DNA of 64,000 nucleotides from Planctopirus ephydatiae (lineage in GTDB: Bacteria; Planctomycetota; Planctomycetia; Planctomycetales; Planctomycetaceae), in NCBI RefSeq assembly GCF_007752345.1, contig NZ_CP036299.1:1999001-2063000 (forward strand), given 5' to 3'. The notes beneath the pieces were generated by a model, which saw nothing but the letters and a program-made list of their open reading frames with translations, made no database searches and was not told the DNA's origin. The translations under genes and the position numbers were made by a program. This document shows, one piece after another, positions 1 to 64,000 of this stretch. Position 1 is the first letter of the stretch, and each line of letters begins with the position of its first letter.

Positions 1-30
1 TAAGCAGTACACATTACGGCAATCGCTTTT

Positions 31-97
31 ACGAAGAGCGTGGTCGATCTGTCGTCCGGGGGGACAATTGAGACAGATCGTCTGCGCTCTTCGTCTT
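31..97 (+). terminator. long hairpin, probable terminator of a gene to the left
   Basis: Arms at about 31-52 and 71-93 pair over roughly 20 bases with small mismatches (ACGAAGAGCG against CGCTCTTCGT, plus TCGATCTGTC against GACAGATCG). On the plus strand the second arm is followed by CTTTT. The minus-strand side lacks a T run, so it fits best as the terminator of an unseen plus-strand gene, with the FxsA-like gene ending into it from the other side. Confidence 0.6.
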
Positions 98-104
98 TTA
101 ACCT

Positions 105-713
105 TCAGCGATCTTCACCCGACTTGCGCACCCATTCTGCTTCAATAATCTCCGGCCCGCCGGAGTTTCCCGAACTTCTTTCATGAGCAATCGAGGGATG
201 AGGATGGAGTTGCGGCTGTTCTGCTGCCTGGCCTTCGAAGCCGGCAGCATCTGTCATCCTTGGGCCCGCTTGCCAAACAGTGCTTTGGTAAACCTGAAAA
301 CCAGATCCTCCAAAAGCACCTCCTGCCGAACGGAAGACAGTGCTCCCTTGCGGCCAGACCCAGTAATTGAACAGCTTGATCATCGGTCGGCGTGTGAGTG
401 GAAAGAGCAGGAGCGCTGCGAACACATCGGTCAGTGGCCCGGGAAAGATCAACAGCACTCCCGCCAGAAAAATCGCCGCCGCATCCGAAACATGCCCGGC
501 AGGAAGCTCCCGGTTTCGAGCCGCCATCTGCAACTGCACAGACACCCGGCGCAGTTCAAACTGCAGCAGAGAAATCCCTGCCACAATCGCCAGTACCACC
601 CACGCCACGGTGGCCAATGCGCCAATCCACTGACCAAGCTTGATCAGCAGATACAGCTCAATCAGTGGCAATACGAGAAAGATCAGGCCAAATCGGGCAA
701 ACAAAACAACCAT
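105..713 (-). CDS. fxsA: FxsA-family membrane protein
   Basis: A 202-residue protein matching the FxsA family of small inner-membrane proteins, named for suppression of F-plasmid exclusion of phage T7 in E. coli; the biochemical role is unknown. Visible family features are the N-terminal hydrophobic block with PLIELYLLIKLGQWIG (about 16-31), a second segment VAWVVLAIVAGISLLQ, the cytoplasmic REL..GH.SDAA region, and a third segment AAIFLAGVLLIFPGPLTD followed by LLLFPLTRRP. The last 60 or so residues are polar and variable, longer than in E. coli FxsA (158 residues). ATG at 713 directly follows a GAGAGG run, so ribosome spacing is poor. It is divergent from the nucleoside-hydrolase-like gene. 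Confidence 0.82.
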   Translation of the reverse strand: MVVLFARFGLIFLVLPLIELYLLIKLGQWIGALATVAWVVLAIVAGISLLQFELRRVSVQLQMAARNRELPAGHVSDAAAIFLAGVLLIFPGPLTDVFAALLLFPLTRRPMIKLFNYWVWPQGSTVFRSAGGAFGGSGFQVYQSTVWQAGPRMTDAAGFEGQAAEQPQLHPHPSIAHERSSGNSGGPEIIEAEWVRKSGEDR

Positions 714-856
714 CCTCTCTGATTCATCTCCACTCGATCTCTTTCGAGGATCAGCGATGAACTCTCAAAATGACTCGACTCTCTCTGCAATCTCTCGCAT
801 TATAATGAGGACGTAGACTTTCTGCTGATGGATCAGAGAATCTGAGAGATCTTGCC

Positions 857-1822
857 ATGAATCCAATCCGCTTGCTGATCGATGCCGATCCCGGCTTAGG
901 CGACGCCCTCGCCATTGCCATCGCTCTGAAAGATCCCCGGCTCGATGTCGTCGGTCTCACCGCCGTCGGCAGCTTTATTTCTGCAAAACAGGCCGCGGTC
1001 AATCTGCAGGAACTGGTCACGATTATCGATCCCCAGCGCTGGCCTCGACTGGGCGTACAACTGACCGATGCTCACGAATCGACAGCCAGTGTCCCGTCGC
1101 AGCAGCTGACCCATTATCGCCAGCTCAATGGAGAAAACGGTATGGCCGACTGGCCTTGCCGGAATGTCGATGCGGCTCATCCCAAAGAAGCGGCCAAGGT
1201 CATCATTGAACTCTCCCGCGCTTACCCTCAGGAACTGGTGATCCTCAGCCTCGGCCCGCTGACCAACATCAGCCTGGCTGCCGAAAAAGACCCGGAACTG
1301 CTGATGCGACTCAAGGGTCTGGTTATTTCGGGCGGCACTCTCGAAGGCCCCGGCAACATCACTCCCGCTGCTGATTTCAACATTTATCAGGATCCCCTGG
1401 CCGCCCGCTCGATTCTTAAATCGGCCTGTACCAAAACGCTGGTTCCCTTTGATGCCTCGCAAAAAGTGGGGATCTCCTTCGGTCTGCTCGATCGCCTGCC
1501 CATCGAACACATGGGGCGTTTTGGCGAATGGCTGCAGACGATCGTTCCCTTCGCACTCCGCAGTCATCATCAGTTCCAGGGGATGGAATCGTGGCGATTG
1601 CCCGAACTCGTGGCGCTCGCTGCGGTGGTGAAACCGGAGTTCTTCCAGCACCTCACTCTGGCGGTGGATGTGGAAACCGATGCCCACCTGACGCGGGGGA
1701 TGACTGTGTTCGACCGCCGCAGCCCCCCCGTTTGGCGGCCGAATGTCGAAGTTCTCAAAGATCCGGAAGTGCAAGGGATTCTGGACGATTTCATGTCTGT
1801 CTTGAGAAGCACCGTGGTGTAG
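857..1822 (+). CDS. nucleoside hydrolase (IUNH) family protein with altered active site
   Basis: A 321-residue protein of the inosine-uridine preferring nucleoside hydrolase fold, which normally cleaves the N-glycosidic bond of ribonucleosides using a bound calcium ion. Recognisable blocks are IDADPGLGDALAI (8-20), LGPLTNISLAA, SGGTLEGPGN and AADFNIYQDPLAA. Several conserved positions differ: the family motif DPGxDDA reads DPGLGDA, so one of the paired Asp is Gly, and the late HDP motif reads LPELVALA. The fold is well supported, but the enzyme may have shifted substrate or lost activity. ATG at 857 has a GAGAGA seven bases upstream. Confidence 0.8.
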   Translation: MNPIRLLIDADPGLGDALAIAIALKDPRLDVVGLTAVGSFISAKQAAVNLQELVTIIDPQRWPRLGVQLTDAHESTASVPSQQLTHYRQLNGENGMADWPCRNVDAAHPKEAAKVIIELSRAYPQELVILSLGPLTNISLAAEKDPELLMRLKGLVISGGTLEGPGNITPAADFNIYQDPLAARSILKSACTKTLVPFDASQKVGISFGLLDRLPIEHMGRFGEWLQTIVPFALRSHHQFQGMESWRLPELVALAAVVKPEFFQHLTLAVDVETDAHLTRGMTVFDRRSPPVWRPNVEVLKDPEVQGILDDFMSVLRSTVV

Positions 1823-1882
1823 ACTTGCATTCTCGAGACGGGTCATTAATCATTCGTGTATCGGCAGGCTCTTTGGGCTGCC

Positions 1883-1967
1883 GCCGGAGTGGCGGAATGG
1901 CAGACGCACCGGATTCAAAATCCGGCGAGGTTCACCCCTCGTGTGGGTTCGACTCCCACCTCCGGCA
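1883..1967 (+). tRNA. tRNA-Leu (anticodon CAA)
   Basis: An 85-nt class II tRNA. The acceptor stem pairs GCCGGAG (1883-1889) with CTCCGGC (1960-1966) and is followed by discriminator A; CCA is not encoded. The anticodon stem CCGGA/TCCGG encloses loop TTCAAAA, giving anticodon CAA. The long variable arm (CGAGG...CCTCG) and the T-loop GGTTCGACTCC are present. Confidence 0.96.
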
Positions 1968-1995
1968 ATTGCAGACTTTGCAGACCGAGATCTCA

Positions 1996-2045
1996 AAAAT
2001 AAAAACCCCTTCGCCGCGAGCAACTCGCCGGAGGGGTTTTTCGTT
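1996..2045 (+). terminator. rho-independent terminator of tRNA-Leu
   Basis: AAAACCCCTTCGCCG pairs with the following CGCCGGAGGGGTTTT around a short loop, ending in a run of T. It lies about 35 bases after the tRNA. Confidence 0.88.
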
Positions 2046-2106
2046 TTCCGGTAAGTCAAATGGGAAAGAGTCTCGCAGGACGCGGGGTGGCCCAGACATT
2101 ACAGGG

Positions 2107-2137
2107 TGGCCCAGACGTCGCTCTGGACGTCTGGGTG
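2107..2137. repeat. AGACGTC palindrome, copy A
   Basis: Arms CCCAGACGTC and GACGTCTGGG surround GCTCTG. The left flank GGTGGC and right flank GGTGCC extend the symmetry. The same core with T/A compensatory changes occurs at 2434-2459, indicating a repeat family rather than a chance palindrome. Confidence 0.65.
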
Positions 2138-2433
2138 CCGTGAGGCACAGGAAACGTAACGATCGATATGCTGCTTGCAGGCACAGCCTCGCAGTCCCCA
2201 GAAAGCTGATCGGATCGCTGGAGACGTAGCGAGTGACTTCGCCCCCCGCAAACCTGCTCGATATTCACGGAGTTCGTAACGATAAGTGGTGATGCCCGAG
2301 AATCGGTTGGTCATCATTTGGCAAATTCGCGTATGTTGCACTCTGGTCAAGATTCGCCACGAACATCAGTTCCATCTGCCTTAGGTTTAGGCACTCGCAT
2401 TGAATTGTTGTTAAGGTTTCTTGTTCTGATGAA

Positions 2434-2459
2434 CCTAGACGTCGCTTTAGACGTCTAGG
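2434..2459. repeat. AGACGTC palindrome, copy B
   Basis: Arms CCTAGACGTC and GACGTCTAGG surround GCTTTA. Compared with copy A, both sides of the stem changed together (CCC/GGG to CCT/AGG), so base-pairing is preserved. Confidence 0.65.
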
Positions 2460-2564
2460 CCACTCTGCCGTGCCGCATGGCCTGCGTTGCCCTCCGCAGT
2501 CGTTGAACTTGGGTCGGTTGGCGGCAGAGGGCTGATTTCCATGATCAACTTAAGGAGGTTATCC

Positions 2565-3629
2565 ATGATGCAACGACTGAGTCTTTCGTGCCTGTTGGTT
2601 GTCGCGGTCGCTTTGGTGGCGTTGGTGGAGGGCACGCACGATGCGACTGCCTGCACCCGCGCGGTCTACTTCGGCAAGGAAGCTCAGACCGTCACCGGCC
2701 GGTCGATGGACTGGGTCGAAGACATGCATACCAACTTGTGGGTCTTCCCGCGCGGTATGGAACGAGACGGCGGCCTCGGCAAGGGGTCGCTGGAGTGGAC
2801 CAGCAAGTATGGCAGCGTCGTGGCCTCGGTCTACGAGGGAGGGACCGCCGATGGCATGAACGAGAAAGGGTTCGTGGCGAACCTGTTGTACCTCGCCGAA
2901 TCCGAGTACGCCGCAGCCGACGACCAGCGGCCGGGCGTGTGCATCACCGCTTGGGCTCAGTACCTTCTCGACAACTTCGCAACGGTTGCGGAGGCCGTTG
3001 CAGCGGTGGAGAAAGACGCCTTTCGAGTCGTCCCCGTCATAGCACCGAACGGAGCGAAGGGGACGGTCCATGTGGCCGTTTCCGATTCCACGGGCGACTC
3101 GGCTATCTTCGAATATGTGAAAGGTCAGTTGGTGATCCACCACGGCAAGGAACTCCAGGTGATGACCAACTCGCCGACCTACGACAAGCAGATGGCGATC
3201 AACGAGTACTGGAAAGACTTCGACGGCGCGGTGATGTTGCCAGGCACTGTGCGGGCGGCGGACCGCTTCGTGCGGGCTTCTTATTACATCAACGCCTGCC
3301 AACAGTCCGCCGATGCTCGTGAAGCCGTGGCGGCCGTGTTTAGTGTCATGCGCAACGTGAGCGTCCCCCGTGGGATCCTCAAGAAGGGTGCCCCCAACGT
3401 TTCATCGACGCTCTGGCTGACGGTCGCTGACCAGAAGAACCGGGTCTACTATTACCAGGACACCAACAGCCCCGGTGCCCTGTGGGTGAAGTTGGACAAG
3501 ATCGACTTCAAGGAGGGCACGGGTGTGCGGAAATTGACGCTGGCTGGTAAGCCGGACGTCGTCGGCGATCAGTCTGCGAACTTCGCGAAGAGTGAGCCGT
3601 TCCAGTTCCTCGCACCCGTGCAAAAGTAA
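2565..3629 (+). CDS. exported choloylglycine hydrolase / linear amide C-N hydrolase family protein
   Basis: A 354-residue N-terminal-nucleophile hydrolase of the family that includes bile-salt hydrolase and penicillin V acylase (PF02275), cleaving linear amide bonds such as N-acyl amino acids or acyl-homoserine lactones. The start at 2565 has a strong TAAGGAGGT seven bases upstream and gives a signal peptide (MMQRLSLSCLLVVAVALVAL...ATA) whose cleavage exposes Cys30, the expected catalytic nucleophile (ACTRAVYFG). Further family marks are GRSMDWVEDM with the conserved Arg and Asp, and TNSPTYDKQ with the Asn. The gene is richer in G+C than its neighbours and sits alone between non-coding stretches, which could mean transfer. 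Actual substrate is unknown. Confidence 0.88.
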   Translation: MMQRLSLSCLLVVAVALVALVEGTHDATACTRAVYFGKEAQTVTGRSMDWVEDMHTNLWVFPRGMERDGGLGKGSLEWTSKYGSVVASVYEGGTADGMNEKGFVANLLYLAESEYAAADDQRPGVCITAWAQYLLDNFATVAEAVAAVEKDAFRVVPVIAPNGAKGTVHVAVSDSTGDSAIFEYVKGQLVIHHGKELQVMTNSPTYDKQMAINEYWKDFDGAVMLPGTVRAADRFVRASYYINACQQSADAREAVAAVFSVMRNVSVPRGILKKGAPNVSSTLWLTVADQKNRVYYYQDTNSPGALWVKLDKIDFKEGTGVRKLTLAGKPDVVGDQSANFAKSEPFQFLAPVQK

Positions 3630-3769
3630 GTATTGCAGGCTTGTATCGAAGGATCCAAAGGCAGGCCGAACCAGGCACTGCAGCAGACGCCGGGGCATGA
3701 TTCGTTTATCCCGACCACAGCTCACCGGTGCCCCGCCGCTGCTGAGCTGGGTCGATATGCAAAGTTGCC

Positions 3770-4048
3770 ATGACCGCCAGAGACATTATCGAGTTCGCTA
3801 GAGAAATCGGGGCAGATGCGCGCCTTAAGGACGCTCAAGTGTGCGTAAGCACTGGCCCGGAGGAAAATGGTTCCATACGTGGTTGGTCCGATGCGGTGTT
3901 CCTGCGCGAGGAGGCAGACGGATGGACTGTCGGATTCGCCCAGTACGGCAGAACAAGAGTGATCGATGCCGGAGAGCTTCGCGATTTACACAAAGCGTGG
4001 GTTTCCAGTCAGGACAAGACCGTCTTTCAGGCCTATGAGAAAGCATAG
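3770..4048 (+). CDS. small hypothetical protein
   Basis: A possible 92-residue soluble protein beginning MTARDIIEFAREIGADARL. I recognise no family. It is rich in charged and aromatic residues and has a plausible alpha/beta pattern (GWSDAVFLREEADGWTVGFAQYGRTRVID). The start has no convincing ribosome site. It follows the choloylglycine-hydrolase-like gene by 140 bases in the same atypical patch. It could be real, a remnant, or chance. Confidence 0.45.
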   Translation: MTARDIIEFAREIGADARLKDAQVCVSTGPEENGSIRGWSDAVFLREEADGWTVGFAQYGRTRVIDAGELRDLHKAWVSSQDKTVFQAYEKA

Positions 4049-4425
4049 CCAGGCTGCTTCAGATAAGGCCGCGATCGCGCATTGGTCTCAAGCAGGACAT
4101 TTCAGGCGTGCCCTGCCTGAGCAGTAATGTTAGCCGCAACAACAACGAGGCCGTCGTGATTTACTCGCGCTACCGACACGTTGCGATCGATCGCGCGAAT
4201 CCGGCACCGACGTCCTCGCAACTCGCCACACGACTGGCTGGCTGCGTCTTAGAAACAAATCGTTTGACATTGCCGCGCCGCACTGAACAATCTGCGGAAG
4301 AATGCTCCTGTCCTGTGCCAATCCTGGCAGCCCCATCGATAAGCAATCGTAGTGATTGCATCAGGCAAGCGTCTGAAAGGGGTCTGCCCGGTTGATTGCC
4401 AACCATTCCAACGAAAGGATCGACG
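4049..4425. other. 377-bp gene-free stretch upstream of the sulfatase
   Basis: No gene, repeat or RNA is recognised. It presumably carries the sulfatase promoter. Confidence 0.5.
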
Positions 4426-6003
4426 ATGTTTCTCAAAGGAAGCCGGTGGCTTTCCATGCTCGCTGTTGCGTTTGTTCTCGTGGCTCACACGGGAGTGGCG
4501 CTGGCCCAAACCAGGAAGCCCAACATTCTTGTCATCTGGGGCGACGATATCGGCACATGGAATATCAGCCACAACAGCCGCGGCATGATGGGCTACCAGA
4601 CGCCGAACATCGATCGCCTCGGCAAAGAAGGACTGGCCTTCACAGATTACTACGGTCAGCAAAGTTGCACTGCGGGCCGCGCTGCTTTTCTGGGTGGCAA
4701 CGTTCCTGTCCGTACGGGCATGACCAAGGTGGGTCTGCCCGGAGCGAAAGAAGGCTGGCAGAAGACCGACGTGACCATCGCGACCGTCCTGAAGTCACAA
4801 GGCTACGCGACAGGTCAGTTTGGCAAGAATCACCAGGGCGATCGCGACGAGCATCTGCCCACAATGCATGGCTTCGACGAGTTCTTCGGAAACCTCTACC
4901 ACCTCAACGCTCAGGAGGAACCGGAGAATGAGGATTATCCCACCAACATGAAAATGGCCAATGGCAAGACTTTCATCGAGAACTACGGGCCACGCGGCAT
5001 CATCCGCAGCAAAGCCGATGGCAAGGGCGGCCAGACGATCGAGGACACTGGCCCATTGACCAAAAAGCGTATGGAGACCATCGACGAAGAAACCGTGGCG
5101 GCCGCTAAGGACTTCATCACCCGCCAGAAAAATGCCGACCAGCCCTTCTTTTGCTGGTGGAACGGCACACGGATGCACTTCCGCACACATGTCAAGAAAG
5201 AGAACCGTCATCCGGGAAATGATGAATATACCGATGGCATGATCGAGCACGATGGTCACGTGGGCGAATTGCTCAAACTGCTCGATGAACTGGGGCTCGC
5301 CAAAGACACGATCGTCATGTATTCCACGGATAACGGCCCGCACTACAACACCTGGCCGGATGCAGGCACGACACCTTTCCGCAGCGAGAAAAACTCGAAC
5401 TGGGAAGGTGCTTACCGTGTCCCCTGTTTCGTGCGCTGGCCAGGCCGCTTCCCGGCAGGCAAAACACTGAATGGTATCGTCTCTCACGAAGACTGGCTCC
5501 CCACACTGGCTGCCGCTGCCGGTGCCAGCGATATCAAGCAAAAGCTTGCACAAGGGGTCGAACTCAACGGCCGCAAATACCGCAACTATGTGGATGGCTA
5601 CAATCAGCTCGATTACTTAGGCGGCAAGACGGATCAGTCGCCCCGGAATGAATTCATTTATGTGAACGACGACGGCCAGATCGTTGCCCTGCGTTACGAT
5701 GCATGGAAGGCCGTGTTTCTTGAGAACCGGGGTGAGGCATTTGGTGTGTGGCGAGAGCCCTTTACCGAGCTGCGCGTGCCGCTGTTGTTCAATCTGCGCC
5801 GCGATCCCTTTGAGCGCTCTCAGCACAATTCGAATACTTACAACGACTGGTTCCTCGACCGCGTTTTTGTGATCACGCCGATGCAGCAGATGGCGGGTAA
5901 GTTTCTGATGACGATGAAGGAGTATCCTCCAAGTCAGACACCTGGCTCATTCAACCTGGAAAAAATCCAGAAGATGATCGAGGCCGGTGCGGCAGGGAAG
6001 TAA
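4426..6003 (+). CDS. exported arylsulfatase (type I, formylglycine-dependent)
   Basis: A 525-residue type I sulfatase that hydrolyses sulfate esters, probably from sulfated polysaccharides or other organosulfates outside the cytoplasm. The chosen ATG follows GAAAGGA and yields a signal peptide ending VALAQ. Metal ligands appear as WGDDIG (about 39-43), and the maturation motif is CTAGR (Cys81), the CxAxR variant whose Cys becomes formylglycine. Other catalytic marks are GKNHQGD and STDNGPH. C-terminal region shows the usual VNDDGQIVALRYDAWKAVF strand pattern. No formylglycine-generating enzyme gene is adjacent. A strong terminator follows, so it is likely monocistronic. Confidence 0.93.
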   Translation: MFLKGSRWLSMLAVAFVLVAHTGVALAQTRKPNILVIWGDDIGTWNISHNSRGMMGYQTPNIDRLGKEGLAFTDYYGQQSCTAGRAAFLGGNVPVRTGMTKVGLPGAKEGWQKTDVTIATVLKSQGYATGQFGKNHQGDRDEHLPTMHGFDEFFGNLYHLNAQEEPENEDYPTNMKMANGKTFIENYGPRGIIRSKADGKGGQTIEDTGPLTKKRMETIDEETVAAAKDFITRQKNADQPFFCWWNGTRMHFRTHVKKENRHPGNDEYTDGMIEHDGHVGELLKLLDELGLAKDTIVMYSTDNGPHYNTWPDAGTTPFRSEKNSNWEGAYRVPCFVRWPGRFPAGKTLNGIVSHEDWLPTLAAAAGASDIKQKLAQGVELNGRKYRNYVDGYNQLDYLGGKTDQSPRNEFIYVNDDGQIVALRYDAWKAVFLENRGEAFGVWREPFTELRVPLLFNLRRDPFERSQHNSNTYNDWFLDRVFVITPMQQMAGKFLMTMKEYPPSQTPGSFNLEKIQKMIEAGAAGK

Positions 6004-6022
6004 CGGGCCTGCCGAAGACCAT

Positions 6023-6058
6023 GACGGGGCACTCTGCTACAGAGTGCCCCCGTCTTTT
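6023..6058 (+). terminator. rho-independent terminator after the sulfatase
   Basis: GACGGGGCACTCT pairs with AGAGTGCCCCCGTC (one bulged C) around GCTAC, followed by TTTT. It begins about 20 bases after the sulfatase stop codon. Confidence 0.9.
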
Positions 6059-6244
6059 CTTAAGGAGAATTGTCTGTAAGCACTGGATTTGTTTGCGATT
6101 TCCCGACTTAAACTGTTCTGGCGATACCGGTTACAATTTGTACTCCCCGCGGCACATGCTTGCTGCCAAAGGGGCAGGCCTTGAACAGCCCCGATTTCCA
6201 TTTTGACGAATCCATCAGACTACCACCCAAACACTTTCATAGAA

Positions 6245-7822
6245 TCAGGGAATTACCGTAACCTTCAACCGGCCCGGCAGCTTGCGGGCGTAGATGTCCA
6301 TGCGCAGGACCGGGTCGCCGGTGGATTCGTCGAGGGAATCGGCGGTCATCCGCAAGTGGGCCACACTCGTGCGGCCGCTGGCGGCGACGGAATCGAGGGG
6401 ATACCAGTCGTCGCCCAGTTTCGCTTCGGTCCAGGCATGCAGGCCAAAGGCGGACTCTTCGGGGACATATACCAGCCCCATCACGAATCGCGAAGGGATT
6501 TTTTGCGATCGGAGCATGGCGGCCAGCAAGGTCGCATGCTCTGTGCAATCGCCTGAGCGACTCTTGGCCACTTCCGCAGCCGAGGCCAGAGCCGTCGATA
6601 GATTTTTCGTGCTGATCGTCTTGTGAACCCACCGGCTCATGGCCAAAGCCTGCTCTCGTAAGTCGTTTCGCTTCTCAGGGGGCAGGCTGGCCAAGGCGTC
6701 AGTTGCCAGTTTTTTGACGGCAGGATCGTCGATCTGCAGGAGCGATGTTCCTTTCAAAAAGAGATCGTCGGCAGGGAGTGGCAAACTGCTGGAAGTGAGT
6801 GGGCGACTCCAGGGAGTCAACTTGACGGTCACCCGCACAGTTTCGGGATCAATGACTTCAATCGTCTGGCCGGGCCCGCTGGAAAGGATGCGTGCGAGAT
6901 CGTCGCCGGGAAGTTTCAATTCGTAAGTGACAGACTGGCGCGTGGCCCAGTCTTTGGGGAGTTGTGCCTTGATCAGCGTGAGTTTGCCGATTTCCGGGCC
7001 AGTTCCTTCAATGGGAAGGAGTGCCTGCTCGCGGGTGGCAAGGTAGGTGAACATCTCGGTCCCAAAGATCCCCATGCGGGTCACAATGGCTTCGCCGCGG
7101 TTGTCGACATAGACCGTGATGGGGGAATCTTCAATGAGTGAAATCCGCGCGGTCACACGCAGCAGATTCTTCTCCTGCCGGTCGAGATTGAGGATCGGCA
7201 CCATTTCCCGGGCCTTCAGATCGAGCACACCCATGGAGCGGAACTCGGGAAAGAAAATCTCCAACCGACGCTCTTCTCCCGGTTGAAGTGGCTGAGCCCG
7301 CAAGGTTTCATCCTGATAGGCGGGCGAACGCCAATCGGGACTCCAGGGGATTGAAGAGGTTTGCATGATGCCGCCAGTGGTTGCCACCATCTGGCACTGC
7401 TTGCCTTCGATGGTGCCTTCCAGGGTCATGGGGGCGGCTGGCGGATTTTCCTGGCGATGCACAAACCGGCGAATTTCTCCCGCAATGGTTTCGACAGTCT
7501 CAACATTCGATTCCAGAACCAGCGGTGTTCCAAATCTCGTGAGCTTGAGAGATGTCTTCTGTTCGCACTTCACGAGCTTTTCTCTGTCGGGTGACTGGAA
7601 GAGAGTGCGTGTGCCGGATTGGTAACCGGCACGCTGCCCCTGCAGGTAGATCACTCCCCAGACGGTGCGGGTCTCCCGTTCCTCGGCCTGGCCAGAAGCA
7701 GCGACGAAAAGCACCAGCGCCAGAGACAAGCACAACCACTGGATCAACTGGCGATGGGGCGACCGTAGAAGCATCTTGGGCTGACAGTTCGAAAGGACTG
7801 ATTGCTGCTCACCAGGTGTCAT
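6245..7822 (-). CDS. exported transglutaminase-like protein
   Basis: A 525-residue protein with a C-terminal transglutaminase/protease-like core. The papain-like triad is visible: Cys near residue 424 in SGDCTEHATL, His near 462 in LHAWTEA, and Asp near 476 in YPLDSV. The N-terminal 350 residues are a beta-rich region typical of planctomycete transglutaminase-like proteins, with no family I can name. ATG at 7822 has GGGAGGG five bases upstream; it gives a long signal region with hydrophobic core LIQWLCLSLALVLFVAASGQA. An internal ATG at 7774 would give a shorter signal peptide but lacks a ribosome site. Probably acts in the periplasm on proteins or peptides; substrate unknown. Confidence 0.87.
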   Translation of the reverse strand: MTPGEQQSVLSNCQPKMLLRSPHRQLIQWLCLSLALVLFVAASGQAEERETRTVWGVIYLQGQRAGYQSGTRTLFQSPDREKLVKCEQKTSLKLTRFGTPLVLESNVETVETIAGEIRRFVHRQENPPAAPMTLEGTIEGKQCQMVATTGGIMQTSSIPWSPDWRSPAYQDETLRAQPLQPGEERRLEIFFPEFRSMGVLDLKAREMVPILNLDRQEKNLLRVTARISLIEDSPITVYVDNRGEAIVTRMGIFGTEMFTYLATREQALLPIEGTGPEIGKLTLIKAQLPKDWATRQSVTYELKLPGDDLARILSSGPGQTIEVIDPETVRVTVKLTPWSRPLTSSSLPLPADDLFLKGTSLLQIDDPAVKKLATDALASLPPEKRNDLREQALAMSRWVHKTISTKNLSTALASAAEVAKSRSGDCTEHATLLAAMLRSQKIPSRFVMGLVYVPEESAFGLHAWTEAKLGDDWYPLDSVAASGRTSVAHLRMTADSLDESTGDPVLRMDIYARKLPGRLKVTVIP

Positions 7823-8213
7823 CGGATCCCTCCCGTGCGCCCAAATTCTAAAGTCATGCAGAAACTGCAGAGTGTAAGGATTGTAACGATTTGGCAGAGT
7901 CTCCCTACCCCGCCTCTTGAGAAAGGGACAAGATCCCACGCCTTTTCACTGCAAAGGAGTGTTTGGTCAGGAGTTTCGCTGCTCCTGAGAGGTATTCGAC
8001 TACTCCGCAAACTCGACCAAGATTACCCCGACGTTCCATTCTCCCTGCTGCGATCAAACCGACAACTCACCGTGAAATTTAAGCCCCTGGCTCGTGACCT
8101 GTTCCGATGCCCCTGGAATTCGTGTGCTAAGTTTGCATGTTCCTGTTGCGGTAACACCCCTTCCTTACCGCCTCACTAGATCTGCCGCTACGAACTCTAG
8201 AAAGACTTGAACC
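7823..8213. other. 391-bp intergenic region between divergent genes
   Basis: It holds the promoters of the transglutaminase-like gene (minus) and the acidic protein gene (plus). No repeat, RNA or convincing open frame is seen. Confidence 0.5.
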
Positions 8214-8897
8214 ATGGGGTTCCTGAAGAAATTTTTTAAGAATACTTACCGCGACGGTGGGGTGCGTCACGGAAAGAGCAGCTTCGATCATCTCGATGAC
8301 GAACAGCTCGAAGCCCATTTGAACATTGCCAAGTATGGGTCATTCATGCTGACAGATGCTGTCCGTCCTTCGTATGACCTGCAGGTGGTTCCCAGAGCTG
8401 GTTACCGCCACGACGCCTATCACGACAAAGATACCGGCATCAAGATTCCCGTCATCATGGCGTCGGTCTCGAAAGAACATCTGCTCGATGTTTTCATCGA
8501 TCTGATGGCCCCACTGGGTGATGAAGTTGATGTCGTCCTTGAAACCAGTCACGAACGACGTGGCGGGCATCAGGATCTTTACCGCGAAAGTATCGATGTC
8601 CCCATTCTGAAGAGCACGCTTTACGACTTTGAAGATCTATTGCTCAACGATGGCTGCACCGGGTTTGCCGTCCTGAATCCGAATATCCCACTCGAAATCC
8701 AACTCGACGAACACAAGCTGATCATCATTTACGGCAACGAACTCGTCGATTTCAAAGACATCCTCGACGACTACAACATCGATTGTAATGAAGACCTCAA
8801 ATTCATCACTGAAGCCGAACATGTCCATTCATCATCAGAAGACTTTTCGCGGCAGTTCCGCCAGTTGCAATACCGCCTCGGTATCGATGACGAATGA
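8214..8897 (+). CDS. acidic conserved hypothetical protein
   Basis: A 227-residue soluble protein beginning MGFLKKFFKNTYRDGG. I recognise no characterised family. It is strongly acidic in the second half (runs such as DFEDLLLNDGC, DFKDILDDYNIDCNEDL) and has an alternating strand/helix pattern (IKIPVIMASVSKEHLLDVFIDLMAPLGDEVDVVLET) suggesting a compact alpha/beta fold. No signal peptide or membrane segment. A GAAAG lies about ten bases before the ATG. It is monocistronic, with a terminator downstream. It resembles the kind of gene conserved only among planctomycetes, but that is inference. Confidence 0.8.
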   Translation: MGFLKKFFKNTYRDGGVRHGKSSFDHLDDEQLEAHLNIAKYGSFMLTDAVRPSYDLQVVPRAGYRHDAYHDKDTGIKIPVIMASVSKEHLLDVFIDLMAPLGDEVDVVLETSHERRGGHQDLYRESIDVPILKSTLYDFEDLLLNDGCTGFAVLNPNIPLEIQLDEHKLIIIYGNELVDFKDILDDYNIDCNEDLKFITEAEHVHSSSEDFSRQFRQLQYRLGIDDE

Positions 8898-8978
8898 TCT
8901 TTAGCACCGAGGCGACATCAGATTTTCATAGATTTCTGGCCCTTGAGTGACCTTTGAATTTGTGTTGACAGTCTTTTC

Positions 8979-9016
8979 CGCCACTGGCTCTACCTGTCGA
9001 GCCAGTGGCGATTTTT
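8979..9016 (+). terminator. rho-independent terminator
   Basis: CGCCACTGGCTC (8979-8990) pairs perfectly with GAGCCAGTGGCG (8999-9010) around TACCTGTC, followed by ATTTTT. It ends the acidic-protein gene. Confidence 0.92.
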
Positions 9017-9104
9017 GAGATCTGGTTACTCATGCTGCGAGTGAGAACCCAAAGCAAACGAGTGACGACTCAACTTCATCCCCGAGGTTGAATGAAGTTC
9101 TTCG

Positions 9105-10646
9105 ATGGAGGGAGCCTTGAAAGTCTTACCTATGTTGTCATTTGTCACAGCCGCCGGTCTGGGTGTCATGTGGTGGGCCTCCGAGAATGACATTCGTCTT
9201 CCCGATGGGATTTCCACACCACTTCTTGTCTCACAGTCCAGCATCCCCGAAGATCCTCCGGGGACTCCACCTGCTCGTCTGACGTTGGCAGATGCACGCC
9301 CTCTGGCTTCAACAAGTTCTTCATCAACTGCTGCTCCCAAGGCAACGAAATCGTCGTCGGCCATGGAGATGGAACTGTCGACCGATTCTCCCTCGGTCAG
9401 TCTGGGTGAATCCGAACCCATTCTGATGGCGCTGTCCAAGCCATTACCCGCGGAATCGGAACTGCACTCTGTCTTTTCAGATCCTGCAGCGGCTCCTTAT
9501 TCTCCAAATTCGAAACCATCGACGCGTCCTAAGACAAAGTCGGCACCTCGTCGTTTCTCCAGTCAGCCGGCTGATTCGACAGCCGATGAAGCGGCTTCCC
9601 ATTCACCCGCAACCTTCGGCGATTCGATTGAAGCCACTGAGCAGATAACTGAGCAGACAATCGAGGCTGAAAAGCCGGTCGTCACTCAGAAGCAGACTAC
9701 GCCAGCGCCGAGAGAATCAGAAACGGTGACCAGACCTGTTTCGGAAGAAGAGAAGCTTCTGGGCCGTTGGGAGATTGCCTACCAGTCGACTGATGGTTTG
9801 CCCATTTACGTTCGTACGATGGGCCGGGGGAAGTTTTCGACATTGGTGGTCGCCGGCCTGGAAGGGACAGATCGTGTCTCTGTGCGCTGGGCCGATAAGC
9901 TGGTGACTTCTATTTCCAAGAATCCCAATATCCTCAATTCTTCGACAATCACGATTGTTCGTGCTGCGAACCCGGATGGTTTGCAGGCTAACCGGAGGAC
10001 CAACTCACGAGATGTTGATCTCAATCGAAATTTCCCGACAGCGAACTTCTCGCGCGGCCAGACCAAGCGCAGTGGCGAAGCGCCAGCCAGTGAAATCGAA
10101 ACTCGGGCGATTCTTCAGACGATTGCCACACATCAGCCTAATCGAGTGGTGATTCTGCGATCGACGCCGACACGCAACGGAGAAGTCATTCATTCGATGA
10201 ATGCCAAGAACATTGCCAATCAGTTAATGACGACGTCTCGCTGGACACCTCAATTGCTGCTTGCTCCCGATTGGCCGGGTTCATTGGAAGTGCTGGCCGA
10301 TGAAACAGTCGCTGCTCAGGTGCTCTCACTCAGTCTGCCCTATGGGCAAGATCCGATGGTGGAGTTTGATCGGCATGTCAGCGGGCTGATGATTGCCATT
10401 TCGGATCAGGCCGGAGAGAGCCTATCCCCCATGGCACGTAAACAGAATTATCAGCAGCTTGAAAATCTGATGGCTCAAAGTGCCAAATCCCGCGTGGCAC
10501 CTGCAGATCCTATCGAAGCACCGAACCTGGATAAATACAAACTCAAACAGGGCGGGATTCCGACATCCAGTCCACAAGGACCGGCTCCCGTGGGTAAGCC
10601 GCGAGGCTATCAGGAACTTCCACCGCCACCACCGTCGAAAACCTGA
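9105..10646 (+). CDS. membrane-anchored M14 carboxypeptidase-like protein lacking zinc ligands
   Basis: A 513-residue protein with an N-terminal hydrophobic anchor (about 5-24), a Ser/Thr/Pro-rich linker (45-210), a carboxypeptidase-like domain (216-430) and a Pro-rich tail. The domain carries the M14 signature NPDGLQANRR...DVDLNRNFP (289-311) and an EIETRAI stretch. However, where M14 enzymes have the first zinc pair H-x-x-E, this protein reads VVAGLEGTD (248-256), and the expected His after the core strand reads VVILRST (348-354). It may therefore bind peptides or cell-wall material without cleaving. The start is uncertain: ATG at 9105, or TTG 9117 / ATG 9132 downstream of GGAGGGA. Confidence 0.72.
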   Translation: MEGALKVLPMLSFVTAAGLGVMWWASENDIRLPDGISTPLLVSQSSIPEDPPGTPPARLTLADARPLASTSSSSTAAPKATKSSSAMEMELSTDSPSVSLGESEPILMALSKPLPAESELHSVFSDPAAAPYSPNSKPSTRPKTKSAPRRFSSQPADSTADEAASHSPATFGDSIEATEQITEQTIEAEKPVVTQKQTTPAPRESETVTRPVSEEEKLLGRWEIAYQSTDGLPIYVRTMGRGKFSTLVVAGLEGTDRVSVRWADKLVTSISKNPNILNSSTITIVRAANPDGLQANRRTNSRDVDLNRNFPTANFSRGQTKRSGEAPASEIETRAILQTIATHQPNRVVILRSTPTRNGEVIHSMNAKNIANQLMTTSRWTPQLLLAPDWPGSLEVLADETVAAQVLSLSLPYGQDPMVEFDRHVSGLMIAISDQAGESLSPMARKQNYQQLENLMAQSAKSRVAPADPIEAPNLDKYKLKQGGIPTSSPQGPAPVGKPRGYQELPPPPPSKT

Positions 10647-10671
10647 TGCCTGTCCAACTTCGATCTGCTTC

Positions 10672-10711
10672 AAAAGGGATTGGTCTCGTCTGATCGAGAT
10701 CAATCCCTTTT
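10672..10711. terminator. bidirectional terminator between convergent genes
   Basis: AAAAGGGATTGGTCTCG pairs with CGAGATCAATCCCTTTT with one mismatch. A-rich and T-rich flanks allow it to end both the M14-like gene (plus) and the GlmL-like gene (minus). Confidence 0.9.
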
Positions 10712-10716
10712 GTTAT

Positions 10717-12558
10717 TTAGTGGTTATGACCGGGGTAGACACCCAGTGCCTGATTCCAGGTTTTGAGGAGTGCACGTCGATCGTCTGTGTTTGATGGAAG
10801 TGCCAGAGGCCGACCACGTCCATCGAAGACGACGCCTACTGTGCCGCCACGTATCTCGCGCTCGAGTGGCTTTCCGGGGCCGGCACCCACATCGTAGCCG
10901 GCAGCGGGCACGAGTTTCAGCCTCGCCACTTCATCAGGCCCCAGATCAAAGCGCTGCATCTCGTGGCCGTGGAGTTCTCCTTCTTCCATCCTGCTGCCCA
11001 CTTCGAGTGAATACTTCAACAGCAGTTTGCCGGGAGCTGGCGGCCCCTTGGGGGCAATACACGTCGCCAGCATGATCAGGCAATCCCGTTCGAAGACATC
11101 CATGGCGGCCTGGGGATGAATCTCGGCCAGTACGCCCAGATGGGGCATCATGAAAATGCTGTCTTTGGCGAGGACCGTAATCCCCTCCGGCTCGAAGGCA
11201 TCGATCATCATCATGGTCGTCTGCTCCATACGCGGAGCATGTGACAGCACGCCACCTGAACCCACAATCAAGTCGAGTGTGAGGTTATTCACGATCGTCT
11301 GCTGCCCGCCAGACTGGGCAAAAGCATCGCCAATCGTACGCTGCTGCTGCACACCGGCCAGAGTCGTGGCGAATTGTTTGTGCTGCACATACGCCAGCCG
11401 CAAAGCTTCCCGCGCGACAGCCTGCTCAAAGATCAGCGCTTCCATGGTTTGAGGAATTGTTGTCGGGCGGATCATTTTGTTCTTCACCCGGTTGCGCAGC
11501 TCTTTTTCACTCTCGGGATAAGGCACCCAGCGGAGGATGGCATCAAAGCCAGCTTCGGCACAAACGTTGGAAATGGAGTAACTCATCCCCAGATTTGCAC
11601 TGACCGTGCGGTTGAATGTCCCGCTGAAAACGCTGAAGACATCTGTCGTGGCGCCACCGATATCGACACCCAGAGCATTCAGGCCGCGGGTGCGGGCAAT
11701 TGTCTGCAGGATGTTTCCCACAGCACCGGGAGTGGGCATGATGGCGGTATCAGCCCATTCAATCAGCTTGTCATAGCCTGGTGCATGTGCCATGACGTGC
11801 TCGAGGAACAGATCGTGAATGGCATCCCGCGCACCGGCCAAAGCTTCACGCTCCAGGACTGGTCTGACATTCTCGACGAATGACAACTCCGCCACGTTCC
11901 CCAGCACATCGCGAACAACAGGAATGGCCGCCTGGTTCCCGGCATAGATCACGGGCATTTTATACTGACCACCAAACCTCGGCTGTGGTTTGGCAGGTGC
12001 AATCAACTCGGCCATGGCAGCGACATGGCGAACAGTGCCACCATCAGTCCCGCCAGCGAGCAGAATCATATCCGGGCGAAGATCCCGAATTCGCTGAATG
12101 CGATCATGTGGTTTACGACGATCGTTTGATGTCATGGTTTCGAGAACAATGGCGCCGGCTCCTAAAGCGGCTCTCGTCGCGCTGGCAGCGGACATCGTGG
12201 GGACAACGCCGCACACCAGCATCTGCAAGCCACCCCCTGCGCTGGAAGTGGAAATGTAGGCATCACAACCGACATTTCCATGAGCCGGGCGGATCAGCAG
12301 GCCATTTTCATCGACCAGTTGGCGCCCAGCGAGTTCGCCCACTTCAGTCGCTGCGTTCACAACACCGATCGTGACATCGGCAGTTGGTTCCTCGACAGTT
12401 GTCGGAGCTTCGCCACGATAGGTTTGGCGGTAAACTCCGTCAATTTTTTCAATCAACAGAGCTTTGGTCGTAGTGCTTCCGCAATCGGTCGCGAGGATGA
12501 CTTCCAACTCATCGGGATTTTCAGGAAGCCGCCTGGGGCCAGTTGTCGCCTGCGTCAT
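10717..12558 (-). CDS. glmL: GlmL/MutL-type ASKHA ATPase (B12-mutase accessory protein)
   Basis: A 613-residue protein of the MutL family (PF13941), the ASKHA-fold ATPases encoded beside glutamate mutase and ornithine aminomutase and thought to assist or reactivate adenosylcobalamin mutases. The phosphate-1 motif is ATDCGSTTTKALLIEK (about 23-38), and a phosphate-2-like motif is LGVDIGGATTDVFSVF. Other family stretches are MILLAGGTDGGT and GSGGVLSHAP. The start codon has GAAGGA upstream. No glmE or glmS mutase subunit is adjacent; the neighbours are an ABC permease and an M14-like protein, so its partner must lie elsewhere or differ. Identification is firm at family level; the mutase served is unknown. 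Confidence 0.87.
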   Translation of the reverse strand: MTQATTGPRRLPENPDELEVILATDCGSTTTKALLIEKIDGVYRQTYRGEAPTTVEEPTADVTIGVVNAATEVGELAGRQLVDENGLLIRPAHGNVGCDAYISTSSAGGGLQMLVCGVVPTMSAASATRAALGAGAIVLETMTSNDRRKPHDRIQRIRDLRPDMILLAGGTDGGTVRHVAAMAELIAPAKPQPRFGGQYKMPVIYAGNQAAIPVVRDVLGNVAELSFVENVRPVLEREALAGARDAIHDLFLEHVMAHAPGYDKLIEWADTAIMPTPGAVGNILQTIARTRGLNALGVDIGGATTDVFSVFSGTFNRTVSANLGMSYSISNVCAEAGFDAILRWVPYPESEKELRNRVKNKMIRPTTIPQTMEALIFEQAVAREALRLAYVQHKQFATTLAGVQQQRTIGDAFAQSGGQQTIVNNLTLDLIVGSGGVLSHAPRMEQTTMMMIDAFEPEGITVLAKDSIFMMPHLGVLAEIHPQAAMDVFERDCLIMLATCIAPKGPPAPGKLLLKYSLEVGSRMEEGELHGHEMQRFDLGPDEVARLKLVPAAGYDVGAGPGKPLEREIRGGTVGVVFDGRGRPLALPSNTDDRRALLKTWNQALGVYPGHNH

Positions 12559-12757
12559 GCAGTTCCTTCGGACGATGCAACACGCAGGTCATCTCGATGA
12601 ATAACCTCCGTCGTCACAAGTTGTTCTCAAAAGTCAGAGCTTCTGTCTATCGGCGAGCGGCATAAGTCTATCCCGCCAGTGAGAGAACTGCGACTAAAAA
12701 CCTTCTCTCAGTTTTTTGCCGAAATCAAGCTTCCAACTCGAGGGCGACTTCTCAAAC

Positions 12758-13744
12758 TCAAGCGGCGACTTTCCTGGCGGATTGAATCCGATTTCTCCGC
12801 TGCGAGTACCACTTCACACCTTCATCGGCCAGCACACCCGCCAGAAGCACCGTGCCGATCGTTACATATTCCAGCGTGCTGGGAATCCCGAGCATATTGT
12901 TAGCACTGTAGAGCACTCTCAAGAGGACAGCGCCAATCACCACACCCGCCACTGATCCTTCACCGCCGCGAAGACTGCAACCACCCAGAACAGCGGCCGC
13001 AATCGCGTACAATTCATAAGTGTTTCCATGCGAACTGGGTTGCATCGAATTGAGGTCAAAAGCGAGCAGCACTCCACCAAACCCGGCGATTGTCGAACAC
13101 AGCACATAGGCCATCAACTTGATTCGATCGGTGTTGATCCCGCTGAAATGTGCCGCCTGTTCATTGCGACCAATCGCATACAGGTAGCGACCCCAAACCG
13201 TCTTGTTCAAAAAAATGGCAGCCAGCAATGCGATAATCAGCATGTAAACCACCGGGATCGGCACTTGATAATCCCCGGGCAAAGGGATCTTTTTGCGAGA
13301 GATTTCCAGCAGGCCGTTAAAGCTATTCCCAAACCCCTGGTTGGCATCTCCTGTGATCCAGCGGGCCAGACCACGATAAATCAGCCAGCCGCAAAGTGTC
13401 ACCACAAACGGCTGAAGCTTCGCCTTGGTAATCAACAGACCATGCGTCGTCCCGATGAGTGCGGCTACTCCCATGACAAAAGCAATGGCCAAGGCCGGAT
13501 GAAAACCATATTTCACAATGAGCAGCGGGAGCAGGCAGCCCACCAACCCCACAACAGGGCCAATCGAAAGATCGATTCCGCCGGTGATGATCACGAACAT
13601 CACGCCTATGCTCAGGATGGCAAAGTAGGCCGAAAGCTGAGTGACGTTTGAAAGGTTATATCCACTCAGGAAGGCTGGTTGAAGAATGCCAGTCACAACC
13701 ATCACGGCGATCAGAATGCCAAGAATTCCGAGTATTCTCTTCAT
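12758..13744 (-). CDS. rbsC: ribose-type sugar ABC transporter permease
   Basis: A 328-residue integral membrane protein of the RbsC/XylH/AraH family that forms the channel of sugar ABC importers. The sequence is hydrophobic throughout, with about eight to ten segments and the family loop IITGGIDLSIGPVVGL, plus AVLGGCSLRGGEGSVAG which contacts the ATPase. It is the last gene of the importer operon and its ATG overlaps the stop of the ATPase gene by four bases (ATGA), a sign of translational coupling. The specific sugar cannot be told from sequence; the linked XylR-type regulator suggests a pentose or related sugar. Confidence 0.92.
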   Translation of the reverse strand: MKRILGILGILIAVMVVTGILQPAFLSGYNLSNVTQLSAYFAILSIGVMFVIITGGIDLSIGPVVGLVGCLLPLLIVKYGFHPALAIAFVMGVAALIGTTHGLLITKAKLQPFVVTLCGWLIYRGLARWITGDANQGFGNSFNGLLEISRKKIPLPGDYQVPIPVVYMLIIALLAAIFLNKTVWGRYLYAIGRNEQAAHFSGINTDRIKLMAYVLCSTIAGFGGVLLAFDLNSMQPSSHGNTYELYAIAAAVLGGCSLRGGEGSVAGVVIGAVLLRVLYSANNMLGIPSTLEYVTIGTVLLAGVLADEGVKWYSQRRNRIQSARKVAA

Positions 13745-15327
13745 GAGAGCGCTCCTCCGGTCGCCAGGGCCATAATGGCTGTTTCACTCAGTTGCTGGCG
13801 ACTCAATTCGCCTGTGATCTTTCCTTCGTGCATCACCAGCACGCGATCCGACATGCGAATCACTTCTTCCAGATCACTCGAAACAAACAGCAGCGACAGA
13901 CCTTGCCCCGCCAGTTCCTCCATAATCCGATAGATCTCCTGTTTGGCACCCACATCGACACCACGCGTCGGTTCATCAAGGAGCAGGATTTTGGGATTTG
14001 AAAGCAGCCATTTGCCAATCACAACCTTTTGCTGGTTTCCCCCAGATAGGAACTGAACTGCCAATTGGTCACTGGCGGTCTTGGTACGCAGGGCAGCGAT
14101 CATCCTCTGGCTGTCTGTGATTTCCTGAGCAGTATTGATGAAAACACCCAGAGAGGCCTGGCGGGCCAGAGTCGCCAGCGTGTGGTTGTGCCGGACAGAC
14201 ATTTCCAGCACGAGCCCTTCGCCTTTGCGATCTTCAGGAACCAGCGCCATCCCCAGATTCATCGCGGCTCGTGGTGAAGAGATTCTCACCAGCTTTGAGT
14301 CGCAAAAGATCTCGCCCGCGAGCGGTCGATCAATGCCGAAAACTGCCCGTAGCAGTTCTGTCCGCCCTGCTCCCACTAAACCCGCCATACCGACAATCTC
14401 GCCTGCCTTGAGGGAGAAAGAATTTCGAGCTTCCGGGAAGGCCGCGGTGACCAGATCTTTGATGCGGAATACTTCTGGACCGGGAGTGTGTGAATGCCGC
14501 TCGATACCACTCGTCAAACTTCGGCCAATCATCATCGAGACCATTTTTTCGCGAGTCATTTCCGCCCGCGAAATTTCTCCCACATACTGCCCATCGCGCA
14601 GCACCACCACTCGATCGGCCAGTTCCTGAATTTCACTGAGTCTGTGCGAAATGTAGATGACACAAACCCCGTCCGCCTTCAGTTTCCGTACGACTCCGTA
14701 AAGCAGTTCCGTTTCATACTGAGAAAGACTGGCGGTGGGTTCGTCCATAATCAGCACCCGTGCCTGAATGGAAAGTGCTTTGGCAATTTCCACCAGTTGC
14801 TGCTGCCCGGTTGATAACTCTCCGACGATTGTTTCCGGGGTGTAGTTGAGGCCCACTCTCTCGAGCAGTTCCCGGGACAATCGGCGAATCGTTTTCTGAT
14901 CAATGAATCCCCAGCGTGTCGGCTCACGTCCCAGGAACAGATTGGCTCCAATACTGAGATTTTCCGCGAGGTTGAGTTCCTGATGGATGAGGACAATCCC
15001 GTGCTCAATCGCGTCGCGAACATCTCGAAAAACGACAGGCTGGCCGTCAACCAGCAACTCACCACCATCTGGTGGCTGTACGCCAGCGAGGATCTTCATC
15101 AGCGTGCTTTTGCCAGCACCATTTTCACCAAGAATCGCGACGATCTCGCCGGGTGAGAAAGAAACACTGACTCGATCGAGCGCCTTACAACCGGGAAATT
15201 CTTTCGTGATTTGACTGGCTGCCAGCAATAACGGACTGTCATTTGTTCGATCAGGGAGCCGGCCTGTCGTCACATCTGTCGTTGTCTTTGATGTTGCAGA
15301 GACCATGTTCTCGCGACGATCTCCCAT
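13741..15327 (-). CDS. rbsA: ribose-type sugar ABC transporter ATP-binding protein (two NBDs)
   Basis: A 528-residue duplicated ATPase of the RbsA/XylG/MglA family. The first domain has GENGAGKSTLMKIL, STGQQQLVEIAKAL and VLIMDEPTASL; the second has the usual degenerate P-loop GLVGAGRTELL, then LSGGNQQKVVIGKWL and ILLLDEPTRGVD. Length fits the family. It lies between the substrate-binding lipoprotein (55-bp gap) and the permease (overlap of four bases). The ATG at 15327 is assigned; a second ATG at 15306, seven codons in, is an equally good start. Confidence 0.93.
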   Translation of the reverse strand: MGDRRENMVSATSKTTTDVTTGRLPDRTNDSPLLLAASQITKEFPGCKALDRVSVSFSPGEIVAILGENGAGKSTLMKILAGVQPPDGGELLVDGQPVVFRDVRDAIEHGIVLIHQELNLAENLSIGANLFLGREPTRWGFIDQKTIRRLSRELLERVGLNYTPETIVGELSTGQQQLVEIAKALSIQARVLIMDEPTASLSQYETELLYGVVRKLKADGVCVIYISHRLSEIQELADRVVVLRDGQYVGEISRAEMTREKMVSMMIGRSLTSGIERHSHTPGPEVFRIKDLVTAAFPEARNSFSLKAGEIVGMAGLVGAGRTELLRAVFGIDRPLAGEIFCDSKLVRISSPRAAMNLGMALVPEDRKGEGLVLEMSVRHNHTLATLARQASLGVFINTAQEITDSQRMIAALRTKTASDQLAVQFLSGGNQQKVVIGKWLLSNPKILLLDEPTRGVDVGAKQEIYRIMEELAGQGLSLLFVSSDLEEVIRMSDRVLVMHEGKITGELSRQQLSETAIMALATGGALS

Positions 15328-15382
15328 CCGCTAAAATGCACATGCCGGGCACAACGTTTTCACGACACCAATGCCCTCTCAA

Positions 15383-16483
15383 TCACTTGGTCTCTGGAGC
15401 TGGTTTTCCCAGCAACTGGTTCAGTTCTTTCCAGAACTCGTTCACATTGGCTTTGGTAATCTTGCGGACGGGAATCTCGATAAACTTGTCTTCGGGAATG
15501 CCGGATTTATCTCCCGATTTGATTTTGTCGAGCATCATGATCGACTGATAGCCGTACTGATAGGGGTTCTGCACGCAACTTCCATACATGACACCGTCCT
15601 GGATGCCTTGCAGAGTCCCCTCGTCTTCATCGAAACCCAGAATCTGAATTTTGCCAACTTTGCCGGCATCCTTAACAGCATCAATTATCTTGGGGGGATT
15701 GTAGGCGAACAAACCCACCATACAGTTGAGATCCTGATGCCGGGTAATCGCATCCTGGGCGAGAGATTTCGCTTTCACGAGATCAAAGTCGTCGGTTCGG
15801 GTATCGAGAATGGTGTACTTGTCACCGACCAATTCCTTTCCGGGCTCATCATATCGCTCAGGATCCACACTGCGTCCCAACAGTTCATCAATGATTCCCT
15901 GACGACGTTGTTTGGCATTAAGCTGTCCCAGTCTGCCGACGAAGATCATGACCTTTCCACCGTCAGGCAAGGCTTCTTTGATCATCTCACCACACTGGCG
16001 GCCAGCGGTGTAGTTATCCATGCCAATATAAACCAGCCGCTCACTTTTGGGAGCATCTGAATCATTCGTAATGAAGATCGTCTGCTTCGCAATTTCCGCG
16101 AGCAGATCGCTTTGATTCTCAGGATCAATCGGCGAGATCGAGATGCCATCCACCCCGAGTGTTAAGAGTTCCTGCACCATCCGCTTTTGATCGACCACAC
16201 CATCCGGTGGGTGACGAACTTCAACTTTCGTGCTTTTCCCGGCCGCATTCAGATCCTTTTCGGCCTGACGGACACCCGCCTCAGCCACATTCCAGAAGTC
16301 GGCCACGCCATTCGTGACATAAGCGTATTTCAGTGGTTTGGATGAACCACCGGGCCCGTTACTAGTCATTCCTCCTGGTTTGGTTTCACAGCCGCTTGAT
16401 ATCAGCAGAGCACTGGCGGCCAGCCAGCCCCATAAGGTGCCCATCACGAAACGTGGCTGCCAGCAAAACCCGATGTGCGACAT
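15383..16483 (-). CDS. rbsB: sugar-binding lipoprotein of ABC importer
   Basis: A 366-residue periplasmic-binding protein of the RbsB/type I class. It starts MSHIGFCWQPRFVMG and has a lipoprotein signal with lipobox LISSGC, so it is membrane-tethered. Two alpha/beta lobes follow, with YAYVTNGVADFWNVAEAGV at the first strand, ELLTLGVDGISISPIDP in the first lobe, and ILGFDEDEGTLQGIQDG and VQNPYQYGYQSIMML near the C-terminus, all typical of sugar-binding proteins. It is the first gene of the importer operon. The open frame extends to a TTG at 16492; ATG at 16483 is preferred. Ligand unknown. Confidence 0.92.
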   Translation of the reverse strand: MSHIGFCWQPRFVMGTLWGWLAASALLISSGCETKPGGMTSNGPGGSSKPLKYAYVTNGVADFWNVAEAGVRQAEKDLNAAGKSTKVEVRHPPDGVVDQKRMVQELLTLGVDGISISPIDPENQSDLLAEIAKQTIFITNDSDAPKSERLVYIGMDNYTAGRQCGEMIKEALPDGGKVMIFVGRLGQLNAKQRRQGIIDELLGRSVDPERYDEPGKELVGDKYTILDTRTDDFDLVKAKSLAQDAITRHQDLNCMVGLFAYNPPKIIDAVKDAGKVGKIQILGFDEDEGTLQGIQDGVMYGSCVQNPYQYGYQSIMMLDKIKSGDKSGIPEDKFIEIPVRKITKANVNEFWKELNQLLGKPAPETK

Positions 16484-16611
16484 GGTATGCAACTTTGATA
16501 GATGAAGACAGAAAGGGAGTACGTCACCAGTTGAATGAACTGACAGAAGATTCAGTTCGACTCGTATCTGACCGTCTCAGGCGACAGATTGCAACAAAAC
16601 ATTGACACTCT

Positions 16612-17544
16612 TTAACGCGTTGTGCCCGATCCCTGGGCCACGAGTTTCAAAACCGGCAGATTATTTCCAAAGCGGACATGGTCCTTCAGTGTCCAGACAA
16701 CCTGCTTCTGAGGTGTCACAATCAATGCATGGGGCTGATTGTCTCCACCATGACAATTGACAATCAGGGTGTTGCCATCGGGTAATCGTTCCACCATGGT
16801 GATCCAGCCGAGCTTGATTCCCGGAAGCTCGTTCTCAGTGACTGACCAGACCACCTCTTTCTGGGGAGTGACTTCGATCACGCTGTGACCATTCCCTGTC
16901 CCAATCAGCGTATTTCCATTGGGTAATCGTTCGGCAGCATAGAGGGCTGTCCCCGTTACATAATCCCAGACTACCTGCCCCTTCTCGTCGTATTCCCGCA
17001 CCGTCTGGTCTTTTTCGTGACACACCAGGTAATGGCCATTTTCCAGCTTGCGAGCCAGTCGGCTGTCACGATGCGGATCCCGATTCTTCACCACCAGCGG
17101 AATTTCCCTGAGAACTTTTCCTTCGGCGTTTACCTCGAGAATCCGGGCGGGCCCACTTTCGACTATCATCGTCGAGCCATCAGCCAGTCTTTGAAACGCA
17201 TGGATTTCCACTTTGCGATCAGCATTTCCGGGTGACGATTTGGCATCGTAACTCCAGACGATCTCGCCTTTGTCATTCAACTCAACGATCGTTTGGAAGT
17301 TCGTCTGTGTGAGGAGATGGCCATGGGGCAGAATCTGGAGATCATGCACATCGCGAATTGTCTGCTTCCAGACATCTGAGTTATCTGCCCCCACGTGGAC
17401 GAGAATCTTTTTGGAATAATCAGCCGCGATGTAACTGCGTGGCGTCCCCGTCTGCGTCGGATGCTCAGCAGCCAAGATGTTCTGTGTCGACAAACAGACG
17501 ATCGCCAACAGGGCGATCCAGCGATGCAACGAGAGACGAAACAT
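16612..17544 (-). CDS. exported beta-propeller protein
   Basis: A 310-residue secreted protein with a signal peptide (MFRLSLHRWIALLAIVCLSTQNILAAEH) followed by about six blade-like repeats containing motifs such as LPHGHLLTQT, LADGSTMIVES, LENGHYLVCHE, LPNGNTLIGTG and LPDGNTLIVNC, each followed by V-W-x-Y/V/L tryptophan strands. These are NHL/PQQ-like propeller repeats often annotated as arylsulfotransferase-like or WD40-like in planctomycetes. The catalytic residues of arylsulfotransferase are not evident to me. It lies upstream of the sugar importer (129-bp gap) and downstream of the DUF1501 gene (235-bp gap). The start at 17544 is favoured by signal-peptide shape; ATG 17568 is possible. 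Confidence 0.82.
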   Translation of the reverse strand: MFRLSLHRWIALLAIVCLSTQNILAAEHPTQTGTPRSYIAADYSKKILVHVGADNSDVWKQTIRDVHDLQILPHGHLLTQTNFQTIVELNDKGEIVWSYDAKSSPGNADRKVEIHAFQRLADGSTMIVESGPARILEVNAEGKVLREIPLVVKNRDPHRDSRLARKLENGHYLVCHEKDQTVREYDEKGQVVWDYVTGTALYAAERLPNGNTLIGTGNGHSVIEVTPQKEVVWSVTENELPGIKLGWITMVERLPDGNTLIVNCHGGDNQPHALIVTPQKQVVWTLKDHVRFGNNLPVLKLVAQGSGTTR

Positions 17545-17779
17545 GGAGCATGCCTTGCTGAAAATCATGGTGAGAAGTGAGATCCGATTGCAGGTCCGCT
17601 GGAGATGTTTGAGAAGGGGAAATGGATATCACCGACTTTTCACAAGGCTTTTTGGGAACCGCTGGAGCCAGTGAGACGGAAGACGTCTGCACGTTCAAAT
17701 ATGACAATCAAGTGAGCCATTTTGAGATGCAAACGCTCCATTATCGGGTCGGGCGCCACCTTCTTTGAGTGACGTCTGA

Positions 17780-19246
17780 CTACGAAATAATCTGCTTGAT
17801 CGGATCAGCTCCTTCGACACCCACCAGTTTCTGATCGAGACCGCCGTAAAAGAAGGAGAGGTGATTCGGATTGAGACCCAACTGATGCAGAATTGTCGCA
17901 TGCAGGTGCTTGACGTGGAAACGATCCTTAACGGCTTCATTCCCCAGTTCATCGGTCTCACCGACACTGCAACCACCTTTGATGCCGCCACCAGCACACC
18001 ACATGGTGAAGCCAGCCACATTATGATCTCGACCAGTCCCCTCTTTGTATTCAGCGACTGGCTGCCTGCCAAACTCACCACCCCACACAATCAAAGTCTC
18101 ATTGAGTAAGCCCCGTGCCTTGAGATCCTTCAAAAGCCCGGCAATCGGCTTGTCGGTTCGACCAGCGTGTAACGTGTGATTCTTCACCAGATCGCCGTGA
18201 GCATCCCAGTTCGCGTCGTTATGATTGCCACCAGAGTAAACCTGAATGAACCGGACTCCGCGTTCTACCAGGCGACGAGCGAGTAAGCACTGCCGACCGA
18301 AGTATTCGGTCTGCGGATTATCCATCCCGTACAGCTTGAGTGTGGATTCTGTTTCCTGCGAGAGATCAGTCGCTTCCGGAGCGGTGGTCTGCATCTTGTA
18401 GGCCAGTTCGAAACTGGCAATGCGAGCCGCCAGATTCGAGTTTTCACCTCGCGAGAGTTGATGCTCCTGGTTGTACTCGTTGATGGTGGAAATGAGTTGC
18501 CGCTGGACGTCATCGGACATGTTTTCAGGCGGCACGAGATCAAGAATTGCCGGGCCTTTCGACCGCATGACAGTGGCTTGATAACTTGCCGGCATGAAGC
18601 CGCTGGACCAGTTTTTGGCACCGCTGATCGGCCCCCCCGAATGGTCGAGCATCACAACGAAACCTGGCAGATTTTCGTTTTCTGTCCCCAGGCCATAATT
18701 GACCCACGAACCCAGGCATGGATAACCACTTTGAATCTTGCCCGAGTTCATCTGCAGCATGGCAGAACCATGCACCGGCGCTTCAGCCGTCATCGATTTG
18801 ATGAATGCGACATCGTCCACGCAGGTCGCGAGATTCGGAAAGAGATCTGAGACCCACTGCCCCGATTGACCATACTGCTGAAAATTCCATTTGGGGCCGA
18901 CGACGCGCCCTTCATTGCGGGCACCGCCGCGTCCCCTGGTCTTGACGGGAATCGTCTTACCATCCAGCCCGTACAATTTCGGTTTGTAATCAAAGGTGTC
19001 GACCTGGCTGGGGCCACCGTACATGAAGAGGAAAATCACACTTTTCGCTTTTGGAGTATGGTGAGGCTCTTTAGGAGCCAATGGATTCACAAAGGGGGTG
19101 ACACCATCAGCACCGACCGCCTGCTTCGCGAAGAAGCCTTCCTTCTGCAGGAGCCCTGTCATGGCGAGGCCGGAAAAACCAGCCCCAGCCTCCCACAGAA
19201 ACTCCCGGCGAGTGCGTCCACAAAAATTATGCATGGGCTGGTTCAT
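17780..19246 (-). CDS. DUF1501 protein with Tat signal
   Basis: A 488-residue DUF1501 protein, a sulfatase/alkaline-phosphatase-like family that is greatly expanded in planctomycetes. The N-terminus carries a twin-arginine signal (RTRREFLWEAGAGFSGLAM), so it is exported folded. Family stretches seen are AKSVIFLFMYGGPSQVDTFDYKP, the GSWVNYGLG region, RRLVERGVRFIQVYSGG, NHNDANWDAH and LIVWGGEFGRQP near the end. It is 85 bases downstream of the PSD1-type gene, the standard pairing of the two families. Function is not established; it may act on substrates in the periplasm together with its partner. The frame opens at a TTG at 19273; ATG at 19246 is preferred. Confidence 0.94.
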   Translation of the reverse strand: MNQPMHNFCGRTRREFLWEAGAGFSGLAMTGLLQKEGFFAKQAVGADGVTPFVNPLAPKEPHHTPKAKSVIFLFMYGGPSQVDTFDYKPKLYGLDGKTIPVKTRGRGGARNEGRVVGPKWNFQQYGQSGQWVSDLFPNLATCVDDVAFIKSMTAEAPVHGSAMLQMNSGKIQSGYPCLGSWVNYGLGTENENLPGFVVMLDHSGGPISGAKNWSSGFMPASYQATVMRSKGPAILDLVPPENMSDDVQRQLISTINEYNQEHQLSRGENSNLAARIASFELAYKMQTTAPEATDLSQETESTLKLYGMDNPQTEYFGRQCLLARRLVERGVRFIQVYSGGNHNDANWDAHGDLVKNHTLHAGRTDKPIAGLLKDLKARGLLNETLIVWGGEFGRQPVAEYKEGTGRDHNVAGFTMWCAGGGIKGGCSVGETDELGNEAVKDRFHVKHLHATILHQLGLNPNHLSFFYGGLDQKLVGVEGADPIKQIIS

Positions 19247-19331
19247 GAGGTTCTCACAATACGCAAGGTTCAATTAGCAGTTGCAGGACTCACTGGCGGA
19301 ATTGATCTCAGCAGCCGTCGATTCCGGGAAA

Positions 19332-21968
19332 TCAGTCGAGATACAGAAACTCATTCAGGTTGATGGCCACCAGGCAGAATCGCTCAAGAGCCAAGTCGGC
19401 ACTGACCTGACCACGATCCCGCAGAGACTGAATCAAGCCGAAACCGCGCTCGACCTCCGCAGTCGTCGGTGGGCGATTGGTTGTCAGCGTTAACGCCTGA
19501 GCGACACATTGGCGTAGCGACTCATCATTTAACTCGTTGATCTGCAGATCTGCCCGCACTCTCTCGGCGAACTCTTTCGCCTGCTGGTTGTAGAAGGCGC
19601 TGTTGAGGCTTGTTAAGGCTTGTGTGGGCTGTGTCGTCGCAAACCGAATCGGGCATGTCCCGTCAGGATCCGGGAAATCGAGGCTCGACAACGTGGGAAC
19701 CAGCAGTGATCGCTTCACATGAATGTAGACACTTCGGCGATTCTGCTCCTCGGGTGAGGATTGCCCCCAGCCTTGACCCGGAACGGATTGCCCAGCCAGG
19801 ACTTCTTTGGGCATGGCGGTGTAGACACTCGGGCCACCTACAGCCAGATTGAGTTCACCGCTGACGGCCAGCAGTCCATCCCGAGTCTCTTCGGCCGTCA
19901 GCCTGCGCATCTCAAAGTGCGTGTAAAGATCGTTTTGGGGATCGGCATTGAGCTGGGCCGCAGTGGGCCGGGATGACATCTGCCAGGCATACGAATTGAG
20001 AATCAGCCGATGTAGCGGCTTAATCCGAAAGCCACCTTCAACAAACCGCGTGGTCAACCAGTCAAGAAGTTCTGGATGAGTCGGAAGATCCCCCTTCAGT
20101 CCAAAATTACTGGAAGACTTCACCAGTCCACGACCAAAGTGCATTTGCCAGATACGATTCACCATGACCCGGGCTGTCAGCGGATTTTCTTTCGAGGCAA
20201 TCCAGTTCGCCAGCACCAGTCGCCGACCTGCCGTCTTTTGACCGGGAGTCAGAGTTGGCAGTTGTGGCGCATCGTCAGTCAGCACAGAAAGAAACCGCGG
20301 TTCGACCGGCTCACCGGGAGTGGCGGGGTTGCCACGAATCAGCAGTGGCGTGACCCGTGGTGGCATCTGACAGTTATTCACGGAGAGCACCATTTCGCGT
20401 GGTGGCAAAGCCTGCTTACGAAGCTCTTCCAGCTGATTTTTTAAGCCCTGATAATGATCAAACTCTTCTTTTGATAGAAAATCCTTCAGCTTTTCACGCA
20501 GGACCTTTTTACGCTCGGCACCTTCGGTCTTGCGCTGGTCTTCACCTTTCATCTTCAGAATCGCAGCTTGCTCGATCTGACGCATCTGCTCTTCCAGTTT
20601 CTGAACAGCGGCATCGCGCTCGGCATGTGCCTGAATGACTTCCGGGCTGCTGATATCGGTCTGGCTCCAGCGGGAATTCATCTGGTCGCCACGTCCGGCA
20701 TACGATTGCAGATCGGCCATGAATGCCAGGAAACCGTAGTAATCCTTTTGAGGCATCGGGTCGAGTTTGTGATCATGACAGCGGGCACAACCAATTGTCA
20801 TTCCCAGCATGACCTGACCAGTTGTCGAGACGATGTCGTCCATCTCATCGTAGAACGCCTGCCTCTGGTCAGCGGGCTCATCATCCCAGGCATTGAGGCG
20901 GTAATAACCCGTGGCAATGACCGAATCACGAGTCACCTGTGGAAGTTCATCACCCGCCAGTTGCTCAATCAAAAACTGGTCATACGGTTTATCGCGATTA
21001 AAGGAATCAATGACATAATCGCGATACTTCCAGGCATTGGGTTTCGGGTTATCGCGCTCGAAACTGTTGGTCTCTGCATAGCGCACCAGATCCAGCCAGA
21101 AACGACCCCATTTTTCACCATAATGTGGTGATTCGAGAAGATCGTCGATCACCTTGGAAAGCGCTTCAGGGGAGGCATCCTGCACAAAGGCTTCCACCTG
21201 GGCTGGCGAAGGAGGTAAACCAATCACGTCGTAATAGAGCCGACGAATGAGCGTGCGCTTTTCAGCAGGCCCCACAGGTTCCAGACCAGCAGCTTCCATT
21301 TTGGCAAACAGGAAGCGGTCGATGTCGTTCTTCGCCAATCGATCCCATTGGCTCACGGGAGGCCGAGGATCTGTGACCGGCCGAAAGGCCCAGTGAGCTC
21401 TCGTTGTCTCACTAACTTGAGGTGGCCCTTCATGCACTGGCATCGCGACAGGGACAGCAGGTGGCGGCATGGGAGCTCCACGCTTGACCCATTCCGTAAT
21501 CGAAGCAATCTGATCGGCGGGAAGCTTCCCGGATGGAGGCATTTCGTAGGTGCGATAATTGATGACATCAATCAGCATGCTTTCGTCAGGTTTATCGAGC
21601 AAGACACCTGGCCCACTTTCACCACCCTTCAAGAGATGTTCGCGAGCCGCCAGCGAAAACCCACCACGAAACTTCGAGCCAGCTCCGTGACATTCATTGC
21701 AGTTTTTCACGAGAATCGGTTCGATTTTTTCCCGATAAAACGCCAGATCTTCGGGATTGAAACCCGGCGATAAATCACTTTTGGTCTGCCGATTATCTTC
21801 GGCAACGAGTGCCTTACCGGCAACCGCATGATCCCCGGAAACCAGTCCCTGTATGAGCCATGCAGCCGCTGACAAAATGCTCCTTGCGAGCAAAGACGTT
21901 CCCCATCGGGAAGATCTCTTCACCTGGCGTAGTAATCGAAAATCATCGCGATTTTTTACAAACAACAT
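19332..21968 (-). CDS. PSD1-type cytochrome protein (PSCyt1-DUF1549-DUF1553)
   Basis: An 878-residue planctomycete-specific multidomain protein. After an N-terminal hydrophobic region comes a cytochrome-c-like domain with one heme-binding motif CNECH (90-94). DUF1549 follows (about 210-420) with ERDNPKPNAWKYRDYVIDSFN and GCARCHDHKLDP, then a Lys/Glu-rich coiled-coil insert (about 450-520), then DUF1553 (about 590-850) with NPLTARVMVNRIWQMHFGRGLV and RRSVYIHVKRS. It is the first gene of the long minus-strand run and precedes its DUF1501 partner. The pair is thought to take part in extracytoplasmic polysaccharide or sulfated-compound metabolism, but this is unproven. Confidence 0.95.
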   Translation of the reverse strand: MLFVKNRDDFRLLRQVKRSSRWGTSLLARSILSAAAWLIQGLVSGDHAVAGKALVAEDNRQTKSDLSPGFNPEDLAFYREKIEPILVKNCNECHGAGSKFRGGFSLAAREHLLKGGESGPGVLLDKPDESMLIDVINYRTYEMPPSGKLPADQIASITEWVKRGAPMPPPAVPVAMPVHEGPPQVSETTRAHWAFRPVTDPRPPVSQWDRLAKNDIDRFLFAKMEAAGLEPVGPAEKRTLIRRLYYDVIGLPPSPAQVEAFVQDASPEALSKVIDDLLESPHYGEKWGRFWLDLVRYAETNSFERDNPKPNAWKYRDYVIDSFNRDKPYDQFLIEQLAGDELPQVTRDSVIATGYYRLNAWDDEPADQRQAFYDEMDDIVSTTGQVMLGMTIGCARCHDHKLDPMPQKDYYGFLAFMADLQSYAGRGDQMNSRWSQTDISSPEVIQAHAERDAAVQKLEEQMRQIEQAAILKMKGEDQRKTEGAERKKVLREKLKDFLSKEEFDHYQGLKNQLEELRKQALPPREMVLSVNNCQMPPRVTPLLIRGNPATPGEPVEPRFLSVLTDDAPQLPTLTPGQKTAGRRLVLANWIASKENPLTARVMVNRIWQMHFGRGLVKSSSNFGLKGDLPTHPELLDWLTTRFVEGGFRIKPLHRLILNSYAWQMSSRPTAAQLNADPQNDLYTHFEMRRLTAEETRDGLLAVSGELNLAVGGPSVYTAMPKEVLAGQSVPGQGWGQSSPEEQNRRSVYIHVKRSLLVPTLSSLDFPDPDGTCPIRFATTQPTQALTSLNSAFYNQQAKEFAERVRADLQINELNDESLRQCVAQALTLTTNRPPTTAEVERGFGLIQSLRDRGQVSADLALERFCLVAINLNEFLYLD

Positions 21969-22416
21969 TCGTCACCTGTCGCGAAAGCGTTGTTGTTATT
22001 GCCCTACAGCAGGAAGTGACAGCTCGAAACGGTTGATGGGAGAACCTCGCTTTGTCGAGAGACTTCCCGCAGCCATCTGTGTTCCGCTTAACATATCCAT
22101 CACTGCAAATCTATTATGGAATGATTTACGACAGAGAAACAATGAGAATCGAAGTCTATTGTCTGAGTTTTTTTTCGCATTTGGAAAAACACCCCTGACC
22201 CCCACGCCCTGTCAACCAGAGGTGATCGCAGCAAACGATTGTTAGCAAAGTAGTTAAAACCAATGAACCGCACCTGCATGAATCGATTTACGGGATTCTC
22301 AGGCTCATGGAATTCAAACAGAAAACCATCAAACCTTTGAGACAGGTTGCGGCTGGATCTGGTATGTTCTCGGCTTCTACCTGATCGTTACTTCACCACC
22401 CTTCTGGATTCTTGAA
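21969..22416. promoter_or_regulatory. 448-bp divergent promoter region of the PSD1 run and xylR-like gene
   Basis: No gene is seen between the divergent PSD1-type gene and the XylR-type regulator. This is the natural place for operator sites of the regulator. I could not point to a confident binding site by eye. Confidence 0.45.
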
Positions 22417-23571
22417 GTGAAGCCTCGAAAGCGAGTTGCCCTGGTTATCGAAACGTCCCTCGCTTATGGACGTGCCGTTTTGAAGGGGATTTCCAGGTAT
22501 CTGGTTGCACACCAGCCATGGTCGATGTATCTCGATCTGCATGAATTGATGGCACAACCTCCCCGCTGGCTCGAAAATGCAGAAATCGACGGTGTCATCA
22601 GTCGATCCACCACACCGGAACTCGCTGCTTCACTTTTGAGGCGGCGAATTCCCACCATCGATATGACGGATTTCCGGCTGCACGATGGCTTGCCGCATGT
22701 CTATACCGATCATCGCGCTGTCGGGAAACTGGCTGCGGAACATCTGCAGGAACGAGGTTTCCGCCAGTTTGCTTACTGCGGCTTTTCGGATCACGCCTGG
22801 TCATCCGAGCGACGAGAAGGTTTTGCCAACGCCATCACGGGTCATGGCGCTCTTCATGTGTATGAATCACGCTGGCAAACTTCATCCAGCCAGACATGGG
22901 CGCAGCAGCAGCAGGAAATCCGCGGCTGGCTGGAGGCGCTTCCTAAGCCCATTGGAATCATGGCAGCCAACGATATGCGCGGGCACCATGTGCTTGATGC
23001 CTGCCGGCAACTGGAACTCGCCGTGCCGGAATCGGTCGCTGTGATTGGTGTCGATAACGACGAAGTTCTTTGCGAGCTGTGTGACCCTCCACTTTCCAGT
23101 GTCGTGCCTAACCCCGAACGTATTGGATATGAGGCCGCTGCCATGCTGGATCGCATGATGGCAGGAGATTCCTGGCCGACGGAGACGCTTTACATTCCCC
23201 CTATGGGAATCGTGACCAGACAATCCACCGATGTGCTGGCGACGGACGATCCTATCGTTGCCAGCTCATTAAAAATCATTCGTGAAGGTGCCTGTCACCA
23301 GCTCACTGTCGACGAAATTCTCGCTCGTGTGAACACTTCGCGCAGTGTTCTCGAACGTCGATTTCGCAAACATCTGGGGCGTTCACCGCAAGAAGAAATC
23401 CGTCAGGTTCAACTGAAGCGAGTGAAACAACTTCTCGAAGAAACCGAATTACCATTGAGCCGCATTGCCGAATTGAGCGGCTTCCAGCATGCCGAATACC
23501 TGAGTGTGGTCTTCAAACGGGAACTTGGTATGACGCCGGGAAGTTATCGCAAAAGTGCCAACCTGCGATAA
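22417..23571 (+). CDS. xylR: XylR-type transcriptional activator (sugar-binding domain + AraC HTH)
   Basis: A 384-residue regulator built like E. coli XylR: an N-terminal LacI/periplasmic-binding-like sensor domain (about 5-265, with RVALVIETSLAYGRAVLKGI, AAEHLQERGFRQFAYCG and IGVDNDEVLCELCDPPLSSV) followed by a C-terminal pair of AraC helix-turn-helix motifs (about 285-384, with LTVDEILARVNTSRSVLERR and LSRIAELSGFQHAEYLSVVF). The start is a GTG; no ATG is nearby. It is divergent from the minus-strand PSD1/DUF1501/sugar importer run, so it most likely controls that run in response to a sugar. Family is firm; the ligand is inferred. Confidence 0.9.
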   Translation: MKPRKRVALVIETSLAYGRAVLKGISRYLVAHQPWSMYLDLHELMAQPPRWLENAEIDGVISRSTTPELAASLLRRRIPTIDMTDFRLHDGLPHVYTDHRAVGKLAAEHLQERGFRQFAYCGFSDHAWSSERREGFANAITGHGALHVYESRWQTSSSQTWAQQQQEIRGWLEALPKPIGIMAANDMRGHHVLDACRQLELAVPESVAVIGVDNDEVLCELCDPPLSSVVPNPERIGYEAAAMLDRMMAGDSWPTETLYIPPMGIVTRQSTDVLATDDPIVASSLKIIREGACHQLTVDEILARVNTSRSVLERRFRKHLGRSPQEEIRQVQLKRVKQLLEETELPLSRIAELSGFQHAEYLSVVFKRELGMTPGSYRKSANLR

Positions 23572-23616
23572 GGGTTTGTCCTGAATTCAAACCCGCACCC
23601 TCGCAAAGTGTACAAG

Positions 23617-23656
23617 TAAAAAACACCCGGTGGCTCGATGAGTACCGGGTGTCTTC
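23617..23656. terminator. bidirectional terminator between xylR-like gene and apgM
   Basis: ACACCCGGT (23623-23631) pairs with ACCGGGTGT (23644-23652). The plus strand ends CTTCG and the minus strand ends in a T run, from the upstream AAAAAA, so it serves the minus-strand apgM best. Confidence 0.85.
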
Positions 23657-23678
23657 GTTGAACGATTCGACATGGCGT

Positions 23679-24887
23679 TTACGCGCCGAATTTTTCCAGT
23701 CGACCAGCATGTGCCATGGCCTGCAGCATGAGGTACTTGGCTTCAAATGTCCCCAGACCACCGCGGGCACACTGCGATTCGCCGAACTTGGTTGAACCAT
23801 CGAAACGACAGGTGTCAGCCGAGAGGAGCACGGGCACAGGATGCCAGCTATGCGATTTCATCTTGCTCGGCGTGCTGTGATCTCCGGTCACGATGACAAC
23901 TGTCGGATCGAGTTGCAGGATTTTGGGAATGCAGCTGTCGAGTTCTTCTGTTCGCTTCACCTTGGCAGCAAAGTTACCGTCTTCACCGGTTGAATCGGTG
24001 TACTTGAAGTGAATGAAGAAGAAATCGTAGTCATTCCAGGCGGCTTTAAGGCAGCTCATCTGGTCATCGAGAGTTTGCCCCGCATCGAGCACATCCATCG
24101 AAACCAGCCGGGCCAGACCGCGATACATCGGATAAACCGCAATGGCGGCTGGCTTCATGCCGTAGACTTCCTGAAAAGTCGGAATGGCCGGCAACGTATC
24201 AATGCCTCGTAGAGTCAAGAAATTGGCAGGAGCATCGTTCTTGAGAATTTCCTTGGCTTGGCGGAGGAACTCATTGCAGATTTCGGCAGTCTTTTTGGAG
24301 CAATCGCTCTTGGCGACAGCCTCCAGTGGAGCCTTCCCTGTGGCCTGAGGATCTGTGTCGTGAACCTGACCACCCAGCCCTTCACTGCGGAAGACAATCA
24401 CCAGCCGGTATTCTTTCACCGGACGAACAAAAACTTCCACTCCGGGAATCTTGATCTGATTCAACTTCTCGCAAAGAGCAGCGCCAATTTCACTGCCAAT
24501 ACGACCTGCGCGACGATCGGTAATAATCCCGGCACCATCGATCGTGCAGAAGTTACCGCGAATGGCGACATCTTTCGGGCCGAGTTCGAAATCGATCCCC
24601 AAAGCTTCCAGAACACCACGACCAATCTGGTACTGCATTGGATCGTAGCCAAAGAGTCCCAAATGCCCCGGCCCACTGCCAGGAGCAATGCCGGGCAAGA
24701 CAGGGATGGTTTGCCCCAGGCAGCCACGATTTGCCAGAGCGTCGAGATTGGGAGTTAATGCCGATTCGAGTTCTGTCTTCCCTCCGGGAGTTAACGGAAG
24801 ACCTCCCAGCCCATCGCCCACAAGCAGGACGATCTTGGAGTCGTTGGATTTCTGAAGTTGCCGAGTGAGCACATGTGGATCGGTCAT
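23679..24887 (-). CDS. apgM: 2,3-bisphosphoglycerate-independent phosphoglycerate mutase, archaeal type
   Basis: A 402-residue cofactor-independent phosphoglycerate mutase of the ApgM group, interconverting 3- and 2-phosphoglycerate in glycolysis and gluconeogenesis. It belongs to the alkaline-phosphatase superfamily: metal ligands begin at LLVGDGLGG (22-30), the serine nucleophile lies in GIAPGSGPGHLGLFGYDP, and later metal-binding stretches are FFFIHFKYTDSTGEDGN and VIVTGDHSTPSKMKSHSWHPVP. Length matches the archaeal/bacterial ApgM group (about 400). It is encoded alone, convergent with the regulator gene across a terminator. Confidence 0.94.
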   Translation of the reverse strand: MTDPHVLTRQLQKSNDSKIVLLVGDGLGGLPLTPGGKTELESALTPNLDALANRGCLGQTIPVLPGIAPGSGPGHLGLFGYDPMQYQIGRGVLEALGIDFELGPKDVAIRGNFCTIDGAGIITDRRAGRIGSEIGAALCEKLNQIKIPGVEVFVRPVKEYRLVIVFRSEGLGGQVHDTDPQATGKAPLEAVAKSDCSKKTAEICNEFLRQAKEILKNDAPANFLTLRGIDTLPAIPTFQEVYGMKPAAIAVYPMYRGLARLVSMDVLDAGQTLDDQMSCLKAAWNDYDFFFIHFKYTDSTGEDGNFAAKVKRTEELDSCIPKILQLDPTVVIVTGDHSTPSKMKSHSWHPVPVLLSADTCRFDGSTKFGESQCARGGLGTFEAKYLMLQAMAHAGRLEKFGA

Positions 24888-25152
24888 GGTCGTTCAGTGA
24901 GTCTGGTGGACAGAAATATCGGAACGCGAAGCTTTCTCGCACGAAATGCATCTTCGGCCCGATCCGCGTTGACCGCAAGTGTCTACCCAAAACTTGATCC
25001 GTTCTGGCCTGAGGTTGTGACGAGGAATCCCGAATCGTTACCCTTCACGGGATCAGTGACTTCCGTGAAACATGTGCGATTCTGCATTTTGTTTTCCACC
25101 ACTGATGACGCCTGGTTCAAACCGTGTTTCCTTCATCAAAAAGTCTTCCGTG

Positions 25153-26106
25153 ATGTCATTGACTTCGAATCTGCCGGTGTCTCTCAATGTTCAACTGGGA
25201 AGATTGTCACTTAAGAACCCGATTCTTGTGGCCTCTGGAACATTCGGCTATGCCCGCGAAATGTCGGCATTTGTCGATTATGCTCAATTGGGAGGGATCA
25301 TACCCAAAACGGTCACTCGCGAGCCGCGCGCTGGAAATCCCCCACCGCGAACTGTCGAGACCACCGCTGGTCTTTTGAATTCAATTGGCCTTGATAACGA
25401 TGGCATCGAGGTTTTTATCACCAAACATCTCGAAGCTCTTTCGCTGCTGCCGACGGCGTTAATTGTCAATATTGCCGGGAAGAGTACCGACGACTTTGTT
25501 GTGATGGCTCGGCGACTCGATGAATTCAATGCGATTCACGCGCTGGAACTGAATATCAGTTGCCCGAATGTCAGTGGCGGAGTCGATTACGGTACGAATC
25601 CGACGATGACAGCCGAAGTCGTGGCCGCGGTGCGGCAGGCGACATCCAAGCCGATTATTGCCAAGTTGACACCCAATGTGACGAGCGTCGTGGAGATTGC
25701 CCGTGCAGCGGCCAGCGCCGGGGCCGATGCCCTTTCGCTGGTCAATACTTTTCAAGGTTTTGCCGTCGATTGGAAAACGGGCGAGCCGCGACTGGGGAAT
25801 GGTCTGGGGGGACTCAGTGGCCCAGCGATCAAACCTCTGGCGTTAAGAATTGTCTGGCAGGTCGCACAGGCTGTGGACTGCCCGATCATTGGTGTCGGCG
25901 GGATTCAATCACTCGACGATGTCCTGGAATTTCTGGTCTGCGGAGCGACGGCAGTGCAGGTGGGAACGGCGAACTTTTACAATCCATCGTTGTCGAGTCA
26001 GTTAACGAGTGGGTTGGAAGAAGTTCTGCAGGATCGAGGTTGTTCGCGGGTTCAGGAACTCATCAAAACTGTCAAAGTTCCCAAGAATCAGCGGAAAACC
26101 TGCTAG
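25153..26106 (+). CDS. pyrD: dihydroorotate dehydrogenase, class 1B
   Basis: A 317-residue dihydroorotate dehydrogenase for the fourth step of pyrimidine synthesis. The start [20 protein letters not shown] places the conserved [14 protein letters not shown] at the usual distance; the open frame extends further upstream without a good ribosome site. The catalytic base is Cys in [11 protein letters not shown] (class 1), and FMN-binding glycine stretches appear as NTFQGFAVD and [28 protein letters not shown]. The sequence matches the 1B subgroup that normally works with the PyrK electron-transfer subunit; no pyrK is adjacent. It is 76 bases upstream of trpS on the same strand. Confidence 0.94.
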
Positions 26107-26182
26107 GTATTTCCAAGGCTCACGAATTCATTCTGAAATTGGGCCAACTGCTCACGAAATCATGATCACGAAGGGAAGCAGT

Positions 26183-27160
26183 ATGCGGGTGCTATCAGGA
26201 ATCCAGCCAACCGGGCGATTCCACTGGGGAAACTATTTCGGAGCGATCCGCCAGTATCTGGCCCTGCAGGGACACGAACAATCGTTCTACTTCATTGCTG
26301 ATCTGCATGCGCTGACCACCATTCGCGATGCAGCGCTCCTCAAGCAGAATACATTGGATGCCGCTTTAGACCTGCTGGCTTTAGGGCTCGATCCTGAAAA
26401 GGCCACTTTGTTTCGACAGTCCGATGTGCCCGAAGTGACCGAACTGACCTGGCTGCTCATGACGGTCACTCAAATGAGCCTGCTCGAAAAATGCCATGCC
26501 TATAAAGACAAGGTCGCTCGGGGAATACCGGCTGATGCAGGACTGTTTACTTATCCCGTCCTGATGGCCGCTGATATTCTCGCCTACGACAGCGAAGTCG
26601 TACCTGTCGGTGTCGATCAGGTGCAGCACATCGAAGTCACCCGGGATGTGGCCCAGCGATTTAACTCGTTCTATGGCGGGGAATTTCTCAAGCTTCCCAC
26701 AGCCCGCGTGCTGGACGATTCGGCCAAAGTCGTGGGAACTGATGGCGAAAAGATGTCCAAAAGTTACGGCAACACCATCGAACTCTTCGAAACGGCCAAG
26801 TCACTCAAAAAGAAAATCAATTCGATCAAGACAGATTCCACGCCTGTGGAATCTCCCAAAAATCCTGAAACCTGTCACCTCTTTACCTTGTATAAACTCT
26901 TTGCAACGACCGAACAGCAGGAGGTGCTGGCAGCACGCTATCGCGCCGGCGGCATGGGTTATGGGGAAGCGAAGAACACGCTCTACGAAGCAGCGATGGA
27001 GCACTTTGGTGCCGCCCGCGCCCGCCGGGATGAATTAGCACTTCAGCCAGATCTTGTGGAAGAAATTCTTCAGGGAGGAGCGGCTAAAGCCCGTAAAAAG
27101 GCCAGAGAAGTCCTCAACCGCTGCAAGTCAGCCTGTGGCCTTGCGATCCAGGAGATTTGA
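26183..27160 (+). CDS. trpS: tryptophanyl-tRNA synthetase
   Basis: A 325-residue class I aminoacyl-tRNA synthetase charging tRNA-Trp. The start follows GAAGGGA by six bases and gives [21 protein letters not shown], containing the HIGH-type motif as HWGN. The KMSKS motif is intact at [10 protein letters not shown]. Tryptophan-pocket stretches [11 protein letters not shown] and [20 protein letters not shown] are present. Length fits the bacterial enzyme. The open frame continues upstream to 26009, overlapping pyrD, but the internal start is clearly favoured. Confidence 0.97.
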
Positions 27161-27410
27161 ACACCACGCTCAGTAAAGACTCATGACTTAAAACCAGGGG
27201 CAAATCCTCTTAACAGAAATCCCTCTTTTCGAGACACTATTTGCTAACGAGGTGCTTACGAGTTTGTCTCACAACAACGAACCCGGCCTGAGAACCTCAG
27301 GTGAAGCAGTATTTTCACCGTGCAAGGATGTCTTTAAAAGTATTTTGAGACGGAAAAATAAAAGCTCTGGACTGTTCATCAGACGAGCTTCGTGAATGGA
27401 GTATCTTTCG

Positions 27411-28100
27411 ATGTTTCTGTCGGTTCGGCACAAGAGATATCTGCTTAAGAGCGATCAGCTCCGGCTGACACTGGCGGCCTGCACGTTAGCTGCCACGACA
27501 TCATTTGCTGGCTGTGGGTCAGTTGCCGAAAGCGGTCTACCGACGGTTCGAGCAACTTCGGGGCAACTCGATAACAATCCTGCCCGCACATCGAATCAGA
27601 CCAAGGAGGACGACAACCAGACAGCTTCTTCGATAAATGTTGAGTCCGCCTCCACTCCTCCAGAAGAAAACGCATCAGACAATAACGCGAACCTTTCAAA
27701 CGGTGTTGATCAGTCCAGAACTGAAATCTCCAGCAGTGCCGCACCAGTGAAATTTCTAGGCGTATGGACAGACCATTTTCATGGCCGCAGGATCATGAAA
27801 TTCGCTGAAGACGGCACAGGGGTGATGATTCTGGAACTCGATGCGGTTGGCGCACTGCTGTATGGTTCGAAGCTTGAGTTCGATTTCCAGTGGTCAGTGA
27901 CTGGCAATATTCTGGAAATGAAAATGAAGGGTGGTCGTCCCAAAGCGACGACTGAATCGTTGAGTAAATCGTGGGGTGCAGAACATCAGTATGAGATTCT
28001 GGAAGTCTCCCCTGAAGTCTTCTCGATTCGCAATCTCAAAGGCCAAACGGTTTGCCATCTTAAGCCATTTGTCAAAGTTGCTCAGACAGTCAAACCCTGA
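27411..28100 (+). CDS. putative lipoprotein of unknown function
   Basis: A 229-residue predicted lipoprotein. The N-terminus MFLSVRHKRYLLKS and hydrophobic LTLAACTLAATTSFAGC end in a lipobox (FAGC). A low-complexity Asn/Ser/Glu-rich linker follows (about 40-110), then a small beta domain (VKFLGVWTDHFHGRRIMKFAEDGTGVMILELD) that looks like a lipocalin-style or META-like barrel start; I cannot name it. GGAG lies nine bases before ATG 27411; ATG 27396 is an alternative. The last 19 bases overlap the convergent ABC permease gene. Confidence 0.75.
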   Translation: MFLSVRHKRYLLKSDQLRLTLAACTLAATTSFAGCGSVAESGLPTVRATSGQLDNNPARTSNQTKEDDNQTASSINVESASTPPEENASDNNANLSNGVDQSRTEISSSAAPVKFLGVWTDHFHGRRIMKFAEDGTGVMILELDAVGALLYGSKLEFDFQWSVTGNILEMKMKGGRPKATTESLSKSWGAEHQYEILEVSPEVFSIRNLKGQTVCHLKPFVKVAQTVKP

Positions 28101-30409
28101 GGCAATGGCGTTTCGTTTTCTGTTGATCGAACCGGTCGTCCCACGCTTAGTAACAGGCCGACCGAAGTCGCGCTGATCACCAGGGCACTGAGCCACCACG
28201 CGACGGGCAATGTTTTCAGCTCGCGTGTATCAAAACCCCAGGCAATCAAGGCTTCGGCATACTGGCCAAAGATGAGTACTGTCCCGTTATTGAGGACATG
28301 GAGAAGAATTCCCGGCCAGAGCGAATTGGTTTTTTCCCGGACTGCACCCAGGAGTATGCCCAAGAGTGCCGTCGGCAAAAACCGTTCGAGTACGACTGCA
28401 TCCCGGATGAGAATATGAAACAAGCCAAAAACCAGACCGGTGAGGATGATTGTGGGCCAGGCACCCAGTGATCGTCTCCAGGCGGAAAACAGTAATCCAC
28501 GAAAGAAAATCTCTTCGCAAAACGCGGGAATGATCGCCAGAGCCAGCAACTTGATCGGCAGTGGGATGGCGCCAATCTGAATCTGAAGACTGCCAAACAG
28601 TTTGACGAGTTCTGCCTTTCTGGCGTCGGACATCATTCCCGATTCCACCTGCAGCAGGACAATCCAGAGCGAGAGACCTGCCAGAGAACTTAAGAGCAAA
28701 GCCAGAAATCTGGGGCGCTGGAGTGCCAGTGTTCGCACAGGGGGCCACCGATTCCAGAACATCATCAGGCCAGGGACCCCTGCGAATAGTGCGATGGTCA
28801 CCAGACCATTGAGCAATAGACGAACCTCCAGAGTTAAATGACTCAAGCTCCCAGCCAGTCCCCCAATGACAATAAAAAGTGGAGTCACGACCAATAAAGC
28901 CACCCAGCCGGCGACTGGTGGGATCAAGGATTTGTGCAGGAGGGGGCTCTCCTGGGGGCGCTGAAAAAATTCTCGCCACGATGTTTGTGAGACCCCCAGC
29001 AGTGCGTCTCCACCGAATGAACGGGCTGCGAGAGCGAGGCAGGCCCCTGTGGCAATCGCCGTCGTGCCGATCGTCAGTGCCAAAAGCGACCAGTCGATGG
29101 TAGCCGAAAAAACATCGCGGGTGGCGAGCACCAGGTTCAATACCGGGATACACGCCATGGTGGGAGACAACTGAAACTGTGGAAGCAGACTCGCCACTCC
29201 GGGAGCCAGCGAAATGATCATCAGTGGAATCAAGTACGCCTGAGCTTCTTTAAAACTGCGTGCATGGCTGGTGATTGCCAATAGAGCTGCCGAAAAGAAA
29301 CTGGCGAAGAGTGCCAGCATCGCGGCCAGACGTAAGATCAAACCGATGGTGATCCCATCTTCTCCCAGCAACGTGGCCGAGAGCCCGGTGGAGCTGAGTG
29401 TCACAAACATCGCAAATAAGTTGACTGCTCCCGTGAGCATAGCCACAGCCACGACAGCAATGTACTTGGCAGTGAGGATCTCTAAACGTGGCAACGGAGC
29501 TGCCATCAATGTTTCCAGAGTTCCTCGTTCACGTTCACCGGCTGTCAGATCAATCGCTGGATAAACAGCCCCGGTAATCGTCATCAAGATGAGCATCAGC
29601 GGGATCAATGCTCCAATCGAAACTTGCGGGCCTCCCTGAGAAAGTTTCAACACGAGATCAGTGGTGGCTGCGGGAAGGCGGGCGGGAGGATGTTGTGCCG
29701 CCAACAGATCATCCACAAACTTCTGATTGACGATTTTGAAACGGGAAAGAAGCGTCTCGTGAGCATTCTGGCTAGCAGTGAACTGCGGTGTATACACCAG
29801 TTCCCAGCGTCCTTTCGCTTCGCGACGAATGCCGACATCGGCATACCCTTCCTCCACGAGAAGTTTCACATCCAGTGTGGAGTTCTGGTCTTGTGGCAAG
29901 ACCACGCGGATGTCGGGCCGCAGCTTGGCACGGATTTTTTCGCCGAATTGCTGTGTCCCCGATGTTGTTGGATCGGGCGCTGATTTTGTGCTCAGACCCT
30001 CGATACTGTTCAGGATCGGAGATCCCGGCAAAGTCTGATCACGCGTGGATGATGAATCGGCTGCGGCGCCTTCTATCTCTGCAGGTTTTGATTCTTCCAG
30101 TTCATCCGCCTCTCGTAGAACGGCAGCCACTTGCTGAGAAAGCTCCAGATCGGTGGCCACCACTCGATAGACAGGCCGTTCGATGGCTGTCAGTCCGGAG
30201 ACCATGAATTTCTGTAAGACACTTCCCACTAGCGGATAAGTGATGAGTGGCATGACCAGCAGCGTGAGCAGAGTGCGACGATCTCGCAATGTCTCGCGAA
30301 GCTCTTTCTGGGCCAGCTTCCAGAGCCGCGCCAGTTGACGATAGAACGAATGATTCTGCTGCCTGGTCGATGCTGCCATCAAAGAGTTTCTTTCGACAGG
30401 GCTGTGCAT
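28082..30409 (-). CDS. ABC-2 permease fused to CPBP intramembrane protease domain
   Basis: A 775-residue membrane protein. The first part (about 30-480) is an ABC-2 exporter permease of the NatB type: first segment TLLTLLVMPLITYPLVGSVL, a large periplasmic loop (about 75-260), then segments including LTAGERERGTLETLMAAPLPR, the hallmark NatB cytoplasmic loop. The last part (about 490-760) is a CPBP/Abi domain with all three motif groups: EEIFFRG (near 631), GLFHIL and HVLNNG, as in glutamic-type intramembrane proteases such as Rce1. The partner ATPase is immediately upstream. A second ATG at 30379 is a possible start. It could export and process a peptide or handle ions; the substrate is unknown. 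Confidence 0.9.
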   Translation of the reverse strand: MHSPVERNSLMAASTRQQNHSFYRQLARLWKLAQKELRETLRDRRTLLTLLVMPLITYPLVGSVLQKFMVSGLTAIERPVYRVVATDLELSQQVAAVLREADELEESKPAEIEGAAADSSSTRDQTLPGSPILNSIEGLSTKSAPDPTTSGTQQFGEKIRAKLRPDIRVVLPQDQNSTLDVKLLVEEGYADVGIRREAKGRWELVYTPQFTASQNAHETLLSRFKIVNQKFVDDLLAAQHPPARLPAATTDLVLKLSQGGPQVSIGALIPLMLILMTITGAVYPAIDLTAGERERGTLETLMAAPLPRLEILTAKYIAVVAVAMLTGAVNLFAMFVTLSSTGLSATLLGEDGITIGLILRLAAMLALFASFFSAALLAITSHARSFKEAQAYLIPLMIISLAPGVASLLPQFQLSPTMACIPVLNLVLATRDVFSATIDWSLLALTIGTTAIATGACLALAARSFGGDALLGVSQTSWREFFQRPQESPLLHKSLIPPVAGWVALLVVTPLFIVIGGLAGSLSHLTLEVRLLLNGLVTIALFAGVPGLMMFWNRWPPVRTLALQRPRFLALLLSSLAGLSLWIVLLQVESGMMSDARKAELVKLFGSLQIQIGAIPLPIKLLALAIIPAFCEEIFFRGLLFSAWRRSLGAWPTIILTGLVFGLFHILIRDAVVLERFLPTALLGILLGAVREKTNSLWPGILLHVLNNGTVLIFGQYAEALIAWGFDTRELKTLPVAWWLSALVISATSVGLLLSVGRPVRSTENETPLPQGLTV

Positions 30410-30446
30410 TTCGTGTGCTTATTTGCTTGCTGGCGTATTTACGTAC

Positions 30447-31214
30447 TTAAACAGCTGCCGGAGAGTCAGAAGCTGGTGCAAGAAGCGATTTCCCCAGATG
30501 TTTGACGAACATGTCGACCAGATGGGTACAACCGGTCTGTTCCTGCAACTGGGATAATGTTCCCTCGAATCGAAGTGAACCCTGATCAATCAGGCCAAAT
30601 CGGTCAGCGAACCTCTCTGCTTCATCGAGCCGGTGGGTTGAGAGGACAACGGCTTTTCCTTGCGATTTCAGCAGGCCGATATATTCGAAGATCACCTGAG
30701 TTCCAAGAATATCGAGGCCTCGTGTCGGTTCGTCGAGGAGCATCATGGGAGGATCATGCAACAGAGCACGAGCCAGATTGATCCGCTGCTTCTGTCCGGT
30801 CGAAAGATTGCCACAGGCTCGATCGAGGAATTTGGCAAAATCGAGCAACTGGCTTAACTCCACAATGCGTTGCGAAATCTGCTCCGCACTCAGACTGTAG
30901 ATATTTCCAAAGTATTCGAGCATTTCACGCGGGGTGAGCCACTGGTAAATGCCAGTGCTTGCCGAGACCAGTCCAATCCGGCGTTTGACTTCTTCCGGCT
31001 CAATCGTCACGCGAAAGCCATCGACAGTCACTTCTCCGGAAGTGGGAGGCAAGAGCCCCATGATCATGCGCAATGTCGTAGTCTTGCCAGCACCATTGGC
31101 TCCCAGCAGGCCATAAACTTCACCCGCCTGAACAGTCAATGAGAGTTCATGCACAGCCCGTACACGGCTGGCTCCTTCTCCAAAATCTTTTGTCAGTAAA
31201 CTCGCTTCGAGCAT
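30447..31214 (-). CDS. ABC transporter ATP-binding protein, NatA type
   Basis: A 255-residue ATPase with Walker A GANGAGKTTT, Q-loop region RRIGLVSASTGIYQWLTPREMLEYF, signature LSTGQKQRINLARAL and Walker B PMMLLDEPTRGLD. Closest in style to NatA, the ATPase of the sodium/drug ABC-2 exporters. It is the first gene of a two-gene operon with the ABC-2/CPBP permease, 37 bases apart. GGTGA precedes the ATG. Confidence 0.92.
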   Translation of the reverse strand: MLEASLLTKDFGEGASRVRAVHELSLTVQAGEVYGLLGANGAGKTTTLRMIMGLLPPTSGEVTVDGFRVTIEPEEVKRRIGLVSASTGIYQWLTPREMLEYFGNIYSLSAEQISQRIVELSQLLDFAKFLDRACGNLSTGQKQRINLARALLHDPPMMLLDEPTRGLDILGTQVIFEYIGLLKSQGKAVVLSTHRLDEAERFADRFGLIDQGSLRFEGTLSQLQEQTGCTHLVDMFVKHLGKSLLAPASDSPAAV

Positions 31215-31577
31215 TTCACCGGCTTTCCGGTTGTTAGTAATTGATCACAGGATGTGTGTGCCTCAGCCTGGTGCGGAACTTCCCGGCGAATCTTGTGATT
31301 ATCGCAGAGAGCAATCATGAAGAAAGAGAATCAACTTTCGATCATCACTCAACCCCTTCGTTTTTGCAATCACGATGCATCAAAGACCGTCTCAATCAAA
31401 GCTCTGTCTGGCAGAATCCGACTCTCGCTGATCGACTTCAGATACCGAGTGCAAAATCGATAGGGATGCTTTCGATAACTGTCGAAACTTGTGATAACCA
31501 TGTTCTTCTGCTGGCCAATTCCACTTCAGCATGCATGATTACGATCGATTTGAAACTTGCGTCGGAAAGAAATTGTT
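31215..31577. other. 363-bp divergent intergenic region
   Basis: It lies between the ABC ATPase gene (minus) and the formyltransferase gene (plus). No gene or repeat is recognised. Confidence 0.45.
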
Positions 31578-32609
31578 TTGACTGAGCCAGCAAACCAGGA
31601 TGCTGTCAAACTCCAGAACTCTTTGCTGGAGGGTTCAACACTGAAGGGGTTCTCGCAAGAAGACCCCGCACATGCAGGACTGCGCTGGCTGCGAACTTCA
31701 TCGGGCGTCCTTGTCGAGCAGACTTTTGCAGAAGCCTTCCCGATGTCATTTGCCCGATTGATCGTTACAGCCGAAACAGAGCGATGGGTCGATATTGCGG
31801 CTTTGACATTTACCGGGTACGGGACGAGCGTGATTGGATGTGATCTCGAAGCGGGCATAGAACGGAAGCTGACACAGGAAGAAACGCCGGACGGCCGGCC
31901 CGGTGTGGCGTTACTGATGTTCAGCTTCAGTCGCGATCAACTCGCAAAAGCGGTGGTGAATCGAGTGGGACAATGTCTTTTAACCTGTGCCACCACTGCG
32001 GTCTTTGATGGATGGCCGCAAGGAGACCTGCAAAAGCGAATTCCCCTGGGGGATGGATTACGGTACTTCGGAGACGGGTATCAGATGTCCAAGCAGCTTG
32101 GTGATCAGCGCTACTGGCGAATTCCCGTCATGGATGGAGAATTTGTGTGCGAGGATTCCATCGGGACTGGCAAAGGGGTCGCAGGTGGCAACCTGATCTT
32201 TGGTGGAACGACTCAAGCACAGACGCTGCTCGCTGCTGAAGAGGCTGTCGTGGCGGCCCGATCAATTCCGGGAGTGATTCTCCCTTTCCCCGGTGGAATT
32301 GTTCGCAGTGGAAGCAAAGTGGGGTCGAAGTATGCAGGTCTCAGGGCCAGCACAAATGATCAATTCTGCCCGACAATCGGTGCCATCAACAAAGATCCGC
32401 TGCTCCCCGAGGGGACAGTTGCCGTCTATGAAATCGTGATTGACGGTATCGATTTTGACGCCGTTGAACGTTCGATGAAAGCGGCGTTTCAATCGTTGCT
32501 CTGCGCCCAGGGATTAACAGTTATTTCGGCTGGTAATTATGGCGGGAAGCTGGGGCCTCACCATTTTCCGGTCTCTCGTTTAGGGGTCGATGGATTACAC
32601 TCAGTTTGA
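31578..32609 (+). CDS. ftr: formylmethanofuran:tetrahydromethanopterin formyltransferase
   Basis: A 343-residue homologue of archaeal Ftr / bacterial FhcD, which moves a formyl group between methanofuran and tetrahydromethanopterin in C1 metabolism or formaldehyde oxidation. Very clear matches include DIAALTFTGYGTSVIGCDLE, QEETPDGRPGV, YFGDGYQ, GVAGGNLIFGG, PFPGGIVRSGSKVGSKY, ASTNDQFCPT and ISAGNYGGKLG. Archaeal Ftr is about 297 residues; here the N-terminus is extended by about 35. No ATG is available before the conserved core; a TTG at 31578 follows GGAAAG and is chosen, with TTG 31557 as alternative. No other H4MPT-pathway gene lies in the window. Confidence 0.94.
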   Translation: MTEPANQDAVKLQNSLLEGSTLKGFSQEDPAHAGLRWLRTSSGVLVEQTFAEAFPMSFARLIVTAETERWVDIAALTFTGYGTSVIGCDLEAGIERKLTQEETPDGRPGVALLMFSFSRDQLAKAVVNRVGQCLLTCATTAVFDGWPQGDLQKRIPLGDGLRYFGDGYQMSKQLGDQRYWRIPVMDGEFVCEDSIGTGKGVAGGNLIFGGTTQAQTLLAAEEAVVAARSIPGVILPFPGGIVRSGSKVGSKYAGLRASTNDQFCPTIGAINKDPLLPEGTVAVYEIVIDGIDFDAVERSMKAAFQSLLCAQGLTVISAGNYGGKLGPHHFPVSRLGVDGLHSV

Positions 32610-32662
32610 GATCAATTGTTCTCACTTGAATATGCTCCTCCTGATGATTTGAACGCTCTTCA

Positions 32663-34804
32663 ATGTCGAACGAAACCTTATCAGACTCGAATTCAACTAC
32701 TGGTGCTCATACAAGTTCACTGCATCATTACCGCGACTTTGTGTTCTGGATCCTGCTGATCGCAGGTGTGATTCAAGCCGCTGTGATCCTGCAGGCACGT
32801 CCTCTTCAGAGTGCGAATGACCGTTCGCGCTGGTGTGCGGTCTGGTCGATTGTTGAACGCGGGACTTTTCAGATCGATGAAATCCGTCGAGTTCCCGGCT
32901 GGGATACGATCGACATGGTCAAGATCGACGGTCACTTTTACAGCACCAAGCCACCGATGCTGGCGATGCTGGCAGCCGGTATTTATGCACCACTGCGCCT
33001 GTTGGGCTGGGATCTGATTGCGCACACCCAATGGGTTTCCGGCGTCACCTTATTGATCCTGAATCTGGTTCCCTTTTTAGGGGGATTGTGGCTGATTTCA
33101 CGAGTCTTGCCTGTCATCTCGAGTGGCCTGAGAACAGCCGCCGTCGTACTGGTCGTGCTCACCTTTGGAACGATGGCCATTCCCTTTCTGGCGACATTGA
33201 ACAATCATGTCCCTGCTTTTGCCATTTCTCTGATGGTGCTCTGGAGTCTGACAGGCTGGCTGGTCTCACTAATGCCAGTGGTGAATGACTCCGAAGTGGA
33301 ATCAGAAATCAAGTACGCTCTTCGCCAGAGATCACCAGAGCTGTGGGCCAGCCTGACAGGTCTGTTGGCGGGTCTCCTGTTCTGTTTCGAATTGCCTGCT
33401 GCTGTGCTGCTGGTCGCCATTCCCTGTGTGCGAATCTGTTTTAACTCCCGGCGAGATGGACTGCTCCAGGAAGCTCTGGGATTTGGCTGTGGTGCGGCAC
33501 TTCCCCTGGGAGTCTTTCTGCTCTGCAATTTTGTGGCCTCTGGAGAAGTCATCCCGCTGTATGCCTCGTATGGAACCGAACGATATCGCTTTGTGGAGGA
33601 GGGGATTCCCAGTTACTGGATGGAACCTCAAGGCGTGGATCTGAATCTCGATTCGTTCCCGGTCTATCTGTTTCATTGCCTGGCGGGCCACCACGGGCTG
33701 TTCTCTCAGATGCCATTTCTGTTGCTGGCTATCCCCGCCTGGGTCGTGATTCTGCCAAGCACCTGGAGGGAAAAGTTTCGCTGGAATCTGACGCTCCAGG
33801 AACAATTGGGGTTACTCGCTCTCGCCACGTGGGTGATCGTGCTGTCGTTTTATATGACACGCACGCAGAACTACAATTATGGTGGTGTCAGCGTCACACT
33901 GCGGTGGGCTTTGTGGCTGGTTCCCTTTGGAATCGTCTCGGCGGCCACGAGACTCACCGTCTGGTTCAGCAGCTGGCCTCGATATACACTCATTGTGGGG
34001 CTTATCGCGTTATCGATCTTCTCGGCCTGGCTCCCCCTGGGGAATCCGTGGCAACAGCCCTGGATCTTCACAGCCATGGCACGCCAGGGCTGGCTGAACT
34101 ATCAACAGTCTCCGCCTCCGTTTAAAGCTGAGCTGTCCACCTGGTTTTCCAGCATTCCTGCAGAACCCGCCTTGGCTGTGTGGCAGGCAGTTTCCCATAC
34201 CGGCTTACGACAGACATTGAGGCTCGAAACCACAGGTGAAGTTCGTCAGCAGGGAGAAAATCGCTACACACGCGTCGATGTAGAAGAATCGACAGGGGAC
34301 TGGAAAGAAGGCCCTCAGGCAACGGTCATCTCGACAAAGAAGCGAACTCTCTGGATTGATCGAGAGGGCTTAATGGCCGGAAAGAGCCCTGCGAACATTC
34401 TGAGATGGTTCGAGCCGGTTACCTTCGCACAGCAACTGGATGATCTCAATTTTCTGCGTGGTCTGCCACTTTTGAGACCTTATGCGCCCGGGCCGATTCG
34501 TTATCTGAAAACGGCAATGAGGCGAGATGCGTTCCGTACGCAACGGGCTGCGAGCGAGGTCACTTTTCCACAGGAGGCGAACGCGAAATCAACGCAACCG
34601 GTGCTGAGGTATCGCATGGATCTGTGGCTGTCGGATGAAGTCCCTTTTGGAACGATTCAGTGGGAGCAGAGCTTGCGGGATGCTCAGAGTGGCCAGCTTG
34701 TGGCGACGCAAACCTGGCAAATGATTCAGGCCAGCCCAGCCCCTGCTCCCAACAGCCCGCTTTCCAGTGCGCAGCCGGCATCATACAGCGGCACCAGAGA
34801 GTGA
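32663..34804 (+). CDS. multi-pass membrane protein, glycosyltransferase-like
   Basis: A 713-residue protein with an N-terminal cytoplasmic tail, about ten to twelve hydrophobic segments (residues 27-470) and a C-terminal soluble region (about 480-713). The early loop DRSRWCAVWSIVERGTFQID and the HFYSTKPPMLAML motif resemble the GT-C class (PMT/ArnT-like) of lipid-linked sugar glycosyltransferases, where an Asp/Glu in the first loop and KPP are common. I cannot confirm catalytic residues. It begins 53 bases after the formyltransferase gene and may be co-transcribed, though no functional link is known. An inverted repeat overlaps its stop codon. Confidence 0.75.
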   Translation: MSNETLSDSNSTTGAHTSSLHHYRDFVFWILLIAGVIQAAVILQARPLQSANDRSRWCAVWSIVERGTFQIDEIRRVPGWDTIDMVKIDGHFYSTKPPMLAMLAAGIYAPLRLLGWDLIAHTQWVSGVTLLILNLVPFLGGLWLISRVLPVISSGLRTAAVVLVVLTFGTMAIPFLATLNNHVPAFAISLMVLWSLTGWLVSLMPVVNDSEVESEIKYALRQRSPELWASLTGLLAGLLFCFELPAAVLLVAIPCVRICFNSRRDGLLQEALGFGCGAALPLGVFLLCNFVASGEVIPLYASYGTERYRFVEEGIPSYWMEPQGVDLNLDSFPVYLFHCLAGHHGLFSQMPFLLLAIPAWVVILPSTWREKFRWNLTLQEQLGLLALATWVIVLSFYMTRTQNYNYGGVSVTLRWALWLVPFGIVSAATRLTVWFSSWPRYTLIVGLIALSIFSAWLPLGNPWQQPWIFTAMARQGWLNYQQSPPPFKAELSTWFSSIPAEPALAVWQAVSHTGLRQTLRLETTGEVRQQGENRYTRVDVEESTGDWKEGPQATVISTKKRTLWIDREGLMAGKSPANILRWFEPVTFAQQLDDLNFLRGLPLLRPYAPGPIRYLKTAMRRDAFRTQRAASEVTFPQEANAKSTQPVLRYRMDLWLSDEVPFGTIQWEQSLRDAQSGQLVATQTWQMIQASPAPAPNSPLSSAQPASYSGTRE

Positions 34805-34823
34805 TTCCTGCATCACTCTCTGG
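34794..34823 (+). terminator. hairpin overlapping stop of the membrane protein
   Basis: CCAGAGAGTGAT pairs perfectly with ATCACTCTCTGG around TCCTGC. There is no T run, so termination would be weak; it may protect or end the transcript. Confidence 0.5.
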
Positions 34824-34856
34824 TATGGATGACTGCTGTCAGTGATTGAGCATGAA

Positions 34857-35438
34857 CTACTGTGGAGTGTACGGAGTTTCGTCTTTTGCAGATGCTCCGA
34901 AGGTTTTTCGCAAATCATCGGCGGCAGCCTTAACAGTGGCATCCGGCCCCGTGAGCTTGAGAAAAAAGGTCCCCTTTTCGGGTGTGAGGAGCATCACGGA
35001 GAGAGAACGAGTCCCTGGAACAGCTTTCGTCTTACCCGCCATCGGAGGCCCGACGGGCTGGTTGAATGTCCCGGTGATGTCACTGAGGTAATACTCACCT
35101 TGAGGAACTTTCCCGCGAGTGACCTTCACTTCCCGACCATCAGCAGCAAATTGAGCGGCCCAGCGGTTGAGGTTCGCATCGACAGCTCCACCAAACGAGC
35201 TGATCACGAGTTCGGCAGAAGCCTCTGGAGTCGCTCCCGGGACCAGAAACTGAGCCAGTCGCATACTGTTGGCGGGTGGCTGAGAACTCCAGGCGGCAGG
35301 AACTTCTAATTCCAATCCCTTGATCGTGACCTTGGTGGTCTTAGGCTCATCGGCCGATGCTATTGTCGTCGAAACAGAGACAACACCCGCTACCAGCAGA
35401 AAACTGCACGCAAGTCGCAGGACACCATTCAAACTCAT
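34857..35438 (-). CDS. exported hypothetical protein
   Basis: A 193-residue secreted protein. GAGAGGAG precedes ATG 35438, giving a signal peptide (MSLNGVLRLACSFLLVAGVVSVSTTIASADE). The mature part, TTKVTIKGLELEVPAAWSSQ followed by RLAQFLVPG and YLSDITGTF, looks like a compact beta-rich domain. Similar proteins are common in planctomycetes, often annotated simply as hypothetical. The gene lies alone, convergent with the membrane protein gene and divergent from ispD. Role unknown. Confidence 0.8.
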   Translation of the reverse strand: MSLNGVLRLACSFLLVAGVVSVSTTIASADEPKTTKVTIKGLELEVPAAWSSQPPANSMRLAQFLVPGATPEASAELVISSFGGAVDANLNRWAAQFAADGREVKVTRGKVPQGEYYLSDITGTFNQPVGPPMAGKTKAVPGTRSLSVMLLTPEKGTFFLKLTGPDATVKAAADDLRKTFGASAKDETPYTPQ

Positions 35439-35600
35439 CTCGCAACTCCTCTCAACATGATTTACCGGCACTTGATGAACATTGACATGCATCATCCACC
35501 GGATTTACTGAAGTTCATCATTTGTTATCAGACAACGTCTGATTCGAGACGTCAAGCAGCGAGTTGGTGATCAAGGACTTCCTTGTCGCATCAGGTCCTT

Positions 35601-35606
35601 TATAAT
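35601..35606 (+). promoter_or_regulatory. consensus -10 box (TATAAT) upstream of ispD
   Basis: A perfect TATAAT sits at 35601-35606. Transcription from it would begin near 35613, which makes the upstream ATG at 35614 leaderless and supports initiation at the GTG further on. A clear -35 box is not seen. Confidence 0.5.
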
Positions 35607-35643
35607 GTGATTAATGGTCGAGCGATCTTTGAGGAGCCTTGTG

Positions 35644-36408
35644 GTGAGCAAGTTTGCTGTCGTACTCCCGGCTGCGGGGAAAAGCACACGATTTACTGGC
35701 AATAACCGCATGGCTTCAGCAGCCAGTCGCAAAAAGGTGTTTGCCGACCTTAAAGGCCGTCCAGTGTGGCTCAGGGCCGTCGAACATTTTGTCGAGCGAC
35801 CGGATGTTATTCAGACGATTGTTGTGCTCTCGCCTGAAGACATTGAATGGTTCAAAGAGAAATTCCGCTCTCATCTGGCACTATTGAATATCGAACTCTG
35901 CGAAGGTGGTGCCGAGAGATCGGATTCGGTACAGGCAGCACTTCAGCGAGTGAAACCAGAGGCCGAGTTTGTCGCGATTCACGATGCCGCCAGGCCGCTG
36001 ATCAGTAAGCTCTGGATTGACGATGTTTTTGCGGCAGCGAAGCAATATGGCGCTGCGATCCTGGCCCAGAAAGTGACCAGCACCGTCAAACAAGTGAATG
36101 AAGAGGGGCGAATTACGGCCACCATCCCGCGGAACCAGCTCTGGCTGGCACAGACGCCTCAGGTCTTTCGGCGAAAGGATCTTCTCGCGGCAATCTCCGT
36201 TCGACGAACTGCACAACCGACCGACGAAGCTCAGATGCTCGAGGAGGCCGGGCAGAGCATTCATGTCGTCGAATGCTCGGCTTGTAACCTGAAAATCACG
36301 ACACCAGACGATTTACGCATGGCCCATGCACTGATTGATCAGCTTCCGAAAGAGAGAGCTCTGGATGATCTCCTGGAGCCCAGATCGGTGAACCTGCTCG
36401 ATCTCTAA
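35644..36408 (+). CDS. ispD: 2-C-methyl-D-erythritol 4-phosphate cytidylyltransferase
   Basis: A 254-residue IspD of the non-mevalonate isoprenoid pathway, transferring CMP to methylerythritol phosphate. The nucleotide-binding stretch VVLPAAGKSTRF is near the N-terminus, followed by an insertion (NNRMASAASRKKVFADLKG) longer than usual. Other marks are GGAERSDSVQAAL, FVAIHDAARPL and the substrate-binding TDEAQMLEEAG. A GTG at 35644 (or the one directly before, 35641) is preferred because GAGGAG lies seven bases upstream; ATG 35614 would be leaderless. It is encoded without ispF nearby. Confidence 0.92.
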   Translation: MSKFAVVLPAAGKSTRFTGNNRMASAASRKKVFADLKGRPVWLRAVEHFVERPDVIQTIVVLSPEDIEWFKEKFRSHLALLNIELCEGGAERSDSVQAALQRVKPEAEFVAIHDAARPLISKLWIDDVFAAAKQYGAAILAQKVTSTVKQVNEEGRITATIPRNQLWLAQTPQVFRRKDLLAAISVRRTAQPTDEAQMLEEAGQSIHVVECSACNLKITTPDDLRMAHALIDQLPKERALDDLLEPRSVNLLDL

Positions 36409-36460
36409 TCAGGCCCCATAGGAATCGCAATGGGACAACGAGCCATAAAGCTGGCAAAAA

Positions 36461-36491
36461 CATGCTTACCCTAAGCTGCAAGCATGGCACA
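36461..36491. repeat. dispersed hairpin repeat, copy 1
   Basis: CATGCTTACCCTAAGCTG followed by CAAGCATGGCACA; arms CATGCTT and AAGCATG pair. It lies between the convergent ispD and mcsB genes. Shares its sequence with copies at 42479, 42675, 53771 and 54841. Confidence 0.8.
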
Positions 36492-36534
36492 CAGCCAGTT
36501 GAGAGCAAAGCCTGGGCGAACGGGCTAAAAAACA

Positions 36535-37605
36535 TCAAGCCGAGGTGTGCGGGTTGTTTTCTGCCAGCCTTTGGCGAATATAGGCCGCACGAGCAATGTT
36601 CCGTTCAGCTGATTCCAGCTTCTGGTGCCTGAGCTTTTGTAAGTGTGCGGGCTGAGTCTGAATGAAGAGTTCATTGACCGTGGGAATCTCCACGTCGTCA
36701 ATCAGGCCCAGATTCACACCCATGCGTACACTGCTCAGCAGGTGCATGGTTTCTTCGGAGCTGATGGTCTGGGCGTTTTGCAGAATGCCAAATGCTCGCG
36801 AGACTTGATCATGCAGCGCCTGTCGATTTTCTTTGACGAGTGCTGTCCGCACGCGGCGCTCGTAGCCAAGAATCTGGGCGACGACATCTTTGATCGATTT
36901 CATGATGTCGATTTCACTCTTACCGAGCGTGACCTGGTTGGAAATCTGATAAAAATCCCCCATGGCCTGGCTGCCTTCGCCATACAGGCCACGCACAGCC
37001 AGACCAATTTTCTGCAAGGCCTGGAAGACTTTCTGAATTTCTTTGGTGGCGACCAGTGCTGGTAAGTGCAACATTACACTCACGCGGATTCCTGTCCCCA
37101 CATTGGTGGGGCAGGCTGTCAGGTAGCCAAACTGAGAATCGAATGCGTAAGCGACTTCCTGCTCCATGAGATCGTCGATTTCGTTGATCTCCGCCCAGGC
37201 GGCATCGAGATCCATCCCACTGCGGAGGACCTGCATCCGCAGATGGTCTTCCTCGTTGACCATCAGGCTGACATTCTCTTCCGAAGAAAGGCCGACGCCG
37301 CATTGCCCATGATCTTCGGCATGTTCGCGGCTGATCAGTTGACGCTCAACCAGAAACTGGCGGTCAAGAGGTTCCAAGTCACTTGTTCTTAAGTAAGTGA
37401 GAGGGCGGCAACCTTGCAGCTTTTCGATGCGTTCCCGCAGGAAATCTTCGATCTGTGCCCGGACAGCATCCGAGGCACGATTGACAAAGGGAAATTCAGC
37501 AAGATTTCGGGCCAGACGAATCCGACTGGAAATCACAATGTCGGCCTCTGGCCCGGTGCCTCGCAACCATTCTCCGCTGCGTTGTGTGAGGACATCCAGA
37601 TTCAC
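36535..37605 (-). CDS. mcsB: protein-arginine kinase McsB
   Basis: A 356-residue phosphagen-kinase-fold enzyme that phosphorylates arginine residues of proteins, in Gram-positive bacteria marking them for ClpCP degradation. Catalytic stretches are ISSRIRLARNLAEFPF, the acidic loop VNEEDHLRMQ, and TACPTNVGTGIRVSVMLHLP read in two parts with the guanidino-kinase Cys. The C-terminal pArg-sensing RDxxRA motif reads RNIARA, an Asp to Asn change. Start is a GTG behind GAGGGAGAG. It lies 114 bases downstream of mcsA, preserving the mcsA-mcsB order. No clpC or ctsR is adjacent. Confidence 0.93.
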   Translation of the reverse strand: MNLDVLTQRSGEWLRGTGPEADIVISSRIRLARNLAEFPFVNRASDAVRAQIEDFLRERIEKLQGCRPLTYLRTSDLEPLDRQFLVERQLISREHAEDHGQCGVGLSSEENVSLMVNEEDHLRMQVLRSGMDLDAAWAEINEIDDLMEQEVAYAFDSQFGYLTACPTNVGTGIRVSVMLHLPALVATKEIQKVFQALQKIGLAVRGLYGEGSQAMGDFYQISNQVTLGKSEIDIMKSIKDVVAQILGYERRVRTALVKENRQALHDQVSRAFGILQNAQTISSEETMHLLSSVRMGVNLGLIDDVEIPTVNELFIQTQPAHLQKLRHQKLESAERNIARAAYIRQRLAENNPHTSA

Positions 37606-37719
37606 AGGCCCACTCTCCCTCTCGCACCATTGTTCAGGAATCAGAAGATTGAATCAGTTTTGCATCACGGTTACAAACCATCGGCCAGGCGTCACTGGTA
37701 TTCGGTTACGATCCGAATA

Positions 37720-38241
37720 CTAAGTGGCAGGAGAGGAACTTCGCAGTTCGAGTTCAACCTGCCGGATCTGATCTCTGAGTCCTGCGGCTTTTTCGTAGTT
37801 TTCTTCGTCGATCGCTTCCTTAAGCTGTAACTTGAGCCGAATGAGATCAAACTGCTGTCGGCTGGCATCGGGCTGCCTTTTGGGAACTTTACCCACATGC
37901 TGCACTTCGCTGTGAATATTCTCGATCAGTCGAGTCAACTCCTCGCGAAAATGTGAGTAATCGTGTGCACACCCTAAGCGGCCCAAGCTGCGAAATTCTT
38001 TGAATGTGATTCCGCAGTTCGGGCAGGGCGGCTGCTCCTGGGGAACAGCTTCAGCGGTTTCGGAGTCGTCGCTTTCATCGATCGAGAGAGACGATTCGAC
38101 TTCGACAGATTCCGGCTCAGAACTTTGTGTCAGATATTCTTTTGCACAAGACTCGCAAAGGTGGTGTGCCTCAACGCTGCCGTCTTGAAGTTCGGTAATG
38201 TGGAGAACTGCAGGTTTTGAGCAATGCTCGCACTTTTTCAT
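37720..38241 (-). CDS. mcsA: McsA-like zinc-finger protein, McsB activator
   Basis: A 173-residue protein with two zinc-binding clusters, CEHC / LCESC (about 4-32) and CPNC / LGC (about 73-95), separated by an acidic Ser/Glu-rich spacer, and a C-terminal UVR motif (LKEAIDEENYEKAAGLRDQIR, about 140-160). This is the McsA/YacH architecture; McsA binds and activates the arginine kinase McsB. AGAGG lies upstream of the ATG. It is the first gene of the mcsA-mcsB pair. Confidence 0.92.
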   Translation of the reverse strand: MKKCEHCSKPAVLHITELQDGSVEAHHLCESCAKEYLTQSSEPESVEVESSLSIDESDDSETAEAVPQEQPPCPNCGITFKEFRSLGRLGCAHDYSHFREELTRLIENIHSEVQHVGKVPKRQPDASRQQFDLIRLKLQLKEAIDEENYEKAAGLRDQIRQVELELRSSSPAT

Positions 38242-38974
38242 GCTCGACCTCTTTTCTCCAGTAGCTGTCCAGGAAGAGTTTTCGCCTCTTACCTCAAGTC
38301 ATTGCTGCTCACTGCAGTCTCTCACCTCACCACACATGATTCGCCATTCACGCAAGATTATGCATTCGTGACTGTAGATGTATGGTCAACACAGAATTCA
38401 TTCCAGCGGACTCTCCAGCAGTCCTCAATGGCAGTACTTTTTGAAATAGCCGGACTGAATCAATCTGCAGCTCGAATCACAACCAATTATTCGGCGATCG
38501 AAATTGACGTAAACAGTTGACCAACAATCACTTCGCTACAGACACCAGGATCTCGAATACAAGAATTCTATCCCTCTCCGAGTGACTGTCAAGGTGGGAG
38601 CCCACTGACTGTCAAGAACCCAAGTCTTTACCAAATGAGGAGTTTCGTTCAGCAAGCATGTTTCTGAACCTGCCCTGCCCAGCCATGGCGAAGAAATCAC
38701 AGATCGATTTGTAAGGAGTTCTTTCCTCAATGGACGGCCACTCGATCCTTATTGAGGCGCGATTTGCAGTGTCAGCGACGTCAATTGAACCGCAAGTTCT
38801 GGCAGTCAAGCTTTGTTGAACCTTTTGTTGACACAAGACTCTTTGTAATGTGACGACTACTGAAAGAAATCAGCAACCTGCCAGTCGCCTCTGCTTGTCA
38901 TCCACCTGCGGCATCTGACTTGATTTACTGGCATCATCGTCATCTCCTTCCACCTGCATCACCGAAGGCATGCA
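38242..38974. other. 733-bp gene-free stretch between mcsA and trpE
   Basis: It holds the divergent promoters. An 11-bp direct repeat TGACTGTCAAG occurs at 38583-38593 and 38606-38616. Short open frames here show no ribosome site or recognisable protein. No tryptophan-rich leader peptide is apparent ahead of trpE. Confidence 0.5.
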
Positions 38975-40594
38975 ATGTCGTCGAGTTCTTCGCCTCAAAC
39001 TGATTTGGCTCCTGATGGTTCTGGAACAGGACATGCCGTCCATTATCCGAATTGGGATCTTTTCCAGGAACTGGCCAGCCAGGGATTAGAAAAAAATCGG
39101 ACCACGGCAGAGCAGGCCAACGCTGAGGGAAAACCATTCGCTGTGATGGTGCCGGTGTATCGCCAACTGTTCAGCGATACGCTCACGCCGGTGAGTGCCT
39201 ATTCGCGAATTCGTTCCTCGACGTGTTCATTTCTGTTTGAGAGTGTCGTGGGAGGGGAACAGGTCGGTCGCTACAGCTTTTCCGGTGCGAATCCATTTCT
39301 GACGATCAGTGCTTCTGGTGAGTCGGTTGTCATCGAGACAGATCCTTCACGGACCATGGAATCACCGAGATCCTACACGTCTCAAGATCCGCTGGGAGAA
39401 TTGGAAGCACTTCTGGGACGCTACCCTGGTGTCCATCTTCCGGAACTCCCGCGCTTTATTGGTGGTGCTGTGGGGTATGCCGGTTATGACACGGTGAGAT
39501 ATGTCGAGCATCTGCCCAATGCACCTCATGATGACCGGCAGCTCCCGGATCTGGTCTTTTCGATTTATGATCTGATGGTGATCTTTGACCACATTCAGAA
39601 GACAGTACTGGTCGTGGCTCATGTGCCGGTCTATGGCAAAGTGAGTCTGGCTGATTACGAAAGTGCCTGTGAAAGAATTGACCTGCTGGTCGAGAAGCTG
39701 TCGCAACCGGATCAACTTGCAATTGCCGACGTAAAACCCCTGGGGCCGGTGAGCGAAGGGTACACCTCAAATTTCTCTCAGGCAGGGTTCGAGGAAATTG
39801 TCGAGAAGGCCAAAGAATACATTCGTTCGGGCGATATCTTCCAAGTGGTTCTGAGCCAGCGCCTGACGCGTCGCAGCAAAGCTTCACCTTTGGATATCTA
39901 CCGAGCATTGCGAGTGGTGAACCCCAGCCCGTTCATGTTTCTCTTAGAAACCGCCGATTCTCAACTGATTGGTGCTTCGCCAGAGATTATGGTGCGTGTC
40001 GAGGAGGGGGAGACAACCATCCGACCATTGGCCGGCACTCGACGAAGAGGCCGCACGATTGAAGAAGACCGGGCCCTCGAAGTTGAACTTCTCGCCGATG
40101 AAAAGGAACTGGCGGAGCATATCATGCTGGTTGATCTCGCTCGGAACGATGTGGGGCGAGTGGCGGCTTTTGGCACGATTCGCCTTTCGGATATGATGCG
40201 AGTGGAACGCTACAGCCATGTGATGCACATCACTTCGAATGTTTCTGGTCAATTGGCCGAAGGTAGAACACCACTGGATGCCCTAAGATCGGGGTTGCCG
40301 GCAGGGACCGTTTCTGGTGCACCCAAAGTGCGCGCCATGCAAATTATAGATGAACTGGAGCCTCATCGCCGCGGGCCTTATGGAGGTGCGGTCGGCTATA
40401 TCGACTTTTCAGGCAATCTCGATACTTGCATCGCACTGCGAACACTGGTTGTTAAGGATGGCGTGGTTTATCTCCAGGCGGGTGCGGGGATAGTGGCTGA
40501 CAGTGTTCCTGCTCTGGAATACGAAGAAACTCTCAACAAAGCCAAGGCTCTTTTGAGGGCCATTGAAGTTGCAGAGAAGCAACTGACTCAATAG
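38975..40594 (+). CDS. trpE: anthranilate synthase component I
   Basis: A 539-residue anthranilate synthase large subunit converting chorismate to anthranilate with ammonia from TrpG. The tryptophan-feedback region reads [19 protein letters not shown] (Leu to Phe in LLES). Catalytic stretches are [53 protein letters not shown] and [25 protein letters not shown] lies seven bases before the ATG. The family is shared with PabB, but the feedback motif and full length favour TrpE. The amidotransferase subunit is not adjacent. Confidence 0.94.
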
Positions 40595-41196
40595 CAGGAT
40601 CGAAGAATCTGGTCAGCTCTGGCTTGTCGAGCGAACGGTGATTCATGACCCGACGTGGCTCTTTTCCACACCTGAATCTCACCAGGATGAGCTTATTCTC
40701 TCTGTGGCACCATGGATGGAGGAGCCATGGATGGAGGCACCATGGATGATCCGTCAAGCACTTGAGCCAGTTGTGGGAGGATCAACGTTGTGCTTTATGT
40801 CTATCCAATAGACGTTTAAGTCGCTGTTAATCCGTAGCATGAGTGCTCAGGTTTCGGGCGATGAAACTGCTGGCATCAACTGATCATCATAAGAGCACGA
40901 GCCATGATCGAGTTGTGCAACCTATTGCTTAACAGATACTTACATCGCGAATACACGTCGACGACCTGGTTTGGCACACAATCTGCTCTACATGGTGGTC
41001 AGTGATGTTTCACATCGTCTTCATCACAACTTGATGAAATGATGCGATTGCTAGTTCAGTCCTACCAATGCTTCCCGCCGATTGACTTCCCGCCCCGTTC
41101 GGTCCTGTGAGTGTTGAATCATTTCAGCATGAAACAGCGATGGCCGATTGCAGCCCGCTTCATCGAGACGAATGTACTCGACCCGGAGATGTTCTC
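40595..41196. other. 602-bp stretch without a credible gene
   Basis: It contains a small tandem repeat (40707-40750). The frame of the downstream WD40 protein stays open to a GTG at 41107, so the last 90 bases could be coding if that start is used. Confidence 0.5.
40707..40750. repeat. 15-bp imperfect tandem repeat, three units
   Basis: Units GCACCATGGATGGAG, GAGCCATGGATGGAG and GCACCATGGATGATC. The unit length is a multiple of three, so it could expand without a frame change, but no gene is visible around it. Confidence 0.7.
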
Positions 41197-42309
41197 ATGT
41201 CTGCCGACTTACTGAACCACAATGTTTCAGGTACCTATGTATCAACTGTCTCTGAGACTCAAGGTCCTGGAGCAACCGGCGGAATTCGGACCATGCTGCA
41301 AGGTGTGGTGGCCTGGGGCCGAGAGTTGCTCATGATCGGCTTTGTTTTCGCAGGAATTGTGTGCCTTGGTTCGGGCATGACTCAATCGACAGATTCAGAG
41401 AGTCCCGTCGCTGCCTCAAGCACCAGTGAATCGGGAGTGATTCGCCTCTTTCCGATGGAAAGTGAAAACGCAGTCTGGATTGTGCGTGCCCATGGCCCAA
41501 TTCGCCTTGTAGCAATTTCATCGGGAGAAGTTCTTCGGTCCTTCGACATCTCTTCCCAGTGCTATCCCACATTCACGGCCTCTCCGGATGGAGAGACTTA
41601 CCTCTCGGTTTCCGAATTGGGTAATAACTCCGTGCTGTACCGTTCGATTGGTGAAGCCAATGCCCTCAATCTGCGAGAAACTTTTGGCAGCCAATGGCCT
41701 GCTGATTTCTCTTTTGCTCCTGACAACGAAAAGCTGCTGATCACGATGTCATCGGGTCAAGTGATCGAAAGGTCGCTGGATGACATCTCCTGCCCACAAG
41801 GTGGCAACCTCAGTGAATCGGCTTTAATGGCCAAATACAGCCCGGATGGATCGCGTATCGTGATTGCCGGTACCGATGGAAGCCTCACGATCCTTGATGC
41901 CAAGACCAAAGCCTGTCTGCGGCATGAGATCTGTGTGACCGATCGGGCGATCAGCCTGGCCTGGAGCCAGCGAAACACTGTGGCTGCTGGTTATCTGAAC
42001 GGGACGGTGGTCTGTCTTTCCGAAGATGCCAGCCAGCTTCCTGTTAAAGAAAAGATTGCTTCAGACCAGATTTGCTCGCTGGCCTTCAGTCCGGATGGAT
42101 CGGTGATTGCAGCAGGTGGATTTGACAAGAATTGCCAGTTGCTGAATGCCGACACTTTGGAACAGATTCGAGTCCTGAGAGGTCATACCGGGGCTGTGCG
42201 GCAAGTCTGTTTTGTCCACAACGGAGAACGCCTGCTGACTGGCGGACTTGATGGGAGTATCAAAGTCTGGCGAGCGAGCGGTTCCACGCCAATCTATGAA
42301 CTCAATTAG
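41197..42309 (+). CDS. membrane-anchored WD40-repeat protein
   Basis: A 370-residue protein with a short cytoplasmic N-terminus, one transmembrane segment (ELLMIGFVFAGIVCLGSGM, about 44-62) and a WD40 beta-propeller of roughly six to seven blades. Blade motifs include FTASPDGETYLSV, FSFAPDNEKLLITM, AKYSPDGSRIVIAGTDGSLTI, LAFSPDGSVIAAGGFDKNC and LLTGGLDGSIKVW. The propeller is predicted to face the periplasm and hold proteins together. GGAG lies eight bases before ATG 41197; upstream starts (GTG 41107, ATG 41140) lack ribosome sites. Partner unknown. Confidence 0.83.
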   Translation: MSADLLNHNVSGTYVSTVSETQGPGATGGIRTMLQGVVAWGRELLMIGFVFAGIVCLGSGMTQSTDSESPVAASSTSESGVIRLFPMESENAVWIVRAHGPIRLVAISSGEVLRSFDISSQCYPTFTASPDGETYLSVSELGNNSVLYRSIGEANALNLRETFGSQWPADFSFAPDNEKLLITMSSGQVIERSLDDISCPQGGNLSESALMAKYSPDGSRIVIAGTDGSLTILDAKTKACLRHEICVTDRAISLAWSQRNTVAAGYLNGTVVCLSEDASQLPVKEKIASDQICSLAFSPDGSVIAAGGFDKNCQLLNADTLEQIRVLRGHTGAVRQVCFVHNGERLLTGGLDGSIKVWRASGSTPIYELN

Positions 42310-42478
42310 TGGCGTATGATGGCTTTGCCCCAGGGATGTTTGCCACGAGTGAATTGTGCCTGATGTTCTGGGTGCGAGCGAGGACGTTTGAGTTGAGCCA
42401 CACGGTCTCCATGTCATCATGCAGATGGGCACACCATTGGCGTCTATCCCAGAATTCAATGACCTTTCGAGAGTCTTC

Positions 42479-42512
42479 AAGCATGCTTGCTCCGAGCCGC
42501 AAGCATGGCACA
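42479..42512. repeat. dispersed hairpin repeat, copy 2
   Basis: AAGCATGCTTGCTCCGAG followed by CCGCAAGCATGGCACA. Arms CATGCTTGC and GCAAGCATG pair perfectly; this is the best-formed copy. Confidence 0.85.
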
Positions 42513-42674
42513 TAAGGCAGTATGAAAGGTTGTGGCAGGTGACGCGCATGGCGCGGCATCTTGTCATCGTACAAAGTCCGATGACCGGTACAGGCAAGTT
42601 GGGCACGAGTTGGCCGGGCCACCCTTGATCAACTTTTGTCGGGGCGGGCCACGGTGCCAAGTTATGTGTGATGG

Positions 42675-42702
42675 GCAGTTCCGAGCCGCCGGCATGGCAC
42701 AC
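42675..42702. repeat. dispersed hairpin repeat, copy 3 (degenerate)
   Basis: GCAGTTCCGAGCCGCC followed by GGCATGGCACAC. The right half matches the family, the left arm is lost. Confidence 0.55.
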
Positions 42703-43121
42703 CTTACTGTGGTAGAACGTGGAATCGGCTAAAGACTCCCCAACTCTCTCACCGCACAGGTCTCTTGAAGTGCTGCTTGGCAGAAGCTCTATGAGTATCG
42801 TTCCTTGAGGATGGGATGATCTTGCGTGCACTGTGTAAAAGTCACATTTCCAGTGTTCCAAAGTAGGTATCCAGAGTCTTGCCTTTGGTTTCTTGGTGGA
42901 TCAGATCAGATTCGCTATTGTCGTGGTGAGATCGGGGTGGGGACGCCATAGAACGGTTCCGGTTCAATAGGTTGGCCTTACCTCTTCCGACACAGCATGA
43001 CAAGCCGAAGGTGAAGCCGGGAGAGTCTTCTTTGAATACAGGTTTGAAAACTGGTTTGAATACAGGGCTCACTTTGGGCCCACTTGAACCGGGAAGCGGC
43101 GTCTCCACCCCAGCCGCCGCA

Positions 43122-43952
43122 ATGGTGAGCAGTCGTGGCTTAAACGCCTCGGATCCATTGACGCTGACCGTCGATATCGGCGGTACAAACATCAAGGCTT
43201 TGGTTCTCAAAAACAGTGGTGAGATCGTTCGTCAGCGGGAATCATTGCCCACTCCGTCACCAGCAACACCACCGGCTGTACTGAGTGTGATCGAAATGCT
43301 CGCGGAGCGACTGGCTCCGTTTGACCGCGTGGCTATCGGCTTTCCGGGAGTTGTGCAAAAGGGTGTGACCAGGACGGCACCAAACTTATCGCCTGCCTGG
43401 AAAGACTTCTTTCTTGAAGGAGAACTCGAGCAGCGTTTGAAAGTTCCCGTTCGGATTGCCAACGATGCCGACGTGCAGGGGTTTGGCGCCATTTCCGGTA
43501 AAGGGGTTGAGCTGGTGCTCACGCTGGGGACAGGGATGGGGTCTGCTTTGTTCATCGACGGCATCCTGGTCCCTAATCTCGAATTACCGCATCATCCATT
43601 CGAGCAGAATGCCACGTATGAGCAGCGACTTGGCCAGGCTGCTCTGGAGCGTCTGGGGCTTGAGGAATGGCAGGCTTCCCTGTTGAGGGCGATCGCCTTG
43701 TTAAGAGCCACGTTTAACTTTGACTGTCTCTACATTGGTGGCGGGAATGCGCGCATGCTCCATGAAGCTGGGCTGCCGGCTGATGTCCGGTTGGTGCAGA
43801 ATATTCTGGGGTTGATCGGCGGGCTGGCATTGTGGACTCGTGTACAAGGAACGTCGCTCGTTCGAGCACCACAGGCGGAAGGAGCCCATTGCCTGATTGT
43901 GGACTCCCCAGCGTCGGATTCCCCCTTCGAATCAACCCCCGGCGTGGGTTAG
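43122..43952 (+). CDS. ROK-family sugar kinase, polyphosphate-glucokinase-like
   Basis: A 276-residue ROK/ASKHA kinase, probably phosphorylating glucose or a related sugar. It carries the phosphate-1 motif LTVDIGGTNIKALV, then VAIGFPGVVQKG, the catalytic Asp region VRIANDADVQGFG, the phosphate-2 motif LTLGTGMGSALF and the adenosine region LYIGGGNARML. The order and spacing resemble bacterial polyphosphate glucokinases. The zinc-binding Cys cluster of many ROK proteins is absent. The frame opens 50 codons earlier at TTG 42972, giving an N-terminal extension with NTGLKTGLNTGL repeats. ATG 43122 is preferred because it begins just ahead of the domain, but has no strong ribosome site. Confidence 0.85.
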   Translation: MVSSRGLNASDPLTLTVDIGGTNIKALVLKNSGEIVRQRESLPTPSPATPPAVLSVIEMLAERLAPFDRVAIGFPGVVQKGVTRTAPNLSPAWKDFFLEGELEQRLKVPVRIANDADVQGFGAISGKGVELVLTLGTGMGSALFIDGILVPNLELPHHPFEQNATYEQRLGQAALERLGLEEWQASLLRAIALLRATFNFDCLYIGGGNARMLHEAGLPADVRLVQNILGLIGGLALWTRVQGTSLVRAPQAEGAHCLIVDSPASDSPFESTPGVG

Positions 43953-44158
43953 GCGTTGCTCCCCAAGGCTGATTCCGAATTTTTGCCTTCTGGCAGGTTT
44001 TCAGGGATTGGTCACTCCCGATTTGAATTGTCGCATCAAAACTTACCGAAGTGAGTGCATCGACAAGCGACTCGGACTCGCTCTTGAAGCGTAACTTTGC
44101 TACGACTCTCCTCGCTGACAACCCTCCTGCCAGCAGGATCCATCGCGAGGATGAAGCC

Positions 44159-46153
44159 GTGTTTCTGAAAGATCTTCTGTTAGTGTTTCTCTGCGCGGGC
44201 GTTGTCGTCTATCTCTTTCACCGGCTCAAAATTCCGACGGTGGTGGGATTGCTGGCGACTGGAATTGTCGTCGGCCCCTATGGTTTGCAGGTGGTTGATG
44301 ATGTTCACCGGGTGGAACTTCTCGCCGAAATCGGGGTGGTGGTGCTGCTCTTTACCGTCGGTTTAGAGTTCTCACTTTCCCGTGTGGTCAAAATGGCCAC
44401 GATGATGCTGCAGGTCGGATTTCCTCAAGTCGGGTTTTCATTACTGGCCGGGACGCTAGCCTGCATGGCGACCGGCATTGCCTGGAATTCATCGGTCTTT
44501 GCCGGGATGTTGGTGGCCATGTCTTCGACGGCCATTGTGATCAAGCTGCTGGCTGATCGGGGAGAGCTGGGAACGCCGCATGGGCGGATATCAGTTGCAG
44601 TGCTGCTGTTTCAAGACCTGCTGGTCGTTGTCTGTGTACTCGTTGTACCGCTTCTGGCTGCCGAATCGGGCCAGCATCATTCATTTCTATGGGATGTTTC
44701 CCAAGGTCTGGCGATGGTGCTGGCGATTATCATCGTCGGGCGGTTTGCTGTTCCCCCACTGCTTTATCAGATCGTCCAGACTCGCAACCGGGAACTCTTT
44801 CTCATCTGTATTTTTGTAATCTGTATTGGTACAGCCGCACTGACCAACATGGTCGATCTCTCTCTGCCACTCGGGGCATTTCTCGCGGGGCTGATTATTG
44901 CCGAATCGGAGTATGGTCATCAGACGCTCGCGGAAGTCATGCCATTTCGAGATACACTGAGCAGTCTGTTCTTTATCTCGGTCGGGATGTTGCTCAATAT
45001 CAACTATCTAATGACCCATGGATGGTCGATTTCACTGTTACTAATAGCCATTCTGCTACTGAAGGCATTAACTGCGACAGTGCCTTCACTGCTGGCTGGA
45101 TATTCATTCCGTACGGCAGTGCTCGCAGGGGTTTCGCTGGCGCAGATTGGTGAGTTCTCTTTCGTACTTGCTAAGAGCGGCCTCGAAGTCAAGCTGATGA
45201 CTGCTGATCAATATCAGTTTTTTCTTGCCGTGTCCGTACTATCAATGGTTGCGACGCCTTTAGTCCTGGCTGGATTGCCTCGATTAATTGATCTGATTGA
45301 GCAATCGCCATTGGTTAAGTCGTGGCAGAATTCCACCCCTCAAAAAGATGATCTGATTGACGAACTTAACGGCCATGTCGTGATTGCTGGATATGGGTTT
45401 AATGGAAGGAATCTGGCGACGGTACTAAAAGAATTGAAAATTCCATATGTCGTGCTGGAAATGAATCCACAGACAGTCCGTCGCGAAAGGGCCCAGGGAC
45501 AATCGATTTACTACGGTGATTCAGGCCGGGAATCTGTTCTGGAACATGTTCATATCGAGAAAGCTAAAGCACTGGTGGTGGCGATTAATGACCCGATCTC
45601 TGCACGCCGCACAGTTCAACTGGCCCGTCAGATGAATCCTGATCTGCATATCGTCGTGCGCACCCGCTACTTTACCGAATCGTTTGATTTGAAGAGGCTG
45701 GGTGCGAATAGCATTATTTCCGAAGAGTTTGAAACCTCACTCGAGATCTTTGCTCACGTTCTGCGGGAGTATCATATCCCCGGCAATATGATTAACCGTC
45801 TAGTGGCCAATATTCGCTCGGATCATTATCAGGCATTCCGAGGGCAGGCTCTGGGGCGGACACTCCTTTCCTTTACTCCCGATGGGAATCTCGACGCTCA
45901 ATTTGAAAGCTGCCAACTCGCCCCGCATTCGCATGCGATCGGGAAGACGCTGGGGCAGCTCAGACTGCGAAACTTAACGGGGGTGACCATTGTGGCTGTC
46001 AAACGCAAAGGGCAGGTCGTGACTAATCCGGCTGCTGACATGAAATTGGAACTGGGTGATGTTCTCGTGCTCCTTGGCCAGCCGGAACAGTTTGAAACGG
46101 CCATTGAGTTGTTGGAACTTCCTGCCGAAGGAAAAGAAGACCGACCCGCCTGA
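44159..46153 (+). CDS. KefB-type cation:proton antiporter with TrkA domains
   Basis: A 664-residue CPA2-family antiporter (K+ or Na+/H+ exchange). The membrane domain (about 1-390) begins MFLKDLLLVFLCAGVVVYLF and contains PTVVGLLATGIVVGPYGL, LLFTVGLEFSLSRV, FAGMLVAMSSTAIVIKLL and FLAGLIIAESEYGHQ. The TrkA-N domain starts near residue 406 with HVVIAGYGFNGRNLA and binds NAD(H) or nucleotides; a TrkA-C domain closes the protein (VVTNPAADMKLELGDVLVLLG). The GTG start at 44159 has GAGG eight bases upstream; the frame extends back to GTG 44051. Intact, unlike the second antiporter gene 1.7 kb downstream. Confidence 0.93.
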   Translation: MFLKDLLLVFLCAGVVVYLFHRLKIPTVVGLLATGIVVGPYGLQVVDDVHRVELLAEIGVVVLLFTVGLEFSLSRVVKMATMMLQVGFPQVGFSLLAGTLACMATGIAWNSSVFAGMLVAMSSTAIVIKLLADRGELGTPHGRISVAVLLFQDLLVVVCVLVVPLLAAESGQHHSFLWDVSQGLAMVLAIIIVGRFAVPPLLYQIVQTRNRELFLICIFVICIGTAALTNMVDLSLPLGAFLAGLIIAESEYGHQTLAEVMPFRDTLSSLFFISVGMLLNINYLMTHGWSISLLLIAILLLKALTATVPSLLAGYSFRTAVLAGVSLAQIGEFSFVLAKSGLEVKLMTADQYQFFLAVSVLSMVATPLVLAGLPRLIDLIEQSPLVKSWQNSTPQKDDLIDELNGHVVIAGYGFNGRNLATVLKELKIPYVVLEMNPQTVRRERAQGQSIYYGDSGRESVLEHVHIEKAKALVVAINDPISARRTVQLARQMNPDLHIVVRTRYFTESFDLKRLGANSIISEEFETSLEIFAHVLREYHIPGNMINRLVANIRSDHYQAFRGQALGRTLLSFTPDGNLDAQFESCQLAPHSHAIGKTLGQLRLRNLTGVTIVAVKRKGQVVTNPAADMKLELGDVLVLLGQPEQFETAIELLELPAEGKEDRPA

Positions 46154-46292
46154 CGAAAAGCATGATCCATTCTGATGTGTTCTGCGTTGAACCTGGCAGA
46201 TGCCCTGCGACTACCTGTCGGAGATCAAACTCAGGTGTGCATTCGAGGGAGTTCTTCCTCATCAATCCTGTGATATACGAAAGGTTCAAGCA

Positions 46293-46676
46293 ATGAGCGG
46301 TCTTCACTGGCTTGAAATTCATGGCCTTTCGGTGATTTCTCTGCTGGCGATCGTCGGCACGATACTGCTGCTTTATCGAGAAATTCAGACTCAACACGGA
46401 CATCGCCTGCTCTGGCATAGCTGCCGGGTGGCCGCTTATCTGATGGCGATGATTCTGCTGTTCATGACGCTGGCGGGCTTTATCTGGTGTGAATGGAAAC
46501 TGGGCGGTCTGGCGGTCAGTGATCCTGACGTGCGTAACGATTGGTTTTTGTGGTTGAATCGCTGGTCACTGCTCCTGTTTTTCACATACAACAGCGTACT
46601 GGTCCTGGCATTCAGCCGTTCTTCAGGCTGGAAACAATTATTCAACATCCGCAAATCACTCAGCAACGGTCAATAA
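46293..46676 (+). CDS. small membrane protein, three segments
   Basis: A 127-residue protein with three hydrophobic segments: HGLSVISLLAIVGTILLLY, VAAYLMAMILLFMTLAGFIW and RWSLLLFFTYNSVLVLAF. Between the second and third is a short polar loop (SDPDVRNDWFLWLN). No family recognised. AAAGG lies nine bases before the ATG. It sits between the intact antiporter and the broken MgtE gene on the same strand and could belong to their operon. Confidence 0.72.
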   Translation: MSGLHWLEIHGLSVISLLAIVGTILLLYREIQTQHGHRLLWHSCRVAAYLMAMILLFMTLAGFIWCEWKLGGLAVSDPDVRNDWFLWLNRWSLLLFFTYNSVLVLAFSRSSGWKQLFNIRKSLSNGQ

Positions 46677-46745
46677 ATTCCAGTACAGCATGACATCTCC
46701 AGGTCGCAAGGATTTCCTCATCTTTTTCCCAAGGAACCACGATTG

Positions 46746-47873
46746 ATGCCATCGCCAGAACATGCGCCGGAAGATCGCCCCGCTTCAAAAGAGTTAGCCA
46801 TCGAAGCGAGTGTTGGATCTGACCTGGAACATGTGGTGGCGACTTCTGTTCCTGTGATCGAACAAGAACCGATGGGTGTACCGGCACGTACACCGGTCAA
46901 TGTCCATGATGTGCTTGCCGATCCCGTCACAAAGCATCTTGTCTCGGCTTCACCAATTCTCAAAGCCGACGACACGGTGCAGCAGTCGCTGACAGCCTTG
47001 CGGGCATCGAATGATGTCGGGCGGATCGTTTACTTCTATGTCGTGGATGAAGACCACCGGTTGCTGGGCGTGGTTGCCAGCCGCCGGCTGCTGCTTTCAC
47101 CGCCAGAGACGATCATCCGCTCCATCATGTCTGCAACCGTCATTTCGATTCCCTCGACGGCCACTGTGCTCGAAGCCTGTGAATACTTTACTCGCTATAA
47201 ACTGCTGGCGTTCCCTGTTGTCGATGAAGATCAGAAGATTCTCGGTGCAGTTGACGTTGATCTCTACACCGCTGAAATCATGGAAATAGATCGTCGGCAA
47301 GACAGTGACGATCTATTTCAGTTGATCGGTGTGCATCTGACAGAAGCCTCGCAGCGCAACTCGCGGGCGGCATTTCTAGGCCGGTTCCCGTGGTAACTCT
47401 GCAATGTTCTGGGAGGGATGCTGGCTGCCTTTATTGCCGATGCCTACGACGACGTGGCGACTTTGGCAGTGGTGGCTCCGTTTATTGCTCTGGTCACTGC
47501 ACTGGCTGAAAGCGTCAGTATCCAGTCGGTGAGTCTGGCACTGCAGGCGCTTCATGGTCAACATCCCACCTGGGCGATCTTTTCCCGTAAAGCGGCTTTT
47601 GAAGTGATCGTAGGTGCTCTGCTGGGAATCAGTTGCGGATTCTCTGTGGGAGTCATTGCCTTCCTCTGGAAGGGAAGCTGGGCGGTTTCTGCCAGTCTGT
47701 TTCTGGGAATCGCCGTTGGGGTTACCGCTTCGGCACTGGTGGGCCTGAGTATTCCCTTCGTGCTTCGATTGATTCGACGCGATCCTCAGTTGGCCTCCGG
47801 CCCGATTGCACTTGCATTAAGCGACGTGGTGACGTTGCTCTTCTACTTCAATCTCGGTCGCTGGATTCTTTAA
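46746..47873 (+). pseudogene. mgtE: MgtE-like Mg2+ transporter gene interrupted by an in-frame TAA
   Basis: The gene would encode about 375 residues: an N-terminal disordered tail, two CBS domains (about 70-190; VSRRL-like VASRRLLLSPPETIIRSIM and LLAFPVVDEDQKILGAVD) and the five-segment MgtE membrane domain. The frame is broken by one TAA at 47394-47396. The text reads ...RNSRAAFLGRFPW-stop-LCNVLGGMLAAFIAD, exactly inside the conserved R-x-P-W-L-L-x-N junction, and both parts are in the same frame. A TTA-to-TAA change would explain it. The membrane part could be reinitiated at ATG 47418, but the GGGAGGG before it touches the codon. The MgtE N domain is absent. AAGGA precedes ATG 46746. Confidence 0.82.
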
Positions 47874-47894
47874 TTTCAAAGCCTCGCGAACGAT

Positions 47895-48768
47895 TTATGT
47901 TGCCGGTGAATCCTGTGGAGGTACCACGGGAGTTTCTGCCGAAACCTGGCTGGCGGTGGTTGACTGCTTGATATTGGAGAACTCTCGCTCAACCCGATCA
48001 CGCTCTCGATCGAGTTGGTCACCGGTTGCGCCGAGGTCTTTGAGTATTGATGTTGCCAATGCCAGACCAATGGCGGCTTCATCGACAAAAATTCTGGCGG
48101 CACCAAAATGCTCCAGTTCGGGAAGATTATGCAGAAAGCGTGTGCGCACGAAGGTCATGAATGCCGCAATGGTGGCACCCGCCAGATCGGCTTTGGCAGC
48201 AAGAACTGTGGACAGGACGACGAGGGCCACGACCGTGAACAGATCTTCGACGACCAGCCAGCCCATGGCGATGCGGCCGGTATTGGTATGAAGCTCACGG
48301 AAATCGGCCAGCACACGTGCCAGAACCACAGTACTGGCCACGCTGAGTGCCAGGCCAAAAATGATGGAAGGCACAAGCCCCCCAGCCGACAATCAGGCCT
48401 AATCCCGTACCGAGTAGAGCAGAAATGAGAATCTGTCCCAGCGTTCCGGGAAGTGCCACTTTACTAACGGCGAGCAGATCAGCCAGATGAAAGTGCAACC
48501 CGACACCGAACATGAGCAGAATCATTGCCACTTCGGCCGTTTGCTCAGCCGGTTTGGCGTTGGCGACAAATCCGGGAGTTGCAGGGCCGACACAAGTCCC
48601 GGCCAGCAGGTAGCCCACAAAGGGCGATAACCCAAGTCGGTTGGTGATGTAACCAAGCACCAGCGCTGCCGTCAGGCCGCCCGTGTGAGTGCGAATCAAA
48701 TCAAGATGATGCAACAGTTCGGATCCTGTTGTGAGAGGTCGAGTTGTCAGGCTTCTTGATTCAGCCAC
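47895..48768 (-). pseudogene. remnant of a YbaL/KefB-type antiporter (frameshift and internal deletion)
   Basis: The N-terminal part (from GTG 48768) matches CPA2 antiporters: LVLGYITNRLGLSPFVGYLLAGTCVGP, VAMILLMFGVGLHFHLADLL. Reading frame is lost at a six-C run (48378-48383; six G on the coding strand) and continues in another frame as GGLVPSIIFGLALSVAS...GRIAMGWLVVEDLF. The sequence then jumps straight to the end of a TrkA-N domain (VRTRFLHNLPELEHFGAARIFVDE), skipping roughly 300-350 residues of membrane and nucleotide-binding domain. This is a decayed gene rather than a compact functional variant. Confidence 0.85.
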
Positions 48769-48887
48769 TCACAGTTGTCGACTCTCTCAGCAGGCAGGTC
48801 AACGGCAGCGAAGTCGATTAGTCGATGAATTCAGGAAAGAGATGACATCTTCCTGGGGACACCTTCCATGAGCCCTACTCATACCAG

Positions 48888-50132
48888 TTAGATGATCGAC
48901 GACAGCAGCACGCGATGGACTTCATCGAGAGTGGTAATTCCTTCGCGAACTTTCTGCAGACCGGCTTTTTCGAGGGTGATCAACCCTTCGTCAATGGCGA
49001 TCTGGCGAAGTTGTGTCACAGGTGTTTCCGAAAGGATGGCATGTCGCAGGCGGGCATCGATGGGTAAGACTTCAAAGACCGCAGAACGTCCGGAATAGCC
49101 TGTCCCAAAATTGACGGGAGCAGGAACTCCACGAACCAGATCGACGGTATCAGCGAAATCGGGAGAAATGTCGAGATAGCGGCATTCTGCCTCGTCGGGA
49201 TGATAGATTTCTCGCGAATGCGTGCAGACTTTACGAACCAGTCGCTGGGAGACAATACAGTTCACTGCGTCGGCAATGAACATCGGAGGAATGCCGAATT
49301 CCCTCAGCACGTCAATCGTGGCGGCTGTATCATTGGCATGTAATGTCGAGAGGACGCGAACACCCGTAAGACCGGCACGGCAGGCAATATGAGCTGTTTC
49401 CGCATCACGAATTTCACCGACCATCACCACGTCGGGATCTTGCCTTAACACTCCACGCAAGGCATCGGCAAAGTTAAAGTTAATGCGAGGATCGATCTGA
49501 ATCTGATTGATCGATTCAATTCGCCGTTCGACAGGATCTTCCAGTGTGACGATACTGCGGTGAGGCGAGTTCAGTTGATCGAGCAACGCATAGGTTGTGG
49601 TACTTTTTCCACTACCGACCGGGCCAACACACAGGAGCAGACCATAGGGCTTTTTGAGTGCTCCATTGATCAATTGAAGCTGGTGGGCGTTTAAGCCAAG
49701 ATCTTCCACTTTGGTAAAAACGGTTTCGTCGGGCATCAACCGCAGCACGAGGCGTTCACCATGAATGGTGGGCCCGCTCCCCACACGAATATCACGCGAG
49801 GCTCTCAGCGTGGCGCCACTGATATGGCCGTCTTGCGAGAGGCGTTTTTCGGTAATGTTCATACCAGCCATCAGCTTGAGACGGCTGATAATCTGAGAAG
49901 TGATTTCACCTGGGAGTTCAATAATGTCGTGCAGGAGTCCATCGACACGCAGCCGAATTCTCAGGCCCGTGGGAGTTGGATCCAGATGAATATCTGTCGC
50001 GTTCAACTGAAAGCTGCGTTCGAGCAGCAGATCAACTAAAGGAGCGGGTCCCACCACGTCTACGAGTTCCCGTAGTTCCTGTTGAAGAGCTCGTTGACGA
50101 GAATCACCTGCGGTTTCCGTGACGACGGCCAT
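48888..50132 (-). CDS. GspE/PilB-type secretion ATPase
   Basis: A 414-residue ATPase of the type II secretion / type IV pilus family, powering pseudopilus or pilus assembly at the inner membrane. N-terminal region (about 30-130) contains [18 protein letters not shown] and [10 protein letters not shown]; Walker A is [15 protein letters not shown] near 176; the Asp box follows at [11 protein letters not shown]; Walker B is [19 protein letters not shown] and the His box [10 protein letters not shown]. The C-terminal zinc-binding Cys cluster of GspE is incomplete (only [16 protein letters not shown]). Shorter than classic GspE (about 500). AGGA lies nine bases upstream. No other secretion gene is adjacent. 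Confidence 0.93.
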
Positions 50133-50307
50133 GGGAGAGTTTCCTGAGAGAAAGAAAGTCAGCAGACAATCTCTGTTTCAATAAGTGACGACGAACATCG
50201 CTAGAGTCGAAATTGTGTGTGGCAACAACCCAAGTCGTACCACCGGTCAAAGCTCTGACGGAGCAAGCCCGATCAGAGCTCTTGTGCATCGTGAAACTGC
50301 CAATGTC

Positions 50308-51264
50308 TTAAAGGTCTTTGAGCGAGGAGCGAGGAGTAATGGATCCTGCTGGTTCTGTTGCCGGCGTGGGAGCTGGAGATTTGGTTGCAGGCGATGCAAG
50401 TCCTGAATCAGCAGCATCTGTCGGTGCGGTCGCTTTGGGTGGTTCGTTTGTGGCATTCACGGCAGCCGATGGCTCTGTTGGAGCCGGTTGAATGTTGGGG
50501 AGTTCGTTCTTGGGAGGATTGACCTTAGGTTTTCCCACTTTGGCTGGAACCGGCGAAGCAGCCTGAGCGCCCGCAGTTGCCTCTTGACCCTCGGACTCCT
50601 TGCGGCGAAATTCGGCTTTGGGCTGTGGCAAAATGAAGGAGATCAAAACGAGTACAATCCCGGCTGAGACTCCACTCCCGGCAAACAACCGCAACGTGCC
50701 AAAGGTGGTCAACAATCCCCAGACGCCGGCAGCAAGTGCCATGACACCACCGGTAACCAACAAGATTCTCCCTGGTGCAATCGCATCCATCCCGTAAGCA
50801 ATGAGACCCAGAATTCCCACGACACAGGCCGCCAGCAGTGCATAGGCCGGGAGGGGGGAGGCATCACTCTGATCATTATCGAGGGTCGGTTGAATGTCTC
50901 GACGGCCGAGTGCGGCCTGAGCCTCCTGAGAGGTTTCGACAAGCTTCCAGACGCGGTCGAGCCCTGAAAGTGCCAGCACTTCCCGTACAGTACTGTTCGA
51001 TGTCGCTACGACCAGTGCTCCATCCTGAACTTTGACAGCCTTCCAGACGCGGATCACCAGAGCGACCTGAGAACTGCCAATGTAACTGAGCTGTGTGAGA
51101 TCGACGACAACCTGGGGTTTGGACAACTTTTGAACTTCTGAAACGGCTTCAAATCCAGCCTGCTCAATTTCGGACCACGGAGCTTCCGTGAGTCCCGGCA
51201 GCAGTCTGAGGATGAGTTGTCCATTCTCAAGCACGAGTTGATAACTGTTTGGCTTTGTCAGCAT
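50308..51264 (-). CDS. STAS-domain membrane protein with Pro/Ala-rich tail
   Basis: A 318-residue protein starting with a STAS domain (about 5-105; VVVDLTQLSYIGSSQVALVIRVWK, VREVLALSGLDRVWKLV), the fold of anti-anti-sigma factors such as SpoIIAA. The IGSS stretch holds a Ser at the usual phosphorylation position. Three hydrophobic segments follow (about 135-215: YALLAACVVGILGLIAYGM, ILLVTGGVMALAAGVWGLL, AGIVLVLISFIL), then a low-complexity Ala/Pro/Lys-rich C-terminal tail. A STAS domain tied to the membrane with such a tail is unusual. It lies 175 bases upstream of the GspE gene on the same strand and may share its operon. Confidence 0.84.
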   Translation of the reverse strand: MLTKPNSYQLVLENGQLILRLLPGLTEAPWSEIEQAGFEAVSEVQKLSKPQVVVDLTQLSYIGSSQVALVIRVWKAVKVQDGALVVATSNSTVREVLALSGLDRVWKLVETSQEAQAALGRRDIQPTLDNDQSDASPLPAYALLAACVVGILGLIAYGMDAIAPGRILLVTGGVMALAAGVWGLLTTFGTLRLFAGSGVSAGIVLVLISFILPQPKAEFRRKESEGQEATAGAQAASPVPAKVGKPKVNPPKNELPNIQPAPTEPSAAVNATNEPPKATAPTDAADSGLASPATKSPAPTPATEPAGSITPRSSLKDL

Positions 51265-51808
51265 GGCCCGCTTTCAGCAAACGACAGCATTAGGTGGTCG
51301 GTGAGTAAATTGTCAGTGAAGCAAACTTCAGTGAAACCAAGGCAGTTAAGATAACGATCTCAAGCCGCCTGGATGACTGAGTGGATGCGTGAGTTGCCAA
51401 TATCATGCTGCCAATTGCCCAACCGAACAATCGGAAGGATCGTCATTCACGGAAAAAACATAAGATGCTGCTGCTTATGAAGCTCTCTTGATGATGATTC
51501 TGACGCCTCAGCAAGCGATTCTGCGGTAAGTAGCCGCTGAAAGCCGAAAACCCAGATAAGACTTGAAGTCTTGCCCAATTCCTCGTTGACACCGATTTTT
51601 CTGCATTTCTATAGTAGAGAAGTTACACAAAGCTGGACGAAGTGTTCACACTGTTGTTCAGCAGGTGATGCAACGCATCGATACGACAAAGTTTGCCTTT
51701 TCCAAATGAGAACGAGTTTCAGGCTCGATCTGAAATCTGCCCATCGTTTGTTTTCATTAACTGACTCTATGGATTGCTGAGTAACAATTTCTGGGGATTT
51801 GCCGACGA
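51265..51808. other. 544-bp divergent intergenic region
   Basis: It separates the STAS/GspE genes (minus) from the coiled-coil operon (plus) and must carry both promoters. No gene or repeat is recognised. Confidence 0.45.
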
Positions 51809-52525
51809 ATGGCTCAGCTTGGACGAATACTGGTGGTGATCGTGGTGGCAGCCAGCCTGGGCTTTGCCGCTTTTGCGGCTTCGCTGGCTAATGGTGGTCG
51901 CAACTGGGTGGGTGACACCCAGAATTCTCCTTTGAATGACTATTTCGAGTTCAGTTCGCAGCCGGGTGAAAAGACGACTTACACCGCAACGCATCGATTG
52001 ACCAAGGAATCCGCTGGCTCAGGTGTGATTCTTTCCGAGGTGGTCAACTCGGCCAAACAGAAGTTGAATCAGGAACTGAGTGAAAAGCTGCAGAAAACTC
52101 AGGCCGAAATCGACGGACTGAAACCACGTATCCCACAGATTCAGGCGTTACGAAAAGACGATGAACAGGCTCTCGTGAGCCGTGAAGCTGAACTGCTCAA
52201 GAATCTCGATGCGGTGCGAGCGAAGATTCTCGCGGCGACTGAGGAAGCGGCTCGCCTAGGTGGCGAGATTGAAAAGGTTCGTGGTGAAGGTGAAGAGCGC
52301 AGGGCTGAGGTTTACCGGTTGAAAAATCAGCTCGAACTGATTCGCAATGACTTGTTTGCTGCCACGCAGCAGAAAAACGCACTGACGGATGAGCTGTTGC
52401 GTCTGGAACAGAATCTTGATCGATTGAAGCGGCGTCAGGCTCAGTTGAAACAGTTATTGGGTGAGCCTTACGAGGATCAGGTGCCTGCTGATGGGGCGCC
52501 GCTTTCATTGAAATCTGCAACGTAA
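51809..52525 (+). CDS. membrane-anchored coiled-coil protein 1
   Basis: A 238-residue protein with one N-terminal membrane anchor (RILVVIVVAASLGFAAFAAS, about 6-25), a short polar region (NWVGDTQNSPLNDYFEF) and a long coiled coil (about 85-225) with heptads such as LNQELSEKLQKTQAEIDGLKPR and LRLEQNLDRLKRRQAQLKQLL. Predicted to project into the periplasm. It shares its layout and anchor style with the next gene, 106 bases downstream, so the two probably arose from a common ancestor or act as partners. No named family; appears planctomycete-specific (inference). Confidence 0.82.
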   Translation: MAQLGRILVVIVVAASLGFAAFAASLANGGRNWVGDTQNSPLNDYFEFSSQPGEKTTYTATHRLTKESAGSGVILSEVVNSAKQKLNQELSEKLQKTQAEIDGLKPRIPQIQALRKDDEQALVSREAELLKNLDAVRAKILAATEEAARLGGEIEKVRGEGEERRAEVYRLKNQLELIRNDLFAATQQKNALTDELLRLEQNLDRLKRRQAQLKQLLGEPYEDQVPADGAPLSLKSAT

Positions 52526-52631
52526 TATTTATTTTGAACAAATCAGCATCGCGATTTGAATCACTGTAATCGCAGCTGAATTCTGACTTTGAATTTGAAG
52601 TAATCCTGGCTGAACGGACCTGAGGTTCGCT

Positions 52632-53480
52632 ATGACATTTGTTGGCAAAATTCTTGTTGTGCTGCATCTGGTGCTGGCCGTGGTCTTCATGGGCTTTGCA
52701 GGTGCCATTTATACAGCCCAGGTGAACTGGCGAACGGCGAAAGAAAACACCCAGAAGCAACTCGATGTTGCTAAGAAGGAACTGGTCGAGAAGTCGACAG
52801 CACTCACTCAGGCTGCCGATGCCGCCGCTAAGAAAGAAGCCGATCTGCAGCAGCAGGTGACTCAATTGACAGGCGAAAAAAATGCACTGACATTGCGGAA
52901 CACTTCTCTGGAAGCCGAAACGGCACGACAGAAAGCGTTTGCCAATTCGGAGCAGAAGATTGCCGCTCTCAGCACTTCGGAAGCTGAACAGCGTCTGCTC
53001 GAGGCACAGCTCCAGCGGGCCAGGAATATTGAACTGGAAAATTCCCGCAATCAGTTGATTACGGCAAACAACAAATTGAGCGACGAGATTTTCGGTGCCA
53101 AGGTCAAATTGGATGCACTGCTTGCTAAACACGAAGAATCATTGCGCGAAATCGCGACGATGAAGTCGTTCCTTGCATCCAAAGACCTTCCCACGGACAT
53201 CAAAAGTATGGTGGTTTCCACGACACCGCCACCACCTGTCACTGGCGTGGTGATGGATCTGCGCCCTGCACGCCCAGGAACCAGCGAGACTGTGGAAATC
53301 AGTCTCGGCAGCGATGACGGATTAACCAAAGGTCACGAACTGACGATCTATCGCAATGATCGATATCTGGGAAAAATCCGCTTGAACTTCATCACGCCTG
53401 ATCGCGCGGTCGGTGAAGTGGTCGAACGAACCAAGAACAGCACTATTCAACGAGGCGATAATGTCACCACGCGGCTCTAA
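52632..53480 (+). CDS. membrane-anchored coiled-coil protein 2 with C-terminal beta domain
   Basis: A 282-residue protein with an N-terminal anchor (ILVVLHLVLAVVFMGFAGAIY, about 7-27), a coiled coil (about 35-185) and a C-terminal beta-rich domain (about 200-282) with EISLGSDDGLTKGHELTIYR and GKIRLNFITPDRAVGEVVE. That order, anchor then coiled coil then small barrel containing G-x-D-D-G-L-x-x-G, recalls the cell-shape protein MreC, though the gene is not beside mreB. The Pro-rich joint TTPPPPVTG links the two parts. Probably an operon with the proteins on either side; function unknown. Confidence 0.84.
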   Translation: MTFVGKILVVLHLVLAVVFMGFAGAIYTAQVNWRTAKENTQKQLDVAKKELVEKSTALTQAADAAAKKEADLQQQVTQLTGEKNALTLRNTSLEAETARQKAFANSEQKIAALSTSEAEQRLLEAQLQRARNIELENSRNQLITANNKLSDEIFGAKVKLDALLAKHEESLREIATMKSFLASKDLPTDIKSMVVSTTPPPPVTGVVMDLRPARPGTSETVEISLGSDDGLTKGHELTIYRNDRYLGKIRLNFITPDRAVGEVVERTKNSTIQRGDNVTTRL

Positions 53481-53607
53481 CTCCAGTGATGCACCCAGCC
53501 CCGGGATCTATGATGCCCTGCTGTTTGTTTCGCTCTCGGCACTGATTGCCGGCATTATTTTCTTAGTGCTGGAATTGGGTGAATACGGCTGGAAAGTCGT
53601 GCCGTAA
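53461..53607 (+). CDS. 48-residue single-pass membrane peptide
   Basis: A small protein MSPRGSNSSDAPSPGIYDA followed by a hydrophobic segment LLFVSLSALIAGIIFLVLEL and GEYGWKVVP. Its ATG lies inside the end of the preceding gene (20-base overlap), with GAGG six bases upstream, indicating translational coupling. Too short for most gene finders; the overlap, ribosome site and clean membrane segment support it. It likely works with the coiled-coil proteins. Confidence 0.75.
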   Translation: MSPRGSNSSDAPSPGIYDALLFVSLSALIAGIIFLVLELGEYGWKVVP

Positions 53608-53770
53608 GACAATTGGAAAAAACTGCACGCAGCTTTGCTGCAAAGTGATCAGTCGTCAGTGAGCCAGTGCTTTGTGTCAAGACGCGTGCTGACGTATCAC
53701 GCGAAAGCAGTGGTCAGTGCATCCACTGAAACGTGTCTCAGCAATCGATTTGCAGTAAAAGTAGTTGACG

Positions 53771-53802
53771 CATACTTGCTGAGAGCCGCAAGCATGGCAC
53801 AT
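53771..53802. repeat. dispersed hairpin repeat, copy 4
   Basis: CATACTTGCTGAGAGCC followed by GCAAGCATGGCACAT. Left arm has one change (CATACTTGC). Lies between the convergent 48-residue gene and folE. Confidence 0.8.
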
Positions 53803-53829
53803 CGAGCGTGCCTGACACCGGGATCAGGG

Positions 53830-54573
53830 CTACACACTTCTTCGCTGCTGCATGAGTGACATCACTTCGGCCCGGCTGGCCTGGTTGGTCTTGAAGAGTC
53901 CACGCACAGCACTGGTGATCGTCAACGAGCCAGGTTTGCGAATGCCGCGAATGGTCATACAGGTGTGAGTTGCTTCCAGCACAACGATCACACCCTTGGG
54001 GTCGAGCACGCTTTGCATGAGATCGGCAATCTGCTGAGTCATGCGTTCCTGAACCTGTGGTTGATGAGAAATCTCATCCACAATGCGAGCGAGCTTACTT
54101 AAGCCCACAACTTTTCCCCGAGGCAGATAACCGATGTGAGCCACACCCATAAAGGGCAAGAGATGATGCTCACACATGCTGTTAAAGCTGATATCTTTAA
54201 CCAGCACGAGTTCGTCATACTGCTCGGGAAAAACGCGTTCGAGATGTCTGGCGGGATCACAGCGCAAGCCGGCTGTTAACTCGGCAAACATACGGGCCAC
54301 GCGGGCAGGGGTTTCCTGGAGACCTTCCCGATCAGGGTTTTCGCCTATTGCAGAGAGAATCTCACGGACAGCCCGCTGAATTCGAGGCAAATCAGGCTCT
54401 GCTCTCGTTTCGCGAGGCGAAGGTGGTAGAGCGGAAGAATGACAGCTGGTGAGGAGTTGGGTCTGGCTGCTATCCCCCAGAACATCAATTGCGGAGCCCG
54501 ACCCATGCGGCAGTGTGGCTTTACCATGAATGCAATCGCCGTCGTCATCAGAGTATTCATCGGCCATGATCAT
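53830..54573 (-). CDS. folE: GTP cyclohydrolase I
   Basis: A 247-residue GTP cyclohydrolase I (FolE1), making dihydroneopterin triphosphate, the first step of folate and pterin synthesis. Zinc ligands are seen in [10 protein letters not shown] and [11 protein letters not shown]; other marks are [18 protein letters not shown] and [12 protein letters not shown]. An N-terminal extension of about 60 residues, acidic then Ser-rich, precedes the conserved core. GAGGAG lies five bases before ATG 54573. It faces the coiled-coil operon tail to tail. Confidence 0.96.
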
Positions 54574-54969
54574 GGTATCTCCTCTGTGTGAATATCGCAG
54601 TGAGTCAAATCGGGGAGTGCATCAGAGAGCGAGAAGTCGGGGTCACTTGACCGAGGATGCCTGATGAGGATTCCATCAGAATGCCAAATATTCTCGTCGT
54701 AGTCACTTCGAATGGTAGGCGGATGAGGTCACCATTCAAGGATTTGCACGCGATTTTCTGTCAAGAAGACGAATATCCCTCACGCTGAATCGCAGGCGCA
54801 TGCGTTGCCCGGGAAATAACAGTACGGTGTTGGTGGCAAAGCCATGCTTGCCCAGAGCTGCAAGCATGGCACATTGCATTGAGTTTTTTCAGGTAATCAC
54901 CTCAAACAAGCTCGCAACATCGCCGGCATGTTCAATCTGATGAGATCCAAATATCTTTGGCGAGCAGCT
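54574..54969. other. 396-bp gene-free stretch upstream of folE
   Basis: It holds dispersed hairpin copy 5 and the folE promoter. No gene is recognised. Confidence 0.5.
54841..54873. repeat. dispersed hairpin repeat, copy 5
   Basis: GCCATGCTTGCCCAGAG followed by CTGCAAGCATGGCACA. Arms CCATGCTTGC and GCAAGCATGG pair perfectly. Confidence 0.85.
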
Positions 54970-55428
54970 TCAGCTTTTGGTGCTGTTAGCGCATTGGACA
55001 CAGAAGCCCTTGAGCAGAATCTCATTGACTTTGCCAATACGGGCCCAGCTCTCTTTGTCGAATTTGGGGAGTTCGCTGCCGTGCAGGCAGGTCACTTTCC
55101 CACAAGTGATACAGACAAAGTGCGGATGCTGATCTTTTTCGGGATTGTTGAGATCGTTCAGCTCAAACCGCCAGACATGGTCGCCCAGTTCGCTGCGAGT
55201 GACGAGCCCTGCATCCACCAGATCGGTCAGATTGCGGAAAACTGTCGCTTTGTCGAACCCCGTCGGTACGAGTTCTTCAGCGACTTCGGCATGAGTCACT
55301 GGAGCTGTGGCCTGCTGCAGTTGGCGAAGGACAGCAATACGAGCCGCTGTGGTGCGTAGTTTGGCTTTCCCCAAAACACGGCGAATTTCAGCAACCGAAC
55401 CGGCATCGGTTTCAGCTTCCTTCGACAT
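54970..55428 (-). CDS. Fur-family transcriptional regulator
   Basis: A 152-residue metal-dependent repressor of the Fur/PerR/Zur family. The winged-helix domain reads LRTTAARIAVLRQLQQATAPVTHAEVAEEL and FDKATVFRNLTDLVDAGLV; the hinge/regulatory part has HPHFVCITCGK, and a second Cys pair CVQC occurs near the C-terminus, forming a structural zinc site. Which metal or signal it senses is not clear; PerR or Zur are both possible. The frame opens at TTG 55467; ATG 55428 is favoured. It lies 127 bases downstream of the ExbB-like gene. Confidence 0.9.
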   Translation of the reverse strand: MSKEAETDAGSVAEIRRVLGKAKLRTTAARIAVLRQLQQATAPVTHAEVAEELVPTGFDKATVFRNLTDLVDAGLVTRSELGDHVWRFELNDLNNPEKDQHPHFVCITCGKVTCLHGSELPKFDKESWARIGKVNEILLKGFCVQCANSTKS

Positions 55429-55555
55429 ACCGAAAATTCCACTGGCGAAACGGCTGGAAATTGACAATTGCAGATTTAAACAACTATAGAACCTTGTATG
55501 GGTTTCCGCAACTTGTCATGCGTCGATCGGGCGACAGCTCGAGGAAATGCATCGC

Positions 55556-56551
55556 TCAGGCAGGTTTCTTGACCTCTGTCGATTTACTGGAAGATGAGGT
55601 GGCACGGGCGGCTCGCTCCTGATCAGCAAGTCCTTCGGCTGAAATCAAATCGACAAGGTCCTGCGCCAGCCCATCCATTTCGATGATTAACGAATCGACG
55701 CGCCCTGCAAAATACATGTACATGATCAGTGCAGGAATTGCGATTAACAGACCAGCCGCTGTCGTGAGAAGTGCCAGTCCAATGCCAGCCGCCAGATCTT
55801 CCGTCCTTCCCATCGCCTGCTTGGCAGCGATGGTATTAAAGCTCTCGATCATGCCGGCCACTGTTCCCAGCAGACCGATTAACGGAGCCACCGTTGCAGC
55901 CCCATTCAGAACTCGAATGTGTTTTCGCAATTGGCTGGTCTGGCGTTCGCCGCCATCAATGATGGCCTGTTCAACTTCCACGCTCGGCTTGCCCCACTTC
56001 CGCAGACCGTGTGCAAACACAATCGAAATTGGGCTGCCATTTTCTTCACACAGCTGGAGAGATGTCTTGGGATCGAGATGTCCCTCCCGCATGTGATCAA
56101 AGAAACGTCTGACAAAGGGCTGGGGAATCACGCGGCTGCGCCTTAGCACAACCAGTCGCTCAATGGTGACCCACAAGACCAGCACAGATGCCAGGCCCAG
56201 AGGATAAACAAAAACACCTAATCCGTTGAGAATCTCCAGAGGAGTTTCCGGAATCTTCGTCGCCGGCTTCTGGCTGTCTTCTGTGCTTGGCACTGCCTGA
56301 GCATTGGCTGCACCAGAAGCGGATGGATCGATGGCTGTGGAATCTGCATCTTGTGCCAGAGCATCGCTGTGGTGGACTGCCACCATCCCGATGGCCATCA
56401 CCAGACACAGCATCAGGCAAAGACAGGCCTGAGGGAGAGTCGAAATCCTAAAGCTCTTGCGGTGAACGGGTTGCGTACGAATAGTGCGGGGGCGATGACC
56501 CTGTTTTCGGGATGCCGGAATGTGAGTGAGACCTTGAGATTCCATTCGCAT
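55556..56551 (-). CDS. MotA/TolQ/ExbB-family proton channel protein
   Basis: A 331-residue protein with a long signal-like N-terminus ([19 protein letters not shown]...ALAQ), a spacer, a first membrane segment ([23 protein letters not shown], about 110-132), a cytoplasmic loop and two more segments containing the conserved [19 protein letters not shown] (about 217-235) and [23 protein letters not shown]. This is the ExbB/TolQ channel architecture, which uses the proton gradient to drive outer-membrane transport. The usual partner ExbD is not encoded next to it, and the N-terminal secretion-type extension is longer than in E. coli ExbB. Confidence 0.9.
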
Positions 56552-56824
56552 GATCGCACCGGAAAAAAATGCCCATCAGAAATTTTGCCAGAAAGTGACA
56601 GAAGTCACGATGGCACAACAGTCTATCGACCTGGGCAATTCATCGTGAGAGAGGTTTTGGGAGATTTCGCCCATTGAAATTGAACCGTTTCCATCTTCGC
56701 GCCAGAAGTTCTCCAAAGTACAAGCATTTGCACCGGCACTTTCCGAGAGTCTCTTCCTCCCATCGAAGACCGTTAGCGATGAATCGGACGAGGAGGTTTT
56801 TCATTGTGCGGAGAGGAGTCAAGG

Positions 56825-57835
56825 ATGAACCCGATGGATCGATCGATTGGCCTGAGCGTCGCTTCCATGTTCTGGTGGCCTGAAGTCATTTTATCGATTG
56901 CTATTGGCCTGGTGGTTTGTGGAATCGCTGTTCCGGCAGTACTGAACTCTCGCGAGAGTCAGCGTAAGGTTATGTGCCAGAATAGGTTGTCGCGACTGTC
57001 CACAGGATTGGCAGCCCATGAATCGGCTTATGGCACATTGCCACCAGGTGTGCTCTGGGGAAGATTTCAATACGACGCGCCACGCACCACCTACTATGCA
57101 AAACTCCTGGAAGTTCTCGGAGAGGAAACGCTCCTGCCCGTTGCAGGCGTCACATGGTGCTCATCCGAAAACGAACCTGTCACCAGCCTGCCGAGGCCGG
57201 AACTGCTCTGTCCGTCGGATTTGCGAGGCGGAGCCGTCAAGAACAATCTCAAATGTGGCGACCAGGCCATGACCAATTACATGGCCTGTTTTGGTCGAAC
57301 GATGGCTGATGTCGCCCTCAAACGTGGACCATTCTTTGCGAACTCTGGACTCGATCTGAATCGTGTGGAGCGTGGTAGAGCTTCGCTGCTGCTCATGGCT
57401 GAGTACATCACGGGAACACCGACCGACCTTCGCGGCGGTCTCTGGGGCGATGAAGCGGGCATGAGTCTGATATTCACCTCTTTGCCTCCCAACAGCCTGG
57501 AGCCGGACAGGCTGTACCCGAATCCGAGGCTCTGTGATCCGCAGAATGCCTTGCATAACAATGTTCGGGCCAACATGCCCTGCGTTCATGGCGATGGCTA
57601 CCTCACAGATACCGCAGCCGCCCGAAGCCATCATGCGGGAGGTGTGCATGCTCTGTTTGCCGATGGACGAATTCAGTTTGTTTCGAGTCGGATTGATCGT
57701 GAGCTTTGGCAAAATTACGGAGTCACTCATCCTGAGTCGGCAGCATGGGAGACTGCGAGCCTCTCTGATCAGAATACTGGTCATTTCCATTGGCCCTCGG
57801 GAAAGCTCACCTCCAGTCAGACGAAGGGGGAGTAA
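56825..57835 (+). CDS. DUF1559 pseudopilin-like protein
   Basis: A 336-residue DUF1559 protein, a family abundant in planctomycetes and related to type II secretion pseudopilins. After an N-terminal membrane segment (PEVILSIAIGLVVCGIAVPAVL) comes SRESQRKVMCQNRLSRLSTGLAAHESAYGTLPPGV, the pilin-like helix with typical N-rich start. The C-terminal family motif H-x9-DG is seen as HHAGGVHALFADGRIQFV. The prepilin Gly/Phe-Thr cleavage site is not clear. GAGAGGAG precedes the ATG at 56825. It is followed six bases later by the heme/copper protein gene, so the two are likely co-transcribed. Confidence 0.88.
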   Translation: MNPMDRSIGLSVASMFWWPEVILSIAIGLVVCGIAVPAVLNSRESQRKVMCQNRLSRLSTGLAAHESAYGTLPPGVLWGRFQYDAPRTTYYAKLLEVLGEETLLPVAGVTWCSSENEPVTSLPRPELLCPSDLRGGAVKNNLKCGDQAMTNYMACFGRTMADVALKRGPFFANSGLDLNRVERGRASLLLMAEYITGTPTDLRGGLWGDEAGMSLIFTSLPPNSLEPDRLYPNPRLCDPQNALHNNVRANMPCVHGDGYLTDTAAARSHHAGGVHALFADGRIQFVSSRIDRELWQNYGVTHPESAAWETASLSDQNTGHFHWPSGKLTSSQTKGE

Positions 57836-57841
57836 AGCTTC

Positions 57842-59281
57842 ATGATGCGTGAACTGACGTACTGCCTGTCGATCATAGCGGCCTTGAGCTGTCTGCTCTT
57901 TAGTGGTGCTCACATTGCGTCGGGGCAGACAGGTATCAGTCAGCAACCTGATGCAGCAGATTCATCAGACAGCAATACACACAATCTTGCGTCCAAGCGA
58001 ACCTATCATGGTGAGGTTGAGCCTCTTCTGCGGGCTCATTGTCTGGAGTGTCATCGTGAGGGAGGACTGGCACCATTCTCCTTAGAGGGTTTCGCGCAAG
58101 CAAAAGCCCATGCACTGACCAGCCTGCAAATGATTCAGCAGGTAAGTATGCCTCCCTGGCCACCCTCTGCCCGAAGTTTGCCTTTACAGCATGAGCGGTG
58201 TTTAACTGCCAATGAGCAGCAGCTCTTTGCCGAGTGGGTTCAACAGGGGAGATTGGCCGGCCATCCTTCGTTACCCAGTGACAACACGATCAGCGCAGTA
58301 ACTCCACAAACGATTCAGACAAAGAGGCCACCGCTGGGTGAGCCTGATGCCGTTTTTGAACTTCCATCGAGTTTTGAAGTCCCGGCAGAGGGAGACGATA
58401 TCTATCTGTATGTGCCGATACCCACAGGTTGGGCGAAGGACCAATGGATCCAGGCGATTGAATTTGAGCCGGGAGTGGCCAGCGTAGTGCATCATGCCAG
58501 CTTTATGGCTGACACTTCGGGAACTGCTCGCGAAATGGATGCAGAAACGAAGGAAATGGGTTACCGGCGATATGGCGGCAGTGGATTTACAGCCTCAAAC
58601 ACATTAGGAGGCTGGGCACCGGGGGCTCAGCCGATGGCATTTCCTCCCGGGATTGCCCGCAAGGTGGATCGCGGTGCTGATCTCGTCTTGCAGATGCATT
58701 ATCACCCCTCGGGGCGTGTGGAGCATGATCGCTCGCGAATCAAAATCCATTTCGCCAAAGAACCTGTCCAGAAGCAGGTGGTTGAACTGATCATGGCGAA
58801 TCTGGATCTTCAGATCCCGGCGAACCGAGCCTCTCATCGACATGTCGCGGAGTACGTTTTGCCAGTGGACGTGACGATTTACGGCATTGCTCCGCATGCA
58901 CATCAAGTGGCGACTTCAGTGCTGATTGAAGCCATCGACTTCGAGACAGGGCCGACAATTCTGCTCGAGATCCCGCGCTGGAATATGAACTGGCAGCAGG
59001 TCTACGTGCCTCGAGCTCCATTGACATTACGTGGTGGAACACGCCTCAGGACGACATTCGTTTACAACAACTCATCGTCGAACCCCAGAAATCCACATCA
59101 ACCACCGCAAGACATTTTCTGGGGAGAACAGACTTCTGACGAAATGGGGGTGGTTTTCTTTGATGCGACCACAAACACTCCCGAAGATCTCAAATTCCTG
59201 CAGTGGCACAATCAGAATCGCCTGACTGCTTCTCGTGAAGAGGCGGCACGCCATCCCCGCGGAAAAATTGAAGCACAATGA
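57842..59281 (+). CDS. exported c-type cytochrome fused to copper monooxygenase-like domain
   Basis: A 479-residue secreted protein with a signal peptide (ELTYCLSIIAALSCLLFSGAHIASG), a heme-binding motif CLECH (67-71) in a small cytochrome-c domain, then a type II copper, ascorbate-dependent monooxygenase-like domain (PHM/DBH fold, about 165-465). Copper ligand stretches are VVHHASF (His217/His218), QMHYHP (His286/His288), APHAHQ (His352/His354) and SDEMGVVFF with a Met at the expected CuM position. The electron donor would be the attached heme rather than ascorbate (inference). Substrate unknown. It begins six bases after the DUF1559 stop. Confidence 0.88.
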   Translation: MMRELTYCLSIIAALSCLLFSGAHIASGQTGISQQPDAADSSDSNTHNLASKRTYHGEVEPLLRAHCLECHREGGLAPFSLEGFAQAKAHALTSLQMIQQVSMPPWPPSARSLPLQHERCLTANEQQLFAEWVQQGRLAGHPSLPSDNTISAVTPQTIQTKRPPLGEPDAVFELPSSFEVPAEGDDIYLYVPIPTGWAKDQWIQAIEFEPGVASVVHHASFMADTSGTAREMDAETKEMGYRRYGGSGFTASNTLGGWAPGAQPMAFPPGIARKVDRGADLVLQMHYHPSGRVEHDRSRIKIHFAKEPVQKQVVELIMANLDLQIPANRASHRHVAEYVLPVDVTIYGIAPHAHQVATSVLIEAIDFETGPTILLEIPRWNMNWQQVYVPRAPLTLRGGTRLRTTFVYNNSSSNPRNPHQPPQDIFWGEQTSDEMGVVFFDATTNTPEDLKFLQWHNQNRLTASREEAARHPRGKIEAQ

Positions 59282-59294
59282 ACTGCCAGCAAAG

Positions 59295-59324
59295 CAGCCC
59301 GGCCTCAATCAAGAAGCCGGGCTG
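59295..59324. terminator. hairpin between convergent genes
   Basis: CAGCCCGGC pairs perfectly with GCCGGGCTG. No T run on either side, so termination would be weak. It lies between the heme/copper protein gene and the PDZ gene. Confidence 0.55.
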
Positions 59325-59412
59325 ATGAGTTGTGACAAGGTCGATGTTTCTATGGATCGCATGATCGATCAGCATGTCTCTCACCTGTTCATGAGAGAAA
59401 ACCAGCAGAATT

Positions 59413-60279
59413 TCAGCGACCAAAACCACCATCAAAGACAGGGGCTACGACCGATCGTGTCAGCATGAGATCAATGCTGCGATTCGGATTGCCGCGCGTA
59501 ATGACCTGCACGGGAGTGGCTGTCGACCACTGGAGTCGGCCCTGTGTCCAGATTTGTGCATCAATGGCGTAAATGCGTCTTTGATCAATCTCGTCACCAT
59601 CGAAGTTCAGCCGGAAAGAAACGGGCACACTGCGTGGATTTTCGATGACTTCATCGACCAGCACGCGAGGGAACCGGGGGTTATCAGTGATGTCGACCAA
59701 TCGAACTTCGACCACGGAGTTTGGTGGCAGAGACATGCGCTCGCGGTAGGTGACTGTGCCGACCAGAGTCGATAGCCTGGAGGGAGGATTGGGTATCAAG
59801 GACCGTTCAAGTCGAACCACTCGATTGGCCAGAGTGCGATCCCGGTGATTCCAGATGAGCAGGTTGACATACCCGCGAGAGTCGGCTCGTTTTTGAAACT
59901 CTTCTCCGATGTCAAAGAGCTGGCCGTTGACGATACCGACCTGATAGCCGTTGACCGTAATGATGATATCGTCGACCTCAATCCCGGCCCGGCTGGCCGG
60001 CGTGGGCCGGTAAACTTCAGTCACACGCACGCCGACATCGAAGTCTTCGCCTTCAATTCCCATTTTCCAACGGGGAAGATTGGGCTGTGGGAACTGAGGA
60101 GTGGGAGGTAACAATCGAGGTTGAACCAGACGAGGATCCACGCCTTGAATGCCGCGGGATCGATCATCGGGTTGAAAGGTTCCCAACTGGGCTTGAGCCG
60201 TCCCACTTGAGCAAAGAGCCAGAAGTGCCACCAGTTGACACAATCCATGACCAGCAATCTTCTTCCACAACCTTGCCAT
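59413..60279 (-). CDS. exported PDZ-domain protein with YbaY-like domain
   Basis: A 288-residue secreted protein. AGGAGG eight bases upstream of ATG 60279 sets the start, giving signal peptide KIAGHGLCQLVALLALCSSGTAQAQ. A PDZ domain follows (about 75-165; GVRVTEVYRPTPASRAGIEV and DDIIITVNGYQVG), then a YbaY-like domain (about 175-275) with GTVTYRERMSLPPNSVVEVR, VSFRLNFDGDEIDQRRIYA. PDZ domains bind protein C-termini; YbaY domains are of unknown function. The combination suggests a periplasmic scaffold. The frame extends to 60450 without a ribosome site. Confidence 0.84.
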   Translation of the reverse strand: MARLWKKIAGHGLCQLVALLALCSSGTAQAQLGTFQPDDRSRGIQGVDPRLVQPRLLPPTPQFPQPNLPRWKMGIEGEDFDVGVRVTEVYRPTPASRAGIEVDDIIITVNGYQVGIVNGQLFDIGEEFQKRADSRGYVNLLIWNHRDRTLANRVVRLERSLIPNPPSRLSTLVGTVTYRERMSLPPNSVVEVRLVDITDNPRFPRVLVDEVIENPRSVPVSFRLNFDGDEIDQRRIYAIDAQIWTQGRLQWSTATPVQVITRGNPNRSIDLMLTRSVVAPVFDGGFGR

Positions 60280-60638
60280 CACTAAGCCTCCTGAGATGTC
60301 TCGCCTTGAAGTTTTCCGTAACTCCATCGCTCCATTTGGTGAATGAAGCTGAAATTGAAACTGGCTGGTCGGTATCTTAACGACCAATTCAGTCGTTCTC
60401 GCATGAAAGCGGCTATTTTGTCCACTGGAAAAATGGAAAAGTGTCAGCATCGAGTTCTTCGTTGACCCAGATCGCCCTAGGGAGAATTGTCAAAGCACTC
60501 AATGGAATTGACCTTAGCGGTTGAAATGCTGGGAGACGGGCTATTACTCTAAAGCGGTTGTGTTGCAGACAATTCCGCGAGGGGACTGGCAATAAGACAA
60601 TGGCCATGGTTCTCTCAGACGATGCATGGATGTGAAGT
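60280..60638. other. 359-bp divergent intergenic region
   Basis: It separates the PDZ gene (minus) and the ABC exporter pair (plus). No gene or repeat is recognised. Confidence 0.45.
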
Positions 60639-62591
60639 TTGTCACCCGCTGCTGTCGATTCCCGCCCAAATACCGCTGACGAAGCGCCAGCTCCAGCCCG
60701 TCATTTAGTCCTGAGGCTGCTGGGTCTGGCGTGGCGATATCGCAAAAAATGTCTGGCTGTGGTCTTCCTCAATGGATTTGTCGCTGTTCTGGGGCTGGTG
60801 GGATTTCAACTCACAGGGTTAGGGATCGACGTCTTACGAAAGGCTGTGGATCCGGCGGCTCCTGCCGTGGGCTGGCCATTGGGCTTTGCACCACCCGAGA
60901 GCTGGTCACTGGTGGCGGAATTGTCAACGGTCGCTGTCATGATGGCGGTGATGGCGGTTTTGTCGCTGGCGATCAAATACTGGGCGGCGATCGTATCGGC
61001 CCAACTGAGCCAGCAGATTGTGATTCAATTACGAACTGAGGTTTACGACAAACTGCAGAGATTGTCGTTTCGGTACTTTGACGACCATGACAGCAGTTCG
61101 CTGATCAATCGAGTGGCGGGTGATGTCCAGGCCATCCGGCAGTTTGTGGATGGTGTGGTCATCAAGTGCCTCGTGGTGGTGATCACGCTGGCTGTCTGCA
61201 TTGTCTACATGCTGCGGTTGAATGTGGGCCTGACGATTGCCTGCCTCGCGACGACACCACTTTTGTGGTGGGGTGCCATCTGGTTTGCCCGGGTGTCGCG
61301 CGAGCAGTATCTCCAGGCCAGCAAGCTGGGTGACGAGATGGTGCGGGTGCTTTCCGAGAATGTGCAGGGCATTCAAGTTGTGAAAGGATTCGCTGCAGAA
61401 GAGGGACAGATCGAGCAGTTTGCCGAAGCCAACCGCCGAATTGTGGAACATAAGTTCGGGATCTTCTGGAGCCTGAGCCTGTATCAGCCCATCATGGGAA
61501 TTCTTACACAGATCAATATGCTGGTGCTCATCGGGTATGGCAGTTATCTGACGATTCGTGGCGAATTGCCACTCGGGACGGGGTTATTCGTCTTTGCCAA
61601 CCTGCTACACGAATTTGCCAACCAAGTGGGCCATGTCACCAATATTGCCAACAGTATTCAGAGCAGCTTGACTGCCTCTGAACGAGTTTTCGAGATACTT
61701 GATGCGCCACTCGAAGTCGATTCTCCCGCATCGCCACAACAGCCAGCTCAGATTCGTGGAGAATATGTGCTGGAGCAGGTGAGCTTTGAGTATGTTCCCG
61801 GGAAGGCAGTGCTCAAAGAGATCAACCTGCGGATTGGTGCGGGCCAGATGGTGGGGATCACCGGAGAAACCGGTGCGGGAAAAACGACCTTACTGGCATT
61901 GCTGGCCAGGTTTCATGATCCGACTTCAGGCCGCATATTGCTCGATGGTGTCGATTTGAAGGCGTGGGATCTGCCCCATTTACGACGACAGATCGGGATG
62001 GTCTTTCAGGAAAGTTTTCTATTCAGCAATACGGTCTCGAACAATATTGCCTTTGGTAAGCCCTCGGCGACTCTCGATGAAATCGAATTTGCGGCCCGCC
62101 AGGCGGCTGCGGAAGAATTTATCTCGGCCATGCCCGGGCAATACCAGAACGTGGTTGGTGAGTATGGCACTAACCTTTCGGGTGGTCAGAAACAGCGAAT
62201 CTCACTGGCGCGTGCGTTGATCCTTCGTCCGCCGGTCCTGATTCTTGATGACGCCACAGCGGCTGTGGATTCTGAAACCGAGCATGCCATCCAGCAGACG
62301 CTTGATCGACTTCGCGGCGAACGAACAGTCATTCTCGTTTCGAGTCGAGTCAGTACGTTAAGACATGCAGATCAGATTTTTGTGCTGAATGCCGGGATGC
62401 TGGCTGAAACGGGCAATCATCAGGAATTGATGCAGAAGCATGGCCATTACTTCCAGATGGCCCAATTGCAGGCGTGGGAACAGACACTGACTGAGCCTGA
62501 AGATTCGTTACCAGAGGATCGTGAAGCCAGTTCGTGGCCCAGTGCGCAAGGAGCGGCCTTTCCGCAAACGAAAGGGATCCGCAACGTATGA
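60639..62591 (+). CDS. ABC exporter half-transporter with degenerate ATP site
   Basis: A 650-residue half-transporter of the MsbA/BmrCD/multidrug class: six-segment membrane domain (about 25-325), then an ATPase domain (about 370-615) with Walker A GETGAGKTTLLALL, Q-loop IGMVFQESFLFSN and signature LSGGQKQRISLARAL. The Walker B region reads LILDDATAAVD, so the catalytic Glu is Asp, and the switch His is Ser (LVSSRVSTL), as in the non-hydrolysing half of heterodimeric exporters. The start is TTG 60639; no ATG lies before the first segment. Its stop overlaps the start of the next gene by four bases. Confidence 0.92.
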   Translation: MSPAAVDSRPNTADEAPAPARHLVLRLLGLAWRYRKKCLAVVFLNGFVAVLGLVGFQLTGLGIDVLRKAVDPAAPAVGWPLGFAPPESWSLVAELSTVAVMMAVMAVLSLAIKYWAAIVSAQLSQQIVIQLRTEVYDKLQRLSFRYFDDHDSSSLINRVAGDVQAIRQFVDGVVIKCLVVVITLAVCIVYMLRLNVGLTIACLATTPLLWWGAIWFARVSREQYLQASKLGDEMVRVLSENVQGIQVVKGFAAEEGQIEQFAEANRRIVEHKFGIFWSLSLYQPIMGILTQINMLVLIGYGSYLTIRGELPLGTGLFVFANLLHEFANQVGHVTNIANSIQSSLTASERVFEILDAPLEVDSPASPQQPAQIRGEYVLEQVSFEYVPGKAVLKEINLRIGAGQMVGITGETGAGKTTLLALLARFHDPTSGRILLDGVDLKAWDLPHLRRQIGMVFQESFLFSNTVSNNIAFGKPSATLDEIEFAARQAAAEEFISAMPGQYQNVVGEYGTNLSGGQKQRISLARALILRPPVLILDDATAAVDSETEHAIQQTLDRLRGERTVILVSSRVSTLRHADQIFVLNAGMLAETGNHQELMQKHGHYFQMAQLQAWEQTLTEPEDSLPEDREASSWPSAQGAAFPQTKGIRNV

Positions 62592-64000
62592 AGTCATCTG
62601 CTCCGCAAGCGATCATCGGGGATCTTCAAGGACTGACGCAGGTTGTGCGTAAGGAGGAATCCGAGGCACAGACCAGGCCTCTGGATTTCCGGCTGATTTC
62701 CCGAATTCTGACTTATATGCGGCCCTATGCAGCCAAACGGAATGCACTTCTGGTGGCGGTAGTGCTCCGAGCGATTCAGCTACCGGCATTGACCTGGGCG
62801 ATTGCACTGACCATCAATGGCCCTGTCACATCACGAGATATTCCAGGGGTCTGGCTGGCTGCGGGGGGATTTTTCCTTCTGGCACTTTCGACACAGTTCG
62901 TGATGCATTTTCGACAGCGTTACGCCCTCGAACTGGGTGAACTTGTCGTTAAAGATCTCCGCAATGAGTTGTTTGCACATCTGCAGAACATGCCCTTGAG
63001 TTTCTTTAACCGTACAAAAGTCGGGCGAATTATCAGCCGCATGATTTCGGATATGGAAGATGTGCGTGTCGGTGTGCAGGAAGTGTTGTTTGTCAGCCTG
63101 GTGGCGTTTGGACAGTTGCTCGTCGCGGCAGCCTGCATGCTCTATTACGACGTGGGACTGTTTCTTCTGGTGCTGGGGATGGCCCCGATTCTGTGGTTGA
63201 CCAATCGGTACTTCCACAAGCTGATGAGTGAACTATTGCGGCAACTGCGGGAATCTTTCAGCCGGGTGACAGCCACTTTGGCGGAATCTGTCCTGGGCGT
63301 GCGAGTTACGCAAGGGTTCAGTCGGCAGGATGAAAATGCGAGATTGTTCAAGTTACTGGTGCAGGATCATTCGAAATACAACACGCGTGTGATGCAGGCC
63401 CAGGGGCTCTTTTTGCCACTGCTGGAATTCAACAGCCAGTTCTTTGCGGTGCTGCTTTTAATTGTCGGGAGTTACCGCGTTTTACAACCCGATTCGACAC
63501 TGACCATTGGCGAACTGGTCGGTTTTTTCTTTATGGCGAACATGTTCTTCTCGCCGATTCAGATTCTTGGCAATCAGTACAATCAGGCACTGACAGCGAT
63601 GGCCGGGGCTGAGCGATTGTTTGCACTGCTGGATACGCCGCCGGAATGGACAGATTTGCCAAATGCCCGGCCCTTGCCCGATGTGCGAGGACAAGTCGAG
63701 TTCGACAATGTGTGGTTCAGTTATGAACCTGGCCGGCCTGTTTTGAAGGGGATCAACTTCAAAGCCGAACCGGGTGAAACGATTGCTCTGGTGGGACATA
63801 CCGGAAGTGGCAAGACGTCGATCATCAATCTCGTGGCCCGCTTCTGGCTCCCTGACTCTGGCCAGATCCGCGTGGATGGAGTCGATCTGCGGGGAGTGAC
63901 GAGTGAATCTCTCCATAGGCAGATTGGAATTGTCCTGCAAACCAATTTCCTCTTTGCGGGAACGGTGCTGGATAACGTCCGGTTTGCCCGGCCCGATGCC
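62588..64000 (+). CDS. ABC exporter half-transporter, partner (truncated by window end)
   Basis: An open frame of at least 471 residues starting at ATG 62588, overlapping the previous stop (ATGA). It has the six-segment membrane domain (SRILTYMRPYAAKRNALLVA, YALELGELVVKDLRNELFAHL, LSFFNRTKVGRIISRMISD) and the start of an ATPase domain with Walker A VGHTGSGKTSIINLVARF and QIGIVLQTNFLFAGTV. The signature, Walker B and switch His lie past the window edge. It is most likely the active half of a heterodimer with the preceding gene. The exported substrate cannot be told. Confidence 0.93.
   Translation, partial: MKSSAPQAIIGDLQGLTQVVRKEESEAQTRPLDFRLISRILTYMRPYAAKRNALLVAVVLRAIQLPALTWAIALTINGPVTSRDIPGVWLAAGGFFLLALSTQFVMHFRQRYALELGELVVKDLRNELFAHLQNMPLSFFNRTKVGRIISRMISDMEDVRVGVQEVLFVSLVAFGQLLVAAACMLYYDVGLFLLVLGMAPILWLTNRYFHKLMSELLRQLRESFSRVTATLAESVLGVRVTQGFSRQDENARLFKLLVQDHSKYNTRVMQAQGLFLPLLEFNSQFFAVLLLIVGSYRVLQPDSTLTIGELVGFFFMANMFFSPIQILGNQYNQALTAMAGAERLFALLDTPPEWTDLPNARPLPDVRGQVEFDNVWFSYEPGRPVLKGINFKAEPGETIALVGHTGSGKTSIINLVARFWLPDSGQIRVDGVDLRGVTSESLHRQIGIVLQTNFLFAGTVLDNVRFARPDA

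Follow-up and report, generated by a model that had tools for sequence, protein, structure and literature searches.

The best described relatives of the gene considered here belong to the MgtE family, represented by MgtE of Thermus thermophilus (PDB 2yvx/2zy9; PF01769, TIGR00400), in which a CBS-domain part is followed by the membrane domain. According to the structural account consulted, the pore of the Thermus channel is lined by TM2 and TM5 (PMC8104411). The fate of the gene also has a described counterpart, in Salmonella Typhi and Paratyphi A, for which the published comparison reports 18 shared inactivating mutations lying inside recombined regions and 22 cases in which the same genes were inactivated independently, its authors concluding that most pseudogenes arose after recombination (PMC2658671). 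The locus from Planctopirus ephydatiae described here resembles both systems. Like Thermus MgtE, it encodes a CBS part and then a membrane domain; unlike Thermus MgtE, it has no detected N domain and is interrupted by an in-frame TAA. As in the Salmonella serovars, an inactivation that appears to be shared via recombination is found beside an independent loss of the same gene, the difference being that the Salmonella case, as presented in that study, is genome-wide and between serovars whereas the Planctopirus case concerns one gene and separate species. It is another instance of the known recombination-shared inactivation, here in an environmental genus, and is ordinary in kind; the interesting part is the null allele found across species. 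Among the open-licence matches listed, no paper title dealt with the short CBS-MgtE gene.

In the window, the whole 64,000-nucleotide stretch of DNA that was analysed, the frame of the MgtE-like gene runs on the forward strand from a probable start at ATG 46746 to a terminal stop at 47871–47873. This ATG and the MPSPE that follows it are also found in G001, G002 and G003, the other Planctopirus genomes compared. The presence of an in-frame TAA at 47394–47396 is confirmed; it is the only stop within the 398-codon frame and separates a CBS-domain stretch from an MgtE membrane stretch. The 5′ half (46746–47393, forward strand, 216 codons) is the CBS-domain regulatory part (PF00571, E 5.6e-15, likewise above the Pfam cut-off), and the 3′ half (47397–47873, forward strand, 158 codons plus stop) is the MgtE membrane domain, which scores 65 bits against PF01769, above the gathering cut-off of 27.6, and aligns with Thermus MgtE 2yvx. 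In the window, the CBS part does not lie directly upstream of PF01769 in one polypeptide, the TAA falling between them. The junction reads RFPW*LCN, the asterisk marking the stop, and a leucine codon occupies that position in all 16 other homologues aligned (CTG in 11, TTG in four and TTA in one), so that by comparison with intact homologues the window gene carries a disrupting mutation. The junction alignment held 18 of the 20 rows of the short subfamily defined below, two of them with the TAA, the second copies of G027 and G105 having been dropped. The claim of the preliminary description that a single TAA splits an otherwise complete, one-frame MgtE-like gene is thus borne out. Its proposal of a single step from TTA to TAA finds no support and is one route among several, given that the stop position is occupied by TTG in G002 and by CTG in G003, the closest relatives; the codon right after it differs as well. 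The first in-frame ATG past the TAA is at 47418–47420 on the forward strand; it is residue 183 when the read-through protein is counted from 46872, and a start there leaves out the seven residues just after the TAA. A promoter scan found no sigma-70-like promoter in 46150–47900, which says little because shuffled sequences average 1.2.

Residues 34–332 of the read-through protein align with Thermus MgtE 2yvx with a phmmer E-value of 1.9e-29. Counted on this alignment, the Asp of the SDV motif falls opposite chain residue 455 of 2yvx, which we take to be native Asp432, assuming a 23-residue tag. The score of the read-through protein against TIGR00400, 154.3 bits, lies below the cut-off of 232.75, so the protein is not a canonical MgtE equivalog. 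Pfam finds CBS and MgtE only, and no MgtE N domain, in both the read-through protein and the intact G003 homologue, and the architecture of the channel is that of a CBS part and a membrane domain without the N domain. The structure predicted for the read-through protein from seven sequences was of low quality (mean pLDDT 54.4, pTM 0.41); in this weak model a helix at residues 172–190 spans both the stop (residue 175) and ATG 47418 (residue 183), which gives weak support to the clipping of the first membrane helix by a start at that ATG.

The survey of relatives took in 170 genomes of the family; matches at E 1e-25 or below came from 42 of them and made up 49 rows, all of which were counted. 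A stop inside the match was seen in three of these 49 rows, all from Planctopirus, namely the window and G001, which have the TAA, and G002, which has a TGA. The short subfamily was defined as the 20 rows, from 18 genomes, with E of 2e-70 or below. None of its 17 other rows has a stop inside the match and neither do the 29 rows outside it, statements that refer to the inside of the match only, the whole ORF having been viewed, among the stop-free short-subfamily rows, for G003 alone. The G003 homologue is one open ORF of 387 codons. Planctopirus was sampled with four genomes (the window, G001, G002 and G003), one genome per species, and the scan of genome contigs for this locus comprised at least seven loci. 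G001 is a separate assembly in which the TAA is embedded in identical surrounding bases, and beyond the TAA no second lesion was found in the MgtE-like gene of either the window or G001. The preliminary description had suggested comparing the locus in sister strains as a check; of the sister genomes, G001 has the same TAA and G002 and G003 have leucine at that position.

The TGA of G002 is at a different site from the shared TAA, and homologue comparison places it at 47571–47573 of the window (forward strand), where the window has TGG. With ATG 46746 as the start, two further lesions appear in G002, a TAG at codon 16 and a one-base deletion, both of which a start at ATG 46872 would bypass. G002 is a metagenome-assembled genome with signs of mixed strains, positions 1–350 of its contig 463 overlapping the end of its contig 309 at 96% identity, and for this reason its lesions could be assembly effects. 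The different stop in G002 fits loss and not a conserved split.

The TAA lies within a tract of 355 bases (47079–47433) in which the window and G001 are identical at 355 of 355 positions; over the surrounding 22 kb the two differ by about 6.6%. The tract is the third-longest identical run between the window and G001 in the aligned window, behind runs of 1834 and 432 bases, and since identical runs of at least 355 bases make up about 4% of the window its length by itself is no more than moderately unusual. The grouping of its variable sites is more telling. In two-state counts, which omit sites with three different bases, all 22 sites of the tract group the window with G001, nine of them as shared-derived states against G003. 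Across the 21,998 bases aligned with G002 contig 309, 2008 sites in total, G001 is grouped with G002 at 987 sites, the window with G001 at 546 and the window with G002 at 475, and the identities over the 22 kb are 95.4% for G001 and G002, 93.4% for the window and G001, and 93.0% for the window and G002. The 22 sites of the tract form the longest window–G001 run in the region, a length reached by none of 10,000 shuffles, and site grouping in the tract differs from that of the rest with a Fisher p of 2.6e-13. Two further window–G001 runs of 14 sites exceed the shuffle maximum of 13, and runs grouping G001 with G002 are longer still, up to 55 sites. Mosaic exchange is general in the region and linkage is ignored by shuffling, so the probabilities attached to the tract are optimistic. 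When G002 contig 463 is used, the longest window–G001 run is five sites, a chance-like length that 3388 of 10,000 shuffles reach.

The synonymous sites of the tract bear on its age. Over about 89 such sites the window and G001 do not differ, for a 95% upper bound on dS of 0.034, which is about one quarter of the dS in the flanks of the gene (0.12–0.14) and about one seventh of that in the upstream gene (0.25). The dS of the tract against G002 is 0.185, so the identity between the window and G001 is not due to slow evolution of the sequence. The absence of differences within the tract, together with the grouping of 22 of 22 sites against a G001–G002 background, indicates that the allele with the stop is of recent origin and probably passed from one species to another. 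On the evidence of three genomes and one outgroup, the tract was probably exchanged by homologous recombination between the lineages of the window and G001 well after they split.

Comparison of the window with G001 gives a dN/dS of 0.145 for the stretch of the CBS part that precedes the tract. In the membrane half beyond the tract dN/dS is 0.078, with 13 synonymous and three amino-acid changes; the value for the upstream CPA2 gene is 0.076. Considered alone, these values would look like two working halves. Inside the tract, where there are no synonymous and no nonsynonymous changes, there is no selection signal from after the lesion, and because the values outside it mostly reflect time before the stop, continued function of the halves is beyond what selection tests can reveal. 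Most of the low dN/dS in the two halves is older than the stop and does not count as evidence that a split gene is at work. The preliminary description had proposed that strong purifying selection on both halves, together with a stop conserved across related species, would mean a functional split gene and not decay. In form this pattern is present, the stop being found in G001 too and both halves having a low dN/dS; as a guide to function it misleads, since the shared stop is inside a recently exchanged identical tract and the selection signal was mostly laid down before it. A stop in two species and a low dN/dS, the usual evidence for a functional split gene, are here accounted for better by a null allele of recent origin that recombination has moved.

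Our reading of these comparisons, which we consider likely to be correct, is that the locus recently became a pseudogene and formerly encoded a short divalent-cation channel of the MgtE type, that its null allele was exchanged within Planctopirus, and that the loss in G002 is separate. It has the look of ordinary gene loss at an early stage, and not of a new kind of gene. Decay had been one option in the preliminary description, and the recently exchanged tract and the different stop of G002 make it the best reading of the MgtE-like locus.

Several other explanations were weighed against this one. The two halves might be made as two proteins, with coupled reinitiation at ATG 47418 yielding the membrane part, and reassemble as a channel. 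Both halves are open, dN/dS is low in each, the ATG is 21 bases past the TAA, and by alignment with Thermus MgtE both pore helices, TM2 and TM5 as described for that channel (PMC8104411), would lie in the 3′ half. However, the GGAGG that precedes this ATG is one base from it, an unlikely spacing, and the homologue alignment shows that the GGA GGG in question are conserved Gly-Gly codons; a product begun at 47418 is missing the leading portion of the first membrane helix; none of the 17 other short-subfamily rows has a stop, and G002 is broken differently; and the shared stop is young. We regard a functional split gene as improbable. Stop-codon readthrough yielding some full-length channel is extremely unlikely. 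The base after the TAA is C, which as a stop context favours some readthrough, and the codons 3′ of the TAA are conserved, but TAA is an ordinary stop here, ending 16 of the 47 long non-overlapping ORFs of the window (mechanically defined), or 14 of 45 once both pieces of the MgtE-like gene are set aside, and the G002 stop differs in both kind and site, so the genomes have no site-specific programme in common. Readthrough and reinitiation at ATG 47418, both raised in the preliminary description, are accordingly disfavoured by the different stop of G002 and the youth of the shared one.

Inheritance of the pseudogene from a common ancestor of the window and G001, with no exchange, would account for their identical TAA. 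Against it, G001 is nearer over the 22 kb to G002 (95.4%) than to the window (93.4%), and G002 has leucine at this position; the tract has no differences between the window and G001 despite the divergence of about 6.6% around it, and its dS of 0.185 against G002 shows that it is not slowly changing. Inheritance of this kind is very unlikely. Sequencing or assembly error, another alternative of the preliminary description and one for which we found no supporting point, has a practically negligible chance of being correct, the same TAA being present in the separate assembly G001. If G001 is P. limnophila, the error rate stated for that genome, below 1 in 100,000, also speaks against it (PMC3035269). 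Error as the cause of the TAA was rejected on the identical TAA of G001.

Under the preferred reading, that of a recently exchanged null allele, the allele would have arisen recently in one Planctopirus lineage and then been carried into the other, the tract with its TAA passing by homologous recombination, and the gene would have been lost separately in G002. Translation would stop past the CBS half and release a CBS fragment, and the pore would either not be produced or appear solely as an N-terminally clipped piece without the CBS gate. Made from 47418, such a product would lack the start of the first membrane helix and have no covalent CBS gate; it might keep a pore, as TM2 and TM5 line that of Thermus MgtE. 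As judged from the sequence, the function of the channel has most likely been lost. The cell probably tolerates the loss, which is plausible because the genome to which the window belongs retains, both in open frames, a canonical MgtE of 451 aa and a single match to CorA. The short CBS-MgtE gene appears to have been lost more than once within Planctopirus. That loss is favoured in the genus, with repeated nulls (the TAA of two species and the separate TGA of a third) of which one was carried across species by recombination because it was beneficial, seems to us unlikely. The role of the gene is testable in P. limnophila, for which a genome-wide essentiality study has been published; in its main text, as available, MgtE, magnesium, the CBS domain and transporters all go unmentioned, and two annotated P. 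limnophila pseudogenes, Plim_2061 and Plim_4186, score as essential (PMC10632474).

The MgtE-like gene is convergent with a broken KefB/YbaL-like CPA2 antiporter gene on the reverse strand (47895–48768), the two lying 21 bases apart in the window. Relative to the G001 protein, the frame of the window KefB-like gene changes near residue 112, and residues 189–511 have been lost. It is broken in the window only, being intact in G001, G002 (contig 463) and G003. Outside the genus, a KefB-like neighbour was found at two of 12 loci (G027a and G047, in a sample made up of G004 and 11 stretches), so the pair is not a strongly conserved operon. In G003, an ORF of 258 aa (L065, 8491–9267) lies between the MgtE-like gene and KefB; it has no match in the G001 stretch, and the 21 bases between the genes leave no room for it in the window. 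Other ORFs were flagged when the window was compared with G001 (six of 46, two of them KefB pieces) and in the reverse direction (four of 45, one of them KefB), and some of those other than KefB may be start-site differences.

Three further stretches of the window were noted. A choloylglycine-hydrolase family gene (PF02275) at 2487–3629 on the forward strand has no match above 75% identity in the G001 stretches compared. An ORF of 311 aa at 52197–53132 on the reverse strand, with no Pfam match, is in two frames in G001 and contains a stop on G002 contig 463. The 1834 bases at 61983–63816, which overlap the end of an ABC transporter gene (60639–62591), are identical to G001 amid surroundings of about 95% identity and are possibly a recently exchanged stretch.
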